From Zoroaster sp. YZ-2022 (Eukaryota > Echinodermata > Asteroidea > Forcipulatida > Zoroasteridae), in the NCBI GenBank assembly GCA_029582265.1, contig CM055816.1:29432366-29496365 (forward strand): DNA of 64,000 nucleotides, read 5' to 3'. Below, piece by piece: positions 1 through 64,000 of the stretch. The position numbers and the translations under genes are program-made. A model generated the notes under the pieces. That model saw nothing but the letters and a program-made list of their open reading frames with translations. It was not told the origin of the DNA and made no database searches. Position 1 is the stretch's first letter, and every line of letters begins with the position of its first letter.

Positions 1-1
1 C

Positions 2-451
2 TACCAGTCAGCCTCCAGCAAACTCCAAGGACTTCTTCACACTCACAAGGATAAACAGGATCCCAGCATCAGAGCGGGAGTCTACTGGATCCCCTGTGAG
101 TGTAGTAAGGTCTACATCGGCGAAACAGGGCGTAATCTCCCCATTAGACTGAAAGAACACCGAGCGCACGGCCGCAGAGGAGATTTTGAGAAGTCAGCCA
201 TCGTCAAGCACTCACACATCAAGGACCACCAAATCGACTGGCAGGCAGCCCAACTCATCACACCCATCGACACATGGCACCCCAGATGCATCAGAGAGGC
301 CATCGAGATCGTTAAACACGACACTGTGCCACAGAACATCGGCTTCTACATCAGCGATATTTGGCGACCACTACTACGGACCGAAGGATCGTCTATATCC
401 AAAGTCCACAACCCACCCCAGACTGAGGGATCTCATAATATCCTAAGTTAA
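2..451 (+). CDS. Penelope-like element, C-terminal GIY-YIG endonuclease domain (5' cut by window edge)
   Basis: The frame from base 2 to the TAA at 449-451 is open for 149 codons. Near its start it has a GVYWIPCEC segment, then KVYIGETGR and RLKEHR about ten residues later, then a histidine-rich stretch (KHSHIKDH). This is the GIY-YIG nuclease core (GIY..YIG, catalytic Arg) that follows the reverse transcriptase in Penelope-like retroelements, with the Cys-rich insertion usual in that group. The end of the domain reads IGFYISDIWRPLL. The reverse transcriptase itself would lie left of the window. No stop or frameshift is seen in the visible part, so this copy may be young. The role (target nicking for retrotransposition) is family knowledge. 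Confidence 0.85.
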   Translation, partial: YQSASSKLQGLLHTHKDKQDPSIRAGVYWIPCECSKVYIGETGRNLPIRLKEHRAHGRRGDFEKSAIVKHSHIKDHQIDWQAAQLITPIDTWHPRCIREAIEIVKHDTVPQNIGFYISDIWRPLLRTEGSSISKVHNPPQTEGSHNILS

Positions 452-735
452 CCACCTCCTTCCCCAGTGCTTGTCAACAACTGATTCGGTTCAGTGAGCA
501 CACACTCCTTCCCCCAACTCCTATAGGATCATAGTCTCAACAGTTCCCGCCTGCACGCCTCAACGAACTAATCCTCCAGCATCCTGTCATCGCGCGCTGA
601 TCGAAACGTCCTGTTGTACCTCCAGTTCTTTTCAGAACTAATTACTACTACTCAATTGAGAATTTCACATGGTGTCACCGCAATTAGTCTTAGCTATCCT
701 CCTCACCATGCAAAGCTACAAGTTTTACCTGTTGA
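452..735 (+). mobile_element. 3' tail of the Penelope-like element
   Basis: Non-coding tail directly after the GIY-YIG stop. It contains ATCGAAACGTC, then CCAGTTCTTTTCAGAACTAA, then CATGGTGTCACCGCAATTAG, then CACCATGCAAAGCTACAAG. The same ordered words recur without a coding part at 22.2, 27.8, 40.7, 47.8, 49.8 and 62.8 kb, which marks this as the conserved end of the element. Confidence 0.75.
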
Positions 736-800
736 TATGTTGGGCAACATATCAACCGTGTTTGCTCAATATTTCTTACAGTGTAATTTTTAATGTAACA
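733..800 (+). repeat. Fragment of a GTTGATATGTTGCC-word MITE
   Basis: GTTGATATGTTGGGCAACATATCAACC is self-complementary and ends in TTTCTTACAGTG. The same words form the element at 40905-41060. It abuts the end of the Penelope tail. Confidence 0.5.
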
Positions 801-1199
801 CCCTCTAGTTTTCAGAAATTTTTATATCATAAAATTATACCTGTGAAAGTTTCATCACAACTAGTGGTTAAGTCTTTGCAAAAACAACGGAAAACTGTTA
901 CATGTTTTTAAATATTAATTCTTTTTGATGTTACATTTTTTTAAGGTAAAACCTTCTAGATTTCAAGAAGTATATCATAAAACAAACCTGTGGGTGAAAG
1001 CGCTTCTGATGAAATCATTTCTCTGTATGATTGATACGTGTAGGCCCTACCAAGTATTCATTCGGTCAAACAAAAAGTCTCTGATTTCTGCTCTCCGTGC
1101 GTGCCGCCTCAGCCCCTATTCGTCGATATTTTTAGTTTTCTTTTTTTTCTTCTATGAAACGATGTTCAACTTCGGCAAAAGAACTGCTGGATCGATTGG

Positions 1200-1445
1200 A
1201 ATTCAGTGCCACTTTGTATTTTAAACGACTTTTCCACAAAGGGATATGAACGTTCGCCCGATTTGTGAGGCCTCTCTTACTTAGCCACCATTATACTTGG
1301 TGTATGGGAAATTTGGTCTGGTTCCAATAACCAAGTATGCATAGGGTCACGTTTCACTGGTTGCCAAAAAATATGCCAAAAATAGTGCGTCACCACACCG
1401 ATTTTGAAGTCCACCTACATGACCAGAAATCAGAGACTTGTTTTT
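1200..1445. repeat. Dispersed repeat, also at 31.25-31.47 kb
   Basis: The text around AGGCCTCTCTTACTTAGCCACCAT, TGTATGGGAAATTTGGTCTGG and CACCGATTTTGAAG recurs in diverged form at 31257-31470, and a short reverse piece is at 39108-39150. No open frame or known family was recognised. The 800-1200 stretch to its left holds only short frames and nothing recognisable. Confidence 0.45.
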
Positions 1446-1483
1446 TTGTCCGTAGTTTGATACTCGGGTAATAAGATCATTAA

Positions 1484-1699
1484 AGGGACAGTATCGTCAC
1501 GATCAGAGCAGACTTTCAACAGGGCATGGAATCGGTGGCCTAGTTTAAGATGAACACAGTGACTGTAAAACTGACTGGCCCATTTGCAGCACCAACGATA
1601 ATGTGACCTTATCTTATGGGTTATTATTTTCAGTCAATGAGTTAATCTCAAACTAGCACTCTGATTCCATGCCCTGTTGATCGTGAAGATATTGTCCCT
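1484..1699. mobile_element. TTAA-flanked MITE, AGGGACA family (copy 1)
   Basis: It starts AGGGACAGTATCGTCACGAT just after TTAA and ends with the diverged reverse complement (ATCGTGAAGATATTGTCCCT). Both arms contain AACAGGGCATGGAATC, so the element folds on itself. Other copies are at 13747-13956, 47412-47622 and 63942-64000, the first two of these with clean TTAA on both sides. The right TTAA of this copy has decayed. TTAA sites point to a piggyBac-type mobiliser. Confidence 0.7.
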
Positions 1700-2044
1700 T
1701 TATTAAAAAGCAAAATAATGGTGACTGTCGACGTACAGTCCTTTTAGAAAACATTACTTTGAAATATTATTTTATTTTATTTTTTTAATAGGGCAATCAC
1801 CATTAATTTATTTTTGCAAAGCCTTTATGGCAAAATGTTCAGTAAAAAATATTAACTTTTTTAAATGAATTTAAATCTATTAACAAATAATATCCAATAC
1901 GGGCAAAACAGGGTAAGTAAAAAAAAAACTTGTTTCTGCTGGAATTTCAGTGCATGACTTCTTTACTCCCCTCTCTTAAAATTTTTTTTACCTCACACAC
2001 ACAATAACGTGACTAGTAATTAATCATGTGTACAATATAATTAC

Positions 2045-2180
2045 GATCAACAGGGCATGGAATGAGAGTGTAATTGACCCACCCCACATGATAAGGTCAT
2101 ATTACCATTGCTGCTGTACAAAAGAACCAGTCATTTTCAGACACTGTGTTCATCTTAAACTTGGACACCAATTCGGTTGT
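2045..2180. repeat. Partial copy of the AGGGACA MITE
   Basis: ATCAACAGGGCATGGAATGAG, the CACATGATAAGGTCATATTACC middle segment and TCATCTTAAACTTGGACACC match the interior of the AGGGACA family. Both terminal ends are missing. Confidence 0.6.
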
Positions 2181-2299
2181 TTGGTATGGATCATCAAAAA
2201 AGTGTGCAGTCAGTTGATATACTGTTCCCAAACTCAAAGCCCAAGTGTAAAACTCTGATCAATTATATGTTTGTTTTTTCTTCAGATTACCAATTATAC

Positions 2300-3119
2300 T
2301 ATACTACCGGAATAAAGTAACTGTGCATCATTTGAAGTTATGCTATTTTTTAATGAAAAAAGATAATACAATGATTTGTGGTGTTCTGTTAAATCACTGT
2401 TTAACTGTTAACAGGATAATCTCGAAATCTGTATGCTTGGACACTAGGCTTCGTGACACGTCCTTGAAGAGATGTGGTGTCAAAAGTCAGTTCACAAACT
2501 CAGTATCGTGTGTGTCCACCATTGGCGTTGATGCAGGTCTGAGATACAGGGACGAGATCATTGGGCCTCATGTGCAAGCGTTCATTCAAAGACAAGGACG
2601 TAACATCACGCTTCAGCAAGATAATGCCCGTCCACATGTCGCTCGTGTTGTGACAGATTTCCTGAGACAGCAGAACATTCCGGTACTCCCCTGGCCAGCT
2701 GTTTCTCCGGACCTGCCCCCTATCGAGCACGCTTGGGATGAAATGGAGCGACGTTTACGTCAAGCCCAGAATCAGCCATTGACGTTAGCTGAATTGGGAC
2801 AAGCGTTGGTTCAGACATGGAACAACATTCCCCAAGCTTTCTTCAATCGCTTAGTGTCGTCTATGCGTTGTCGTTGTCAAGCCTGCATCAACGCCAATGG
2901 TGGACACACACGATACTGAGTTTGTGAACTGACTTTTGACACCACATCTCTTCAAGGACGTGTCACGAAGCCTAGTGTCCAAGCATACAAATTTCGAGAT
3001 TATCCTGTTAACAGTTAAACAGTGATTTAACAGAACACCACAAATCATTGTATTATCTTTTTTCATTAAAAAATAGCATAACTTCAAATGATGCACAGTT
3101 ACTTTATTCCGGTAGTATA
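2300..3119 (+). mobile_element. Tc1/mariner deletion derivative with ~235-bp TIRs
   Basis: The left arm starts TATACTACCGGAATAAAGTA and the right arm ends with the near-perfect reverse complement (CCGGTAGTATA). The arms match for about 235 bp and enclose only about 380 bp of transposase coding sequence. TA at each outer edge fits a Tc1 target site. The TIR reaches into coding sequence: the left arm carries an inverted copy of the transposase C-terminus. Confidence 0.85.
2539..2919 (+). pseudogene. Tc1-family transposase, C-terminal half only
   Basis: The part that resembles a transposase reads YRDEIIGPHVQ, then QQDNARPHVARVV (second catalytic Asp), then SPDLPPIEHAWDEMERRLR (third catalytic Glu), and ends NANGGHTRY. 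This is the DD34E core of Tc1-like DDE transposases that cut and paste at TA. The helix-turn-helix region and the first catalytic Asp are missing. In their place the frame reads back through the left TIR to an ATG at 2323, giving a 198-residue frame whose first ~70 residues are inverted-repeat sequence. This cannot be an active enzyme. It is best read as an internally deleted, non-autonomous copy. Confidence 0.85.
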
Positions 3120-3870
3120 TAATAGTGGCTTAAAAACGAAGATTCACAAAGTCATCGATACTTTATTGCTATTTTTATTTTCTATCTGAGCTTACAAAAT
3201 ATACAAACAATTTCTATTACAATAATATCAACAAAGCGTGTTTAAAGGTAACTCAATAACATTATGAAAACAATTGTGAAAATACAAACCAAAAATCTAC
3301 AAAATAATGACAAAATTTGTAATATTAACAAATCCATTGAGCTGGATAGAAACAAATTCGAATACAGTATAAATGGAAAAACAGAATACGTTCAGACCAT
3401 ATAACTAACATTAGTGATGCTCAAACTACAATACTTGCAGAAAATAATTGTGCTACATTTCCCCCTTTAGTTTTTCCATTATTGCTCCAAATATTTATAA
3501 TCTACATTATAATTTTTGTCAGTGATGTAGTCAAGACCACAAAGTCCAAGACCGAGACCAATAAAACGAGGTCTCCCATCTGTCTTCAGACCTAGACCGG
3601 TTTTGAGACATAACATGTACAACTTTTGTAGTGACAGATTGCAGAGAGAAGTTTTCTAGTTTAATATAACAATCACCTTTTTATTTTTAACTTGGCCACT
3701 TTTTTAATCGAATCTAAATCTGTACACTTTTAACAAATAATGTCTAATACCGGCAAAAGAAAGAAAGACAGAAATGTGTTTCTGCTGAAATTTCAGTGCA
3801 TGATTTTATCACTTCCCTCTCTTTTCAACAATGTGACCTCCCACACACAATACAAAAATAATAATCCTAT
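3120..3870. other. AT-rich stretch, nothing recognised
   Basis: No open frame of note, tandem repeat or splice-bounded exon was seen. A short stretch (3660-3850, with TTTCAGTGCATGA) resembles 1780-2000 in the same window, so both may be relics of one old repeat. Confidence 0.4.
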
Positions 3871-4015
3871 ATACTTATAAAGCGCACTTATCCACCAAAC
3901 TGGTGCTCTAATTACCCTTATTATTATCCCCTGCTCGATCATCAGGCTCATATAAATGCAGCCATTTTGGGCGCACAGGGCTTAACATCCAACAACCAAT
4001 TCTGCCCTCACCTGT
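3862..4015 (-). repeat. SINE fragment (tRNA-derived family 1), 3' part
   Basis: ATACTTATAAAGCGCACTTATCCACC, CCCCTGCTCGATCATCAGGC and CAACCAATTCTGCCCTCACC match the body and tail of the full SINE copies at 17.66 and 33.72 kb. The tRNA-like head is absent. Confidence 0.6.
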
Positions 4016-5545
4016 ATCCACCCTACCTTTCTTAATTTGTGTAGCCTATTTTTAATATATTTGTTTCAGAAATTTAAATTTCCGCGTATTCTTGAATAGT
4101 TTATTGAATATATTGGATACATTTTCTGGTTTAAAACAATAAATTTCTATAAAATAAAATTAGGACAAGAGTGACTTTTCTATAAATACATTTTGTAGTA
4201 CTTTCTGAAATACTGGTTATTTCAGTCTAGTTTAGAATATTAAAATTCTATCACATACAATCAAAATTGTGCAAATTATATAGCTTTAAAGTGGTATGTT
4301 AACAAAATTACAGCAAACCTTCCTACAGCTAAAATAAAATAATACAGATAAAGTGACAGAAGTGCAATGTGTTACCGTTTACCCTGATAAGTCTCAGACT
4401 ATAAATTAAGAGCATTTTTCCTTCATGGTTCATTCGATTATAAGCTGTTTTTAAGTATGAAACCTCAGTGTTTCTGGGCATTATGGCAGGGTTCTGTACC
4501 TCCAAGGCAAAGAGCTGCAGGTATCATCAGAACAAAATCTTTCTTTTTCCTCTGAAGACCCCTGTCTGCTAGAGTCAAGATGTGAGGTCACTTTCTCAAA
4601 TTTGTTGACATTTTTTACATGTCCATTCTGTTGGGATTGGGAAGTAGTGTTCCAACAGTGAATCTCTTTCTTAAATAAGAGCTGCCAAAAGACAGAATGT
4701 TTTCTTATATTAACAACCAATAATTCAGCTTTTGGGGTCCTTGAGTAAAAGAGATGTAGCAGGTGGAATGTTTAATGAAAATCTGGCTGGAAATGTTTTT
4801 TGGGGAAAAAAAACAAAAAACAACATAAAAAAACAGAAGTCTGAATAAAGTAACACTGTTAGAAACCACCACCTGAATTTTTTTGTCAACCTCGTCAAAA
4901 ATATGTGTATATTTGTCACAGGGCAAGACAAATTTTACCTCCAAAACAATAAGGGAGGGTCTGACGGTGACACAGACAAGGTTCACACTAGAGCGAGACG
5001 ATTTTTGGTGTTGTTTTGGGATTTTTTGCTTTTTGTTTTACCTCATAATTAAGAAATATATACAATTTGTTGCAGTCAAGACAGATTTTTAGCAAAGTTG
5101 ATGTAAATTTTTCCCCCTAAAACAATGACGGTGGGTTTACACTTGAGAGAAACCATTCTAGGTCTTGTACAAAATAGACAAATCCAAATATTATACACCT
5201 GTACATCGCCAGGCAAGACCGACACTTTACACAAGGAATTATTAGGCTAGGCTACAGTACTGTTCAAATGTTACACTAAACCACAGTGTATAAAAAGCAA
5301 TAAGTAATTGAACTGAACTGTGAATTCTGAATAAGAAGTATGTTAATAGATTGATGAAATTCTTGGGTCAGGTGGTTAAAACAATTGATTTGATTTTGCA
5401 CTTACACCAACATAATATATGAAGCACTGTATTTTTTGAGTGTCTGTGGGGAAAAACCTCCATAGGCGACTCGGGCAGGATAATACTGAAGTCTATTACA
5501 TGTATCTAGACGAAGTGTAGGTACATTGTATTAATTCTAGTCCAA
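4016..5545. other. No gene recognised; relic repeat at its right end
   Basis: Only short frames without family motifs or paired splice sites are present. Near 5405-5490 the text TGAGTGTCTGTGGGGAAAAACCTCCATAGGCGACTCGGGCAGGAT resembles part of the second SINE family at 43.8 kb. Confidence 0.35.
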
Positions 5546-5550
5546 ATTAA

Positions 5551-5971
5551 CCCTAACCCCCTCGGTATTCTGGCTAGGAACCTTCCTGAACCCTAACCCC
5601 CTCGGTATTCTGGCTAGGAACCTTCCTGAACCCTAACCCCCTCGGTATTCTGGCTAGGAACCTTCCTGAACCCTAACCCCCTACAGGTATTCTGGCTAGG
5701 AACCTTCATGAAGCCTAACCCCTTAAGTATACTGGCTAGAAACCTTCCTAAACCCTGAACCCCCCCCCCCCCCCCCCTTCGGTATTCTGGCTAGGAACCT
5801 TCCTGAATCCTCCAAAATCCATCAGTGAACTTTTGGAAACGTGCCCTTATCTTCAAAATGCACCATGCATTTTCGTTGATCTTTCATATTCAGCACTTAT
5901 GGCCTGTACTTCTTGCCAGGTAGTAACTTTGCCCCATTTGAAGAAGTGAAAGTACCAGTGGGGTGGTTAGG
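5551..5971. mobile_element. TTAA-flanked MITE with internal tandem repeats
   Basis: TTAA (5547-5550) precedes CCCTAACCCCC and the right end reads GTTAGGG before TTAA (5972-5975). Inside are about six copies of a ~55-bp unit, CCCTAACCCCCTCGGTATTC then TGGCTAGGAACCTTCCTGAA. The CCCTAA resembles a telomere repeat but is only the TIR copied with each unit. A similar start is at 19269. Confidence 0.65.
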
Positions 5972-6237
5972 GTTAAAGCAGACACAATGAACATGGTAAC
6001 GATTCGACTACCCTGCCTAAGAGTATAATGGAAGAAAGCATTTGATGCCACTAGCTAGTCCCAGAAACCTAAGGTGGATGCAAACTACAATCCTGATCAT
6101 ATTTGTTGGAACATTATCATCTGATACAAAACTCCTTTCACTTTCACTTTCACTCAATGTCGTTTTATAAGAGGGGACAGCCCTACGCTTTGACTCTTCG
6201 CGCAAAACAACTGATATGCAAAACGTTATCAACATTG

Positions 6238-6602
6238 AATAAATAATAATAATAATAATAATAACTGGATTTATACAGCGCCAAATTGTCAAAGGATACA
6301 AGGCGCTTTTACATTATTATCCCTGGTCATTGGGCCAATATCAATCCTTAAACTTTCTCAGCTCCCTGGGGAGTATACAGCCCCGAGCTACCATAGCGCA
6401 TCGGAAGCTTTTTCAACCACAATATCAACCTCTACCCTCACAGGTACCCATTCATACTCCTGGGTGAAGAGGATCACTGTACAGTGAAGTGACTTGCTCA
6501 AGGATACAAGTACCATGGTCGCAGCCAGGATTCGTACCCACATTCTTATGACTCAGCCATCAGAACAGAAGTTTGATGCGCTAGACTGCCCGGCCATGAC
6601 TG
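6238..6602 (-). mobile_element. tRNA-derived SINE, family 1
   Basis: Read on the minus strand it starts with a tRNA-like head (GTCATGGCCGGGCAGTCTAGC, then GGGTACGAATCCTGG as the B box), continues with CTTGAGCAAGTCACTTCACTG and CTCCCCAGGGAGCTGAGAAAG, and ends in an ATT-repeat tail. The head carries pol III A- and B-box-like sequence. Confidence 0.75.
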
Positions 6603-7213
6603 TGTAAACAACCGAGTCAAGCAACAAGCACTTTACAACTGGATCGGACAATTCTATCCCCACAGACATTTTGTGTCCCGTTGTATAGAAATCATTGGTG
6701 CCTTCAGAACCGGGTCATTCCACCAGGTTGGGGCAAGCTGGTGGAACGACCCACAAACATTACAATAACTTAGAACAAATGATTTAGAAACATCATGGTT
6801 TGATAATGTAAAAAAAGATCCCAAAATTAGCCAAATATTTGCATTGTCCAAAACAGGCTCAAACTGTTACCAAATTTACAACAACAGTTTAAAACGGAAT
6901 GTTTTCAACCCTTAAACAATTTACTTGGAAGGTGGTTGGGGAGGGGGAATAGGACGAGGTGGCATTCAGGGCTTTCTACCCACTCCCCAATTGTTTCAGT
7001 TTCACCACATGCCTGCACCAAACATGCAACTGCAGTTTGGCCAAAACAGAGGAAAGTGCCAGCCACAGCCAGACATTGTACTTTGTTTTTCAGTTTTCAA
7101 TAGCACAGCTGAGTAACCAAAAAAAGAGGAAATCAGCTGATCAGCTGAAAAGTTGCATGCCTGCTGCACACATGCAGTGTGTGTCTCTGCAAACAAACTC
7201 CACTTAAAATTAA

Positions 7214-7841
7214 CCCTAACCCTCCCAAATCCTCCAAAATCTCTTTGCTAAAGTGAAGGATTTTGAAGGATTGAGGTTACATGCTTTTTTGCTAAAGAGA
7301 AGGATTTTGGAGGATTGAGGTAATTAGGCATACTTGCCTTTCCATGGTACATGGTCATCCATATTTGTTGTAGTGATTGCAAGGTCAGTGGACACTGTTT
7401 ATTGCTCGATGCATGCAGGGAGGGTCCCTGGCCATGTACATGTATCACAGATTAGAAACACATGTGTGCATACATGTCATGTGCTTGCTTTACTATTGAA
7501 GGATTTTGGAGGATTCAGGTTATTTGTAAGCAAATGGGCCTAGGGAGTAAGCAAATGGGCCTAGGGAGTTATTTAGGAAGGATTCAGGTTATGTGTAAGC
7601 AAATGGGCCTAGGGAATTAGGAAGGATTCAGGTTATGTGTAAGCAAATGGGCCAAGGGAGTTGGGAAGGATTCGGCTTATGTGTAAGCAAATGGGCCTAG
7701 GGAGTTGGGAAGGATTCGGGTTATGTGTAAGCAAATGGGCCTAGGGAGTTGGGAAGGATTCAGGTTATGTGTAAGCAAATGGCCAAGGGAGTTGGGAAGG
7801 ATTCAGGTTATGTGTAAGCAAATGGGCCTAGGGAGTTAGGG
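7214..7841. mobile_element. TTAA-flanked MITE with 44-bp tandem array
   Basis: TTAA (7210-7213) is followed by CCCTAACCCTCCCAAATCC, and the right end is GGGAGTTAGGG before TTAA (7842-7845). The interior repeats GAAGGATTTTGGAGGATT, then about seven copies of a ~44-bp unit (AAGGATTCAGGTTATGTGT, AAGCAAATGGGCCTAGGGAG) at 7500-7840. Confidence 0.7.
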
Positions 7842-8042
7842 TTAACAAACATTTGGCAGGTTTTCCCCCAAGATTAAAAAAAGTACCTCTTACAAAAATT
7901 AATTTCAAACATTAAAGGCACTTTACAATATAAAATAAATGCTTTGATTAATGTATTGCTTACATGTAAGTATAAAAAGTAGAGTACATTTGGTCGGTGC
8001 GCTCTTACATATTTGGTATGTGCAGTATCTTGTTTACCAGGC

Positions 8043-8140
8043 TTACAGCAGTACCAGTACTGTTGCTATGGTGGTGATCAGCAAGTTGGTTGTGTAGGCA
8101 GCCATGACGGACGAAGCTTTGTTCACGGATTTCCCTGTAT
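8043..8140 (-). CDS. Ig-superfamily surface protein, last coding exon (GPI-anchor-like tail)
   Basis: On the minus strand, TTTTATTTCACACAG is a good splice acceptor at the right edge. The exon starts phase 1, reads GKSVNKASSVMAAYTT, then a run of about 15 hydrophobic residues (LLITTIATVLVLL), and stops at TAA (8045-8043). A short small-residue stretch followed by a terminal hydrophobic run with no cytoplasmic tail is what a GPI-anchor signal looks like. It joins in phase to the Ig exons to the right. Known three-Ig GPI-anchored neural proteins (lachesin, IgLON) share this plan. The exon is small and was found by frame and splice sites only. Confidence 0.65.
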
Positions 8141-8268
8141 CTGTGTGAAATAAAAGAACATTATCTTAAATATCTGAGCTTATCATTTACTCGAAAATAA
8201 AATTAAATAAGTGATTGTGAAGTGTTTCTATTTTACTGGGATTGTAAACTGAAAGGTTATTGTATTAA

Positions 8269-8799
8269 CCCTCCTACTGATAGACCATTTGAAACCATTC
8301 AAAATTTCCACTTACCAAATGGCCATTGGTTTTGTACACACATGGTGATACCATTTGAAGTGTTAGTAGCAAGTTTGACTTCCATTCAAATCCATTCAAA
8401 TGGTTTTTGAATGGTGGATACACTACACCTTGATGTGTTTCCACAGCCGAATGGTTTCAAATGGTGAATGTACTGCACAGTGGCTTATAAATCATTCAAA
8501 TGGTTTTGAATGGTGGATACACTACACCTTGGTGTGTTTCCACAGCCGAATGGTTTCAAATGGTGAATGTACTACACAGTGGCTTATAAATCATTCAAAT
8601 GGTTTTGAATGGTGGATACACTACACCTTGGCGTGTTTCCACAGCCGAATGGTTTCAAATGGTGAATGTACTACAGTGGCTTATAAATCATTCAAATGGT
8701 TTTGAATGGTGGATACACTACACCTCGGTGTGTTTCACAAAACGAATGGTTTCAAATGGTGCATCAACTTGTCTGAAAAAGGAACCAGAACTAGGAGGG
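8269..8799. mobile_element. TTAA-flanked MITE, CCCTCCTAC ends, CATTTGAA-word interior
   Basis: TTAA (8265-8268) precedes CCCTCCTACTGATAG and the end CTAGGAGGG precedes TTAA (8800-8803). The interior is made of CCATTTGAA, CATTCAAA and their complements, with four copies of a ~107-bp unit (ATGGTGGATACACTACACC, CCGAATGGTTTCAAATGGTG). A sister copy is at 23398-24035. Confidence 0.75.
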
Positions 8800-9011
8800 T
8801 TAATTTTATATTATATCTTTTTTTTTAAATTTAATTATTTTTTATTCAGTATGCTCTGATCATCTTCAGAAAGAATATATCAGTTACAGACAAAATGAGT
8901 GAATGAAATTTTCTATTGCACCCAACACTGGTGTTTTTATCAGAAGTCTATTACCAGCTACATGACGTGTGCCAGCCTGCTGTAACCCACACCACGACAT
9001 TGTACTCCAAA

Positions 9012-11040
9012 TGCACAAACACACACACACACACACACACAGTCGTGTATATGGTGTAAACCGAGGACACCCTATTGTTCCCCTCTTTTGTTCCCTTTGT
9101 TGTTGGACTCTAACTTTTTGAGGCTTCTCCCATTAGATTTGTACACGTTTACATACCGAGGACACCGTGCGCATACTGAGGACATATTGTTCCCTTTTGT
9201 TATGTGTCCTCGGTTTACACCATAAACACGTACACACACATACACACACATACACACACACACACGTGTGTAAACGCCTGCAATCGGGGACATCCTTTGT
9301 CAAATTCCTTTGTCCAAAAAAGCGGGGACATATTGTTCTCCATTGTGAGAGCAACCGGGGACTATTGTCCCTTTTGTTATATGTCCCCGGTTTGAATGCG
9401 CTCACACACGCACACACACACACACACACACACCCTCACGCACATTGATTTGTGGGGTATTCCTTTGTTCGTTCTATTATCCCTTTTCTATAGAATTCTC
9501 CTGTGGGGTACAAGATTTTCTATAGTTACCTTGTGGGGTCCAATTGTTCCATTGTGTTTTGGACCCCACAACGAATGATGTGTAAGCCCGCACACACGTA
9601 CACACAGCTTAGCGGCCCGTTCACTCTGTGGACATTCCTTTGTTCTCCTGTACTTAAGGATAGGAATTCTTAAAATCGTTCCCATTTCACACAGAAGAGT
9701 GTTTTGAGAGCGGTTTTCGTTCTATTTTTCCCTTTTAATAATATCCTTCGATTTAAGTCAAAGAACCTGCCTAGACAAATCACTAATTTCAGAGATATTC
9801 TACTTTTAAAAAGTCACAAATCCTTCTGTGGACGTGTGCAAGTCCACAGAAGGGAAAAATATCCGGCGTTCTGTGGACATCTTTTGTTCTCAGGTCCACA
9901 GAATGAATGCTCTGCCTACTCACACACACACACACACACGTGTGTAAACGCCTGCAATCGGGGACATCCTTTGTCAAATTCCTTTGTCCAAAAAAGCGGG
10001 GACATATTGTTCTCCATTGTGATAGCAACCGGGGACTATTGTCCCTTTTCTTATATGTCCCCGGTTTGAATGCGCTCACAAAGGATTTTGGGGATTAAAA
10101 ACGTTGTGGGGACACACAAAATGTCCCCACAGCTAAGTAATTCCGGATCCCTCTTTTGTTCTCTGTCCCCATAACGCGGCCAGTGCTTGAACACACACAC
10201 ACACACACACACACAATCCCGCACGGGGCGTTGTGGGGACAAAATACAAAGGATTTTGGGGATTAAAAACGTTGTGGGGACACACAAAATGTCCCCACAG
10301 CTAAGTAAGTCCGGATCCCTCTTTTGTTCTCTGTCCCCATAACGCGGCCAGTGCTTGAACACACACACACACAGACCGTTGTTGCTATCACTATGTGGAC
10401 ATTCCTTTGTTCTCATGTACTTAAGCACAGTAATTTCTTAAAATCGTTCCCATTTCACACAGAAGAGTGTTTTTTGAGCGGTTTTCGTTCTATTTTTCCC
10501 TTTTAATAATATCCTTCGATTTAAGTCAAAGAACCTGCTTAGACAAATCACTAATTTCAGAGATATTAGTACTTTTCAAAGTCCAAAAACACTGTGTGGA
10601 CGTGTGTAGTCCACACAGTGCACAGATTCTACACTATGTGGACATCCTTTCTTCCGAAGTCCACATGGTGTATGCTACGCCTGTGCACACACACACACAC
10701 AGGTAAGCGTAGCTATCGTTGTGTGGACATTCCTTTGTTCTCGTGTACTTAAGGATAGGAAATTCTTAAAATCGTTCCCATTTCACACAGAAGAGTGTTT
10801 TGAGAGCGGTTTTCGTTCTATTTTTCCCTTTTAATAATATCCTTCGATTTAAGTCAAAGAACCTGCCTAGACAAATCTCTAATTTCCGAGATATTCGTAC
10901 TTTTCCAAAGTCCAAAAACATTGTGTGGACGTGTGTAAGTCCACACAGCGCAAACACTCCATACGTTGTGTGGACCTCTTTTGTTCTCAGGTCCACACAA
11001 TGAATGGTACGCTTACTCACTCACACACACACACACACAA
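9012..11040. repeat. CA microsatellite blocks separated by palindromic spacers
   Basis: About ten (CA)n or (CACACG)n tracts alternate with 150-300-bp spacers. Each spacer carries short inverted stems such as CCGAGGACA/TGTCCTCGG, CGGGGACATA/TATGTCCCCGG, TGTGGGGTCC/GGACCCCACA and GTGTGGAC/GTCCACAC, often next to TCCTTTGTTCT. Larger segments are duplicated: 9660-9800, 10440-10580 and 10740-10900 share AAGAGTGTTTTGAGAGCGG and the 100 bases after it, and 10080-10200 is repeated at 10240-10360. It lies in the last intron of the Ig gene. No coding function is visible. Confidence 0.85.
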
Positions 11041-11409
11041 TAAGCTTGGTTACGAGTTTTGCTACCCTGCCTGGCCTGCCGTGGGGCATCATGGGATAGG
11101 CATTTCCATGAGATAACTAGATCCTAGTAGTCAGGTGGCTTAGTGAAATTACCGTTACATGGCGGATAAAAGCACCATTTTTGGCACAAAGCTTCCTTAG
11201 GGCCAATCTTATACTAGACGCGGGCAAACCATCTGTGGGACGAACAATGGGCATGTTCGAGAAACGCTAAGATGCACGCGTGAGATACAGTTCTGTCACA
11301 TGCCGGGTAAGTCTCCCAGACTGCACTGCTTCTTTGTCAGATCTTGCATGTCAGTTTGCGGAACAAAACGTCACAAATGGGCCCAAATCCATTGTTCTTG
11401 GAATATTGT

Positions 11410-13348
11410 GCAGTGGCCTAGGTTAGTACATGAGCGGCACACTTCATGTAGGTAATAGACTTCTGTACTATGCCGTGGACTAGGTTAGTACATGAGTAGC
11501 ACACTTCATGTAGGTAACAGACTTCTGGTACTGTGCCGTGGGACTAGGTTAGTACGCGAGCGGCACACTTCAAGTAGGTAATAAGACTTCTGGTACTATG
11601 CGGTGGACTAGGTTAGTACACGAGTGGCACACTTCATGTAGGTAATAGACTTCTGTACTATGCCGTGGACTAGGTTAGTACATGAGTAGCACACTTCATG
11701 TAGGTAACAGACTTCTGGTACTATGCCGTGGGACTAGGTTAGTACACGACTGGCACACTTCATGTAGGTAACAGACTTCTGGTACTGTGCCGTGGGACTA
11801 GGTTAGTACGCGAGCGGCACACTCAATGTAGGTAATAAGACTTCTGGTACTATGCGGTGGACTAGGTTAGTACACGAGTAGCACACTTCATGTAGGTAAT
11901 AGACTTCTGTACTATGCCGTGGACTAGGTTAGTACATGAGTAGCACACTTCATGTAGGTAACAGACTTCTGGTACTATGCCGTGGACTAGGTTAGTACAT
12001 GAGTAGCACACTTCATGTAGGTAACAGACTTCTGGTACTGTGCCGTGGACTAGGTTAGTACACGAGTGGCACACTTCATGTAGGTAATAGACTTCTGGTA
12101 CTGTGCCGTGGACTAGGTTAGTACACGAGTGGCACACTTCATGTAGAGTAATAGACTTCTGGTACTGTGCCGTGGGACTAGGTTAGTCAGTGGCACACTC
12201 AATGTAGTAATAGACTTCTGGTACTATGCGGCGGACTAGGTTAGTACACGAGTAGCACACTTCATGTAGGTAATAGACTTCTGGTACTATGCCATGGACT
12301 AGGTTAGTACACGAGTGGCACACTTCATGTAGGTAACAGACTTCTGGTACTATGCCATGGACTAGGTTAGTACACGAGTGGCACACTTCATATAGGTAAC
12401 AGACTTCTGGTACTATGCCGTGGACTAGGTTAGTACACGACTGGCACACTTCATGTAGGTAACAGACTTCTGGTACTATGCCGTGGACTAGGTTAGTACA
12501 TGAGTAGCACACTTCATGTAGGTAATAGACTTCTGTACTATGCCATGGACTAGGTTAGTACATGAGTAGCACACTTCATGTAGGTAACAGACTTCTGTAC
12601 TATGCCATGGACTAGGTTAGTACATGAGTAGCACACTTCATGTAGGTAACAGACTTCTGTACTATGCCATGGACTAGGTTAGTACATGAGTGGCACACTT
12701 CATGTAGGTAACAGACTTCTGTACTATGCCATGGACTAGGTTAGTACATGAGTGGCACACTTCATGTAGGTAATAGACTTCTGTACTATGCCATGGACTA
12801 GGTTAGTACATGAGTAGCACACTTCATGTAGGTAACAGACTTCTGTACTATGCCATGGACTAGGTTAGTACATGAGTGGCACACTTCATGTAGGTAACAG
12901 ACTTCTGGTACTGTGCCGTGGACTAGGTTAGTACATGAGTAGCACACTTCATGTAGGTAACAGACTTCTGTACTATGCCATGGACTAGGTTAGTACATGA
13001 GTAGCACACTTCATGTAGGTAACAGACTTCTGTACTATGCCATGGACTAGGTTAGTACATGAGTGGCACACTTCATGTAGGTAACAGACTTCTGGTACTG
13101 TGCCGTGGACTAGGTTAGTACATGAGTAGCACACTTCATGTAGGTAATAGACTTCTGGTACTGTGCCGTGGGACTAGGTTAGTACGCGAGCGGCACACTC
13201 AATGTAAGTAATAGACTTCTGGTACTATGCGGCGGACTAGGTTAGTACACGAGTAGCACACTTCATGTAGGTAATAGACTTCTGGTACTATGCCATGGAC
13301 TAGGTTAGTACACGAGTGGCACACTTCATGTAGGTAACAGACTTCTGG
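11410..13348. repeat. 63-bp minisatellite, about 30 copies
   Basis: The unit reads GTACTATGCCGTGGACTAGG, TTAGTACATGAGTAGCACAC, TTCATGTAGGTAACAGACTT, CTG, with 62-65-bp variants. Because the unit is close to a multiple of three, false open frames arise on the minus strand (12137-11862, 12512-12183). It fills the intron between the last exon and the next Ig-gene exon. Confidence 0.9.
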
Positions 13349-13363
13349 TTATTATTCACTTAC

Positions 13364-13384
13364 CAGGATTTATTACCTTACCAA
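13364..13384 (-). CDS. Possible 21-nt microexon of the Ig gene
   Basis: On the minus strand ACGACACCAG is followed by 21 nt and then GTAAGTGAA, a strong donor. The 21 nt are phase 1 to phase 1, have no stop in that frame and would add VGKVINP between the last Ig domain and the C-terminal tail. A pyrimidine tract (CTCTCTCTCTCCTCTTC) lies about 40 nt upstream. Skipping it also keeps frame, so it could be an optional stalk exon. A second donor-like GTAAGG sits inside it. Confidence 0.35.
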
Positions 13385-13746
13385 CTGGTGTCGTCAAGGG
13401 AGTTCCCAAATTTGACACAGAGGGCGAAGAGGAGAGAGAGAGATAAGTAAGATACAGAAGGAAAGAAAATGCAAAACAAAATGTTAAACATAAAATAATA
13501 TGTGGTTGAAAGGGCTTGTCAAATAAGAATTGTTTTAATTTGAAAATATTATGCACAATTCTGTAAACATTTTGACCTTTTAAAGATAATTGCCAATTTG
13601 AGGGCGTTTTGAGGCACTTTTTCGTTTTAATGTTTATGCAAATTTAAATATTCAATCGAAAATCAATTTTGTTGCAGTAGGATCAGCTCCAACATCATCG
13701 TTGGTTGTTAGTGCTTAAAAGTTGACTGAAGTCTTTGTCTTTTTAA

Positions 13747-13956
13747 AGGGACAATGTCAACACAATCAACATGGCATGGAATCAGAGTGTTAGTTTTAGA
13801 TTATCACAGTGACTGGAAAAAATACTCCACATGATAAGGTTATATTACTGTTGCATAAATGAGCCAGTAATTTTCAGTCATGGTGTTCATCTTAAACTAG
13901 GACACCGATTCCATGCCCTGTTGAAAGTCTGCTCCGATTGTGATGATACTGCCCCT
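13747..13956. mobile_element. TTAA-flanked MITE, AGGGACA family (copy 2)
   Basis: TTAA at 13743-13746 and 13957-13960 bracket AGGGACAATGTCAACACAATC and its diverged complement GATGATACTGCCCCT. The interior has CATGGCATGGAATCAGAG and GGACACCGATTCCATGCCCTG. Confidence 0.75.
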
Positions 13957-14002
13957 TTAAAAGTCGGTTCTCTGTTTGTTTGTTTTTTTGTTTTTTGTTT
14001 TT

Positions 14003-14370
14003 TAATGTTTTGTGGCGTAGCAAAAGGTTTTAAAAAAAAAAAGTACACTGCCCATCTCAAATTTGTTGCCCCTCCTTTCCCCCTCTTGAACAGCATACAT
14101 TACAGGTATATAATCTCACCTCCCAAAGTGACTTTTAGACTTGGCATTTCCAAGCAAGTTTTCAAAGCGGCAAGTGTACTCTCCCAATGTGTCGTTATTG
14201 ACCTGCGTTTTTTTATGTTTTGTGGCGTACAAAAAAGTTTTTTTTTAAAAAGGTACACCCCCCATTTCAATTTGTTGCCCCTCCTTTCCCCCTCTTGAAC
14301 AGCATACATTATATAATGTCACCTCCCAAAGTGACTTTTAGACTTGGCATTTCCAAGCAAGTTTTCAAAA
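14003..14370 (-). repeat. Two partial duplicates of the Ig3 exon end and adjoining intron
   Basis: 14114-14205 and 14317-14370 copy the last ~90 and ~50 bases of the exon at 14618-14446 (TCCCAAAGTGACTTTTAGAC then TTCCAAGCAAGTTTTCAAA), including its splice donor, with the downstream intron text (ATGTTTTGTGGCGTA, CTTGAACAGCATACATTA). The pieces form a three-copy tandem series ending in the intact exon. They lack the exon's acceptor half. Confidence 0.7.
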
Positions 14371-14445
14371 AAGCTACACCCCCATCACAAATTCTTTGCC
14401 TCTCCTTTCCTCACTTGAACAGCATGGGTTATAATATAATCTCAC

Positions 14446-14618
14446 CTCCTAAAGTGACTTTAGCCTCGGAATTACCAAGCAAGTTTTCAAAGCGGCAAGT
14501 GTACTCCCCCAATGTGTTGTCATTGACCTGCGTCACAATCAATGTTGAAACCGATGTCTCTCTGTAGGGGTCCATTTTGGTGTCCAGGTTCACGCTTATC
14601 TGATACCCATCATTAACA
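14446..14618 (-). CDS. Ig-superfamily protein, second half of Ig domain 3
   Basis: The acceptor is CCTTAAATACAG and the donor GGAG|GTGAGA. The 173-nt exon starts phase 2 and ends phase 1. It encodes VNDGYQISVNLDTK, then VSTLIVTQVNDNTLGEYTC, then RFENLLGNSEAKVTLG. The DNTLGEYTCR(F)EN..G pattern is the F-G strand signature of an I-set Ig domain and carries its second disulfide cysteine. With the exon at 16241-16100 it completes domain 3, resembling the membrane-proximal Ig of lachesin/IgLON-type adhesion proteins. Confidence 0.85.
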
Positions 14619-15239
14619 CTGTATTTAAGGAAAAATATCAAATTAACCACAGGTCACAAAAAGCAGGTTTCTGCTTATTTGTTACGAGTCGGACTCAGTC
14701 CATCATTAACTGTGAAATTTCACAGAGACCATGGCTTTCACTGACCTGGTCTTGGCCTTGGTGCCTTAAAAATTGGTGCCTTAAAGGCAATTGCATCAGA
14801 TATTGAGGTTTTTGGGAAAACAGAATTGGGCGGGGGGAGACATGAGATTCAGTTTGTGGTTTTGACCCTTGTAGTAGTAGGGGGGTTTTAAAGATATTCC
14901 CATAGATATTCCGATACAGTGGCATAGTATTTGTTGGTATTTCTGAACTTCAATCTGTATTTTGGTTCATTGAGTTTTGTGTCAGTAAATTTACCCCTCA
15001 AAAATGTTTACCCCCCCCCCCCCACTGAAAATCTTGGCTATGCCCTTTACTTGAGAAATGTGGCCTTGCTCTTGGGGGCAGGCAGAGAAGGGACTATTCT
15101 TCCATTCATTATCAGCATGCATGGAAATTTACTCAATATTTGTTGTGAGCCCTCCCCTAATGGTGTTCTTTGAGCACAGCGTTCATCCCCTCATCACTTT
15201 TTTTTCCCTCCTGGACACACCACTGGCCTGGGGATTTCT

Positions 15240-16060
15240 GCAAAAATAGGTAACCAGCCAAATTGCCACTTAATGTAAATTTGCATCAGTCAGATAAATT
15301 TGCTACCATAGTTAAATTTTGCAGATAAATTTTGCTCAGTGCAACAAGGTTACCATAGTTACGACCTTGTTGCGCAGATAAATTTTGCTCAGTGCAACAA
15401 GGTCAGATAAATTACGACCTTGTTGCAGATAAATTTTGCTCAGTGCAACAAGGTCGTACCATAGTTACGACCTTGTTGCAGACATTGATTTTGCTCAGTG
15501 CAACAAGGTCGTATCTTTTTTGCAAAGTTCCAGGATGAACACTCATAACCTATGGCAGAAGCCCTACACCGACGTGTGTAGCAAAATTAAAATCAATTGT
15601 TTCTCACCCGACGCAAGAATTTCATCAAACTGTAAAGATACGACATTGTGGCAGTCAATTGTATGCAAAGTTATGCACAATTGCACGTACACAACCTTGT
15701 TGCATTTTTTAGATACGACCTCACTGCATTGATGCGACGAATTGCTTCTGGCTGGTCAGCTCAAATTTGCTTAGCAGATAAATTTGTTCGGCAGATAAAT
15801 TTGCTCGGCAGATAAATTTGCTCGGCAGATAAATTTTGCTCGGCAGATAAATTTTGCTCGGCAGATAAATTTTGCTCAGCAGATAAATTTTGCTCATCAG
15901 ATAAATTTGCTCAGCAGATAAATTTTCTCAGCAGATAAATTTGCTCATCAGATAAATTTGCTTAGAAGATAAACTTGCTCAGCAGATAAATTTGTTTAGC
16001 AGATAAATTTGCTCAGCTGATAAATTTGCTAAGCAGATAAACTTGCTAATCAATATTTTC
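15240..16060. repeat. CAGATAAATTTGCTC tandem repeat with GCAACAAGGTCGTA palindromes
   Basis: 15770-16050 holds about 14 copies of CAGATAAATTTTGCTCGG (17-19 bp). 15300-15520 alternates GCAACAAGGTCGTA with TACGACCTTGTTGC between further AGATAAATTTTGCTCAGT units. It lies in the intron that splits Ig domain 3. Confidence 0.75.
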
Positions 16061-16099
16061 AGCTTAGCAGCTCTATGAAATTGGACTCAGGCCACTCAC

Positions 16100-16241
16100 T
16101 CAACACGGCTGTTGCCCTTAAACCACATCACTTTGTTCACTGTGGTAACAGCTGGGAAAGCTTCACAGGTGCATACAAGATTTGCTGAATCTCCACGTGG
16201 GGCACTCACAATCTCATTCTCGGGACTCACAACAGGTGAAT
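16100..16241 (-). CDS. Ig-superfamily protein, first half of Ig domain 3
   Basis: The acceptor is GGTTTTATGTAATGCAG and the donor GTTGA|GTGAGT. The 142-nt exon starts phase 1 and ends phase 2, matching its neighbours on both sides. It encodes SPVVSPENEIVSAPRGDSAN, then LVCTCEAFPAV, then NKVMWFKGNSRV. The B-strand cysteine and the C-strand tryptophan of an Ig domain are both present. The domain is completed by the exon at 14618-14446 after an intron at the C'-strand. Confidence 0.85.
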
Positions 16242-16539
16242 CTGCATTACATAAAACCAAAAAAAAAGACCAAAGGTTTTCACATTTTTGTTAATCAGGC
16301 GTGTGATTTGACAACAGAAAAAGAATCCTGAAAAAGAGTAGATTGCATGGGTCTCCTTTTGGTCTAGAAGACAAAGCCCCTGAATCTCCTTTCAAGAAAA
16401 TGTTGAGGCCAAGGGAGATTTGTAAAAAAAAAAAAAAATTTAATAGCAATTTCCAGAAATGTTCTCTTTTAAAGGAACACTGATATTTTACTTGAGGGAA
16501 AACAAATCAGGGGTGTGATTTGATAAAGTAAAAACTCCT

Positions 16540-17600
16540 GAAAATGGGTAGCAGGCCTGAGTCTCCATTTGGTCTAGAGGACAATGCCCCCTGAACCTCC
16601 TGTGGGTAGCAGGGCCTGGGTCTCCCTTTGGTCTAGAGGACAAAGCCCCCCCTGAACCTCCTGTGGGTAGCGGGCCTGAGTCTCCCTTTGGTCTAGAGGA
16701 CAAAGCCCCCTGAACCTCCTGTGGGTAGCTGGCCTGAGTCTCCCTTTGGTCTAGAGGACAAAGCCCCCTGAACCTCCTGTGGGTAGCAGGCCTGGGTCTC
16801 CCTTTGGTCTAGAGGACAAAGCCCCCTGAACCTCCTGTGGGTAGCGGGCCTGGGTCTCCCTTTGGTCTAGAGGACAAAGCCCCCAGAACCTCCTGTGGGT
16901 AGCGGGCCTGGGTCTCCCTTTGGTCTAGAGGACAAAGCCCCCAGAACCTCCTGTGGGTAGCAGGGCCTGGGTCTCCCTTTGGTCTAGAGGACGAAGCCTC
17001 CCTGAACCTCCTGTGGGTAGCGGGCCTGGGTCTGCCTTTGGTCTAGAGGACAAAGCCACCTGAACCTCCTGTGGGTAGCGGGCCTGGGTCTCCCTTTGGT
17101 CTAGAGGACAAAGCCCCCTGAACCTCCTGTGGGTAGCGGGCCTGAGTCTCCCTTTGGTCTAGAGGACAAAGCCCCCTGAACCTCCTGTGGGTAGCTGGCC
17201 CGAGTCTCCCTTTGGTCTAGAGGACAAAGCCCCCTGAACCTCCTGTGGGTAGCAGGCCTGAGTCTCCCTTTGGTCTAGAGGACAATGCCCCCTGAACCTC
17301 CTGTGGGTAGCAGGGCCTGGGTCTCCCTTTGGTCTAGAAGACAAAGCCCCCCCTGAACCTCCTGTGGGTAGCAGGCCCGAGTCTCCCTTTGGTCTAGAGG
17401 ACGAAGCCTCCCTGAACCTCCTGTGGGTAGCGGGCCTGGGTCTCCCTTTGGTCTAGAATACGAAGCCTCCCTGAACCTCCTGTGGGTAGCTGGCCTGAGT
17501 CTCCCTTTGGTCTAGAGGACGAAGCCTCCTGAACCTCCTGTGGGTAGCGGGCCTGGGTCTGCCTTTGGTCTAGAGGACAAAGCCACCTGAACCTCCTGGA
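16540..17600. repeat. 58-bp minisatellite, about 18 copies
   Basis: The unit reads GGGTAGCAGGCCTGGGTCTC, CCTTTGGTCTAGAGGACAAA, GCCCCCTGAACCTCCTGT. Single or partial units also lie at 16340-16400 and 19040-19150, the latter flanked by the same text that starts this array (GGGGTGTGATTTGACAAA). The minus-strand frames through it are artefacts of the repeat. Confidence 0.9.
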
Positions 17601-17657
17601 TGTTTCATTTTGGAGGATTTACAGACTCTCCACAAACAAGAAACTAGAGGTTTGGAG

Positions 17658-18016
17658 TGTCGTGGCCGAGCGGTCTAGCTTACCGGACTCAAGTTGTGGT
17701 GTTAACAGCAGAATGTGGGTTCGAATCCCGGCCGTGACACTTGTGTCCTTGAGCAAGACACTTAACCATATTTGCTTCTCTCCACCCAGGGGTTAAATGG
17801 GTACCTGTGAGGGCAGAGTTGGTTGATTAGCCCTATATGCACTGTAATGGCAGCAATTGAGCTGTATACTCCCCAGGGAGCTGAGATAGTTTCAGGAATG
17901 ATTTATGAGCCTTATGAGCCTTATGAGCAGGGGTAATGATATAATGCGCCTTGAGCACCACTTAGCTGGTGGATACGTGCGCTATATAAGTCCACACATT
18001 ATTATTATTATTATTG
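17658..18016 (+). mobile_element. tRNA-derived SINE, family 1 (full length)
   Basis: The head GTCGTGGCCGAGCGGTCTAG (A box) and GGTTCGAATCCCGG (B box) are tRNA-Ser/Leu-like. The body includes CTTGAGCAAGACACTTAACC, AGGGGTTAAATGGGTACCTG and CTCCCCAGGGAGCTGAGATAG. The 3' part is GCGCCTTGAGCACCACTTAG, then GCGCTATATAAGTCC and an ATT tail. It is the clearest copy of a family with at least eight members in the window. Despite the tRNA-like boxes there is no complete tRNA cloverleaf. Confidence 0.85.
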
Positions 18017-18116
18017 CTTCTTTCTTTCCTTGGTGGCTACTTCTCTTCTTTCATGAACATTTTGAGGAAAAGAGAGATTTGTTTAAAAAATCATGCGAAG
18101 TCACACGCCTGAGTAA

Positions 18117-18421
18117 CCCTCCTACACATGGAGGCCACTCTGAACCACAAAATTCTGTTCAAGGAGCAACCTTCAGTACATGTATACAAGCCTGCTGTCC
18201 TTTCCAAGTAATCTTACAAAATCAACTGTGTGCCACCCAAGGCCACTGTAAATGTTTGAACACATTAGTATGGCCTGCAATCAATGGGAGACCACTTTAC
18301 CCTGCAATCTCAGTGGTGTGACAGTGCACAGAAGGGCAACCATAGGATGTCACTGGCAACAGCTAATGGCTTGGAGTGGCCTGAATGGGTTGTTTCAAAA
18401 ATTGCACTGATTGTAGGAGGG
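18117..18421. mobile_element. TTAA-type MITE, CCCTCCTAC ends
   Basis: GTAA (decayed TTAA) precedes CCCTCCTACACATGGAGG and the end TTGTAGGAGGG precedes TTAA (18422-18425). The interior repeats AAGGCCACT and TGGAGTGGCCT type words in both orientations. Confidence 0.6.
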
Positions 18422-18568
18422 TTAATACTATAAAAACATGGAATGAATAACTGTAGGTGTACATGTGTGCAATTACTGTTGGTTGTTGCCCTAGGAAACC
18501 ACAAACTGAATCTCATGTCTCAATTCGGTTTTCCCAAAAACCTCAATATCCGATGCAATTCCCTTTAA

Positions 18569-18881
18569 CCCTCCTACTACTACTACAAGGATCAAAATCA
18601 GTCAAAATGTTGATACACTTGCCAAGGTATATCGAGTGCACTTAAAAGTCAAACACTGTCAAACCTTACGTGTAGTAAGTACATTTACATGTCAAAATGA
18701 GTCAACAGTTTTTGACTTGGAAAAGCATTGTCTGGTTTTGTTCAGGGTAGTCAAAATGGCAGTAAAAACCAGTCAAAAATGCTCCTGTGTGCACATTAGG
18801 GTCAACAGTTAAAACAGACAGTTGATTGGTTTTGACCTCTATATACCAACTTCCCACTAAAGTGCAACAATAGTAGGAGGG
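18569..18881. mobile_element. TTAA-flanked MITE, CCCTCCTAC ends, GTCAAAA-word interior
   Basis: TTAA (18565-18568) precedes CCCTCCTACTACTACTAC and the end TAGTAGGAGGG precedes TTAA (18882-18885). The interior is packed with AGTCAAAA, TTTTGAC and CCAGTCAAAAATG. Sister copies are at 63665-63937 (same orientation) and 63357 onward (reverse), with decayed pieces near 35160-35340. Confidence 0.75.
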
Positions 18882-18999
18882 TTAATAAACAGTAAATTTG
18901 TTCTACATCAATCTGGATACATCTATGGACAAGATGGTCTATATTGAATGTAGATTATTCTTTTTTAAACTATTTTTGAAAATCTTCATAATCAAATGA

Positions 19000-19215
19000 A
19001 TATCAGGGGTGTGATTTGACAAAAGTAAAAATCCTGAAAAATGGGTAGCAGGCCTGGGTCTCCCTTTGGTCTAGAGGACAAAGCCACCTGAACCTCCTGT
19101 GGGTAGCAGGCCTGGGTCTCCCTTTGGACAAAGCCCCCTGAACCTCCCGGATGTTTACATGTATTTTTGGAGGATTTACAGACTCTCCACATCCCCACAA
19201 ATAAGAAACTAGAGG
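19000..19215. repeat. Outlying copies of the 58-bp minisatellite unit
   Basis: AGGGGTGTGATTTGACAAA, two GGTAGCAGGCCTGGGTCTCC units and the closing GGATGTTTACATG...GAGGATTTACAGACTCTCC repeat both edges of the main array at 16.5-17.6 kb. This looks like a two-unit version of the same locus. Confidence 0.7.
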
Positions 19216-19650
19216 TTTGGACAAAACACAGGCTACTTCTTTCTTTCCTTGGGGCTACTTTTCTTATTTAACCCTAACCCCCTTTGGTATTCTGGCTAGA
19301 CACCCTGCTCAACTCAACAACATACAACATTTGTCAAAGTGAGAAGGCTGCTGAGTGTAACAAGATCCAACAGTGCATATTGTTGCGTCTAGCAGGCTAG
19401 CCCTGTAGTGTGTTTGGGTGGTATTATAAGTACCCTGCTAGGCACAACAGTATGCATCAGGGAATTTAGCAGGCTAGATCAGTGTGTGTGTTATAAGTAG
19501 CCTGCTGAGTGTAACAGTATGCAACGTGAAACATGGATAGATCCACTTACCCACTTTTTAAAATCACTTACTAGCTGAAAAATCCACTTACCTCTGGTAA
19601 GTCGGTATTAAAGTGGGAATTTCGAGGCTTGTGGTATATACTCTACTCAC

Positions 19651-19932
19651 ATTCCATCTTCAGGAAAACTTCATCAGTGTCCACCTCCTGCCCAATCCCA
19701 TTTGAGGCGATGCACTGATAGAGACCCCTCCAGTCTCCTGTGATCTCGCTGATAATAAGCTGGCTCCCGGTGAAGAACGCACCGCCGGGTGGCGACGGGA
19801 AGAATCTTACCGGTCGCACTCGCTGCCACTTGATCGTCGGCTCGGGGCTGCCCGTAGCGTTACACCACAATGTGACCTTGGAGCCAGGTATGGGCGATAA
19901 GTCCGGCGTGATTGCAGTGATAGAGGGCGGTG
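19651..19932 (-). CDS. Ig-superfamily protein, Ig domain 2 exon
   Basis: The acceptor is CACAAATTTTCCAG and the donor GAAT|GTGAGT. The 282-nt exon is phase 1 to phase 1, as usual for a whole Ig-domain exon. It encodes PPSITAITPDLSPIPGSKVT, then LWCNATGSPEPTIKWQR (B-strand Cys, C-strand Trp), then GSQLIISEITGDWRGLYQC and IASNGIGQEVDTDEVFLK. The IxxIxxDxxGxYxCxAxNxxG pattern is an I-set domain. The exon is intact. Confidence 0.9.
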
Positions 19933-20588
19933 CTGGAAAATTTGTGAATGTAAAATGAAAACATACACATCATTAAGTGCCTGCATTAATCAACAAGATC
20001 AATCAGGCAGAATGATTTGATTTAAATGAAGGTAAAACCATGGTAATGTTGGCAAAAATGCTCTAATGGCCTACTTCGCAAATACGCGAGCATTGCATCT
20101 CAGTCTAGCTGCTGATCACCATTCACATATCCCTGTACGTTACTGTGTAGTTTATTGAACCATCTACATAGTTGCATTATTTAAAATGAACCAAAACAAA
20201 TTGAAAAAAAGCATGGCTAAGGCCCCCCCCAAAAGAAGGGGGTTTGTTTGGTAATATTTTTGTATACGTTATACATGACACATGGTTCTTGGAACCAGAC
20301 GAAATTTCCCCATACACAAAGTATGTGAAAAAGTCGTTTAAAACACTGCACAGCAGAATTCCAATCGATCCAACAATTTTGCTTGCAATTGGACATCATT
20401 TCATACCCCCACCCAAAAAAAAAGAAAACTACAAAAATACAGACGTACAGGTCTGAGGAGACCATAAACCAGAGACTTTTCTTTTTTGACCCGTTATTCA
20501 GTGTGGTTGTATCATTAGTGGACAAAACCTGGGGATGTAATATAAATGTTCCAGTATTTTTGTTGTTAGCTAGAGCAGCGTGCATTAA

Positions 20589-20670
20589 CCCTAACTCCCT
20601 AGACAACCAAGGCAGTTGGAGGATTTTGAAGGATTTGTATTGTTCACTAACAATGCTTAGGGAGTTAGGG
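20589..20670. mobile_element. 82-bp TTAA-flanked MITE
   Basis: TTAA (20585-20588), CCCTAACTCCCTAGACAACC, ..., TTAGGGAGTTAGGG, TTAA (20671-20674). The smallest member of the CCCTAACYCC group in this window. Confidence 0.7.
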
Positions 20671-20778
20671 TTAAGGATTTCACATTAGCTTGCATGTACG
20701 TATACGTAGATGACCCTCTTTAAATTGTAGCATTACTCATACTAGTCATAGCCTAGGTCAATGGTTATTCATGTATAT

Positions 20779-21301
20779 ATACATAACAGCAAAAGAAACG
20801 TCAACCCCTAAATTTTGTTAAGTAATTATATTATTAAACATAATAAATATACAATGTTGTGGGATGGTTGGCTGCCAGGTCAACCAAATTTGCCACATTG
20901 TGTTCGTGTTACACTTCATACTCATAATATTCTTCATTAACCCTCCTATAGGTTTAACAATCAAAGACAATCAAAATGTTTATGTCTCTCAACCCATTGA
21001 CTTTGTGCAGTGCACTCAGATACACTCAAAATTTGTATGTAACTCCCAACCCATTGACTTTGTGCAGTGCACTCAAGGACATGTGGCTAGGATAGGTCAA
21101 ACCAAAACCACTGGACCGTACATACACAGCTCTGTGTAACTCTGGTTTGACCTACTAATTGGCAATGCAACCAAAAATACTCAAGTGACTGTCTGTGAGT
21201 GCGTGCTGACTGGGCCAAATTTCAGCCTGGGCATATAGGAGGGTTATAAAATGAAAATAATAAATATTTTTAGGGGTGACGTTTCTTTTGCTGTTATGTA
21301 T
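20779..21301. mobile_element. TIR element (ATAACAGCAAAAGAAACG ends) with a TTAA MITE inside
   Basis: ACATAACAGCAAAAGAAACG at 20779 and its complement CGTTTCTTTTGCTGTTATGT near 21282-21301 define TIRs of about 32 bp in a TA-rich context, as in Tc1/mariner MITEs. A second element with CCCTCCTATAG ends lies inside at 20941-21243 (TTAA on the left, decayed TTAT on the right). That one repeats CAACCCATTGACTTTGTGC and AGTGCACTCA. Confidence 0.65.
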
Positions 21302-22198
21302 ATTTCAAAATATACTATTTCAAACATACTTTTTATTAGATTTTATTATAATCATTCTGAAATCTGAAAACATCTGATATTATTTCAGATTTCATATGTT
21401 TAACAAATAAACATTGACTAAAGAATCAGTCCTTTCTTGTAAATGTGTTACTACTCGCCAGTACTTTTGAGGTACATGTACATGTAATCGCAGTGGGAAA
21501 AAAGAGACGAGTACGATTAGCGATTATTACCAGTGAACGATTTCCCCTGTATCGCATCGAAAAATGCGACGTAATTTGGACAAGCTGCGATGTAATTTCA
21601 AACAATACATCGCAGATTTTGCGATACAAATTGCGACAGATTTTTTCACTTTTGTGGTTTAAAAATAAACATTTTTGAAATCATATTCACAAACCTTTCC
21701 CAAAATAACGTTTACATGTATATTTCCGACCAAACAATATCAAGGGACCTGTCCCGACTGGGTTTGTTTCCGTGTGTCCAGACCACGGCGGGGGTACGTC
21801 TATGCGACGTACGTAGTCAACGATGACTTCATGATGCGACGGTGTTGATGAAACAGTGAACACGTGCACTTGTTTTACCTATGTGCATCCGTACATGCAA
21901 CTTTAATACCAGCAATCCATAAAGATTTTATCCGCAAAATTTGGATAAATTTCTATGTGCATGCAATATTTTCCTGCTGATGAATTAACTACGGGCGAAA
22001 TTCCCGAAATGAAAAACACGCAACAACCGCCCAGTTTTTTTTAAAGCTTTGCACGTGTTTATTTTTTCTTCTCCTGAGTTTGGGGGTTGGAGCATTGAGC
22101 AATGAGCCAAACCTAATGCCCCTATACACAATAGTATCGTGTTCAGTTCACACGTGCGATTTCATACGATCACTACGGCCATATTCAAATGAACTCTA

Positions 22199-22258
22199 GA
22201 ACTAATTACTACTCAATTGAGATTCCACATGGTGTCACCGCAATTAGTCTTACTTAGT
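22199..22258 (+). mobile_element. Solo Penelope-tail fragment
   Basis: GAACTAATTACTACTCAATTGAG followed by CCACATGGTGTCACCGCAATTAGTCTTACTTA matches part of the tail at 640-700. No coding remnant is attached. Confidence 0.65.
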
Positions 22259-22963
22259 TACTAACTTCGTTTTATAAGTTTTTTTAAATTAACAAAATGA
22301 GCATTCATTTATATATGTAGTGGTGAGATTTAGAATCATTTCGGCACACAATATGATCGCACTTTCAACCAAAGTGAGCCACACATTTTCCGGACGAATT
22401 TTTAATAATCAAAATCAAGCTTGATCATAATTATTCATTTTGAAAAGCACCCGAACATGTCATGATATTGCCTCTGTTTTAGTTATCGATATAAATTATG
22501 TAAACAAAAAAGAAAATGGACGGAGGACTAAATTTCATGAATGACTGCAATTTGGCAAAAATAATTAAGAAATTGGCCTAGAAGAAACACATGATTTTTT
22601 TTACCACCTGTGGCTCAATTTCCGGACACTAGAGATTATTATTTCTGGTAAAATTTGGACATTCATATTATGAACCAAACAGTAAAGCCTTAAAAAACAA
22701 CACTTTTACCTAGATGCACACTATACACTGTAATTTTAAGCATTTTTAAATTTGCTACACAAAATTCACAGATTGCTATACCAAAAATTATTTTGCTATC
22801 CAAATTCAATTTTTGCATCGCAGTTTCGCTATGCAAAATATTTGAACGAAATCGTTCCCTGATCACACGTGATTATTTGAGTGATCGCACTACTCACCAA
22901 GCACTACTAGGAATGTAAGCCCAATGACAGTGAAATGTGCTTGATAATAATGAAATCACTTAC

Positions 22964-23275
22964 TAAGCACTGTCAGCATCACTACCTCCGAGACTTCATT
23001 GGGTACCTGAACCTGGCACCTCCACAATCCCTGGTCTTCTATCTGAGCATGCTGTATCGTCAGTTTCCAGCGCCCGTAGGTGTTCGTGTCGAGGGCATAA
23101 TTTGGATTGACCACAGCGAGTTGATCGTTGACGGACACGGCTGTGTCGCCGTGATACCAGAATATGACGATGGAGTCGGAGGACTGGAGCTCTTGGAGGA
23201 TGCAATCAAGGACCACCTTGTCACCTTGGTTAACTCGTTGGTCAGGCAAAGGCTGGATAGTGATGACTGCAACAG
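22964..23275 (-). CDS. Ig-superfamily protein, Ig domain 1 exon
   Basis: The acceptor is GACCTGTTCCACAG and the donor CTTA|GTAAGT. The 312-nt exon is phase 1 to phase 1 and joins in frame to the exon at 19932-19651. It encodes VAVITIQPLPDQRVNQGDKV, then VLDCILQ (B-strand Cys), FWYHGD (C-strand Trp), YGRWKLTIQHAQIEDQGLWR and CQVQVPNEVSEVVMLTVL. The WxLxIxxAxxxDxGxWxCxV motif fits a V-type domain, as in the outer domain of lachesin, IgLON or Kirre-type adhesion proteins. An upstream signal-peptide exon is required but was not found; it should lie right of 23275. Chain order (V, I, I, GPI-like tail) suggests cell-surface recognition. Confidence 0.88.
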
Positions 23276-23397
23276 CTGTGGAACAGGTCAATCAAACAAG
23301 CAATCATGCAGGACAATGGCGTACGAGGGGTTCTGGGGGTTGAAATTATGATGGACTTTTGACTTTATTTCCTTTCTAAAAAAATCCTCCCCATTAA

Positions 23398-24035
23398 CCC
23401 TCCTACTGTTTGACCATTTGAAACCATTCAAAATTTCCACTTACCAAAATGCCCATTGGTTTTGTACACACATGGTGATACCATTTGAACAGTGTTGGTA
23501 GCAAGCTTAACTACCATTCATATCCATTCAAATGGTTTTGAATGGTTGTTACACTACACCTTGGTGTGTTTCCATAGCCGAATGGATTCAAATGGTGAAT
23601 GTACTTCACAGTGGCTTATCATTCAAATGGTTTTAAATGGTGGATACATTACACCTTGGTGTGGTTTCACATAGCCGAAAAACAAAACCTGCATTATGTA
23701 GATAAAGTGGACTATCCATCATCTCAGTACCCTATGGAGTTTTAACACATGGTGGCCAGTGTACAAGTAATTGATCTACCACTTAAAAATGGCACTAGGG
23801 CCTTTAGGGTATAGCAGACCTGTCATTCAAAACCATTTACTCATGTCACTGGCATAGAGGGTCTATTAATTTACCACTGAGAAGTATCCAAACAAGGTTT
23901 TGTATTAGCTGACCTACCATTCCAAACCATTTGGGAATCAATACTGTACAGTTATTTCACCATTCAAAACCACAAAAGCGAATGGTTTCAAATGGTGGGC
24001 CAACTTGTATGAAAAAGGTACCAGAAGTAGGAGGG
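23398..24035. mobile_element. TTAA-flanked MITE, CATTTGAA-word interior (copy 2)
   Basis: TTAA (23394-23397), CCCTCCTACTGTTTGACC, ..., AGAAGTAGGAGGG, TTAA (24036-24039). The first 290 bases match 8269-8620; the rest differs but keeps CCATTCAAAACCATTT words in both orientations. Confidence 0.75.
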
Positions 24036-24039
24036 TTAA

Positions 24040-27000
24040 AAAATAGTTCAAGGAAAACTAGATGTATCATACATGTAGTTGCCACTGTGCATGTACAATG
24101 ACCGTGTTGGCCATTAATAATAGGGGAGGTGACGAGATCAAACTGACATGACTAAGGAAGTCAAATGGAAACTTGTCATTATTGTACTGAGCAGGTAAGA
24201 TTACATTATTGGTAACAAACGTGATAAAGTGGCGGTTTGGTTTGACATTTCTACCCCAACTTTTTACAGTAAATCATGACATTACATTTTCACTATGATT
24301 TTTATTTTCATATCAAACATGACCTACGTGTAGATAAGCTTATGCAACCAATAATACACCATGGACACATGTAGTTTTGTAAGTCGAAAGAATGTCATAT
24401 CCAACCGGCACTTTTATTTTTAAGTGTTTATTTAATTATTATTTGCAACCACTAACCGGTTAAAAAATTATTCTACCGATTTTGGGGGTACAGAAAGCAA
24501 AAACTATCTTTAAAATCCACATTTATGATGGTTTTCGGGCTTTATTTCCCTTCTAAAAAAATCTTTCCCTTCAGAAAATAGAAGAATCCTATTAGTTGCC
24601 ACTGCGCATGTACAATGATTAGGCCATGAGAATGAAAGTCATAGATTTGCGTCCACCGCCTGCATGTCCCGAAAGCTACTGCCTAAATTTTTCATTATTT
24701 GCCAAAAAAATCATTATTTGCACAAAAAAGGTATTTCCACCAAACAAATTTAGTTCCAAATCATCCACATCAGTAAAACGAAGTTTATACATTGTGTACC
24801 AAATTTCTACCAGTATGTGCACTATAATCATTAGCACATGTTCTCTTAATAGGGTTTTCAGTTCGTACGTGCTTGACCGAAGCCCTCCACACGCACAGTG
24901 CATCGCACGCAACAAAAAACATCAAAATTTTAAATCAAAAAATTATATTACTTTTACCTGTCGAAATCTTACATGTAATAGCTCATTGGAAAGCTTATAG
25001 TTTCAGCTATCCAACAATGTACATAAAATAGCAATCGGAAGTACGTGCAAAAGCCTAGGTTTTTATGAATGAACCACTCTCGTTCCGCCCAGCCTTTCGC
25101 GAAGTGTTCCGAGATCTGGCGCATTCAGCCCGTAAAATTTTTCGCGCTCTGCTGAGGGCATCCACTTCGGAGCTGTCTCCGCGCCCGAGTACATTGTGAT
25201 TGACAAGAAAACGGGTTTCCATATTAAGTCAAAGGGCTCCTTTACATACCCATGCTTGCTCGATCTCCACAGCTACTCTACAACCGAAGTTATGAAGAGA
25301 TAAAAAATTAAACACCGTTTTTCGAGGTGAAATTTTTAAGTTGAAAGGTAAGAGCGATGTCTGAATGAATTTTATACCTCTTTTCTATCATATATGAAAG
25401 TTTTGAGCGGAGAGTGTATTTTTTACACCCTTTCAAAAGCTCTTATGAGGGAAACGAGCACGAACGCTGTGCGTGTGTATCACGGTGTGTGTAGGCTGAT
25501 TCAACGGTTTTGTTGCCATTAGGGATATGTACACAGTGTATGGACAGTCGGGCTTCATCGAATGCTGTATCATCCATGTACGTAATTCGCCGCACTCGTG
25601 AAATGACGCACCTACTTTTGGCTAAGCATTTCTCGGAAAACTTACAAAATTATGGAGTATTACTGGTTGCATAAACTTATCTAAGTCGTGCTTGTTACAG
25701 AAATAAAAATTATAGTGAAATTGTATGATTTACTGGAAAGTTAGTGCTTGTTAAAGTGGAAAAAGTTGTTTAACCACAGATTTTACTAGATACAAATAAT
25801 AGTAAGAGATTTACATGACCTCAATTTTTTTTTCACGAACATCTGTGATTTTATTGTTCTATGCTGTCAACAAGCTGTTGTCTGTGGAAACCAAAATATA
25901 TGAATGCTTTGCATTTGCAATGATTTTTTTAAGAAATACTGATCCTGAAAATGTACACATTCCTTATAGAAGAAGCGAACGAAGACTACTTAATTCGTTG
26001 GTGTTTATTTCGACGGTAGTGGAAAATTATTGAGAAAATGAAACATTAATATCATGGTTATGAAAAGAAATCTTTTATTTGACAAAATGTTAACAGCATT
26101 TTTACACATTTCAAAGTTTTAAAGTACTTTTTGCAAAAAATTTAACTACCTTCCATTTTATTGGTCTTTCAAGAATATTGATTAAAAGTTTTGAGAGCTT
26201 CTCCAAATTATACCATTTTATTTTAAAAATCGAAAACAATATTTTTATTTTCAAGATTAAAAACAATTTTACAACCATCTGGAATAAGATGAAACATGAT
26301 TCAACTGTTTTTCTTCTTGGGTACATTTTCTGTGCCCCCATAAACTTTAACAGTTTGGGGGTGAGTCCAACATCAATTTTCCCGATGACTACAATTTTGT
26401 GCGTCTCAAAAAACGGCGCTCAAGACGTCCACGCGTATGATCATGCATTGAAATTCCGCATTTTACAAGAGAATCCTTCACTGAAACAAACTGAAACACC
26501 AAACTGCTAATTTCATTTGTAAGTTACCGTCCAGTTGATTATATAACCTTAGGTGCGTCATTTAGGGTAAATTGAGTATATACTTGATTAAATAAAACAG
26601 GATTCCTCAAAAACTACTCGTCCGATTTTCTTGATTTAAAAACCATTGTATTTCTTTCATCAAGACCTTTAATTTGATATAAACATTGAGCATATTGGTT
26701 TAGGAATAATTTTTCACCTGAAAACCCTACCTTGACCATGTTGACAATGATTGATACCAGCATGGAGGTATAGTGCAGTTGTAATTGGAAATGGAATCTG
26801 TTGATTTTGAAAAAAAAATTCACATAGCTATACATGTATATTGGGGCTAGTTTATATACCTACCACAAATTGACAGCAAATACAGGCACAACACCCGAAT
26901 CTCGGTCCGTATCAAGTCCATTTCTCACAAAGACGGATATTCAACCCTTACAGCTTGTAACGTTACTTGCAGTGGAAATGAGAAGACCAAATTTGACAAG

Positions 27001-27735
27001 AGTTTCTATTTGTTCTGCGTTTACCGTTTCTTCACCGCACCATAGTCTGAGGAAATTACTGCATTATTGCATGCTACCACAAACAAAATAAAAGTCTTCG
27101 CGTGACGTCTGGGAGCCGTACAGTCACCAGCATAATTATTTTTTAACTATCCTTGTTCCCAGATACCAATTTGTTTCCACATCAATGAGATACAGGGGTC
27201 AATCATCATGAATACATCTTTGTTATTTTAATGTTTTTGTGTGATGGAGGAGACTTGCAGTTACATGCAGCAACGTCAACACAAGTGGATTGTCACGGCG
27301 GGCGATTTTTTCTATAGTAGGCCTACATACACTTCGTCCACTATATGCATTTGTATACTAAAAAAAACAAAAAAAACTTTATTTTCCTGAAAAAATACTC
27401 CACAACTGTGAATTACTATAATAGAAAGGCTTGGCTTCTGAATTAATTTTGTATGTAGGCTATAAAAAATTATCAAAAACAAAATTTATGAAAATGTTGA
27501 AAAACCTAATCTTGATCGTGATACCTTCTGGTATTGACAGTCGAATTCGTCGGTGAATTAATTTGAAGAAACGTTTTAAAATTAGATTTTATGCCAATTT
27601 CTAAGCCATTTACTGCAGAAAAAATCACGGCGGGGGACTGGAATATTGGCAAAAAGGTCACGTAATGGTTCTTGATGTCGCGTAAACGATATTTTTGTAT
27701 GTTGCTCATAACGAATAATTTTTGATAACAAAAAT
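24040..27735. other. Long AT-rich stretch without a recognised gene; GC-richer patch at 25080-25240
   Basis: The only compositional change is a patch with several CpGs (TTCGCGAAGTGTTCCGAGATC, CTGTCTCCGCGCCCGAG), about 1.8 kb upstream of the first found Ig exon. It could hold the promoter or first exon of that minus-strand gene, but no convincing signal-peptide exon was seen. Elsewhere only short frames without motifs are present. Confidence 0.35.
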
Positions 27736-27737
27736 TG

Positions 27738-27897
27738 ATTCTCCTGAGGACGATCAGAGCATACTGATCGAAACGTCGAGTTGTACCCCCAGTTCTTTTC
27801 AGAACTAATTACTACTCAATTGAGATTCCACATGGTGTCACCGCAATTAGTCTTACTTATCATCCTCACCATGCAAAGCTACAAGTTTTACCTAAAA
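27738..27897 (+). mobile_element. Solo Penelope tail
   Basis: TCTCCTGAGGACGATCAGAG, ACTGATCGAAACGTCGAG, CCAGTTCTTTTCAGAACTAA, CATGGTGTCACCGCAATTAG and CACCATGCAAAGCTACAAG occur in the same order as in 452-735. Confidence 0.75.
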
Positions 27898-28339
27898 ATT
27901 GGCTTTTATGTACAGGGTGATGTGGCCGTGGAGTAATAGGGCAATTTTGAAACCCAATGGCTGCCCCCATTGCGTAACTTTTGCCTAATAAAACAGCAAC
28001 CCACTCCAACATTTAACTGTTATAAAAATCATCATTGAGATTTATTAAATCAAGGAGCGTGGACTCTGAAAGATCCGGGCCTTCAGTAATTAAAGAGCGG
28101 CACTGTTTCTACTTTTAATTTGTTTTAGTATTTAGCGCTATTCTCAGTGCAGCATTCACAACCCTTTGTATAGCCCTACAATTATAGAGGACTACTTTGG
28201 AAAACTTTGGGAGATTTTAGTTTTTTGTGGCATTAGGGGAATTTGGGGAAACTGTTCACGGTTGTTGTTGCCGTCGTCGTTTTCGTCGTTGTCGTTGTCG
28301 TCGTCGTTGTCGTTTCTTTGAGTTTCCTTGTTGTTAATG

Positions 28340-29003
28340 CTATGGTCCCACAGGAATATTTCGATCTTTCTGTCGAAATATATATCGATTCTTGTTTTTT
28401 TTGTTATTTTTAATAATTTCGTCAAAATCTCGTATAAATATCGACAAAATATCTTTTTTCCGTGAGAATTTTTTTGTGTGTATTTTCTCGACATTTTCGA
28501 TTTCATTTCGACGACTTTCGACTGTTTAGATAATTTCGACAGGCATTTCGACAAATTTCGACTGTTTAGACTGTTTAGATTGATTTCGAATTTTTTTCGA
28601 TTAATTTTCGATTTAAAAAAAAAATTTGGACAAATGTTTCGATTTATTTCGACTGTTACGATTGTTTAGACTATTTAGACAGTTTAGATTTATTTCGACT
28701 GTTTTTCGAACTTTTAGACTGTTAAGACTATTTCGATTTCATTTTCGACAGTTTCGATAAAATGTCGAAAAAATTTCGATAAATTTGATCGAAACTTTAT
28801 CAAAAAATATTGGTCAGGTTTAATAATTTTCGATTAATGATTATTTTTTTCGACAAATATCGACAATCTCGACAAATATCGACAGTTTCGATTTTTTTAG
28901 ACTCTTTAGACTATTTCGACTTTTCTCGAAAACATTTTGTAAAAAATCAAAAATCTTGACGAAACACGATCGAGAGAGTCGAAATCTCTGTGGGACCATA
29001 GCA
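28340..29003. mobile_element. Harbinger-like MITE, TGCTATGGTCCCACAG ends, TTTCGAC-word interior
   Basis: TGCTATGGTCCCACAG starts the element after TAA and CTGTGGGACCATAGCA ends it before TTA, a TWA-type site as in PIF/Harbinger transposons. About 600 bp inside consist mostly of TTTCGAC, GTTTAGAC, ATATCGAC and their complements GTCGAAA and TCGATAAA. There is no transposase gene. The ends resemble those of the elements at 52739-55196 and 53057-54171. Confidence 0.7.
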
Positions 29004-29607
29004 TTAGGAAAGATTTGTCCAGAAATATATGACAGAAATATATTAACCGTTTTGATCAGGGGCCGTGTTATGGCAGACTCCTCTACACTGCGGCTATACA
29101 CACTCACACCTACAATCTTCTAGACAGACTAGTGTTGTTGGGACACCAGAACATGTAATAATCGCCCCCGGCCCCCCTCCACTCGACTGTCCCCTGACAA
29201 AGTTCATCTGTAGTACATCAAATGATTTGATTTTCATTAATGTGCAAATCAAAATCCTTTATCCCACTGAAATGGAGATCAATGGGTTTATCTGTAGACT
29301 GTTATCATGCTGGATAGTTCACTGCACTTTGCTCCTGCAACCATGCCAAGCGTCATAAGCTCCAATCACTGATCTCTATACTAACTGGATAGGAGATCGG
29401 GGCGCTGATTGGCCTATAAAAAGTTGAAGTAACCGGCCACCATGTTGGTTCCCCCAAAAGGTCAAGCGTCAAAATGTCATGTTAGCATAACACACATTAA
29501 CAACAAGTGGTTCAGCAGCACTCGGCATTGTCGTCGGGTCGGGTAGCAGTCAACCCGACGGTCTGGCCGTCACGCATGTGTCTTAAATTTCTTGGGGAAC
29601 AAAGATG

Positions 29608-30739
29608 CACTGTAAAAAATTACCGTAATTTTATGCCGAAAAGTTTGTAAATTTTACGGTGAATTACCGTAATCATCCCTTTCTCATTGTTTTACGGCCG
29701 AAACCCGTATTATGGCCGCTCCCATTGCACTCTGGGATATATCCAATATGTAAATGATCTGACCTTACTTTGACATAGCTTTGCGCTCGAATCATTTCCA
29801 ATGTTTAAATAATGGATGATTTAAGGCCATTTTCAAATAATTTATTGTTAATTTTTTGATTAAAAAAGTAAGATTTTGATGTTCTTTTCTATGTTTAGGT
29901 AAAAAAGTACATTCAAAATTTAAAATATTGAAATATAGATTATAATTGCATGCCACCATGACTAAAAAGAGTTTCGAAAAGACAGTATATATATAACGGA
30001 TACGGTACATGTTCTGTACATTAGTAACTGGAGAGGATCAGGAGTGGTTGAAAAAGAACCAGACTATGTGTAAGTGAAAGACATTGTGTACAATAAACAG
30101 TTGTATTGATTAATTCCAGTATGCAACAATAATAATAATAATGTGTGGACTTATATAGCGCACGTATCCACCAACTGAGTGGTGCTCAAGGCGCATTATA
30201 TTATTACCCCTGCTCATAAGGCTCATAAATCATTCCTGAAACCATCTCAGCTCCCTGGGGAGTATACAGCTCAATTGCTGCCATTACAGCGCATATAAAG
30301 CTAATCAACCAACTCTGCCCTCACAGGTACCCATTTAACCCCTGGGTGGAGAGAAGCAATTATGGTGAAGTGTCTTGCTCAAGGACACAAGTGTCACGGC
30401 CGGGTTTCGAACCCACATTATGCTGCTAACACCAGAACTTGCTAACACCAGAAATTTAACTGTACATTTAACAAAAATCCAGTTAAATGTACAGCACGAT
30501 TTGTAAAACTTCCACCATAAAATTTACGGTGCTTAGTGTAGTACCGGTAACTGTATAAAAACGGTAAAAAGCATTAAAAATTACGGTTACCAAAATACGT
30601 TATTCGTAGTATTAACAGCTAGACTTATCATGGTTTAACGTAAAATACAATACGGTCCACACGTAAAAAATACGGTAGAAAGGTGGCAACTCGCTGCACG
30701 ACTTTCGACCATAAATTTTACGGGTAATATTTTACAGTG
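29608..30739. mobile_element. MITE with CACTGTAAAA ends and ACCGTAATTTT-word interior, holding a SINE
   Basis: CACTGTAAAAAATTACCGTA starts it and TACGGGTAATATTTTACAGTG ends it. TTTTACGGT, ATTACCGTAA and ATACGGT recur throughout. CACTG...CAGTG ends resemble hAT-type MITEs, though no clear 8-bp target duplication was seen. A family-1 SINE splits the interior. Confidence 0.65.
30127..30455 (-). mobile_element. tRNA-derived SINE, family 1 (inside MITE)
   Basis: The minus-strand copy runs from the ATT tail at 30127 to a head that loses its A box (GGTTTCGAAACCCGGCC region, CTTGAGCAAGACACTTCACC). Part of the head, CTGCTAACACCAGAA, is duplicated. Confidence 0.75.
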
Positions 30740-30789
30740 TGGCGAACAACGAGCTTCAGCCAATTGGCCCGATCTCCTATCCAGTTAGT

Positions 30790-31145
30790 AATAATAATAA
30801 TAATAATAAAGATTTTTAGCGCGCACATATCCACCCTGCTGGGCGCTCAAGGCGCGGAAACAAAGAAAAAACATTAATACAAACAATATACAATGATAGC
30901 ATAGGGAAAACAAATTATGTACCGAGATACATGTACCTACAATGCAATTACAAATATACATCATCTTTGAAGAGTTGTGACATAAGATGAGTTTTAAGCA
31001 TCGACTTGAATCTGGTTATACTATGACAAGATTTGAGTTTAGTTGGAAGATGATTCCAGAGTCTCGGAGCTGCGACAGAAAACGACCTATCACCCCAGTT
31101 CCGTTTTGAAGTTGGTTCCTTGAGGAGTGACATGTTGCTGGAGCA
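30790..31145 (-). pseudogene. LINE (non-LTR retrotransposon) 3' end with RT C-terminus
   Basis: On the minus strand, frame 31133-30948 ends with GDRSFSVAAPRLWNHLPTKL, then TRFKSMLKTHLMSQLF, the stereotyped C-terminus of CR1/L2/I-group LINE reverse transcriptase proteins (RSF..AAP.LWN.LP...FK..LK). It is followed by a 3' UTR that ends GCGCCTTGAGCGCCCAGCAG, GGTGGATATGTGCGCGC and an ATT repeat. Only the last ~60 codons remain (5' truncated). The tail matches that of SINE family 1, so this LINE group probably mobilises the SINE. Confidence 0.8.
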
Positions 31146-31256
31146 GTGGCTCCAATGGCTCCAATGCGTGCGATTATGTTTTTACATAGGCCAACAAAAA
31201 AGGCATTTTTAGCAGCTAAAATTGGATCATTTGAAATTCTGCCGTGCTGTGTTTTA

Positions 31257-31470
31257 AAGACTTTTTCACTAAGGGGTAAGAACGTTTGCCCAATTTGTGT
31301 AGCCTCTCTTATAGCCACCATACGTTGTGTATAGTATAGGAAATTTGTTCTGGTTCTAATAACCCAGCGTACACGTGTATCACGTATTTCTGCGGTTAGA
31401 AAAAAAAAAGATTATCCCAAAAAGCGCGCGTCACTGCACCGATTTTGAAGCCAACTGTGGCCAGAATTTA
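31257..31470. repeat. Dispersed repeat, second copy of 1200-1445
   Basis: ACGTTTGCCCAATTTGTGTAG, CCTCTCTTATAGCCACCATAC, GGAAATTTGTTCTGGTTC and CACCGATTTTGAAG correspond to the copy near the left edge. No coding content was recognised. Confidence 0.5.
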
Positions 31471-32336
31471 ACCGCCGGGGACCTTTTTGTGGCCTTAACG
31501 GTATAATCATAAAATCATCTTTATTGTTAAAATATCACAAAGATGGAACAAATAACCCAGGTCCTCTGCCACCAGAAATAATGTGACGTTATTGGTCACA
31601 TTGCCTATACCTGGTGCTTTCCGGGAGGAGGACTCCACTGGCGACTCGGTCGGACGGGATTCGCTGCAGTGGATAGGGTTGGCTGTGCGGAAGAGGGAGT
31701 CGTCACTAAGTCATATCGTTTCCTTGTAACTTGACTAACTCTTCGCAACCCCTTGAAAATTGTATGAAACTGTAATCCCGTTGGTCTCAAAATTAACTTA
31801 TTTAAAGACAGACTGACAGTATAGAGAGAGACAGACAGACCGACAGAAACAGACATGAAATGAGGACAAACTTTATGAGTTTTTTTTTATTTACCGCATA
31901 TACTTGATACAAACTGACTTAATGACAAACAAAATGGTATTTGACGTCTGGGAACCATACCGTGTATATTTTGTTTAACTAACCTCGTTCCCAGAAAACA
32001 ATTAGGCCTTAACTAAGAAACGCACCAAAAAAAATACATATATTTAGAACAATTAATGCAAAACACGAATAAGGAAGCCTCAACTATTGTTGGGAATAGC
32101 CAAACTATATAATTATTTCTACTTGCTTACGTTATATAGAGGTTAATATACAAGCATATATCTGCAATTGAATAATGACAATCATTTGGAGCCAGTGGAT
32201 TATTCTACATATAGGCCTACTGATACTAGATCGATCTGCAGCTAGTCGTTACAATGGAAAACATCAACGTGGTATATCTATTCGCCTGGTGCATATCGTA
32301 GCCCTCTAGCGATGAATGCACTTCAGCTGCGAACAC
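31471..32336. other. No feature recognised
   Basis: Only short frames without motifs. TTTTTTTATTTACCGCATA at 31880 and nearby text (GACGTCTGGGAACC) loosely resemble 27100-27160, which suggests a shared old repeat. Confidence 0.3.
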
Positions 32337-32338
32337 TG

Positions 32339-33136
32339 CACTGCAAAAATGGTGTTTAGAACTGATTTAAACATATTTCTATAAACACTTAATTGTACCC
32401 ACTTTTTCCACATGTTTAACCAAATACACGCGTTTAGGAATGTGTTGGAATGCGTTTAAATGCTAAACGGCCATCCTCTGTACATGTCACAAAGCTACAC
32501 GGCCATCCTCTGTACATGTCACCAAGCTAAACGGCCATCCTCTGTACATGTCACCAAGCTAAACGGCCATCCTCTGTACATGTCACAAAGCTAAACGGCC
32601 ATCCTCCGTACATGTCACAAAGCTAAACGGCCATCCTCTGTACATGTCACAAAGCTAAACGGCCATCCTCTGTACATGTCACAAAGCTAAACGGCCATCC
32701 TCTGTACATGTCACAAAGCTAAACGGCCATCCTCTGTACACGTCACAAAGCTAAACGGCCATCCTCTGTACACGTCACAAAGCTAAACGGCCATCCTCTG
32801 TACACGTCACAAAGCTAAACGGCCATCCTCTGTACATGTCACAAAGCTAAACGGCCATCCTCTGTACATGTCACAAAGCTAAACGGCCATCCTCTGTACA
32901 TGTCACAAAGCTAAACGGCCATCCTCTGTACATGTCACAAAGCTAAACGGCCATCCTCTGTACATGTCACAAAGCTAAACGTGCTTAGCTTTTTGACACC
33001 TGTTCATTTTTACCATTCAAACACACATCACAGAAAAAGCACCATCTAAACATGTTTAGGCTAAACATGTGGGGAAAAGTGGGTACAATTAAATCTTTAG
33101 AAATATGTTTAAATTCTAAACATCATTTTTACAGTG
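32339..33136. mobile_element. MITE with CACTGCAAAAATG ends and internal 32-bp minisatellite
   Basis: CACTGCAAAAATGGTGTTTAG starts it and CTAAACATCATTTTTACAGTG ends it, with inner arms (TGTACCCACTTTTTCCACATG vs CATGTGGGGAAAAGTGGGTACA). GTTTAG and CTAAAC words recur. Between the arms, 32463-32981 holds about 16 copies of CTAAACGGCCATCCTCTGTA then CATGTCACAAAG, with CATGTC/CACGTC variants clustered together. Confidence 0.8.
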
Positions 33137-33318
33137 TGGGCTTTAATCCTTTATGCTCGGTTCCATTTACAGCCTGCTCCACCGTGCAAACATATCACAA
33201 CAGTACGGTCACGGTGTCACTTGAATGATTAAATAAAGTCATTTTATATGCAAACCGGAAATTCTCACTGCTAAATTCCACCCTCTCACCCATTATTTTC
33301 CAAATACAACCTTTTCCT

Positions 33319-33525
33319 ACACTCTTAAAACTAAAGTGTTGAATCAACATTTTGTTTTGTCAGTGACAACTCTTTATAAAGTTGTATTTAATTTTTAAAA
33401 GTGTTGAATTAACATTGATAAAGTTAGACTTAACTTGACTCTGTGTTAATTCAACACTTTCTTTGAGTTGAATTTAACTTTATAACTCTTAAAAGGTTGA
33501 TTCAACACTTAAGTTTTAAGAGTGT
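33319..33525. mobile_element. MITE with ACACTCTTAAAACT ends
   Basis: ACACTCTTAAAACTAAAGTG and its near complement CTTAAGTTTTAAGAGTGT bound about 207 bp made of GTGTTGAATCAACA, GTTGAATTAAC and TAAAGTT words in both orientations. Confidence 0.65.
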
Positions 33526-33717
33526 ATGTTTTTTAAGTGAAAACTTTTCCCTGGTAATCGTTAATACTAGAATGGAGCCATACTTAGTAGCGCACGCGAA
33601 CCGGTTAAACAGAGTTTTTATGTTATAGCTTTCTACGTCACAGCCACAGTTACGTTTGCCAAAAAATGGGCGACCGCCAGTGCAAAACAAATGTAATTAG
33701 TGAAAAACAGTGGCAAA

Positions 33718-34072
33718 ATGGAGTGCCATGGTCGAGCGGTTTAGTGCATCGGATTTGTGTTCTGATGGCCGAGTCGTCAGAATGTGGGTTCGAATCCTGT
33801 CCGTGACCGTGGTACTTGTGTCCTTGAGCAAGACACTTTACCATAATTGCTTCTCTCCACCCAGGGGTAAATGGGTACCTGTGAGGGCAGAGTTGGTTGT
33901 TGTGTTTGATTAGCCCATTATGCGCCGAAATGGCAGCAATTGAGCTGTATACTCCACAGGGAGCTGAGATGGTTTCAGGAATGATTTATGCGCCTGATGA
34001 GCAGGGGTAATAATGTACAGCGCTCTGATACCTTGTTTAAGAGCGCTTTAAAATGCCCGACATTATTATTAT
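33718..34072 (+). mobile_element. tRNA-derived SINE, family 1
   Basis: Head GCCATGGTCGAGCGGTTTAG with B box GGTTCGAATCC, body CTTGAGCAAGACACTTTACC, GGTAAATGGGTACCTGTGAG and GGGAGCTGAGATGGTTTCAGG, tail GAGCGCTTTAAAATGCCCG and an ATT repeat. The tail differs from the 17.66-kb copy, so the two belong to subfamilies with different 3' ends. Confidence 0.8.
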
Positions 34073-34140
34073 TAAACTCAACAAGCAACATACTTTACCA
34101 AGATAGTTTAGTTCTGGGCACAGTATCTTGCTAACCATGT

Positions 34141-34430
34141 TTGCTCACTGATGGCCTTCCAAACTTTAAGGAAGTTCACAACATTAATCCATCCAATGTC
34201 AATTTTCGTCAAAACAAAGTCATCTCTACTAGACTACAAACAGGGCCTCATATTCTGGAAACACCACCTTTCAACAAGAACTGTTATCAATATTCATTTT
34301 ATCCGTGGTCAACTCGAGAATAGAACCTCCTCCCACCAGACGTTTGTATTCAACCAGACATCAAGTCTTTCAAAGATAAATTGGATCAATTAAATGTTGA
34401 TGAGCTCGTCAAAAAAGCTCATTACAAAAT
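34141..34430 (+). pseudogene. LINE reverse transcriptase C-terminus, degenerate
   Basis: The frame from 34141 reads QNKVISTRLQTGPHILETPP, then NCYQYSFYPWSTRE, a TAG at 34321-34323, then NLLPPDVCIQPDIKSFKDKL. The YQYSF.P.....WN.LP......SFK..L motif is the usual end of a non-LTR retrotransposon reverse transcriptase; the stop sits where the conserved Trp is expected (TGG to TAG). This is a different LINE lineage from the one at 30.9 kb. It is a dead fragment. Confidence 0.7.
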
Positions 34431-34799
34431 GTAATCGCCTCCGCCACACTGACCTATGCGTTATAACCACCATCTGGTGGTGTTTGCATAGTATCCAGCA
34501 GAAGCAGAAGCAAACAAAATGCCGCTCAGTGCTTACAATACAAAATCCCCTATACGAGCTCTGCGAACCCCTGTATTGCGTGATGGCGCCCTCATACGGC
34601 CATGGACAGGGTGAAGAGTAGCTCAGGATAGATTCAGCAAAAATAACTGAAACTTACACGGATTGTTTTCAGTTCATGTCTCTTGGGTATTATATACGTA
34701 CTGATGCATTCACATACATTTTAACAAAACTGTATAGGCCTATACTGCATTCAACTCTGAACAAGGTCCGGCCTTTTTGTGAACTCATAACCTGTGCAT

Positions 34800-34880
34800 G
34801 ATTATTCTCCTGAAGAAGTTCTCAGAACCACACAACTCTAAAGAAATTATTACATGGTGCTATCGCAAACCTACTCTATT
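34800..34880 (+). repeat. Diverged Penelope-tail fragment
   Basis: CTCCTGAAGAAGTTCTCAGAACC and TTACATGGTGCTATCGCAAAC resemble the tail variant at 39.2 kb. Confidence 0.45.
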
Positions 34881-35159
34881 TATGACTACTTAGCTTACTA
34901 TTTTTGTTTATACTCTTATAGCGATTATCATAATGACTACACATGCAAACTTAATATAAACCATCGTAGTTCTATCCAGTCCGATTCGTCAACAGTATTG
35001 TTCATCTATTCTTGACTTGGCCCCCATCTTAGACTTCTGGAAGTTGATTGCCGCAGACGTACTTACAAGTGGAATCTGTGTTATGTAAAGCATTGAAAAA
35101 TGAAGAAGAAAACAATAATGTTGAATTAAAAAACTGGGTGCAAATTCACCGCTAGAGGG

Positions 35160-35345
35160 CTACGATGTGCACTCAGCAGATAGTGGTCAAATGTGGACAC
35201 AGGGGACTCATTTTGACCTGTAAATGTACTACTTACTACACATAAGGTCTGACATTGTTGGACTTTTAAGTGCACTGTATATACTTCGGCAGTTATATTA
35301 ACATTTTGACTGATTTTGACCCTTGCAGTCCCAGAAGTGGTACTG
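35160..35345 (-). repeat. Decayed GTCAAAA-word MITE remnant
   Basis: GTGGACACAGGGGACTCATT, TTTGACCTGTAAATGTACTAC, TTTTAAGTGCACTGTATATAC and ATTTTGACTGATTTTGACCC correspond to the interior of the 18.57 and 63.66-kb elements in reverse. TTAA ends are missing. Confidence 0.55.
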
Positions 35346-35350
35346 TTTAC

Positions 35351-35476
35351 CAGATACTCAGCGGCGAAAAGGGCGATCTTTGTGGGAAGAAAGTTGACTT
35401 GATCAGTGCACATGTTCTTCAGCAAGGTTGGGCCAATGACGTCACAATTGTGCATCATGAACTTGACAAAAGAATC
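35351..35476 (-). CDS. Saposin-domain secreted protein, exon 5 (second saposin domain)
   Basis: The acceptor is TTGTATGAAG and the donor CTG|GTAAAC. The exon is exactly 126 nt, phase 0 to 0. It encodes DSFVKFMMHNCDVIGPTLLK, then NMCTDQVNFLPTKIALFAAEYL. Joined to exon 4 this gives the saposin-B pattern CxxC ... C ... GP....C......P....L....L, with the two middle cysteines here. The last two cysteines of the domain should be on a further 3' exon left of 35351 that was not found. The acceptor is the weakest junction of the gene, but length, phase and motif all agree. Confidence 0.72.
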
Positions 35477-36126
35477 CTTCATACAAACGATAACATCAAA
35501 ATTAGGTATATAAATATAATTTGCAATTAAAAGTATAATGTAAATTATTATACAAGCTATACCAGAGACACCAGGATAAACCCCTACTCTTCCACGATAA
35601 GTGTCATTAGGCCAAAACAAATGTTGAGTTGCCCTCCACCGACTGACCCAAAAGTGCTGAAATCTCGGGCCGGTTTTTTTCTCTTTTTTTCCCCCGTCAT
35701 TCATAGGCCTGTTTATTAATGAAACTTACCAATTTTCTGTGTATAAAACGTAATACGTTTGATTTGTGAAATTTTCCACTTCAAATTTACCGGTAACCAC
35801 GACTCAATCTACATGTTTTCAAATTGAATGGCCCCGGCCCTCACATGGTGCACTGCCTTCGCGCACACTGTGTGCCAATGATTGCGACTCAAATCTACAC
35901 GTTTTCCAATCGAATGGCCCCTCACATGTTTTCCACTGGCTTCGCGCACTGTTTTTATGTCAAACATGATATGTGGTTTCAATTCCAATGCATTTCAATC
36001 TTAAAATGACAGTCAAGGAGGAAAAAAATAAATAAATATATAAATAAATCCCGAGCGACCGACCCTTTCAAATATTTTCACTGGAGGGCAACTCAACATT
36101 CTTTTTTTGGCCTTATGGCTTAAACG

Positions 36127-36272
36127 TCCTATACGAAGAACAAAGCAATTATGGTTAAGTGTCTTGCTCAAGGACACAAGCACCGCGACCGGCCAGGCCG
36201 GGATTCTAACCCACATTCTGATGCCACAAGAACTTGAATCCAATGCACTAGACCGCTCAGCCACGATAACTC
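36127..36272 (-). repeat. SINE family 1, head half
   Basis: CAATTATGGTTAAGTGTCTTG, CTCAAGGACACAAGCACCGC and GACCGCTCAGCCACGATAAC are the tRNA-like head and first body segment on the minus strand. Body and tail are missing. Confidence 0.65.
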
Positions 36273-36554
36273 CAGTAATTACCAGATTGTCAAAGATTGT
36301 CAAAGTGACAATAAAGTATTATCTAAAATTTAATGTAAATTTGGTACACGTAACCAATGATATAATTATACTCCACCTTCAAGGCACTTTTTGTTGTTGA
36401 CGTCGTCGTCATTTATTTCCATGCTGCCCTTGCATTGTAGGTACATCATTCATATCATACTCATGAACCAATGAATGACCTTCTTTTGTATCACTACGAG
36501 GGCGCCCTTCAAATTGTGACATCAATACAATCTATTATGATCTTGAAAACATTG

Positions 36555-36690
36555 TCACAGTTTTATGTCTCCTGAAGACGAACAGAGCCTACTCATCGAA
36601 ACGTCCAGTTTTAGCCAACTGTTTCTTTTCGGAACCACTTCTTAAATTAGAATTTCTACACCGGGTGTCACCTCTAACAGTTTTTACTTT
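36555..36690 (+). repeat. Diverged Penelope tail
   Basis: TCTCCTGAAGACGAACAGAG, CATCGAAACGTCCAGTTTTAG, TTCTTTTCGGAACC and GGGTGTCACC follow the order of the tail but with a different sequence. Similar variants are at 37140-37205, 38650-38720 and 39195-39300, which suggests several Penelope subfamilies. Confidence 0.5.
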
Positions 36691-36871
36691 ACATCACAGT
36701 TTCACATAGTGTGGGGCCTCCGCCCACCCCCCCCCCCCACAAACAGTAAATTCACATAGTTGTAGGTTTTTCAGATTGACATATTTTATCGGTTTATTTG
36801 AGTTTTGTGTTGGTGTATTTACCTCCCAAAAATGTCAACCACCCCTCCCTCCTCTCGCTACCATGGCTTAC

Positions 36872-37092
36872 TGTGAATCCCTGGTTAACTAGCAAGCCTT
36901 TCAAGAATACTGGGAAGCTCTTGCACAAATCACAAGCCATGGTGCTGCTGACTCCCTGGTTTTTAGTCAGCTCTTGCTGCATCAGGCACTTGCCGTTAAC
37001 CGGTCCATGAGCGCTGCAGGCGAAACTACACAATACATCAGGATGGGCCTGGTGTAGCCATGTTACACAGGTAAAGGAAACACGGGAAAATA
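36872..37092 (-). CDS. Saposin-domain secreted protein, exon 4 (linker and start of second domain)
   Basis: The acceptor is TTGAAATTAAAATTAG and the donor TTCACA|GTAAGC. The 221-nt exon is phase 1 to phase 0, matching both neighbours. It encodes HPDVLCSFACS (closing cysteines of domain 1), a linker with further cysteines (GPVNGKCLMQQELTKNQGVS), and MACDLCKSFPVFLKGLLVNQ, the CxxC start of a second saposin domain. The order matches prosaposin-type proteins, where domains are joined by short linkers. Confidence 0.75.
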
Positions 37093-37244
37093 CTAATTTT
37101 AATTTCAATTTATTTGTCCAAGTTTAAAGCATGAAATAGAAAAATCATCAGAGCGTACTGATCGCAAAGGCAAGTTGTTATCAACCGGTTCTTATCAGAA
37201 CTGTTTTTTACTCAGAAGAGAATTTGATGTCAGCGCAGTCTTTA

Positions 37245-37962
37245 CTCATCATCATTATCATCATCATCACCACCACCACCATCATTATCATCATCACCAC
37301 CATCATGCATCGTCATCATCACCACCACCACCATCATGCATGGTCATCATCATCATCACCACCATTATTGTCATCATCACCACCACCACCATGCATCGTC
37401 ATCACCACCATCATCGTCATCATCATCACTAACACCATTATTGTCATCATCACCACCACCATGCATCGTCATCATCACCACCATCATTATCATCATCACC
37501 ATCATCATGCATCATCATCATCGCCACCACCACCACCATCATTATCATCACCACCACCATGCATCGTCATCACCACCAAAATCATCGCCATCATCACCAC
37601 CACCATCATTGTCATCATCACCACCACCATCATTATCATCACCACCACCATGCATCGTCATCACCAACATATCATTATCATCACCACCGTCATCATTATC
37701 ATCATCACCACCGTCATCATTATCATCATCACCACCGTCATCATTATCATCATCACCACCGTCATCATTATCATCATCATCACCGTCATCATTATCATCA
37801 TCATCACCGTCATCATTATCATCATCACCACCGTCATCATTATCATCATCATCACCGTCATCATTATCATCATCATCACCGTCATCATTATCATCACCAC
37901 CACCATCATTATCATCACCACCATCATCATCATTACCACCACCACCATCCGCATCAGCAGCA
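37245..37962. repeat. (CAT/CAC)n trinucleotide microsatellite, ~720 bp
   Basis: The sequence is almost purely CAT, CAC, ATT and GTC triplets, with a regular TCATCACCACCGTCATCATTA higher-order unit at 37680-37900 and CCACCATGCATCGTCATC units earlier. Long frames on both strands (His/Ser/Ile or Asp/Gly/Met runs) follow from the repeat and are not genes. It sits in the intron between saposin exons 3 and 4. Confidence 0.95.
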
Positions 37963-38033
37963 TAATAAACAATCAAATCAAATTAAATTAAATTAAAAAA
38001 AATAATAGCTCATCAAAAATTGAATCAACTTAC

Positions 38034-38160
38034 AAACATGCTGGCCGCAGCCCCTTCCTGTGGGGAACGTGTCGATAAACTTGTTGCATTGTTTATATTG
38101 CAGAGAGGTGGTGTTGAAGAAGTCACATGTCAATGTCGACAGTAATTGTACGACAGCATC
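38034..38160 (-). CDS. Saposin-domain secreted protein, exon 3 (domain 1, second part)
   Basis: The acceptor is GGTTTTTTAAAACCTAG and the donor GTTT|GTAAGT. The 127-nt exon is phase 0 to phase 1. It encodes DAVVQLLSTLTCDFF, then NTTSLQYKQCNKFIDTFPTG and RGCGQHV. The C..F.......CxxFIDT spacing is the middle of a saposin-B domain, continuing the CxxC start in exon 2. NTT is a possible N-glycosylation site, as usual in saposins. An extra cysteine pair (GCG) is not typical. Confidence 0.78.
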
Positions 38161-39789
38161 CTAGGTTTTAAAAAACCGAGGAATGGTGAACCATTTGATT
38201 ATAAAATGACTGTGTCCAGTGACCCCTGTTGTGCTTTTTCCCCAAATCCCCCTCCCCGAAAAAATAATATTAATAATACAATAAAAAATTAAATTAAATA
38301 AAATTAATAATAAAAATTGTTAGTTATAAATGTTTAACATTTAGATAAAAGGCCTATTAATGAAGTGTACCGGTACCACATTTCCCCAAAATGTACATAA
38401 TTATTTACACATTTTGAAATTTCCAAACAAGTCCAAACAAATGTTGAAAAGTTTCTTCTAGAAAATATTGCTTTCGTCTGACAAAATTAAAGCTCTGAAT
38501 TTGTAAGATCGAGGACTTTTTGTGGTAAAGCGCTATGTAATATCTAATATCTCAAATGAGTTGCAGAACAAGTGGTTTGCCAACTTGACGTTTCGATAAG
38601 TACACTTCGACTGTCTTCATTAGAAAGAAGACGAAGACTATCAGAGTACAGAGTGAACACGTCTTCTCCTCAAGACGATCAGAGTATACTGATCGAAAAG
38701 TCGTGTTGTCAATCCTCTCCTTCAAGTTCACAATAACAATCATAACAGAACAGAAGGTAACATGGTGCTACTCTTAATATGCATAATGTATCTAAGGATA
38801 ATTTCTCTGGATACCAGACTCGCTCTCTCACCCACCCTTCCGATATACACGTTTTAGTGAATGGATGCGCAGTGTCTACTCCAATAGGCTTGTACACGTA
38901 CACGGTATCCCTTTGGTAACTGTGACGTCATTTCAACAGTTCAACAACCTTTACATACATGGAGTGGTTCCAAAATAAATTTGCTTAGGCTACATACAAA
39001 AAAGCATTGCCCATTTGACTTTAATTTCTTTATTAAAATTATATACAGAATAAATCGTTGATCATGATATATGTTTTGCAAAAGATAGGAATTCCTATAC
39101 AAAAAGTATGGTGGCTAAGAGAGGCCTCGCAAATCGGACAAACATTCAGCGATCGATTCAGCAATTTTGGCTTCAAGTAACTGGACTTCATATAGGATCT
39201 CCTGACGACGGCCAGAGCATACTTGCCGAAACGTTGAGAACAAAACCGGCTCTTCTCAGAGCCAACACCTCTACTTTAGAGACTTGTTACATGGTGCTTC
39301 CGAAAACTTTCCCAATTAACTGGACTTCGTTTCATAATAGGGAAAAAAAAGAAAACTAAAAATGCTGACGCGCGGGTCTGGAACGACGTGCGCAGAGACC
39401 ACAAACTGGAGACTTATTTTGGCCTCATCACACTGTTTTTTCTTGCCTAAAGTTCAAAAACGAGTCGCGTACTGTTAATACGTTCGCGTACGACAATATC
39501 TACTTACGAAGAAGAAGAAGAATTGACAAGAGCATCTTGCGTGCAAAACATTCACAAAAGCGCGAATTGTGTATTGGCCGGGAAAAGATACCCTGAATAT
39601 TAAGGTGCTGCATTGAAGGAGCCAAGTTCATGACCTGCTAAGCAGAACAAAGTGCTTAGCAATATTCTTTGGTTACCAGCCAAACTTATCAAACTTACCA
39701 GCCAAAATGATATTATGTATGCATCTTGGCTGGTAGTCTGTTTTATATTGCTTAGTAAAAATATTTGCTTTGCAAATATTGCTTATTAC

Positions 39790-39905
39790 CTCGACGTCAG
39801 TATTTTCAAGGATCTCGTTGACAAACTCAGCAGCGCCCAAGCAGTTTGTACAAGCTATCTGCTCCTCTCGGCAAACCTGCGTCACTGTGATGTCACTGCT
39901 AAATA
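39790..39905 (-). CDS. Saposin-domain secreted protein, exon 2 (start of domain 1)
   Basis: The acceptor is ATTTGTCTTGCTTCTGTAG and the donor GTCGAG|GTAATA. The 116-nt exon is phase 1 to phase 0. It encodes SSDITVTQVCREEQIACTNC, then LGAAEFVNEILENTDVE. The ACTNCLGAAEFVNEIL segment is the CxxC helix that opens a saposin-B domain. Other possible acceptors at 39898 and 39876 give the wrong phase for exon 1, which favours this start. Confidence 0.78.
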
Positions 39906-40724
39906 CTACAGAAGCAAGACAAATGGAAATGATATACAAAATAGTAAAACAGATTGGATGTGATTATGTTCTGTCAGTAAAATATAAGACTTAACCCAGT
40001 GAGTTTCTTTTTCTTTTTCTGCTTCTTCTACGGTAGAAGCTAAAATATGACGTCACTTGGAGTACCGCTAGATGGCGTTATGGCCACAATTCAGTCTTGA
40101 GTAATGTTGTACTAAAAACATGATTCTTGAATATTTTGACTCATAATTTGAATTTGTTTTACAAAAGGTACAATAAAGACAGATACAAACACATCCATTG
40201 AACAATTCATGACGTAACATAAATTCTGAAATAAAATCTAAAAACCTAACAAAAATAATGAAAAGGGCACAAACGTGATCTTGCATTTTTACGTATTGGC
40301 AGTTATATTGGCTTTTTAAAATACATTGAAAGTGGTAAAATTAATATAATTTGTTTGTCATATCAACGTTTGAAAGTTGGTAACAAACCTAAAAACATAT
40401 ACTAAATATGTAACAGTAGTATTTCCCACTTTAAACAAGAAAATTAATATGGACCTGTTCAAAAATTAAAGTTGCCATGGCAACCATTAATTCCCAACAT
40501 CGTTGATTTGGGTATAGTTAGGACAAGTCAGAAAATAAGAACGTGACAGGTCAAACCGTTCTGAAGACATAACACAAAATAGCATAAGAGGCACATTGTG
40601 CCCCGACTATTGGTTAAATAAAAAACACATTGCCTTAATGCCGTGGTGCAATTATAACAAATACATTGGACTAAAAGTGTTATAATTATGACTCGTTTGA
40701 AACTATTATAAATGTTATGTAAAT

Positions 40725-40835
40725 CTCTTGAGTAGTAATTAGATCTGAAAAGAACTGGTGGTTTATACATGGTGTCACCGCAAACAGTATTTACTTAAAA
40801 TCCTTTTCACCATGCAAAGCTGCAAATCTTATATG
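40725..40835. repeat. Penelope-tail fragments, partly inverted
   Basis: TTGAGTAGTAATTAGATCTG and AAAAGAACTGG are in reverse orientation, followed by CATGGTGTCACCGCAAACAG and TTCACCATGCAAAGCTGC in forward orientation. The same head-to-head layout is at 47.8 kb. Confidence 0.6.
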
Positions 40836-40904
40836 TAAGATACAATAATGAATTGATTTGTAAACCATTGATGGTAACAAACAGCATCCATGCTTCATAT
40901 ACGC

Positions 40905-41060
40905 TGTAAGAAATATTGGGCAACTTAACACGGTTGATATGTTGCCCAACACTGGTCAACATATCAACAGGTTACACAGTTGGTTTACTATTGCCCAATG
41001 TTGGATAATTGTTTGCCAAAATATGTGAACAGTTGTGGTAAATACTGACCAATTCTGGGA
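40905..41060. repeat. GTTGATATGTTGCCCAAC-word MITE
   Basis: It begins GCTGTAAGAAATATTGGGCAAC and repeats TTGATATGTTGCCCAAC, CAACATATCAAC and TTGCCCAATGTTGG. The right end was not defined. A fragment is at 733-800. Confidence 0.5.
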
Positions 41061-41902
41061 GAAATAACCTTACCATTGGCGGATCCAGGGGGGCTAAGGG
41101 GGCTGTAGCCCCCCCCCCCCTATAATCGTTAAAAAAATAAAAAAATAAAACAAAAAATTTAAGGCAGAGAAAAAGAGAGAGAGGGGGAGGGGAGAACGCA
41201 CTCCCATTCCCACAGTGTGCTTTGTTTTTCTCTCCCTTTGATTATTTCATTGTAATTTTTGTAGTACTGAAAAATAATTGTTTTTGATTCTCAGCCCCCC
41301 CTAAAAATGTTCTGGATCCGCCCATGCTTACCCAACCCCATGTTGCATGATAAGTATTCAATAAAACCACGCACCGTGAAAGTTTCAGCTTATTATTTAC
41401 GGGAAAGAAAGAAAGAAATCGTTCAGATATATAGCGCTATAGGACATTGTATAATCGCAGCCGAAACCTATATCAAAATGTTTGATGCATTTTACGTTTT
41501 CTCCAAAATGACTGTATGTAAGACGTCGGTACCGTCACCAACTTTTCATCAAATAAGTTTATAGATTATAAGTCATTAATGTTGTCAATATGATAATTAC
41601 CAAAGGTTTAACTGAGTAATGACGGTATTTTTAAAAACCGAAACCGATCCGATGATAGGCCTGCCAAATTCGGTTTTCAATAAAATACCGCAGTTTTTTG
41701 TCGCCAGCTATGGGATCTCAAAGAAAACAATTTCAAAGCATTTTAGTAGGCCTAATCTTCAAATCATCCCTTTTTGAGCCCCAGAGCGGAGCGATTTATC
41801 TCACTAAGTCCAGACCTAATTTCACCGATCCGCTGTCAGATGTTTCCACCGTGGTACCCGCAACGCAGCAATCAGACATGTACAGACATGTACAATGCAT
41901 TA

Positions 41903-42345
41903 GACATAAAACACAATAAAGGGGGCCACTTTGCATCCGTCACGTTAGCAGTTTTTCCAATGGTTTTTTTTTTTTTTAAGTACCTGAAACCGACCAAAAA
42001 GTGTTTCAACATGTGAATGGACATGCAGGCTTATACTAGAACTAATTTGAGTTGATTTATTTTATTTTTTAAATTTTTTATTTATTTTTTACCCTCAAAT
42101 TTCCATAAAAATTGGACTGAAAAAGTTACCTCACTTTTCCGTCCATTTGTTGATGGAAATTTTAGGGTAATTAAAAAAAAAATAGTAACAATCAACTCAA
42201 ATTATCTTTAGGATAAGCATGCATGTCTATTCAAATGTTGAAAATCTTTTTGGGTGGTTTCAGATATTTAAAAAAAAATTACAACCATTAGAAAAACTGC
42301 TAACGTGACGGTAGGAAAGTGGCCCCCTTTATTGTGTTTTATGTC
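41903..42345. mobile_element. Foldback MITE, GACATAAAACAC ends, ATTA duplication
   Basis: Nearly the whole 443 bp is one imperfect palindrome: GACATAAAACACAATAAAGG and GGCCACTTT at the left, AAAGTGGCCCCCTTTATTG and TGTTTTATGTC at the right, with inner arms (AATTTGAGTTGATT / AATCAACTCAAATT). ATTA flanks both ends (41899-41902, 42346-42349). Confidence 0.75.
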
Positions 42346-42349
42346 ATTA

Positions 42350-43600
42350 TGCTTGTGTTGGGTCACGTGATATGCCATCGAGAAATAACCCCTGTACTCG
42401 ATGATTTAACACTTTCTCAATAAGAATGATGACGAGTATGAGGCAAACATACAAATTTATAATTTCTGATGGATGAATAGCTCGCAAAAATGTGGGGATG
42501 TTGTGGGGATGTAGGGTGTGGGAATTAAGTCTGTGTTTTTCTAAGGGATTTCATGTTAATATTGTTTAAAAAAACGTTGAGCAAATAAACACTGTACATA
42601 ACATTTTGCTAGCTGTAAAGGCACGCACCTGCGTACACTCGGCATGCCTGAAAGCGTAAAAAATAACAAAATAAAAATACTTTTATAATAATATATTTTT
42701 TAAAACCTTTCTCGGCAAATACCAGTCGTTCAAGAGTTGGAATTGATTCCTACTGGCGCTTTAGGGTCTATGAAATAATAACAGTTTTAACAGTGTATAC
42801 CGAGGAGCGCCGCGCCCCTCCCATTTCTGCTTATTAAAATCAAATCTGTGACGTGTAACTAGGAGATTTTAGCATACCAGATTTGTAGCAATCAGAAAAA
42901 TAATGTGTTTTTTTACAAATCTGGTATCAAATGAAAGGGGAAAATCTAGAGAATCAAACTTTACCAAAATTGGGTCCAAGTTTAGCGTTTTGCTAGAGCC
43001 AGTCAAGATTTTTGCTGAATACAGAAGATCAATGCCGTGGAAAGCTTCCGTTTGGGATACTTTTGAAAATGTGCATAAAATTATTTGTTTAGTTTTTTTC
43101 TGAAATAGCAGCACTTCAGACGGAGTTTAGAATGATTGGTATCTTTACCAATGTCCCATCAGGTTTGCTTCTGGGTGATTATTTGGTAATGTTGTGTAAT
43201 TCCCATTGTTTTGAATATATATCGCCCGTGTTTGGGCTGATTTGACGGTTAAAAAAACTATATCTTGAATTGCTGTTTTTCTGGGGTTATTTGAGACATT
43301 GAAAAAAGTCAGTCAAGGATGAGTACCAGTAAATTAAAAACTGTTTTAATCCTTAGCTTGCATGAGGGCGTGTGCAGTCTTCCAATTGGCTAAATAGGCT
43401 CATTTTGAATTGAATACTATCCTTTTACTAGAAAAATAGAAGTGTTCCTGTGACTAAAAACAGATCTATCTGGTGAAAAGGCGAAACATATAGTACAGTT
43501 TTGCATCTTTAAACTCAAAAGATTTTCCAAGGGGATTTTCCAAGGGGTCTTAAGCTAGATTATGTTGACTAAGACTGTCATCAAAACGCCAATTTGATGC
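42350..43600. other. No gene recognised
   Basis: Short frames only. ATCGCCCGTGTTTGGGC...TTTGACGGT near 43222-43250 recurs at 47336-47365, evidence of an old dispersed repeat. No splice-bounded exon was seen. Confidence 0.35.
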
Positions 43601-43609
43601 AATAAGTCA

Positions 43610-43935
43610 CACACGTCCTGGGGGTATAGCTATAGGCCAGTCTGAAGATCTAATGTCGCACTTCGAGTGAATCTCACCAGATACCGGCCGCACGCGATTT
43701 TTTCTGCAGTACACTTCGGAAAACACACGGGGTAAATATTTTGAGAACAAGTTTGGAAAAGTTTATTTAATTTTTGCCCTACACCGAAGTGTGTATAGCA
43801 CTGCATACTCACTGCGTTCCGGGTGTCTGTGAAAAATACTTCATAGACGCCTTGGGCAGGATTCGAACCCATTAGAACCCTCCTGCTTATTAATGCAGAC
43901 GTCTTAACCTCTACCACCGAGCTTTCCCGATGACG
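43610..43935 (-). mobile_element. tRNA-derived SINE, family 2
   Basis: On the minus strand from 43928: GGGAAAGCTCGGTGGTAGAG, then a stem-like ACGTCTGCATTAATAAGCAG, then GGGTTCGAATCCTGCCCAAG, a tRNA-like A and B box. It is followed by a body with TGAAGTATTTTTCACAGACACCC. Cloverleaf pairing is imperfect, and the unrelated body plus a partial second copy near 5405-5490 favour a SINE over a working tRNA gene. Confidence 0.55.
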
Positions 43936-44976
43936 ACTGGCCAGCTAGAATCCCACATAGAGCGGGTTCCGCGATAAGGTTGGTGAAACTCTTGCGTCAG
44001 GTAATAAACAAATGATTTAATTGTTGCCCTTCAAAAGTGTTGGCAAATTTGAAGAATGAGAAATTTGGGGAAATTTGGGACAAGTTTGGAAAGGTTTAAA
44101 ACAATGAAAGCCCTACATCGCTTTTTAAATGTCATATATAAAGTTTGTACACATTTTATTACTGGAAATTTTAAAATGAAATAAGCTGAAACTTTCACAG
44201 ATTTAATTTAATAGACCATGTGACTTGTTGACACTTTGCGTGACCTTTAGAGTACCAGGGTGATTTCCCACCGGGCACAAGTGTATGTATTTGTACAGTA
44301 TATACATTTTGTACTGATCCACATAAAATCAAGAATTTTCAAGAAGTTAGTGCCTTATTAAAAATTAAAAAAAATTCTGCTGATATCTGAAAATATCATA
44401 TTTGATGGTTTCTTTTTATAGTTTGACCGTTGGGGCTCTGTTGTAAACATTCATTCATTCATTAACACATATTCCAATGTTGACAACAAGAATGTTGTTA
44501 ATTGATTTAATGTTGCCCTAACACCGACGTGTTAGAATGTTGTTACAAATAATTACACAATATCAAGAGGTCGTACAAAATGCAAAGACAAAATTAGTAA
44601 CGTGAAAAGACTATGTATAAGAGAAAAGCTTGTCAACATTGAGGAAAAGTAGAAGCTGGGATTTTATTCCTTTCCCTACCCCCACCCCTCCCCTTAATTA
44701 CAAAATGACAAAGTTACTGGACAAATACAGAAGACTACATTCAACAATAATATTGGCAGGAGATCAGACCAAATAATAAGTCAATTAAATAGCATAATTG
44801 AGCAACTTAAATTTAAGTTTTTTGTAAACGTTTTAAGAGAGCGAGACTGTTTGACATGATTTCATTTGTCACATCGTCTATAAATATCTATTGATTCGTT
44901 TTTTTAAATGTATGGATTTACAGACATTTTATCAGAAGTGTGTAATGGCTTTAAAAATCTCTGTAATTAGAACAGA

Positions 44977-45338
44977 TAATAATAATAATAATAATGGAGG
45001 CATTTTTAAAAGCGCTCTTACACTAGGTATCACAGCGCTTTACAGTATACCCTCTGCTCATCAGGCGCATAAATCACTCCTGAAACCATCTCATCTCCCT
45101 GGGGAGTATACAGCTCAATTGCTGCCATTTCGGCGTATATAGGGCTAATCAAACACAACAACCAACTCTGCCCTCACAGGTACCCATTTACTCCTGGGTG
45201 GAGAGAAGCAAGTATGGTAAAGTGTCTTGCTCGAGGACACAAGCACCACGGTTGCGGTCGGGATTCGAAACCACATTCTGACGACTCAGCCATCAGAACA
45301 CAAATCTAATGCACTAAACCGCTCGGCCATGACACTCT
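44977..45338 (-). mobile_element. tRNA-derived SINE, family 1
   Basis: Complete minus-strand copy: head GTCATGGCCGAGCGGTTTAG, body CTCGAGCAAGACACTTTACC and CTCCCCAGGGAGATGAGATGG, tail GCGCTGTGATACCTAGTGTAAG, GAGCGCTTTTAAAAATGCC and ATT repeats. The tail subtype matches the 33.72-kb copy. A short ACTCTACACATGGC repeat borders it on the right. Confidence 0.8.
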
Positions 45339-45419
45339 ACACATGGCACTCTACACATGGCACTCCACACATGGCACTCCACACAGAGAAATAGGCTATG
45401 TCAAAGCACGAACTTTTAC

Positions 45420-45486
45420 CACTGACGCCAAAAGCCATACAGGATATCACAAACACCCAAGCCAGTGCCATTGTTCGGTCTTGCAT
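45420..45486 (-). CDS. Saposin-domain secreted protein, exon 1 (signal peptide)
   Basis: From the ATG at 45486 the minus strand reads MQDRTMALAWVFVISCMAFG then VS, and the donor GTCAGTG|GTAAAAG closes the exon in phase 1, as exon 2 requires. A second ATG (45471) gives a cleaner signal peptide starting MALAWVFV. A basic residue followed by a hydrophobic run is a typical secretion signal for saposin precursors. The next exon is 5.5 kb away. Exon choice rests on phase, splice site and signal-peptide character; no transcript was available. Confidence 0.6.
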
Positions 45487-45677
45487 GCTACTCGCCGTTA
45501 GCCCTTTCTCAATATTTCTCCTGAAGATGTCGTCCTACACGTTGGTTTCCTTGCTTTAGTTAACTCCTTCCTGCCTCTGTCAAGTTCGTGTGAGAGACCC
45601 TTATTACATATAAGTCTTGTATATCACTATAACCACGTGAAAAACTCTAGCCCCGCCCACCGTTTAAACTGTTCGAA

Positions 45678-46588
45678 TGAATGATTGGCTTGCAGTGATT
45701 GGATTGCAGTGATTGGCTTGCAGTGATTGGCTTGCAGTGATTGGCTTGCAGTGATTGGATTGCAGTGATTGGCTTGCAGTGATTGGCTTGCAGTGATTGG
45801 CTTGCAGTGATTGGCTTGCAGTGATTGGCTTGCAGTGATTGGATTGCAGTGATTGGATTGCAGTGATTGGATTGCAGTGGTTGGCTTGCAGTGATTGGAT
45901 TGCAGTGATTGGATTGCAGTGATTGGCTTGCAGTGATTGGCTTGCAGTGATTGGCTTGCAGTGATTGGCTTGCAGTGATTGGCTTGCAGTGATTGGCTTG
46001 CAGTGATTGGATTGCAGTGATTGGATTGCAGTGATTGGATTGCAGTGATTGGCTTGCAGTGATTGGATTGCAGTGATTGGCTTGCAGTGATTGGATTGCA
46101 GTGATTGGCTTGCAGTGATTGGCTTGCAGTGATTGGATTGCAGTGATTGGCTTGCAGTGATTGGATTGCAGTGATTGGATTGCAGTGATTGGATTGCAGT
46201 GATTGGATTGCAGTGATTGGCTTGCAGTGATTGGCTTGCAGTGATTGGATTGCAGTGATTGGATTGCAGTGATTGGCTTGCAGTGATTGGATTGCAGTGA
46301 TTGGATTGCAGTGATTGGATTGCAGTGATTGGCTTGCAGTGATTGATTGCAGTGATTGGCTTGCAGTGATTGGATTGCAGTGATTGGCTTGCAGTGATTG
46401 GATTGCAGTGATTGGATTGCAGTGATTGGATTGCAGTGATTGGATTGCAGTGATTGGATTGCAGTGATTGGCTTGCAGTGATTGGATTGCAGTGATTGGA
46501 TTGCAGTGATTGGATTGCAGTGATTGGATTGCAGTGATTGGATTGCAGTGATTGGATTGCAGTGATTGGATTGCAGTGATTGGATTGC
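45678..46588. repeat. 15-bp minisatellite, about 60 copies
   Basis: The unit is TTGCAGTGATTGGAT, with a common variant TTGCAGTGATTGGCT. Two minus-strand frames stay open for over 320 codons (HCNPITAIQSLQSN-type repeats) because 15 is divisible by three. The two variants are distributed irregularly, and a few copies lost one base (near 46340). It is not a credible gene. Confidence 0.95.
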
Positions 46589-46599
46589 AAGACACGTTC

Positions 46600-47400
46600 A
46601 ACTCTTCTCTGGTTTCTGGTCCTTGCGCGCGTCGCCTTAGGCCTGCGCGTTGGCATTTCTAGTTTACTTTTTTTAGGGGGAGGGGGAGGCTACAAAAAGA
46701 TGTCCAAAATGCAGCCAAAATTGCTGGATCAACTGAAATTCTCAGTTCTAATATCAAATGTCTCTTGAAATCTCTTTTGTCTGAGGTACTATAATTTTTG
46801 TCAAAATTAGTTAGATACCGGTAATTTCCCAACAGAAATTTCGATTTCATGAGACGAAAATTCAACGTTAGAATGAATACGAAAAGCCATACAAATTATG
46901 GATGCGCGCATTTACAGATATTTTATCAAAGTGTATACGGGTTTTTACTGTTATGGGTTTTTTCTTTTTCAAATCTGAAATAGATCATCGGGTGGAAGGG
47001 CTTGGCCAAAATGGAGAGCCTCAGTCACTCCTTTGTTTGGCGATTTTTGCAAGGATTTTGTTTTCGTGCTTACCTCTCACCACCCCACACTCAATATGTC
47101 CCACGCCTACCCCCTCATATTTCCTCACATTTACCTGTTCCCCTCGTCGTCCATCGATTTTGGAGTTTTTGAGATTTTACCGCCGCTGAAGTCAGTCGGC
47201 AAATTGGCTTACACCCCACCCCAAGATTATGCCTTCGCTACGGCCCTGATTGGCTGTCACAGCTGAAAGCGTGTAAACTGCCAAGAAGCATGTAACTACC
47301 TAACATTACATTAATTCATAGGCTCTTAAAAATGTATCGCCCGTGTTTGGGCCGATTTGACGGTAAAAAAATAGATTTAAGTGTTGAATTGCTATTTTTT
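46600..47400. other. No gene recognised
   Basis: Short frames without motifs. A pyrimidine-rich stretch at 47050-47160 (CACCCCACACTCAATATGTCC...) looks intronic. Confidence 0.3.
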
Positions 47401-47411
47401 TCTTGGGTTAA

Positions 47412-47622
47412 AGAGACAATATCGTCACGGTCAAAGCAGCTTTTCAACAGGGCATGGAATCGGTGTCCTGGTTTAAGATGAACACATTGACTGAAAATTA
47501 CTGGCTCATTTATGCAGCAACAGTAATATGACCTTATCATGTGACTTTATTTTCATTCACTGAGTTGTTTTAAAACTGGCACTCTGATTCCATGCCCTGT
47601 TGATCGTGACGATATTGCCCCT
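47412..47622. mobile_element. TTAA-flanked MITE, AGGGACA family (copy 3)
   Basis: TTAA at 47408-47411 and 47623-47626 bracket AGAGACAATATCGTCACGGTC and GATCGTGACGATATTGCCCCT. The interior has CAACAGGGCATGGAATCGG and GATTCCATGCCCTGTTG. Confidence 0.8.
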
Positions 47623-47789
47623 TTAAGGAAGTTATAAGCTTTCATTTGAGACATTGAATGAAAAAAATCTGTATTAGTACCACAAATAAAATAAAAACTC
47701 AAATTAATCAAAGGCAGGACCCGCCCCCTCCCCGCATTTTCATTCTCAGGTTGCACGTGACGTGACCACACAATGTATTATATGTATAA

Positions 47790-47955
47790 GTGTAATTGCG
47801 GTGAGACCATGTGAAATGCTCAATTGAGTAGTAAGTTGAGTAGAGTTGTACCTCCAGTTCTGTTTAGAACTAATTACTACTCATTTGAGCATTTCACATG
47901 GTGTCACCGCAATTACTGTTACTTATCCTCCTCACCATGCAAAGCTACAAGTTCT
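47790..47955. mobile_element. Head-to-head Penelope tails
   Basis: GCGGTGAGACCATGTGAAATG, CTCAATTGAGTAGTAA (reverse) is followed directly by GTTGTACCTCCAGTTCTG, ACATGGTGTCACCGCAATTAC and ACCATGCAAAGCTACAAG (forward). Confidence 0.65.
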
Positions 47956-48035
47956 ATGTATTATATGTAACGGCCGAGGGCATGACATGCTTCCGATTGG
48001 CCAGTGCGACTGTCAATCAGAATCAAGCGCGTTTG

Positions 48036-48037
<2 letters not shown>

Positions 48038-48103
<66 letters not shown>
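48038..48103. repeat. (TA)n microsatellite
   Basis: About 33 uninterrupted TA dinucleotides. Tyr-Ile frames here are artefacts. Confidence 0.95.
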
Positions 48104-48105
<2 letters not shown>

Positions 48106-49715
48106 GTTTAACAATTATTTGTTATTTGTTCTCTTTATAAATTCGATTTTGTGGGTCGTCTTAGCCAAACACTGGCTATATATCTTTAAAATGTAAGCAA
48201 CAGATTGGTAATTAAAAAATTCTTTTAAATAAGCAAATGGTCTAATTAGAATGTGAAACTTATTTGACGTATACTTTTATCAATCGTCCCTGGAAATAAA
48301 TTTAGACTGACGGTGCCGTAATGTTGTACGAAGTAAAATAATTTAATTATGTGAAATCATTTTAAGTTAAATCATTTCCAGCTCGAATTTTGGAAAGAGT
48401 ATTCTACAATTTTGACCTCTAGAATGAAATTCCGAAACATTCAGCGGCGGCACCAGACCTGTTAAACTGGGGGGCAAGAGGGGGGGGGGGCAAGCTTAAA
48501 TTTAAGAGGGGGCAAACATTAATCTTTAATGTAATTTTGTACTGCTGAAAAAGCATTGACTTACCATCGGGGAAAAAAATTGCGGGGGCTTTTCGTTGTT
48601 GTGCGGACTGCCGCCATCTTTTAAAAAAAAATATCAAATAGGCAGAAATAAAGAAGGGTTTACATCTGAAAATGTTTAACCTTCATCCTGTTTCCATTTT
48701 ATACAAACAATGCAACAAACTTTCAATGTTGGGGATTTCTCTTGGTTGGTATTCTGCCGATTTGTGCCGCCTTTTTTTATATTGTGGCAATGCCTACAAA
48801 ATATGCAAAATACGAGATGCCTTTTTATCTCAAACTGTAGTACCTTCCTCTGTCTCCTTCTTTAAAGACTCGAATTGACAGAATACAAAATTGTCAGCCA
48901 GTTTTCTTACGTTTGGTTTTCACGCCCCCTTTAAAAAAATCTGGTCCCGCCCTTAAAATAAGTAAGCGCCAAGATGGCACCAACTCTGAAATTGCTAAAT
49001 TCGGGTGTACCTTAAACTGAACGATTAAAGTGCATATGCCTAACGTCCATTAATTCAATTTAATATCTACAGAACAACCAAGGACGGTTAGTAATAATTT
49101 TTTAATGATTACGTTAACAATAATGTGCTACTGTGATGATATTTTCAGAAACATTTTTATTCCCATTAGGGTCTACTGTGAAAAACATCAAAATGTTGAC
49201 ATAATGGCCCCGGCTGTCTTTGATGTTCGGTTAATGTGCTGTTTAAAGCAAATTGGAAGTAGTATTGTATGCGACCCCTCGATCGATTGCCTGCCCCCAA
49301 AGCACCGACCCGCCAATAATAAAGGTTAGGGGTATGTCTCAAACATGTTTTTATCTATTTTAGAAGCTTGAAAACAGGCATGGGGTCAAGTACATTTCAT
49401 GTATACGATAAGATTTACACCCAAATTCGTACCCACCGTCTACATCGTTCTAAATATATTAGGCAGGGGATGATCCAGAGAGACATGGGACACACGATGA
49501 TGAAAAGGAGCACACAATCAATATGGAAAGCACAAGATTCCCAACATTTGGAAGTAGATGGTCACTTTGAATTTTTGTACATGGTTGATACTTTTTTAAA
49601 CGGGGGATGGCAAAATCTTGACCCCTCTCCTGGATCCGTCAGTGATATTTTCTTTGACCCTGGTGGAAAGGGTGATTGGTTACTACTTCAGCTTATTGTA
49701 TTGTTTAAACTTGTA
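48104..49715. other. No gene recognised
   Basis: A 124-codon frame at 49368-49742 runs into an antisense Penelope tail and shows no family motif, so it was not called. The rest has short frames and G- or A-runs only. Confidence 0.35.
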
Positions 49716-49717
49716 GC

Positions 49718-49858
49718 TTTGCATGGTGAGGATGATAAGTAAGAATAATAGCGGTGACACCATGTGGAATCTCAATTGAGTAGTAATTAGTTCTGAAAAG
49801 AACTGGAGGTACAACTCGACGTTTCGATCAGTATGCTCTGATCGTCCTCAGGAGAATG
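49718..49858 (-). mobile_element. Solo Penelope tail, minus strand
   Basis: CTTGTAGCTTTGCATGGTGAG, GCGGTGACACCATGTGGAATC, TTCTGAAAAGAACTGGAGGT, CTCGACGTTTCGATCAGTATG and CTCTGATCGTCCTCAGGAGAA are the exact reverse order of the plus-strand tails. Confidence 0.75.
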
Positions 49859-49949
49859 TCGGACTCTGGAAAATGCTGCTAATTAAGTAGGCTGCTGGAG
49901 GATCATTGTATTGTGTTGTTCACTGTCTTGACAATGTTTCAAGGGGGGC

Positions 49950-50222
49950 AAATTCCCCCGGTTACTTTCTTTGCCCCCCCCCCGGTTACTTTCTTTGCCC
50001 CCCCCCGTTACTTTCTTTCCCCCCACCCCGGTTACTTTCTTTGCCCCCCCCCGTTACTTTCTTTGCCCCCCTCCGGTTACTTTCTTTGCCACCCGCTTAC
50101 TTTCTTTGCCCCCTCACGGTTACTTTCTTTGCCCCCCGGTTACTTTCTTTGCCCACCCCCCCCCCGGTTACTTTCTTCCCCCCCCCCGTTACTTTCTTTT
50201 CCCCCGGTTACTTTCTTTGGAC
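49950..50222. repeat. GGTTACTTTCTTTGCCCCCCC minisatellite, ~13 copies
   Basis: A 19-28-bp unit whose length varies by the number of C. Pro/Phe/Leu-rich frames across it are artefacts. Confidence 0.9.
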
Positions 50223-50486
50223 GCTAGAACTAGTAGAAGATGTACCATTATCGTCGGTATATGCCGTGTTTTTATGCCGAGTATTTATGACCAACTCATC
50301 AAAAGTTAAAACAATGTGTGCCCCTTTAATGTTCATTTTTGTAAATTCTTTTGAATAAATTATGAATTTGAGATTTCAACTTAGGGCATATTGTGGTTTT
50401 GGCTTTTTACGATTAATATTTCATAATGAAAGGGACGCTAGGAGATGTACTATTATCGTCAGCATATGCCGTGTATTATGTACAGT
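50223..50486. repeat. CGCTAGAAGATGTACC-family repeat, left of the mariner
   Basis: AGATGTACCATTATCGTCGG, CCGAGTATTTATGACCAACTC, CATCAAAAGTTAAAACAAT and CTTAGGGCATATTGTGG match the array at 59.66-61.8 kb. The mariner-like element therefore sits between members of one repeat family. Confidence 0.7.
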
Positions 50487-50768
50487 GTGTATCAAAATAA
50501 AGGAAACCCAAATTTAATCATCAATTATAGGAAAACTGCAGAATTATAGATAAAGAGTGATATGGTCCTCTTTGCAATGACACCCTGACCATGAATCCAT
50601 TGTCACGGCTGAATGAGTAACAATGCATTGTTATGAATTGATATGAAAATCCTTGCTGTGACAAGTTCTCAAGGGATGGAGAAAAGCTGTTTTTGACGAT
50701 GGGAAAGTGATTCCATTGACAAAAAAGACTGCTTACTGGTTTTAGTCAACAGCTTTACCAGTGTGTAA

Positions 50769-50833
50769 TTATGGCGCTGGTCCCTCCACATGACCACCAT
50801 TTCTCTCAATGCAAAGCCGGCATCGTCGATCCA
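50769..50833 (-). pseudogene. Mariner-like transposase, severed C-terminal end
   Basis: On the minus strand, using one copy of the 5-bp duplication, the frame runs on from 58595 as RRCRLCIERNGGHVEG and ends at TAA. CI..NGGH..  is the usual C-terminal signature of this transposase family, so the two parts were one gene before the insertion. Confidence 0.8.
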
Positions 50834-51087
50834 AGTAGATATAAAAGGGGGTTTCTGGCCCACCACCCCTTTTAGGGGCGGTGTTTGTTGGGTAGGGTGG
50901 TTGATGACGTAAGAGGTGGTTGAGCTTTGTTTTTTGTTTTGTTTTGTTTTGTTTTTAAATTGAGGAGGAGTTTGGTGGAGGGTTGTGGACCAGTACCCCT
51001 TTTAGGGGGCGTGGTTGGATGGATGGTGGAGGGGTGGTGGATGAGGTGTTTGATGACGTAAGAGGTGGTTGACTTTTTTTATAGACA
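50834..51087 (+). repeat. Left TIR of the 7.8-kb element, with inward TATA and CRE-like sites
   Basis: TATAAAAGG at 50840-50848 is a TATA box six bases from the tip, facing inward. Two subrepeats follow, each with ACCCCTTTTAGGGG and TGATGACGTAAGAGGTGGTTG. TGACGTAA is a CREB/ATF-like site, and GTAAGA inside it could be a splice donor. The TIR ends in GACTTTTTTTATAG|ACA, a good splice acceptor. The right TIR shares all of these. Confidence 0.85.
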
Positions 51088-51909
51088 GTTGCGACGAATG
51101 TAGAACGAGACATCGATGAAATAACTTCTATTCTAAGCGAATTTCCGATAAATGATGAACTTGAATGGGATGATCTTCTTGACGAAGATCCTATTTTGCG
51201 GCCGAATGGACTTTTAATGCGAGAACTGGTGGGTCTCAATAAAGCCATGCAAACGAATCGAGGCGAACTAGCAAATAATTTAGCTAGATTGAGCGCACTC
51301 GACAAAGAAATCTCCGATCTTAAGCAAAAAATCGACGAAGGAGAGATAGGAGATGAAGAAGCGGTCGACGAACTTGGCAGACAGCTGCGAGAACTACAAG
51401 ACGAAAGACGAGCTAGATTGGAGGCTGCGAGCACGCAAGATCACGTTCTTCGCAGTCAAATCAATAGAATCAAAGAAACGATTCATAACATGTTGGAAAG
51501 CGACGTTACGTTAAGCGAAACAAATTAAACTTTATTTAGAGAACAAGGCGTAACGATAGTCAGTATATTAACGGCGATTAGTCTCGCCATCAGTACCATC
51601 GTCGCTTCGATTGCAGCCAGCGTAAAACCAATTGTACCGCCAACGCCACCTATACCGCCAACGCCTGCACCGCCTACGCCGAGTGGCGGCGGTGTAAAAG
51701 AGTGGATAAAAACTCTCAAAAATCTATCGAATCTGCTAAAGAAACTCGGATTAAAAGCCTTGGCTTCTCTACCCGCTATTATCGGATCAGTGTTGAGTTG
51801 GTTATTGACGACTCTTTCAAAAGTGGTAGGATGGGTAGCGGAACATGTGTGGCTCGCCTTGACCGGAGTCGGAGTTTTAGTTTTATCTTATTTACAGAGT
51901 CACCGCTAA
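51085..51909 (+). pseudogene. Element gene 1: acidic coiled-coil protein with proline linker and hydrophobic C-terminus (one in-frame stop)
   Basis: The frame opens just after the TATAG acceptor at the inner edge of the TIR and has no ATG until 51217, so translation probably begins on a spliced upstream leader or the start is lost. The product begins acidic (DIDEITSILSEF, LEWDDLLDEDPIL), then a helical charged stretch from about residue 45 to 145 (NNLARLSALDKEISDLKQKI, AVDELGRQLRELQDERRARL) that should form a coiled coil. TAA at 51526-51528 interrupts. The same frame goes on with EQGVTIVSILTAISLAISTI (membrane-like helix), a PPTPPIPPTPAPPTP linker, and two more hydrophobic or amphipathic helices ending at TAA 51907-51909. 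A membrane-active or virion core role is possible but is inference only. Confidence 0.7.
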
Positions 51910-52738
51910 CGTTACGTCAACAACTCGTAAATAATAACGCCTAGCCCGCCAAGTATTGCAAAACCAACGATCAGAGAATATTTTTTCTTCTTGGTGAGTA
52001 TCAACAGATGGTGAAAGTGATACATCGTTAAGCTGCAAAGAATTGGTAGATGTATCGTTTAATGGTAATAGATCGTTAGATTGTGGCGGTAATAGATCGT
52101 TAGACCGTGATATATCGGGTTGTAAGGAATTGGTAGATGTATCGTTAAGCTGTGATGAATCAGGCGGCAAAACGGGTGTTGAATTCGTGTCTTGATTCGA
52201 TCCGAGCGATAAATCAGGCGTTGCGATTAAAATATTGTTGTTGTATCCAACGTACGTACCTATTCGCAAATTCATGTCGGATGGCATAAGATATAAATCT
52301 TCTCCGATGACAAAGTTTAACTGCGATCGAGCGTATTGTAAAGAATCTTGATACCTCTGAATAGAAGATTGTAAATCTACCGGAGAATCGATCGAAACCT
52401 CGAGAATGTTTAAGAATTCTCTTTTCGCATCTAAACCGGTACCCACTGTAAGAATTCCACTTTTAGCTTGAGCTTGAGCTCCCAATATCGCGTAAACGTA
52501 CGTTCTTCTTATAGAGTCGTTGATTCGTTCTATACCTATATCCGTAAAGCCTTGAGCTAATCCCAACGCGTTAAGAGCCTCGTTAAAATTTACAGTTTTA
52601 GCCTGAGCTTTTTGCGTTGCTTGATTGTACGTTCTTATATCACTGTTGATTCGTTCTATCGCTTCGCGTTGAGATTGGCTCATGCCCAGTATAAATTTAT
52701 TCCAAGCTCGTTCACACTCGGGAGATTGTGAAATGTAA

Positions 52739-55196
52739 TACTACAGTCACACTGTCACGATCTGGCGTTACGATTGTTCACGTATGACCACGATTAAAAA
52801 AATTAATTTCATCCGTTGCCATACGTGTACATCCGTGGCACTTTCACTTCTACACGATTACACAAAGACTCCACTAAGGTTCCACAACGTATGACCCCGA
52901 TTATACAACGATTGCTATAAGAGTATACAAAGTATTTACTAGGTATGCGTAACGATTACCCACGGATAATCACGTATACACAGCGATTGACCACGATGTT
53001 ACTAAGGATTCACAACGTATGACCACGATTATACACGGATGTAAAGCGATTGGTTATGCTAGGTTCCCACTGTCGTGCGATCCGTTACGAACGCCACGAT
53101 TGGCCATTCGTAGCTGATCGTGGAATTTTTGTTTCCTTTTCTGAAATTTCACGTTTGGATGCGAGTTGATGCGAGTCGATACGTTCTGGTACGATTTGGT
53201 GCGCTTGGATGCGATATAGGCACGATTGGCCAATTTCAGATGACACGATCTGTCACGATCTGGTCTCCCGTTCAGATACGATCAGATACGTTCCGATAGG
53301 ATTGTCCCGATTGAGTCCACGATTGTGTCCCGATCTGACACGATCATCACGATCGGGGTCCCCGATTTTGGACGATCTGATACGTGCAGATACGTTCGGA
53401 TACGTTCCGATACGATCATCACGAACCGATGCGCTCTTTTGCGATCGGATACGATTGTGGTGGCGATGTCTTTCACGATCGGGATGGAAGTGATCACGAT
53501 TTGAGCCACGATTGAACCCCGACGGGTACATATACAGCCCGACTGACCATGGACTTCATTGTTTCTTGAACTTCTACAGAGTGAAGACTACAACCCACAA
53601 TCATTGACCAAACAAATGTGCTCTCTTCAAGTGTAGATCGATGAATGAAGCTCAATCAATCTTGTCCGGTATATATATGGTCGCGAGAACTCGTAACAGA
53701 TCGTGAGCGCCCGTGAACAAGCGTTACTAATCGTATCTACTCGCATCTACTCGCATCTACTCGTATCAACTCGTATCAAATCGTGAGTCAATCATGTCCG
53801 GTCGTGAGCGATGGTACCCGACAGAGCGTAACAGATCGTGACAGATCGTGGGAGATCGCAGCGCATCTCAACAGAGCGTGGTGTTTGTCTTGTCCAAGGT
53901 TGATCCCGATCACCACGATTTCGAAGCACTATTAGATGCGATCTGTCGCGCTTTGTTACGATCCAATAAGATCTCATGCGATGATCACGATTAAAAATTA
54001 ATCGTGTTGATCGTACAATATTTTTGAACCGTCCAAACATGTTCTACGATCAACACGATTGCCACGACTGACCTCAAGATCTGATAAGATCTGATAGGAT
54101 CACCACGATTACTCCACGATTAAGACCACGATTTCAATCGTGGCGCGAATCGTGATAGTGGGAACGGGGCATTAACGATTGCCCAACGATTGCTACAAAT
54201 GAATGAAATATAAAAGTTCTGACCCTATTTTATACTTTTCAAAACCAAACAAGATCAGAACGATCTGGCGTTACGATTGTTCACGTATGACCACGATTAA
54301 AAAAATAAATTTCATCCGTTGCCATACGTGTACATCCGTGGCACTTTCACTTCTACACGATTACACAAAGACTCCACTAAGGTTCCACAACGTATGACCC
54401 CGATTATACAACGATTGCTATAAGAGTATACAAAGTATTTACTAGGTATGCGTAACGATTACCCACGGATAATCACGTATACACAGCGATTGACGACGAT
54501 GTTACTAAGGATTCACAACGTATGACCACGATTATACACGGATGTACAGTGATTGGTTAACGGTTGCCCAACGATTGCTACAAATGAATGAAATATAAAA
54601 CTGTTCTGACACTATTTATACTTTTCAAAACCAAACAAGATCAGAATCGTTGTGAAATCGTGATTAATCGTGATAGATCGTGATAAATCGTTATGAAATC
54701 GTTATGATCGTTGTGTAATCTTACTGCAATCGTTATAAATCGTTGTCATACTTGGTCATCCGTAATGTAATCTTAACATTCGCAGTGTATCCGTTGAGCA
54801 TCCGTTGTGTATCCTGTGTATCCTAGTCATACGTAATGCTTCCTGTGTGCATCCCTAGTGCATCCGTGGTTATTTCTGCCACGATTGTACAAAGGATGTT
54901 CACGTATGTCTACGATTGCTCACGATTGCCATTACGTATGCACTACGTATGACTATAGGGATGTACGCATGATACACAACGGATTTTTTTCCCACGATTC
55001 CAGAACGATAGTTTTGAACCGTTTGAAACTTCCGTTGTGCCATCGTGGACCATAACGGATGCCCACGTATGATTAGGACTCTACTACGAATGACTATAGT
55101 ATCCCCAACGTATCATTACGTATGACTACGGATGACCATCCGCTGGACATCCGTTGTGCATTCGCAATCAAAAATCGTGACAGTGTGACTGTAGCA
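52739..55196. mobile_element. 2458-bp Harbinger-like TIR element inside gene 2 (level 3)
   Basis: TAA is duplicated at 52736-52738 and 55197-55199. Ends are TACTACAGTCACACTGTCAC and the complement of TGCTACAGTCACACTGTCAC. It has no transposase gene. A ~370-bp unit starting GATCTGGCGTTACGATTGTT is present twice (52760-53056 continued at 54175-54258; and 54259-54645), the first copy being split by the element at 53057-54171. The interior consists of CACGAT, CGTATGACC, ATCGTTG and their complements. Removing it with one TAA makes the flanking gene frame continuous. Confidence 0.8.
53057..54171. mobile_element. 1115-bp Harbinger-like TIR element (level 4)
   Basis: TTA is duplicated at 53054-53056 and 54172-54174. 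Ends are TGCTAGGTTCCCACTGTCGT and the complement of TGCCCCGTTCCCACTATCAC. No gene is present. It is filled with GATACG, CACGATC, GATCGTG and TACTCGTATC words. The short frames inside are not genes. Confidence 0.75.
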
Positions 55197-55866
55197 TAAG
55201 CGACCGTATACGTCGAAGGATGATCTCCAAAACCCATCTTTGTCGCGGTTTTGTAATAATCATAATCACTCACGTCATTAAACGCAACGTGCAAACTCGA
55301 ATTATCGTAGTCTTTTCCAGGCACCGCTTTGTAACCGTTGTCGTAATAATAAGCTTTTCCTAATCCTCTCGAGTTTTTGTCTACTTGTTGTTTCCAATCT
55401 GATACCAGCGAGATGTGAAAGTCTCTACATATTTTATTATACGCGTCAATGTCTATATATTGTTTTCAAACGCGCTCCAAAATTTTTGAAAAGATGCGGG
55501 ACAGCTCATTTCTTTGAGCAATCGTCTAATTTGATAATTGAAAAAACTACGAATCATCAAGTTCGAATGCAACAAATGTTCGTCGCTCACACCGCATCCC
55601 GTCGTACTGCACCACGTTACAAAATTTATTTGATTCTGATAAAACTTTAGCGGATTAGAATTCCAGCTATTTACAATCTCGTCGCTATCGACGTGAGGTA
55701 ACTTGTACTTGCTAAAAGGATTATCGAGTACTCCGTTAAAAAAATCATTTTCATTAACGTAAATATTTACATTCGTCAAATCTCGAGAAGAAATTGTTTG
55801 CGCTGTAAAATTTCCAGATTGTCGATACCGTTTTGATAAATTACTCTGAAATGCTAAAGGAATCGA

Positions 55867-55910
55867 CATTTTATTATAAACTAATATTATTTTTAGTTTA
55901 TAATAAAATG
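55867..55910. promoter_or_regulatory. Perfectly symmetric divergent promoter between element genes 2 and 3
   Basis: CATTTTATTATAAACTAA (55867-55884) and TTAGTTTATAATAAAATG (55893-55910) are exact reverse complements separated by TATTATTT. Each arm ends in the start codon of the gene reading away from it. TTTATAATAAA directly before ATG recurs in similar form before gene 4 (TTATTATAAATG at 56284-56295) and gene 6 (TATAATAAAG before 58232), so it is likely the element's core promoter, with almost no 5' leader. Confidence 0.7.
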
Positions 55911-56290
55911 CATCATACGATCGAAATTAGAAATTTTAGCAAGCCAGTCGTATTAGATCATAGTTTCGATAATCGCGATGGTAAACTCGCCATTTCGTTA
56001 AAAACCGCCAAAATTATATATTTTAAAATAATATACGTTCATTGCGATCAAATTTCTACGAGCGAAATTTTTTCAACGGTAAACCTTCCACTATTTTAAA
56101 CGTTTTTCCCTTACAAGATAAAAGATTCGGGGAAAATACGTGGATAGAATATTCTAATCCATTACGAAAAAATCTTAAAACCGACACTTTTAACGAATTG
56201 AGTTTTAAAATAAAGATTCTATCGGTAGAGACATTAATAATCACAGTATGCCCGTCATTACAACCGTCGAAATTAATACATGGTTATTAT
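55908..56290 (+). pseudogene. Element gene 3: small protein, frameshifted
   Basis: ATG at 55908 within the divergent promoter. 63 codons (MHHTIEIRNFSKPVVLDHSF start; IYVHCDQISTSEI near 50) run to a stop at 56099. At the T-run near 56075 the reading continues in another frame as FFNGKPSTILNVFPLQDKRF and LKTDTFNELSFKIKIL. The combined ~125-residue product has alternating hydrophobic residues that suggest a beta-rich fold, as in small capsid-associated proteins. Function unknown. The end is set before the start of gene 4. Confidence 0.55.
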
Positions 56291-56292
56291 AA

Positions 56293-56778
56293 ATGGCGAG
56301 TATTTACGGTCCGACTCGTAAAAACAAACACATTTTATTTAAAAATCGCAATCCGTCCACTTATGAATATCATAATCGTATCGCTCCAAAAGAAGTGCGT
56401 CACACGACACCGCTAATCAATTTAATGGGAAAACTACCAATTTACATCGAGTGGAATGGATCAGCGAATCAACCCTGTTTTTTTCTCGAAACTGAACCTA
56501 CATACTGTTCGATTTTTGCGAAAAGAATCAAGGAGAGTAATGTTTTTTATTCAATCACCTCAAAACGCAGGTTTGTAGCCAACACGGCTTATATATTTTC
56601 CACTATCGATGAATTTAATCCAAACTTTCTTTTGACGATTTTTGTACCGCAACATTTAGAATGTGGAATTTGCTTCAATATACAAGATCTAGAAGTCTTT
56701 GTACAAGCGACGTTTTTTGGTGCTATAGACACGGGGATCTGTTTCGATATTTATATCGAAAGTTTTTCATCGGTTTAA
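56293..56778 (+). CDS. Element gene 4: 161-residue protein of unknown function
   Basis: ATG at 56293 directly follows TTATTATAA, the element's promoter-like word. The frame is intact to TAA at 56776-56778. It starts MASIYGPTRKNKHILFKNRN and is rich in aromatic and beta-branched residues (NGSANQPCFFLETEPTYCSI, FLLTIFVPQHLECGICFNIQ, ICFDIYIESFSSV). This suggests a compact beta protein. There is no signal peptide, coiled coil or zinc motif. It is the only gene of the element without an obvious break. Its position between two small genes suggests one late transcription block. No family was recognised. Confidence 0.6.
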   Translation: MASIYGPTRKNKHILFKNRNPSTYEYHNRIAPKEVRHTTPLINLMGKLPIYIEWNGSANQPCFFLETEPTYCSIFAKRIKESNVFYSITSKRRFVANTAYIFSTIDEFNPNFLLTIFVPQHLECGICFNIQDLEVFVQATFFGAIDTGICFDIYIESFSSV

Positions 56779-56804
56779 ATAATCTTTTATTATTAATAGA
56801 AATA

Positions 56805-57819
56805 ATGAGCATCTCTAATGATACAACTAAGATATATCCAACATTACCAACCATAAACACTTTAAGTCATGGTGATGCGTCCATCAACACCTCGAGTAAT
56901 GTAGATGTGAGTGTGTTTAGATTACCAAAAAAATCAACGACATCCAAAAAGAAATTCTTGCAGAAAAAAATGAGCGCGAGAAATCCTATAAAAATATATA
57001 ATAAAGCCATTCAAACTTGTTCTATCGTAGAAACAATGGCTGAATGCACCGCTGTCGGAGCCGGAGCAATGGGAATTGCCGGTCTAGCCAGCGTTATAGC
57101 AGCGCCCATCGGATTCGCTCTCGAAGGAAGTAGCCATCGGACTACGCACTATAGCCATGGCCATTAAATATGCAAAATTCAAGCTCTGTAAAAAAGCAAA
57201 AAAACACAACGAGATTAAAGTTTTAGCCGAAAGTAAACTCAACACCATCGACAGTCACGTTTCGAAAGCGATCGAAGACGGTCTTATAATAATAATAATA
57301 ATAATAATGTATAGATTTATATAGCGCACGTATCCACCAACTAAGTGGCGCTCAAGGCGCATCATATTATTATCCCTGCTCATAAGGCTCATAAGGCTCA
57401 TAAATCATTCCTGAAACCATCTCAGCTCCCTGGGGAGTATACAGCTCAATTGCTGCCATTTCTAGCGCATAGAGAGCAAACCATCTCTGCCTTCACAGGT
57501 ACCCATTTAACCCCTGGGTGGAGAGAAGCAATTATGGTTAAGTGTCTTGCTCAAGGACACAGGTGTCACGGCTGGAGCTCGAACCCACACTCTGCTGCTG
57601 GCAACACCAGAACTTGAGTTCAGTGCGCTAGACCGCTCGGCCACGACAATCCACTTTACGTGCATTATACAACACAGTCAAGAAGAATTTCATTTAATCA
57701 GCGAGGAGCAAAACAAATACTCACAAATGAAAGAAAATATTCGAACAAAATTTACGCCAAAAAATGTTGCTCCGACAGATGTTAAAGCCATCATCGATAA
57801 AGAAAAAAAAAACTCGTAG
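56805..57819 (+). pseudogene. Element gene 5: basic linker plus hydrophobic hairpin plus helical C-terminus, broken by a SINE
   Basis: ATG at 56805. The first 120 codons run to 57167: Ser/Thr-rich start (MSISNDTTKIYPTLPTINTL), a basic patch (KKSTTSKKKFLQKKMSARNP) and a Gly/Ala-rich hydrophobic stretch (GAGAMGIAGLASVIAAPIGF). A shift near 57130 leads into a frame with KYAKFKLCKKAKKHNEIKVL and LNTIDSHVSKAIEDG, which is cut by the SINE at 57285. The far side resumes as EEFHLISEEQNKYSQMKENI and ends near 57819 at an A-run. The lysine-rich helical tail after a glycine-rich membrane-like segment would fit a membrane-associated structural protein, which is inference. Confidence 0.6.
57285..57652 (-). 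mobile_element. tRNA-derived SINE, family 1, inside element gene 5
   Basis: Minus-strand copy: head GATTGTCGTGGCCGAGCGGT, body CTTGAGCAAGACACTTAACC and CTCCCCAGGGAGCTGAGATGG, tail GCGCCTTGAGCGCCACTTAG, GGTGGATACGTGCGCTATAT and ATT repeats. The tail subtype is the one shared with the LINE at 30.8 kb. This shows that the element was already in the genome when this SINE family was active. Confidence 0.85.
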
Positions 57820-57927
57820 AAAAACTTTTGAATTTAAAGTAAACTTGACGAATGACGATAGAAAAATCCTACAACAATCAACAAGTTTTAATCGAAAGAC
57901 CTCCCGCGTATAATCCAAACATTTAAA

Positions 57928-58232
57928 TTATAAACGAGTTTTTTTTATCAACTCTTTCATCACGAGATTAAAATTTCTTCTAGCTCTCCCTTCAACGCGG
58001 TTTAAAAATAATTTTTTTAATACATTACCGCATTTTGTACATAAATGCGCCTTTGCTTTTGTACCCTTTTTACATATTCGACACTCAACTGGTATACTTT
58101 CCGTGTCGAATACGCCACTGATGTTGCGCACAAAATACATCGCCAACCACACTAGGTATACAACACTTGTCCGTTTTGCCTACTAAAAGCCATTCACACG
58201 GAATAATTGCTTTTGATAAATAGTTAGTCATC
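57928..58232 (-). pseudogene. Element gene 6: small zinc-ribbon-like protein, one frameshift
   Basis: ATG at 58232, preceded by TAGTATAATAAAGACG. The first ~45 codons read MTNYLSKAIIPCEWLLVGKT, then cysteine- and histidine-bearing KCC and FCAQHQ, and stop. One frame over, the reading continues VECRICKKGTKAKAHLCTKC then GNVLKKLFLNRVEGRARRNF, ending at 57928. CxxC...CxxC with upstream C/H residues suggests two zinc-binding sites in a ~100-residue basic protein, perhaps DNA- or RNA-binding or regulatory. It sits next to the right TIR and would be transcribed from it or from its own TATAATAAA. Confidence 0.6.
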
Positions 58233-58350
58233 GTCTTTATTATACTACTACATCTTTTCAAATCGTTTTTTCATTTTTTAAAGTTAGTTTTTCGATATCT
58301 TTTTTTTAACTAATTTTTTTTTAAATATCTTTTTTAAATCAACGGCTTAT

Positions 58351-58594
58351 TGTCTATAAAAAAAAGTCAACCACCTCTTACGTCATCAAACACCTCATCT
58401 ACCACCCCTCCACCATCCATCCAACCACGCCCCCTAAAGGGGTACTGGTCCACAACCCTCCACCAATCTCCTCAATTAAAAAAATTAAAAAATAAAATAA
58501 AAAAAGCTCAACCTCTTACGTCATCAACTACCCTACCCAACAAACACCGCCCCTAAAAGGGGTGGTGGGCCAGAAACCCCCTTTTATATCTACT
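58351..58594 (-). repeat. Right TIR of the 7.8-kb element
   Basis: Reverse complement of 50834-51087 with few differences, mainly in the A/T-rich run between the subrepeats and one missing GGT in the first TGACGTAAGAGGTGG. TATA box, both TGACGTAA sites and the TTTTTTTTATAG acceptor are kept. Confidence 0.85.
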
Positions 58595-59631
58595 ATCCAT
58601 GTCTCTCACAGCACGTCTTACCATTTGTTGATCATGCCGCAAGTTCTCCACTGCCTCAGTGATTCTTGCTCTTAACTCATACAAGTCAGCTGGTGGCGTG
58701 GTGAAAACGTTTCCTTTCAAGTAACCCACAGGAAAAAAAATCGCAAGGTGTGAGATCGGAGGACCTTGCGGGCCACTCCACTGGATGGTGCAAAGCAATG
58801 ACTCGTTCACCAAACAGTTCTGTTAACCGATTTCTCACTGCTCTCAGTCTGTGTGCAGGAGCTCCATCCTGCGCCCACCAAGCCCGCCGGAAGACACCAT
58901 TCTGTTGCATATATAGGAAATACCTGCTGCAACTGTGGGACTACAAAGTCGTTTATCATATCGAGATATCCCTGTCCGTTAATGTTTCCATTGAAGAAAA
59001 TAGGACCAAACAAATGTCCATTGCCACATAGCCCAATCCAAACATTTAACTTCTCCTTACTCATGTTCTTATCGAAGGTAAAGTTCGATGGGTGATGCAG
59101 TTGAGCATATTCATGAATGTTATGAGAGTTCACTCGCCCATCGAGAGAAAATGTTGCTTCATCACCAATGTTGAAGGATTGAAGGAACTGTGCATCTCGT
59201 TCACACTTATCAACGAACCAGTGACTGAAAGCCAGTCTTCGGCCAAAGTCATTGGGGAGAAGTTGGTGTCTGGTGTGCACATGGTATGGGTGGAGATGGA
59301 GGTCTAGCCTCGTGATGCGGTTAAATGTGGCAGATGGTAATCCAGTCGTGTTCCTTCTTGCACTGATTCTTGGGTTTTCTTGAATGGCATTTTGAACAAT
59401 TTGGATATTTTCTTGTGACCTTCCAGTACGCCGCCGTCCACTGGAGCCCTTGTTTAAATTCAAACTTGTGCCATGCTCTTCGTACTTGCGCACGTTCTTC
59501 CAGATTGTCCTTTTGGTTGGTGGGCTCACGATCTGGAAATTGTGCCCGACTGCAATGAAACTCCTTGTCTCATGATAAGTGGTGACAACAAATGTCCTCT
59601 GCTGTTTTGTGAGTTGAACCATTTTGACCAC
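58595..59631 (-). pseudogene. Mariner-superfamily transposase, N-terminal and catalytic part
   Basis: From ATG 59631 the protein starts MVKMVQLTKQQRTFVVTTYH, an HTH region found in DUF4817-type transposases, with KRTIWKNVRKYEEHGT. The catalytic part shows DEATFSLDGRVNSHN (first Asp), then in another frame WWAQDGAPAHRLRAVRN (second Asp) and SSDLTPCDFF (third), then in a third frame GYLKGNVFTTPPADLYELRA. At least two frameshifts (near 58860 and 58700) make it inactive. The reading stops at the junction with the inserted element, and the last ~20 codons lie at 50833-50769, 7.8 kb away. Confidence 0.85.
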
Positions 59632-59655
59632 TGATTTGAAGATTTAATGCACAAG

Positions 59656-61800
59656 GCCTAGCATATCGTGGTTTTGGCGTTTTACGATTCATATTTCATA
59701 ATTAATGTGACGCTAGAAGATGTACCATTATCGTCGGTAGGCCTATATGCCGTGTAAATCGTTACACAATGCCGAGTATTTATGACCAATTTAACTCATC
59801 AAAAGTTAAAACAATTTGTGCCTTCTTTAATGTTAATTTTTGTAAATTTTTGTTAATGAATCATAAAGTTGACATTTCAACTTAGGGCATATCGTGGTTT
59901 TGGCATGATACAATTAATATTTCATAATTAAAGGGACGCTAGAAGATGTACCATTATCATTGGTATATGCCGTGTATATATTACACAGTTACACAGTTGC
60001 GAATATCCACACACAGCAAGCCCTGATCTTCTCTGCAGCCGAATACTGCGCCCCAGCCTGGAGCAGAAGCCCACACGTGAGAAAGGTTGATGTTGCCATT
60101 AACAACGCCGTCCGGATTATAGCTGGTTGCTTGAAGCCCACCCCTGTGTTCCACCTGCCAGTCCTAGCGGGAATCGCCCCGGCCGGCCTCCGACGGGAGG
60201 CTGCTACCCTCGCCCTGGCAAGGAAAGCCCAGAAACACGACTGGCACATCCTGTACAACACCACAACGATAGGGGCGCCTCCAAGCAGACTCAAGTCCCG
60301 CCATCCCTACATATACGACAAGGCGGCACAATAGATGCTCCGCTCTATCCCTGTGGACCTGTCTAGAAGCGTATGGCTGGCGGCATCTTGAAAGCAGGAG
60401 TGGGAGACGGCCGGGCCCACCCGCATCCACCGCTACATCTGGGACCCGGGAGTTGGCGTCGTAGGAGAAGACCTACCACGCCGGCAATGGACCTTGCTGA
60501 ACCGTCTACGTACGGGGGTCGGCCTCTTCAAATCATCGCTGAAGACGTGGGGCCTGGCAGACAGCGCCGCATGCGAGTGCGGTGAGCCTGAGCAGACTGC
60601 CGATCATATAATTACCACCTGCCCCCTATACAGACCACCTTCAGAAGCCGGCCTCTTCGACGTAGGACCAGAGACGAGGGCATGGCTGCACGACACTGAG
60701 CTGGCCATCTGATGATACACGAAAGAAGAAGAGTTACACAATGCCGAGCATTTATGACCAACTCGTCAACAGTTAAATCAATTTGTGCCCCTTTTAATGT
60801 TAACTTTTGTTAATTTTTGTTAACGAATTATGAAGTTGACATTTCAACTTAGGGCATATCGTGGTTTTGGCATGATACGATTTATATTTCATAATTAAAG
60901 TGACGCTAGAATACCACGATATGCCCTAAGTTGGAATGTCAACTTCATAATTCGTTAACAAAAATTAACAAAAGTTAACATTAAAGGGGGCACAAATTGT
61001 TTTAACTTTTGACGAGTGACCATAAATGCTCGGCATTGTGTAACTATGTATATACACGGCATATACCGGCGACAATATTCTAGAGTCCCTATAATTATGA
61101 AATATTAATCGTATCATGCCAAAACCACGATATGCCCTAAGTTGAAATATCAACTTCATATTTCATTGAAAAAAGTTAACAAAAACTAAATTAAAGGGGG
61201 CACAAATTGTTTTAACTTTTGACGAGTTGGTCGTAAATGCTCGGCATTATGTACCGGTAACTGTGTAATGTACACGGCATATGCCGACGATAATGGTACA
61301 TCTTCTAGCGTCCCTTTAATTATGAAATATTAATTGTATCATGCCAAAACCACGATATGCCCAAAGTTGAAATGTCAACTTTATAATTCATTAACAAAAA
61401 TTAACAAAAATTAACATTAATGAGGGCACAAACTGTTTTAACTTTTGATGAGTTGGTCATAAATACTCGGCATTGCTAACTACCTAATACCGTATAACAT
61501 ATACACGGCATATACGCAGTTACACAACGCCGAGCATTTATGACCAACTCATCAAAAGTTAAAACAATTTGTGCCTCCTTTAATGTTCATTTTTGTAAAT
61601 TTTTATTATCGAATTATGAAGTTGACATTTCAACTTAGGGCATATCGTGGTTTTGGCATGATACGATTAATATTTCATAATTAAAGGGACGCTAGAATAT
61701 GTACCATTATCGTCGGTGCCGTGTAAATAGTTACACAATGCCGAGTATTTATGACCAACTCATCAAAAGTTAAAACAATTTGTGCCCCCTTTAATGGTCA
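59656..61800. repeat. Array of direct and inverted copies of a ~290-bp AT-rich repeat
   Basis: The unit contains GACGCTAGAAGATGTACC, ATTATCGTCGGTATATGCCG, CCGAGTATTTATGACCAACTC, AGTTAAAACAATTTGTGCC, GACATTTCAACTTAGGGCAT and ATCGTGGTTTTGGCATGATAC. Copies are direct at 59660-59985 and 60725-60910, inverted at 60910-61500, and direct again at 61510-61800, which makes a large cruciform-capable region. A LINE fragment interrupts one copy. Confidence 0.8.
59985..60722 (+). pseudogene. LINE reverse transcriptase 3' fragment
   Basis: The frame through 59990-60334 reads QQALIFSAAEYCAPAWSRSP, then DVAINNAVRIIAGCLKPTPV and PVLAGIAPAGLRREAATLAL, a standard C-terminal RT region of a Jockey/RTE-like LINE. 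After a stop and shift, 60494-60712 reads LLNRLRTGVGLFKSSLKTWG, then CECGEPEQTADHIITTCPLY, the zinc-knuckle-like CxCG...H...C end of such proteins. AGTTACACA flanks both sides, consistent with a target duplication of a 5'-truncated insertion. A higher GC content than the surroundings supports recent arrival. Confidence 0.8.
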
Positions 61801-61915
61801 TAAAGTTATGATATAATGATAGGGTTTGGACATGTACACTCAATAGCGTGCGCTCGTTTCTGCGGCCGCGTGGATATACGCCGTCTATAGGGCCACACAC
61901 AAGGTGGCCAACCTA

Positions 61916-62075
61916 TGGTGGCCCTGAAGGGACATCGCATTCGCAAATATTTGCGCAAATATTTGCAGTGTCGTGAATTTTTTCGCAAATTATTTGCGCA
62001 AATATTCGCTAAATATTTCACATCGCAAATATTTGCGCAAATATTCGCGAATGCGATGTCCCTTCAGGGCCACCA
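61916..62075. mobile_element. 160-bp palindromic MITE, GGTGGCCCTGAAGGGACATC ends
   Basis: TGGTGGCCCTGAAGGGACAT and its exact complement ATGTCCCTTCAGGGCCACCA bound an interior made of GCAAATATTTGCG palindromes. TA lies on both sides (61914-61915, 62076-62077). Confidence 0.8.
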
Positions 62076-62286
62076 TACCAACCCGATCGTGGTTTTCGAA
62101 TTCATCCAGATTTTAACCCACAGCGTTGTATAATCCGGTTGAATCCGCGGTTGAATCCGCGGCTAGCTTGATCTTGGTTACGATGGCGGAGGATGTGTTG
62201 CTTCCCTCAACTCAATCCATGCCCATGGGAAGACAAATTAAAGGAGAGGAAAATATACATGTAGTCAAGTGAGGTTTGTATATTTA

Positions 62287-62622
62287 AATAATAATAATAA
62301 TGGAGCGCTCTTAATTACACAAGGTATCAAAGCGCTGTACATTAATATTAATTACCCCCTGCTCGTCAGGCGCATGATCATTCCTGAAACCATCTCATCA
62401 GCTCCCTGGGGAGTATACAGTTCTGAATTGCTGCCATTTCAGCACATATGGGCTAATTAAACACAACAACCAACTCTGCCCTCACAGCTACCCATTTACT
62501 CCTGGGTGGAGAGAAGCAATTATGGTAAAGTGTCTTGCTCGAGGACACAAGCACCGCAGTCGGGATTCGAACCCACATTCTGACGATTCAGCCATCAGAA
62601 CTCAAATCCGATGCACTAAACC
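62287..62622 (-). mobile_element. tRNA-derived SINE, family 1
   Basis: Minus-strand copy with body (CTCGAGCAAGACACTTTACC, CTCCCCAGGGAGCTGATGAGA) and the GAGCGCTCCATT tail subtype. The extreme 5' head is lost at TCGGTTTAGTGCATCGG. Confidence 0.75.
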
Positions 62623-62765
62623 GATTTTTAGGTCTCATCACTCTAACAAATTTGAGCACTGCATGGATTTCAGTGCACGTATCCTGTGTCTGTGACTGGA
62701 CTCCCTCCGTATCCTGCTATGTGCCACTATGGCCCTAACCCCACCAACTATGTTAGTGTTACATC

Positions 62766-62925
62766 TAGTTGTAGCTTTGCATGGTGAAGAGGACAAGTAA
62801 GACTAATTGCAGTGACACCATGTGAAATTCTCTATTGAGTAGTATTTAGTTCTGAAAAGAACTGGAGGTTACACTTACAACTCGACGTTTCGGTCAGTAT
62901 GCTCTGAAAAGAACTGGTTGTTATG
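62766..62925 (-). mobile_element. Solo Penelope tail, minus strand
   Basis: TGTAGCTTTGCATGGTGAAG, TGCAGTGACACCATGTGAAAT, TAGTTCTGAAAAGAACTGGAG and CAACTCGACGTTTCGGTCAG are in reverse order of the tail at 452-735. Confidence 0.75.
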
Positions 62926-63356
62926 TTACTAGCCCCATTCTATGGACTGGAGACTAATTGAACTCAAAGACTTGAGACTTGAGACTTGAGCTTATAGGGA
63001 CTTACTATGTACTTATTTAATTGGTTGAAATTGACACTTAAGTTATGACAGAACAACTGTAGAACTACAATTATCATAACTATACATGTAACTAATTTGT
63101 CATGTAATTTACTAATTAACTGTGTTTTGTTGGTGTTTTTTATGGGTATGTACATCAGGAAAAATTTAAAACACCTACAAGTCCCCTTAATACAATGGAC
63201 TTTACTGTCAAACATTACCAGTTTTCTTAGAAGACAAAACAAGATTCATAAAATCTGAAATTACTTTGTATCTCCCAGCTGCTCCCTACAATAAGTGTTA
63301 TCAAAAAAAAAAATTCACATTTGGTTAAATGTTATCATTATCGTACTTTCTATTAA

Positions 63357-63575
63357 CCCTAGTCCTACTAATGCTGCATATGAGTGGGAAGTTGCTACAG
63401 AGGTCAAAACTGTCTGTTTTCACTGTTGACCCAAATGTGCACACAGGGGTATTTTTTGACTGGTTTTTTTACTGTAATTGTGACCACCCTGAACAATACC
63501 AGTCAATGCTTTTACCAGTCAAAAACAGTTGACTCATTTTGACCTGTAAATGTACTTATGTACTACACGTAGAAT
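63357..63575 (-). mobile_element. GTCAAAA-word TTAA MITE, reverse copy, one end
   Basis: TTAA (63353-63356) then CCCTAGTCCTACTAATGC; GAGGTCAAAACTGTCTG, GACCCAAATGTGCACACAGG and CATTTTGACCTGTAAATGTAC are the reverse of the neighbouring element. The far end is not clear. Confidence 0.6.
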
Positions 63576-63664
63576 CACATGCAGTGTATTCATGCCTGGT
63601 GTTTGAATTACGAAATATCTGCTGTAAATTTTTTTTATTTTCATAATCCAATGAATCTGTTTAA

Positions 63665-63937
63665 CCCTCCTACTACTACAAGGGTCAAAATCAGTCAAAA
63701 TGTTGAAATACTTACCAAGGTACATGTATATATATCTAATGCACTTAAAAGTCAAACACTGTTTTTGACTGGTAAAAGCATTGTCTGGTATTATTCAGGG
63801 TGGTCAAAATGACAGTAAAAACCAGTCAAAAATGCCCCTGTGTGCACATTTGGGTCAACAGTCAAAACAGGCAGTTGACTGGTTTTGACCTCTACAGCAA
63901 CTTTCCACTAAATGTGCATCAATAGCCTACTATAGGG
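63665..63937 (+). mobile_element. GTCAAAA-word TTAA MITE
   Basis: TTAA (63661-63664), CCCTCCTACTACTACAAGGG, ..., AGCCTACTATAGGG, TTAA (63938-63941). The interior matches 18569-18881 (AATCAGTCAAAATGTTGA, CACTTAAAAGTCAAACACTG, TGTGTGCACATTTGGGTC). Confidence 0.75.
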
Positions 63938-63941
63938 TTAA

Positions 63942-64000
63942 AGGGACAATATCGTCACGATCAGAGCAGACTTTCAACAGGGCATGGAATCGGTGTCCTA
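63942..64000 (+). mobile_element. AGGGACA-family TTAA MITE, left end (cut by window edge)
   Basis: AGGGACAATATCGTCACGAT, then CAGAGCAGACTTTCAACAGG and GCATGGAATCGGTGTCC, directly after TTAA 63938-63941. That TTAA is also the right flank of the preceding element, so two different elements share one target site. Confidence 0.75.

Follow-up and report, generated by a model that had tools for sequence, protein, structure and literature searches.

A probable internally deleted Polinton in the genome of Zoroaster sp. YZ-2022

The TIR-bounded element that occupies positions 50834 to 58594 of the window (the whole 64,000-nucleotide stretch analysed) is very probably a broken, internally deleted copy of an ordinary ~15–20 kb Polinton (Maverick), and not a new small virus. 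This reading fits best because longer homologous copies are present in the same genome, g1 is truncated at the edge of a TIR, the junction is not shared with any other scored genome match, and the remaining genes are damaged. On this point the earlier note on this DNA, which had listed an internally deleted copy among its readings, is supported. The result takes away one candidate for a novel family of very small DNA viruses and explains the candidate's origin.

Boundaries and gene content of the element

The exact termini and the flanking ATCCA (5-bp TSD) described previously were recovered at both ends (Table 1). The TIRs, noted earlier as ~250 bp long, align over 254 bp (left) and 244 bp (right) with 91% identity (E 1.5e-99), and their outermost bases are identical at 60 of 60 positions, a likeness far above chance. 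When the host flanks were joined in silico with a single ATCCA, an uninterrupted frame with a transposase-like C-terminus was obtained, and because the joined flanks restore this open frame, we consider the element a true insertion. The right TIR arm keeps matching the polymerase-side arms of the relatives inward of the left breakpoint, which suggests that the left TIR was cut on its inner side.

Table 1. Features of the element and its insertion site (positions in the window)
Feature	Position	Strand	Remarks
Left TSD ATCCA	50829..50833		
Left TIR	50834..51087	+	254 bp retained; inner side probably cut by the deletion
Deletion junction	51087..51088		TIR fused to g1 interior
g1	51088..51909	+	coiled coil, then hydrophobic segment; about the first 165 residues gone
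g2, 3' piece	51895..52740	-	large family, no Pfam match
Nested non-autonomous DNA transposon	52740..55205		inverted ends CTACAGTCACACTGTCACGAT; splits g2; edges approximate
g2, middle and 5' pieces	55178..55869	-	two frames
g3	55908..56290	+	two frames; without ~300–320 bp found in nine relatives
g4	56293..56775	+	161-aa open frame
g5	56805..57285	+	glycine-rich hydrophobic protein; frameshifted, cut by SINE
Dispersed tRNA-like SINE	57285..57655		371 bp; interrupts g5; 8 further matches in the window
g6	57928..58231	-	weak zinc-ribbon trace; two frames
Right TIR	58351..58594	-	portion with a counterpart in the left arm
Right TSD ATCCA	58595..58599		

The two later insertions proposed earlier were confirmed as a DNA transposon of ~2.46 kb, with TTA at its edges as read by eye, and a SINE; subtracting both from 7761 bp leaves ~4.9 kb, as had been estimated. 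Six gene loci (g1–g6) are indeed seen, but they are not six intact genes, since g1, g2, g3, g5, and g6 are broken and g4 alone lies in a single open frame. The g1 remnant has an in-frame stop at 51526–51528, g2 is left in three frame pieces, g4 is present as a single copy versus a tandem pair in several relatives, and the start codon of g6 coincides with the inner boundary of the ancestral TIR. Two spacings in the earlier note read differently here: the start codons of g2 and g3, at 55869 and 55908, leave a gap of 38 bp instead of 44 bp, and the 2-bp distance between the ends of g1 and g2 did not reproduce because the 3' end of g2 is frameshifted. When eight pieces from the window were scanned with Pfam, no match reached the curated cut-off of its family; there were only traces of coiled coil and of zinc ribbon.

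Longer relatives in the same genome

A search of the 1.0-Gb genome with the TIR gave 17 matches, among which are pairs separated by 18.4 and 19.4 kb. The products encoded in the window match those of the relatives in one gene order, and the longer copies, compared piecewise, read TIR-g6-g5-g4-g3-g2-g1-capsid-ATPase-gX-integrase-polymerase-TIR, so that g1–g6 form one end. The full order is present in the 18.4-kb C17 and 19.4-kb C5 elements; C3 has the same order and C8 apparently has it twice, the ends there not being fully read, and one of the two g2 loci extracted with ~20 kb (that on C3) contained it whole. Long TIRs with a short TSD are likewise found in relatives: the arms match over 118–329 bp in all six TIR pairs, and the 5-bp TSD, judged by eye, is exact in three pairs, has one mismatch in two, and is unreadable in one. 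The previous statement that no polymerase or integrase is visible thus holds for the window but is misleading for the element's kind, since relatives with the same genes carry integrase and polymerase-like genes.

An FtsK/A32-type packaging ATPase (PF04665) is present in the C5 and C17 relatives (42.9 and 29.9 bits; cut-off 22.8), and the C22 match falls just below the cut-off (22.0 bits). The rve integrase domain (PF00665) was matched in C3 (28.9 bits, E 1.4e-6), C5 (25.3 bits, 1.9e-5), and C22 (16.8 bits, 0.0086), all three below the curated cut-off of 32.6; the C3 and C5 matches cover nearly the whole model, and we count an rve integrase as present in the relatives at these sub-threshold scores and absent from the window copy. 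A stronger rve match in C5 (45.1 bits, accompanied by H2C2 and gag) was assigned to a nested retrotransposon and not counted. Endonuclease_7 matches in relatives reach 25.7, 26.7, and 32.3 bits (cut-off 23.6). The C17 frame that is the candidate for a double jelly-roll major capsid protein matches Capsid_N (PF16903) at 18.4 bits (E 0.0017), below the cut-off of 24, and its C5 homologue gave no Capsid_N match in Pfam. Neither an adenovirus-type cysteine protease, among the part of the relatives' frames scanned with Pfam, nor a single jelly-roll penton, among the models of a g2 homologue and of g4 (g4 model pLDDT 29), was identified.

The polymerase of the relatives was assigned by eye from sequence motifs: the frames contain LDANNLYGWAM, KLMNNSVFGKTM, and YTDTDS, which we take to be polymerase-B-like motifs, and on these the gene appears polymerase-B-like. 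Among the 60 matches listed in a PF03175 genome search, none lies inside the compared copies; the polymerase-like frames gave no polymerase match in Pfam, tblastn with the open frames of four polymerase loci gave no match in the compared copies, and polymerase fragments compared with solved structures returned nothing useful.

Since g1–g6 lie next to the capsid and ATPase genes, they probably encoded accessory proteins of the parent's virion. The suggestion that the element kept only structural genes is partly retained, on this positional ground, but the candidate major capsid and packaging ATPase genes have been lost too. For g2, 170 pattern stretches in viral contigs yielded no relative confirmed by tblastn, and a profile gave no match to solved structures; the AlphaFold model of a homologue (pLDDT 84) is mostly helical, and with it Foldseek found nothing similar in PDB or among viral models at E <= 0.001. 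Six homologues of g3 were found, each with query coverage of <=68%, and one of g4, whose structure model was unusable. Within this one genome the block is conserved, adjoins the capsid and ATPase genes in an abundant Polinton lineage, and has no Pfam match above cut-off.

The deletion junction and other short copies

In the window, g1 begins exactly where the left TIR ends. Its start aligns with residue 173 in the C3 frame and with residue 160 in the C5 frame; the first methionine of the former is at residue 7 and that of the latter at residue 41. By this alignment, g1 is cut near residue 165, and the missing stretch amounts to about 11–13 kb, core genes included. A junction query against the genome gave 65 candidates and 40 scored matches, of which only the window itself spans the junction. 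Of the rest, 37 have their start precisely at the breakpoint and one corresponds to the right TIR. The last (C15) reaches nine bases across the junction but runs on into the remaining g1 and has the capsid gene nearby. No sibling with the same TIR-g1 junction was found among the 40.

These data bear on the proposal of an undescribed family of ~5-kb, six-gene endogenous DNA viruses, which we consider very improbable. While the exact ends and compact gene set agree with it, the same genes lie within 18–19 kb elements that have capsid, ATPase, integrase, and polymerase-like genes, and g1 is truncated. The check proposed earlier, whether a constant ~5-kb size with six genes recurs, turned up no such sibling in the TIR or junction searches. 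The short copies C9, C22, and C17:12.89M have lost different parts, which speaks against both that family and a satellite of constant size: C9 and C17:12.89M carry g1–g6 with gene losses other than those of the window copy, C9 retaining an N-terminal piece of the polymerase, while C22 (8.4 kb) reads TIR-MCP-ATPase-gX-INT-PolB-TIR without g1–g6, a loss complementary to that in the window.

Could the two halves be segments of one system, with g1–g6 (window and C9 type) and capsid to polymerase (C22 type) each between TIRs? The reciprocal content of C22 and the window, and of C9 apart from its polymerase piece, is what one would expect, but joined longer elements exist and the g1 cut sites of the window and C9 differ. 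Because the TIRs of the window and C22 are only 76–77% identical over ~90 bp, these two are not partners of one lineage, and a two-segment system can hardly be the explanation.

A non-autonomous mobile short form of the satellite or defective-genome type, served in trans by the longer Polintons of the same genome, is unlikely. It would account for the TIRs and 5-bp TSD retained in the window copy, for the fact that, among the six copies with paired TIRs, four (window, C9, C22, C17:12.89M) lack core or g1–g6 genes and yet keep both ends, and for the complementary half in C22. However, the losses differ among short copies, the window junction is found in one of 40 scored matches, g1 is cut internally, finding copies by their TIRs favours those with both (ascertainment), and in-place deletion predicts the same picture. 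We regard it as quite unlikely that such TIR-bounded derivatives, whichever half is lost, depend on trans-acting functions for replication, packaging, and integration in the manner of defective interfering genomes. If they did, deletions would arise before integration and short copies would parasitize the full-length virus; movement of defective short forms in trans would mean that Polintons behave as replicating viruses.

Returning to the internally deleted Polinton, its parent would have belonged to the 15–20 kb class, with polymerase B, integrase, packaging ATPase, major capsid protein, and g1–g6. As the TSD and flank frame show, it integrated via its TIRs into a transposase-like gene with a 5-bp duplication, presumably by its own integrase. 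Comparison with the relatives shows one ~11–13 kb deletion from the interior of the polymerase-side TIR into g1, which removed the polymerase, integrase, gX, ATPase, and capsid genes and would have occurred either at the replication stage before integration or in place afterwards. The DNA transposon and the SINE inserted into the copy, and mutations broke the remaining frames. The copy itself is probably no longer functional.

Comparison with known systems

Like the relatives described here, adintoviruses combine PolB, an rve integrase, and virion genes, and they are defined in PMC11071296 as having a PolB whose N-terminus is OTU-like, a BLASTp-recognisable hexon, and a chromodomain integrase; Pfam scans of the relatives' frames showed neither the OTU-like N-terminus nor the chromodomain. 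The vertebrate Mavericks (PMC8097293) share with the window copy an end motif near (AGT)2/(AG)3 and TIRs of hundreds of bp, while they differ in having 6-bp TSDs (5-bp here) and two inward-facing gene modules, a gene order different from that seen here.

The sections consulted of PMC2836005, PMC8504770, and PMC8097293 describe no defined short Polinton family. Maverick copies are described as fragmented, with a median of 1243 bp (PMC8504770), and 96% of vertebrate Maverick loci as eroded (PMC8097293).

With the Polintons/Mavericks (polintoviruses; PMC4028283) of its own genome, the window copy shares like TIR ends (AGTAG...), g1–g6, and a 5-bp TSD where readable, and these relatives carry the rve integrase, A32-type ATPase, capsid candidate, and polymerase-like gene. 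The window copy differs from them in that ~11–13 kb with these core genes are gone and decay has followed; because it is 4.9 kb net without a core gene, against the 15–20 kb of a complete member, we regard it as a derivative and not a complete Polinton.

The element and its insertion site

The window covers C1:29432366-29496365 in an assembly of 1.0 Gb. The element in it proved real, as the earlier note had proposed: the same five bases flank both ends, its terminal inverted repeat (TIR) arms are 91% identical over 254/244 bp, and the left and right flanks, when joined, encode a transposase-like C-terminus in a single frame. Apart from a T-rich tract, the arms differ by 2 substitutions and a handful of short gaps, which suggests that the insertion is not ancient. 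The split host gene, presumably Tc1/IS630-like by its appearance, gave only a weak DUF4817 helix-turn-helix trace in Pfam. Both inserts that had been discounted were seen, and the element without them measures ~4.9 kb, as had been estimated. The transposon contains many ACGAT/ATCGT units and an internal 300-bp direct repeat (99%); we take the TTA at its edges to be a PIF/Harbinger-like duplication. The ARAGORN calls of tRNA-Leu (17659) and tRNA-Thr (33725) lie within SINE copies.

Features of the window
Feature	Position	Remarks
Element	50834-58594	ATCCA on each side; AGTAGATATAAAAGGGG opens both ends
Transposase-like gene split by element	left of 50833; 58553-59643	
Non-autonomous DNA transposon, 2.46 kb, nested	52740-55205	inverted ends, TTA at edges
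Dispersed tRNA-like SINE inside element	57285-57655	8 further matches within window
Other SINE copies	17653-18015; 30125-30441; 33719-34002; 45056-45340; 62361-62582; 6242-6600; 36143-36274; 30786-30855	
Long tandem arrays	11409-13349; 45682-46589; 32462-32981; 16545-17598	periods 63, 14, 32, 58 bp

Longer relatives in the same genome

The left TIR had 17 matches in its own genome, which gave six clean pairs: the window (7.8 kb apart) and those on contigs C9 (7.6), C22 (8.4), C17 (10.7 at 12.89M; 18.4 at 13.05M) and C5 (19.4 kb). An additional pair on C8, 30.9 kb apart, apparently encloses two copies; at C8:11.75-11.78M one Polinton copy apparently sits inside g2 of another. Three arms were unpaired (C12 twice, C1). 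The window products (g1-g6) had tblastn matches at every TIR place except C22; the single-arm places carry g2-g6, with no g1 match in their gene maps. C12:4.47M and C12:6.02M, neither with a g1 match, have the same flank outside their g6 ends, as would be expected if a chromosome segment had been duplicated.

The gene order in C17:13.05M and in C5, which contains a nested retrotransposon, is TIR-g6-g5-g4-g3-g2-g1-MCP-ATPase-gX-INT-PolB-TIR, where gX is a further gene, INT the rve integrase, and MCP (major capsid) and PolB (polymerase) are candidates named by homology to the C17 and C22/C17 frames, respectively. The same order was found at the C8 copies and in one C3 copy chosen from the g2 match list, the right end of C8 and the ends of C3 being partly covered. 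The 18.4-kb and 19.4-kb copies carry the same six genes. The gene set of the window copy is a remnant rather than a compact genome. Terminal genes of this lineage start at the TIR inner edges.

A census that used one relative of g2 as query started from 3669 first-look candidates and ended with 106 listed matches, 101 of them scored. Two loci were examined with ~20 kb each: C3 had the complete order, and C9:39.8M had polymerase pieces and g1-g5, with no match to MCP, ATPase, gX or INT in its ~20 kb. In six more loci hand-picked from the same list (a 2-kb piece each, 0.5-3.5 kb past g2 on the g1 side), capsid and/or ATPase matched in five, including C14, where ATPase and gX were in reversed order; the sixth matched g1 alone. 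This adjacency to capsid and ATPase genes suggests that the window genes encode putative virion proteins. The g2 family comprises 397 proteins at E ≤ 0.001, without a Pfam domain among the 120 members listed; g2 had no match among solved structures and viral models, and none of the window products was identified as a penton.

The deletion and the short copies

Window g1 lacks a start codon. It opens directly at 51087, the end point of the arm-to-arm TIR match, and its first residue corresponds to residue 173 in the C3 frame, where the first methionine is residue 7, and to residue 160 in the C5 frame, where it is residue 41. Farther inward than this point, the right arm continues to match the polymerase-side arms of other copies (C9: 76% over 110 columns; C22: 80% over 99) until the terminal gene's start codon is reached, from which we infer that the left TIR was cut on its inner side. 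A 121-bp query across the breakpoint turned up 65 candidates, with 40 matches scored; 37 of the 40 have their start precisely at the breakpoint and lie on its g1 side. The window spans the junction, and one match is the right TIR, covering one side. The C15 match overlaps the breakpoint by 9 bases and runs on upstream into the remainder of g1, with a capsid gene close by, so C15 does not share the junction; no second copy with it was found among the 40. The missing stretch is ~12.8 kb on the C17 copy, and as the gX-INT gap is ~2.9 kb in C17 vs 0.9 kb in C3, we put it at ~11-13 kb. By comparison with these relatives, the window copy is an internal deletion of a longer element, one of the options in the earlier note.

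The alternative of a small family of constant ~5-kb size was not supported by the TIR search, in which the other copies differ in size and losses. The C9 short copy has a polymerase N-terminus ahead of a g1 truncated differently from that of the window; in C22 the genes from capsid to polymerase remain and g1-g6 are missing; for C17:12.89M the gene map had no match to capsid, gX or integrase. On these maps, the losses are separate events. All three retain both TIRs, but they were found via TIRs, and this proves little about selection for the ends. Defective copies are to be expected, given that 96% of vertebrate Maverick loci are described as eroded (PMC8097293) and that a full-length capsid gene was present in only 46 of the 72 Polintons of PMC4028283.

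Comparison with Polintons and Mavericks

The polymerase-like protein contains LDANNLYGWAM, KLMNNSVFGKTM and YTDTDS, which we take to be type-B polymerase motifs; Pfam, PF03175 included, did not recognize it in this lineage. It occurs together with an Endonuclease_7 match in C17, C22 and C17:12.89M. The A32-type ATPase exceeded the cut-off in two of three scanned copies and Endonuclease_7 in three copies; the rve integrase (E 1.4e-6, 1.9e-5 and 0.0086) and a Capsid_N trace in the C17 frame (E 0.0017) stayed below it, and the Pfam scan found no Capsid_N in the C5 homologue. Neither protease nor penton was found in the frames of the relatives that were examined. The element is an ordinary, decayed, internally deleted Polinton. 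Its relatives agree with the Polinton set described in PMC4028283 in size, integrase, ATPase, polymerase and capsid candidate. They also agree in TIR lengths and end motif with the Mavericks of PMC8097293, whereas the target site duplication is 5 bp here and 6 bp there.
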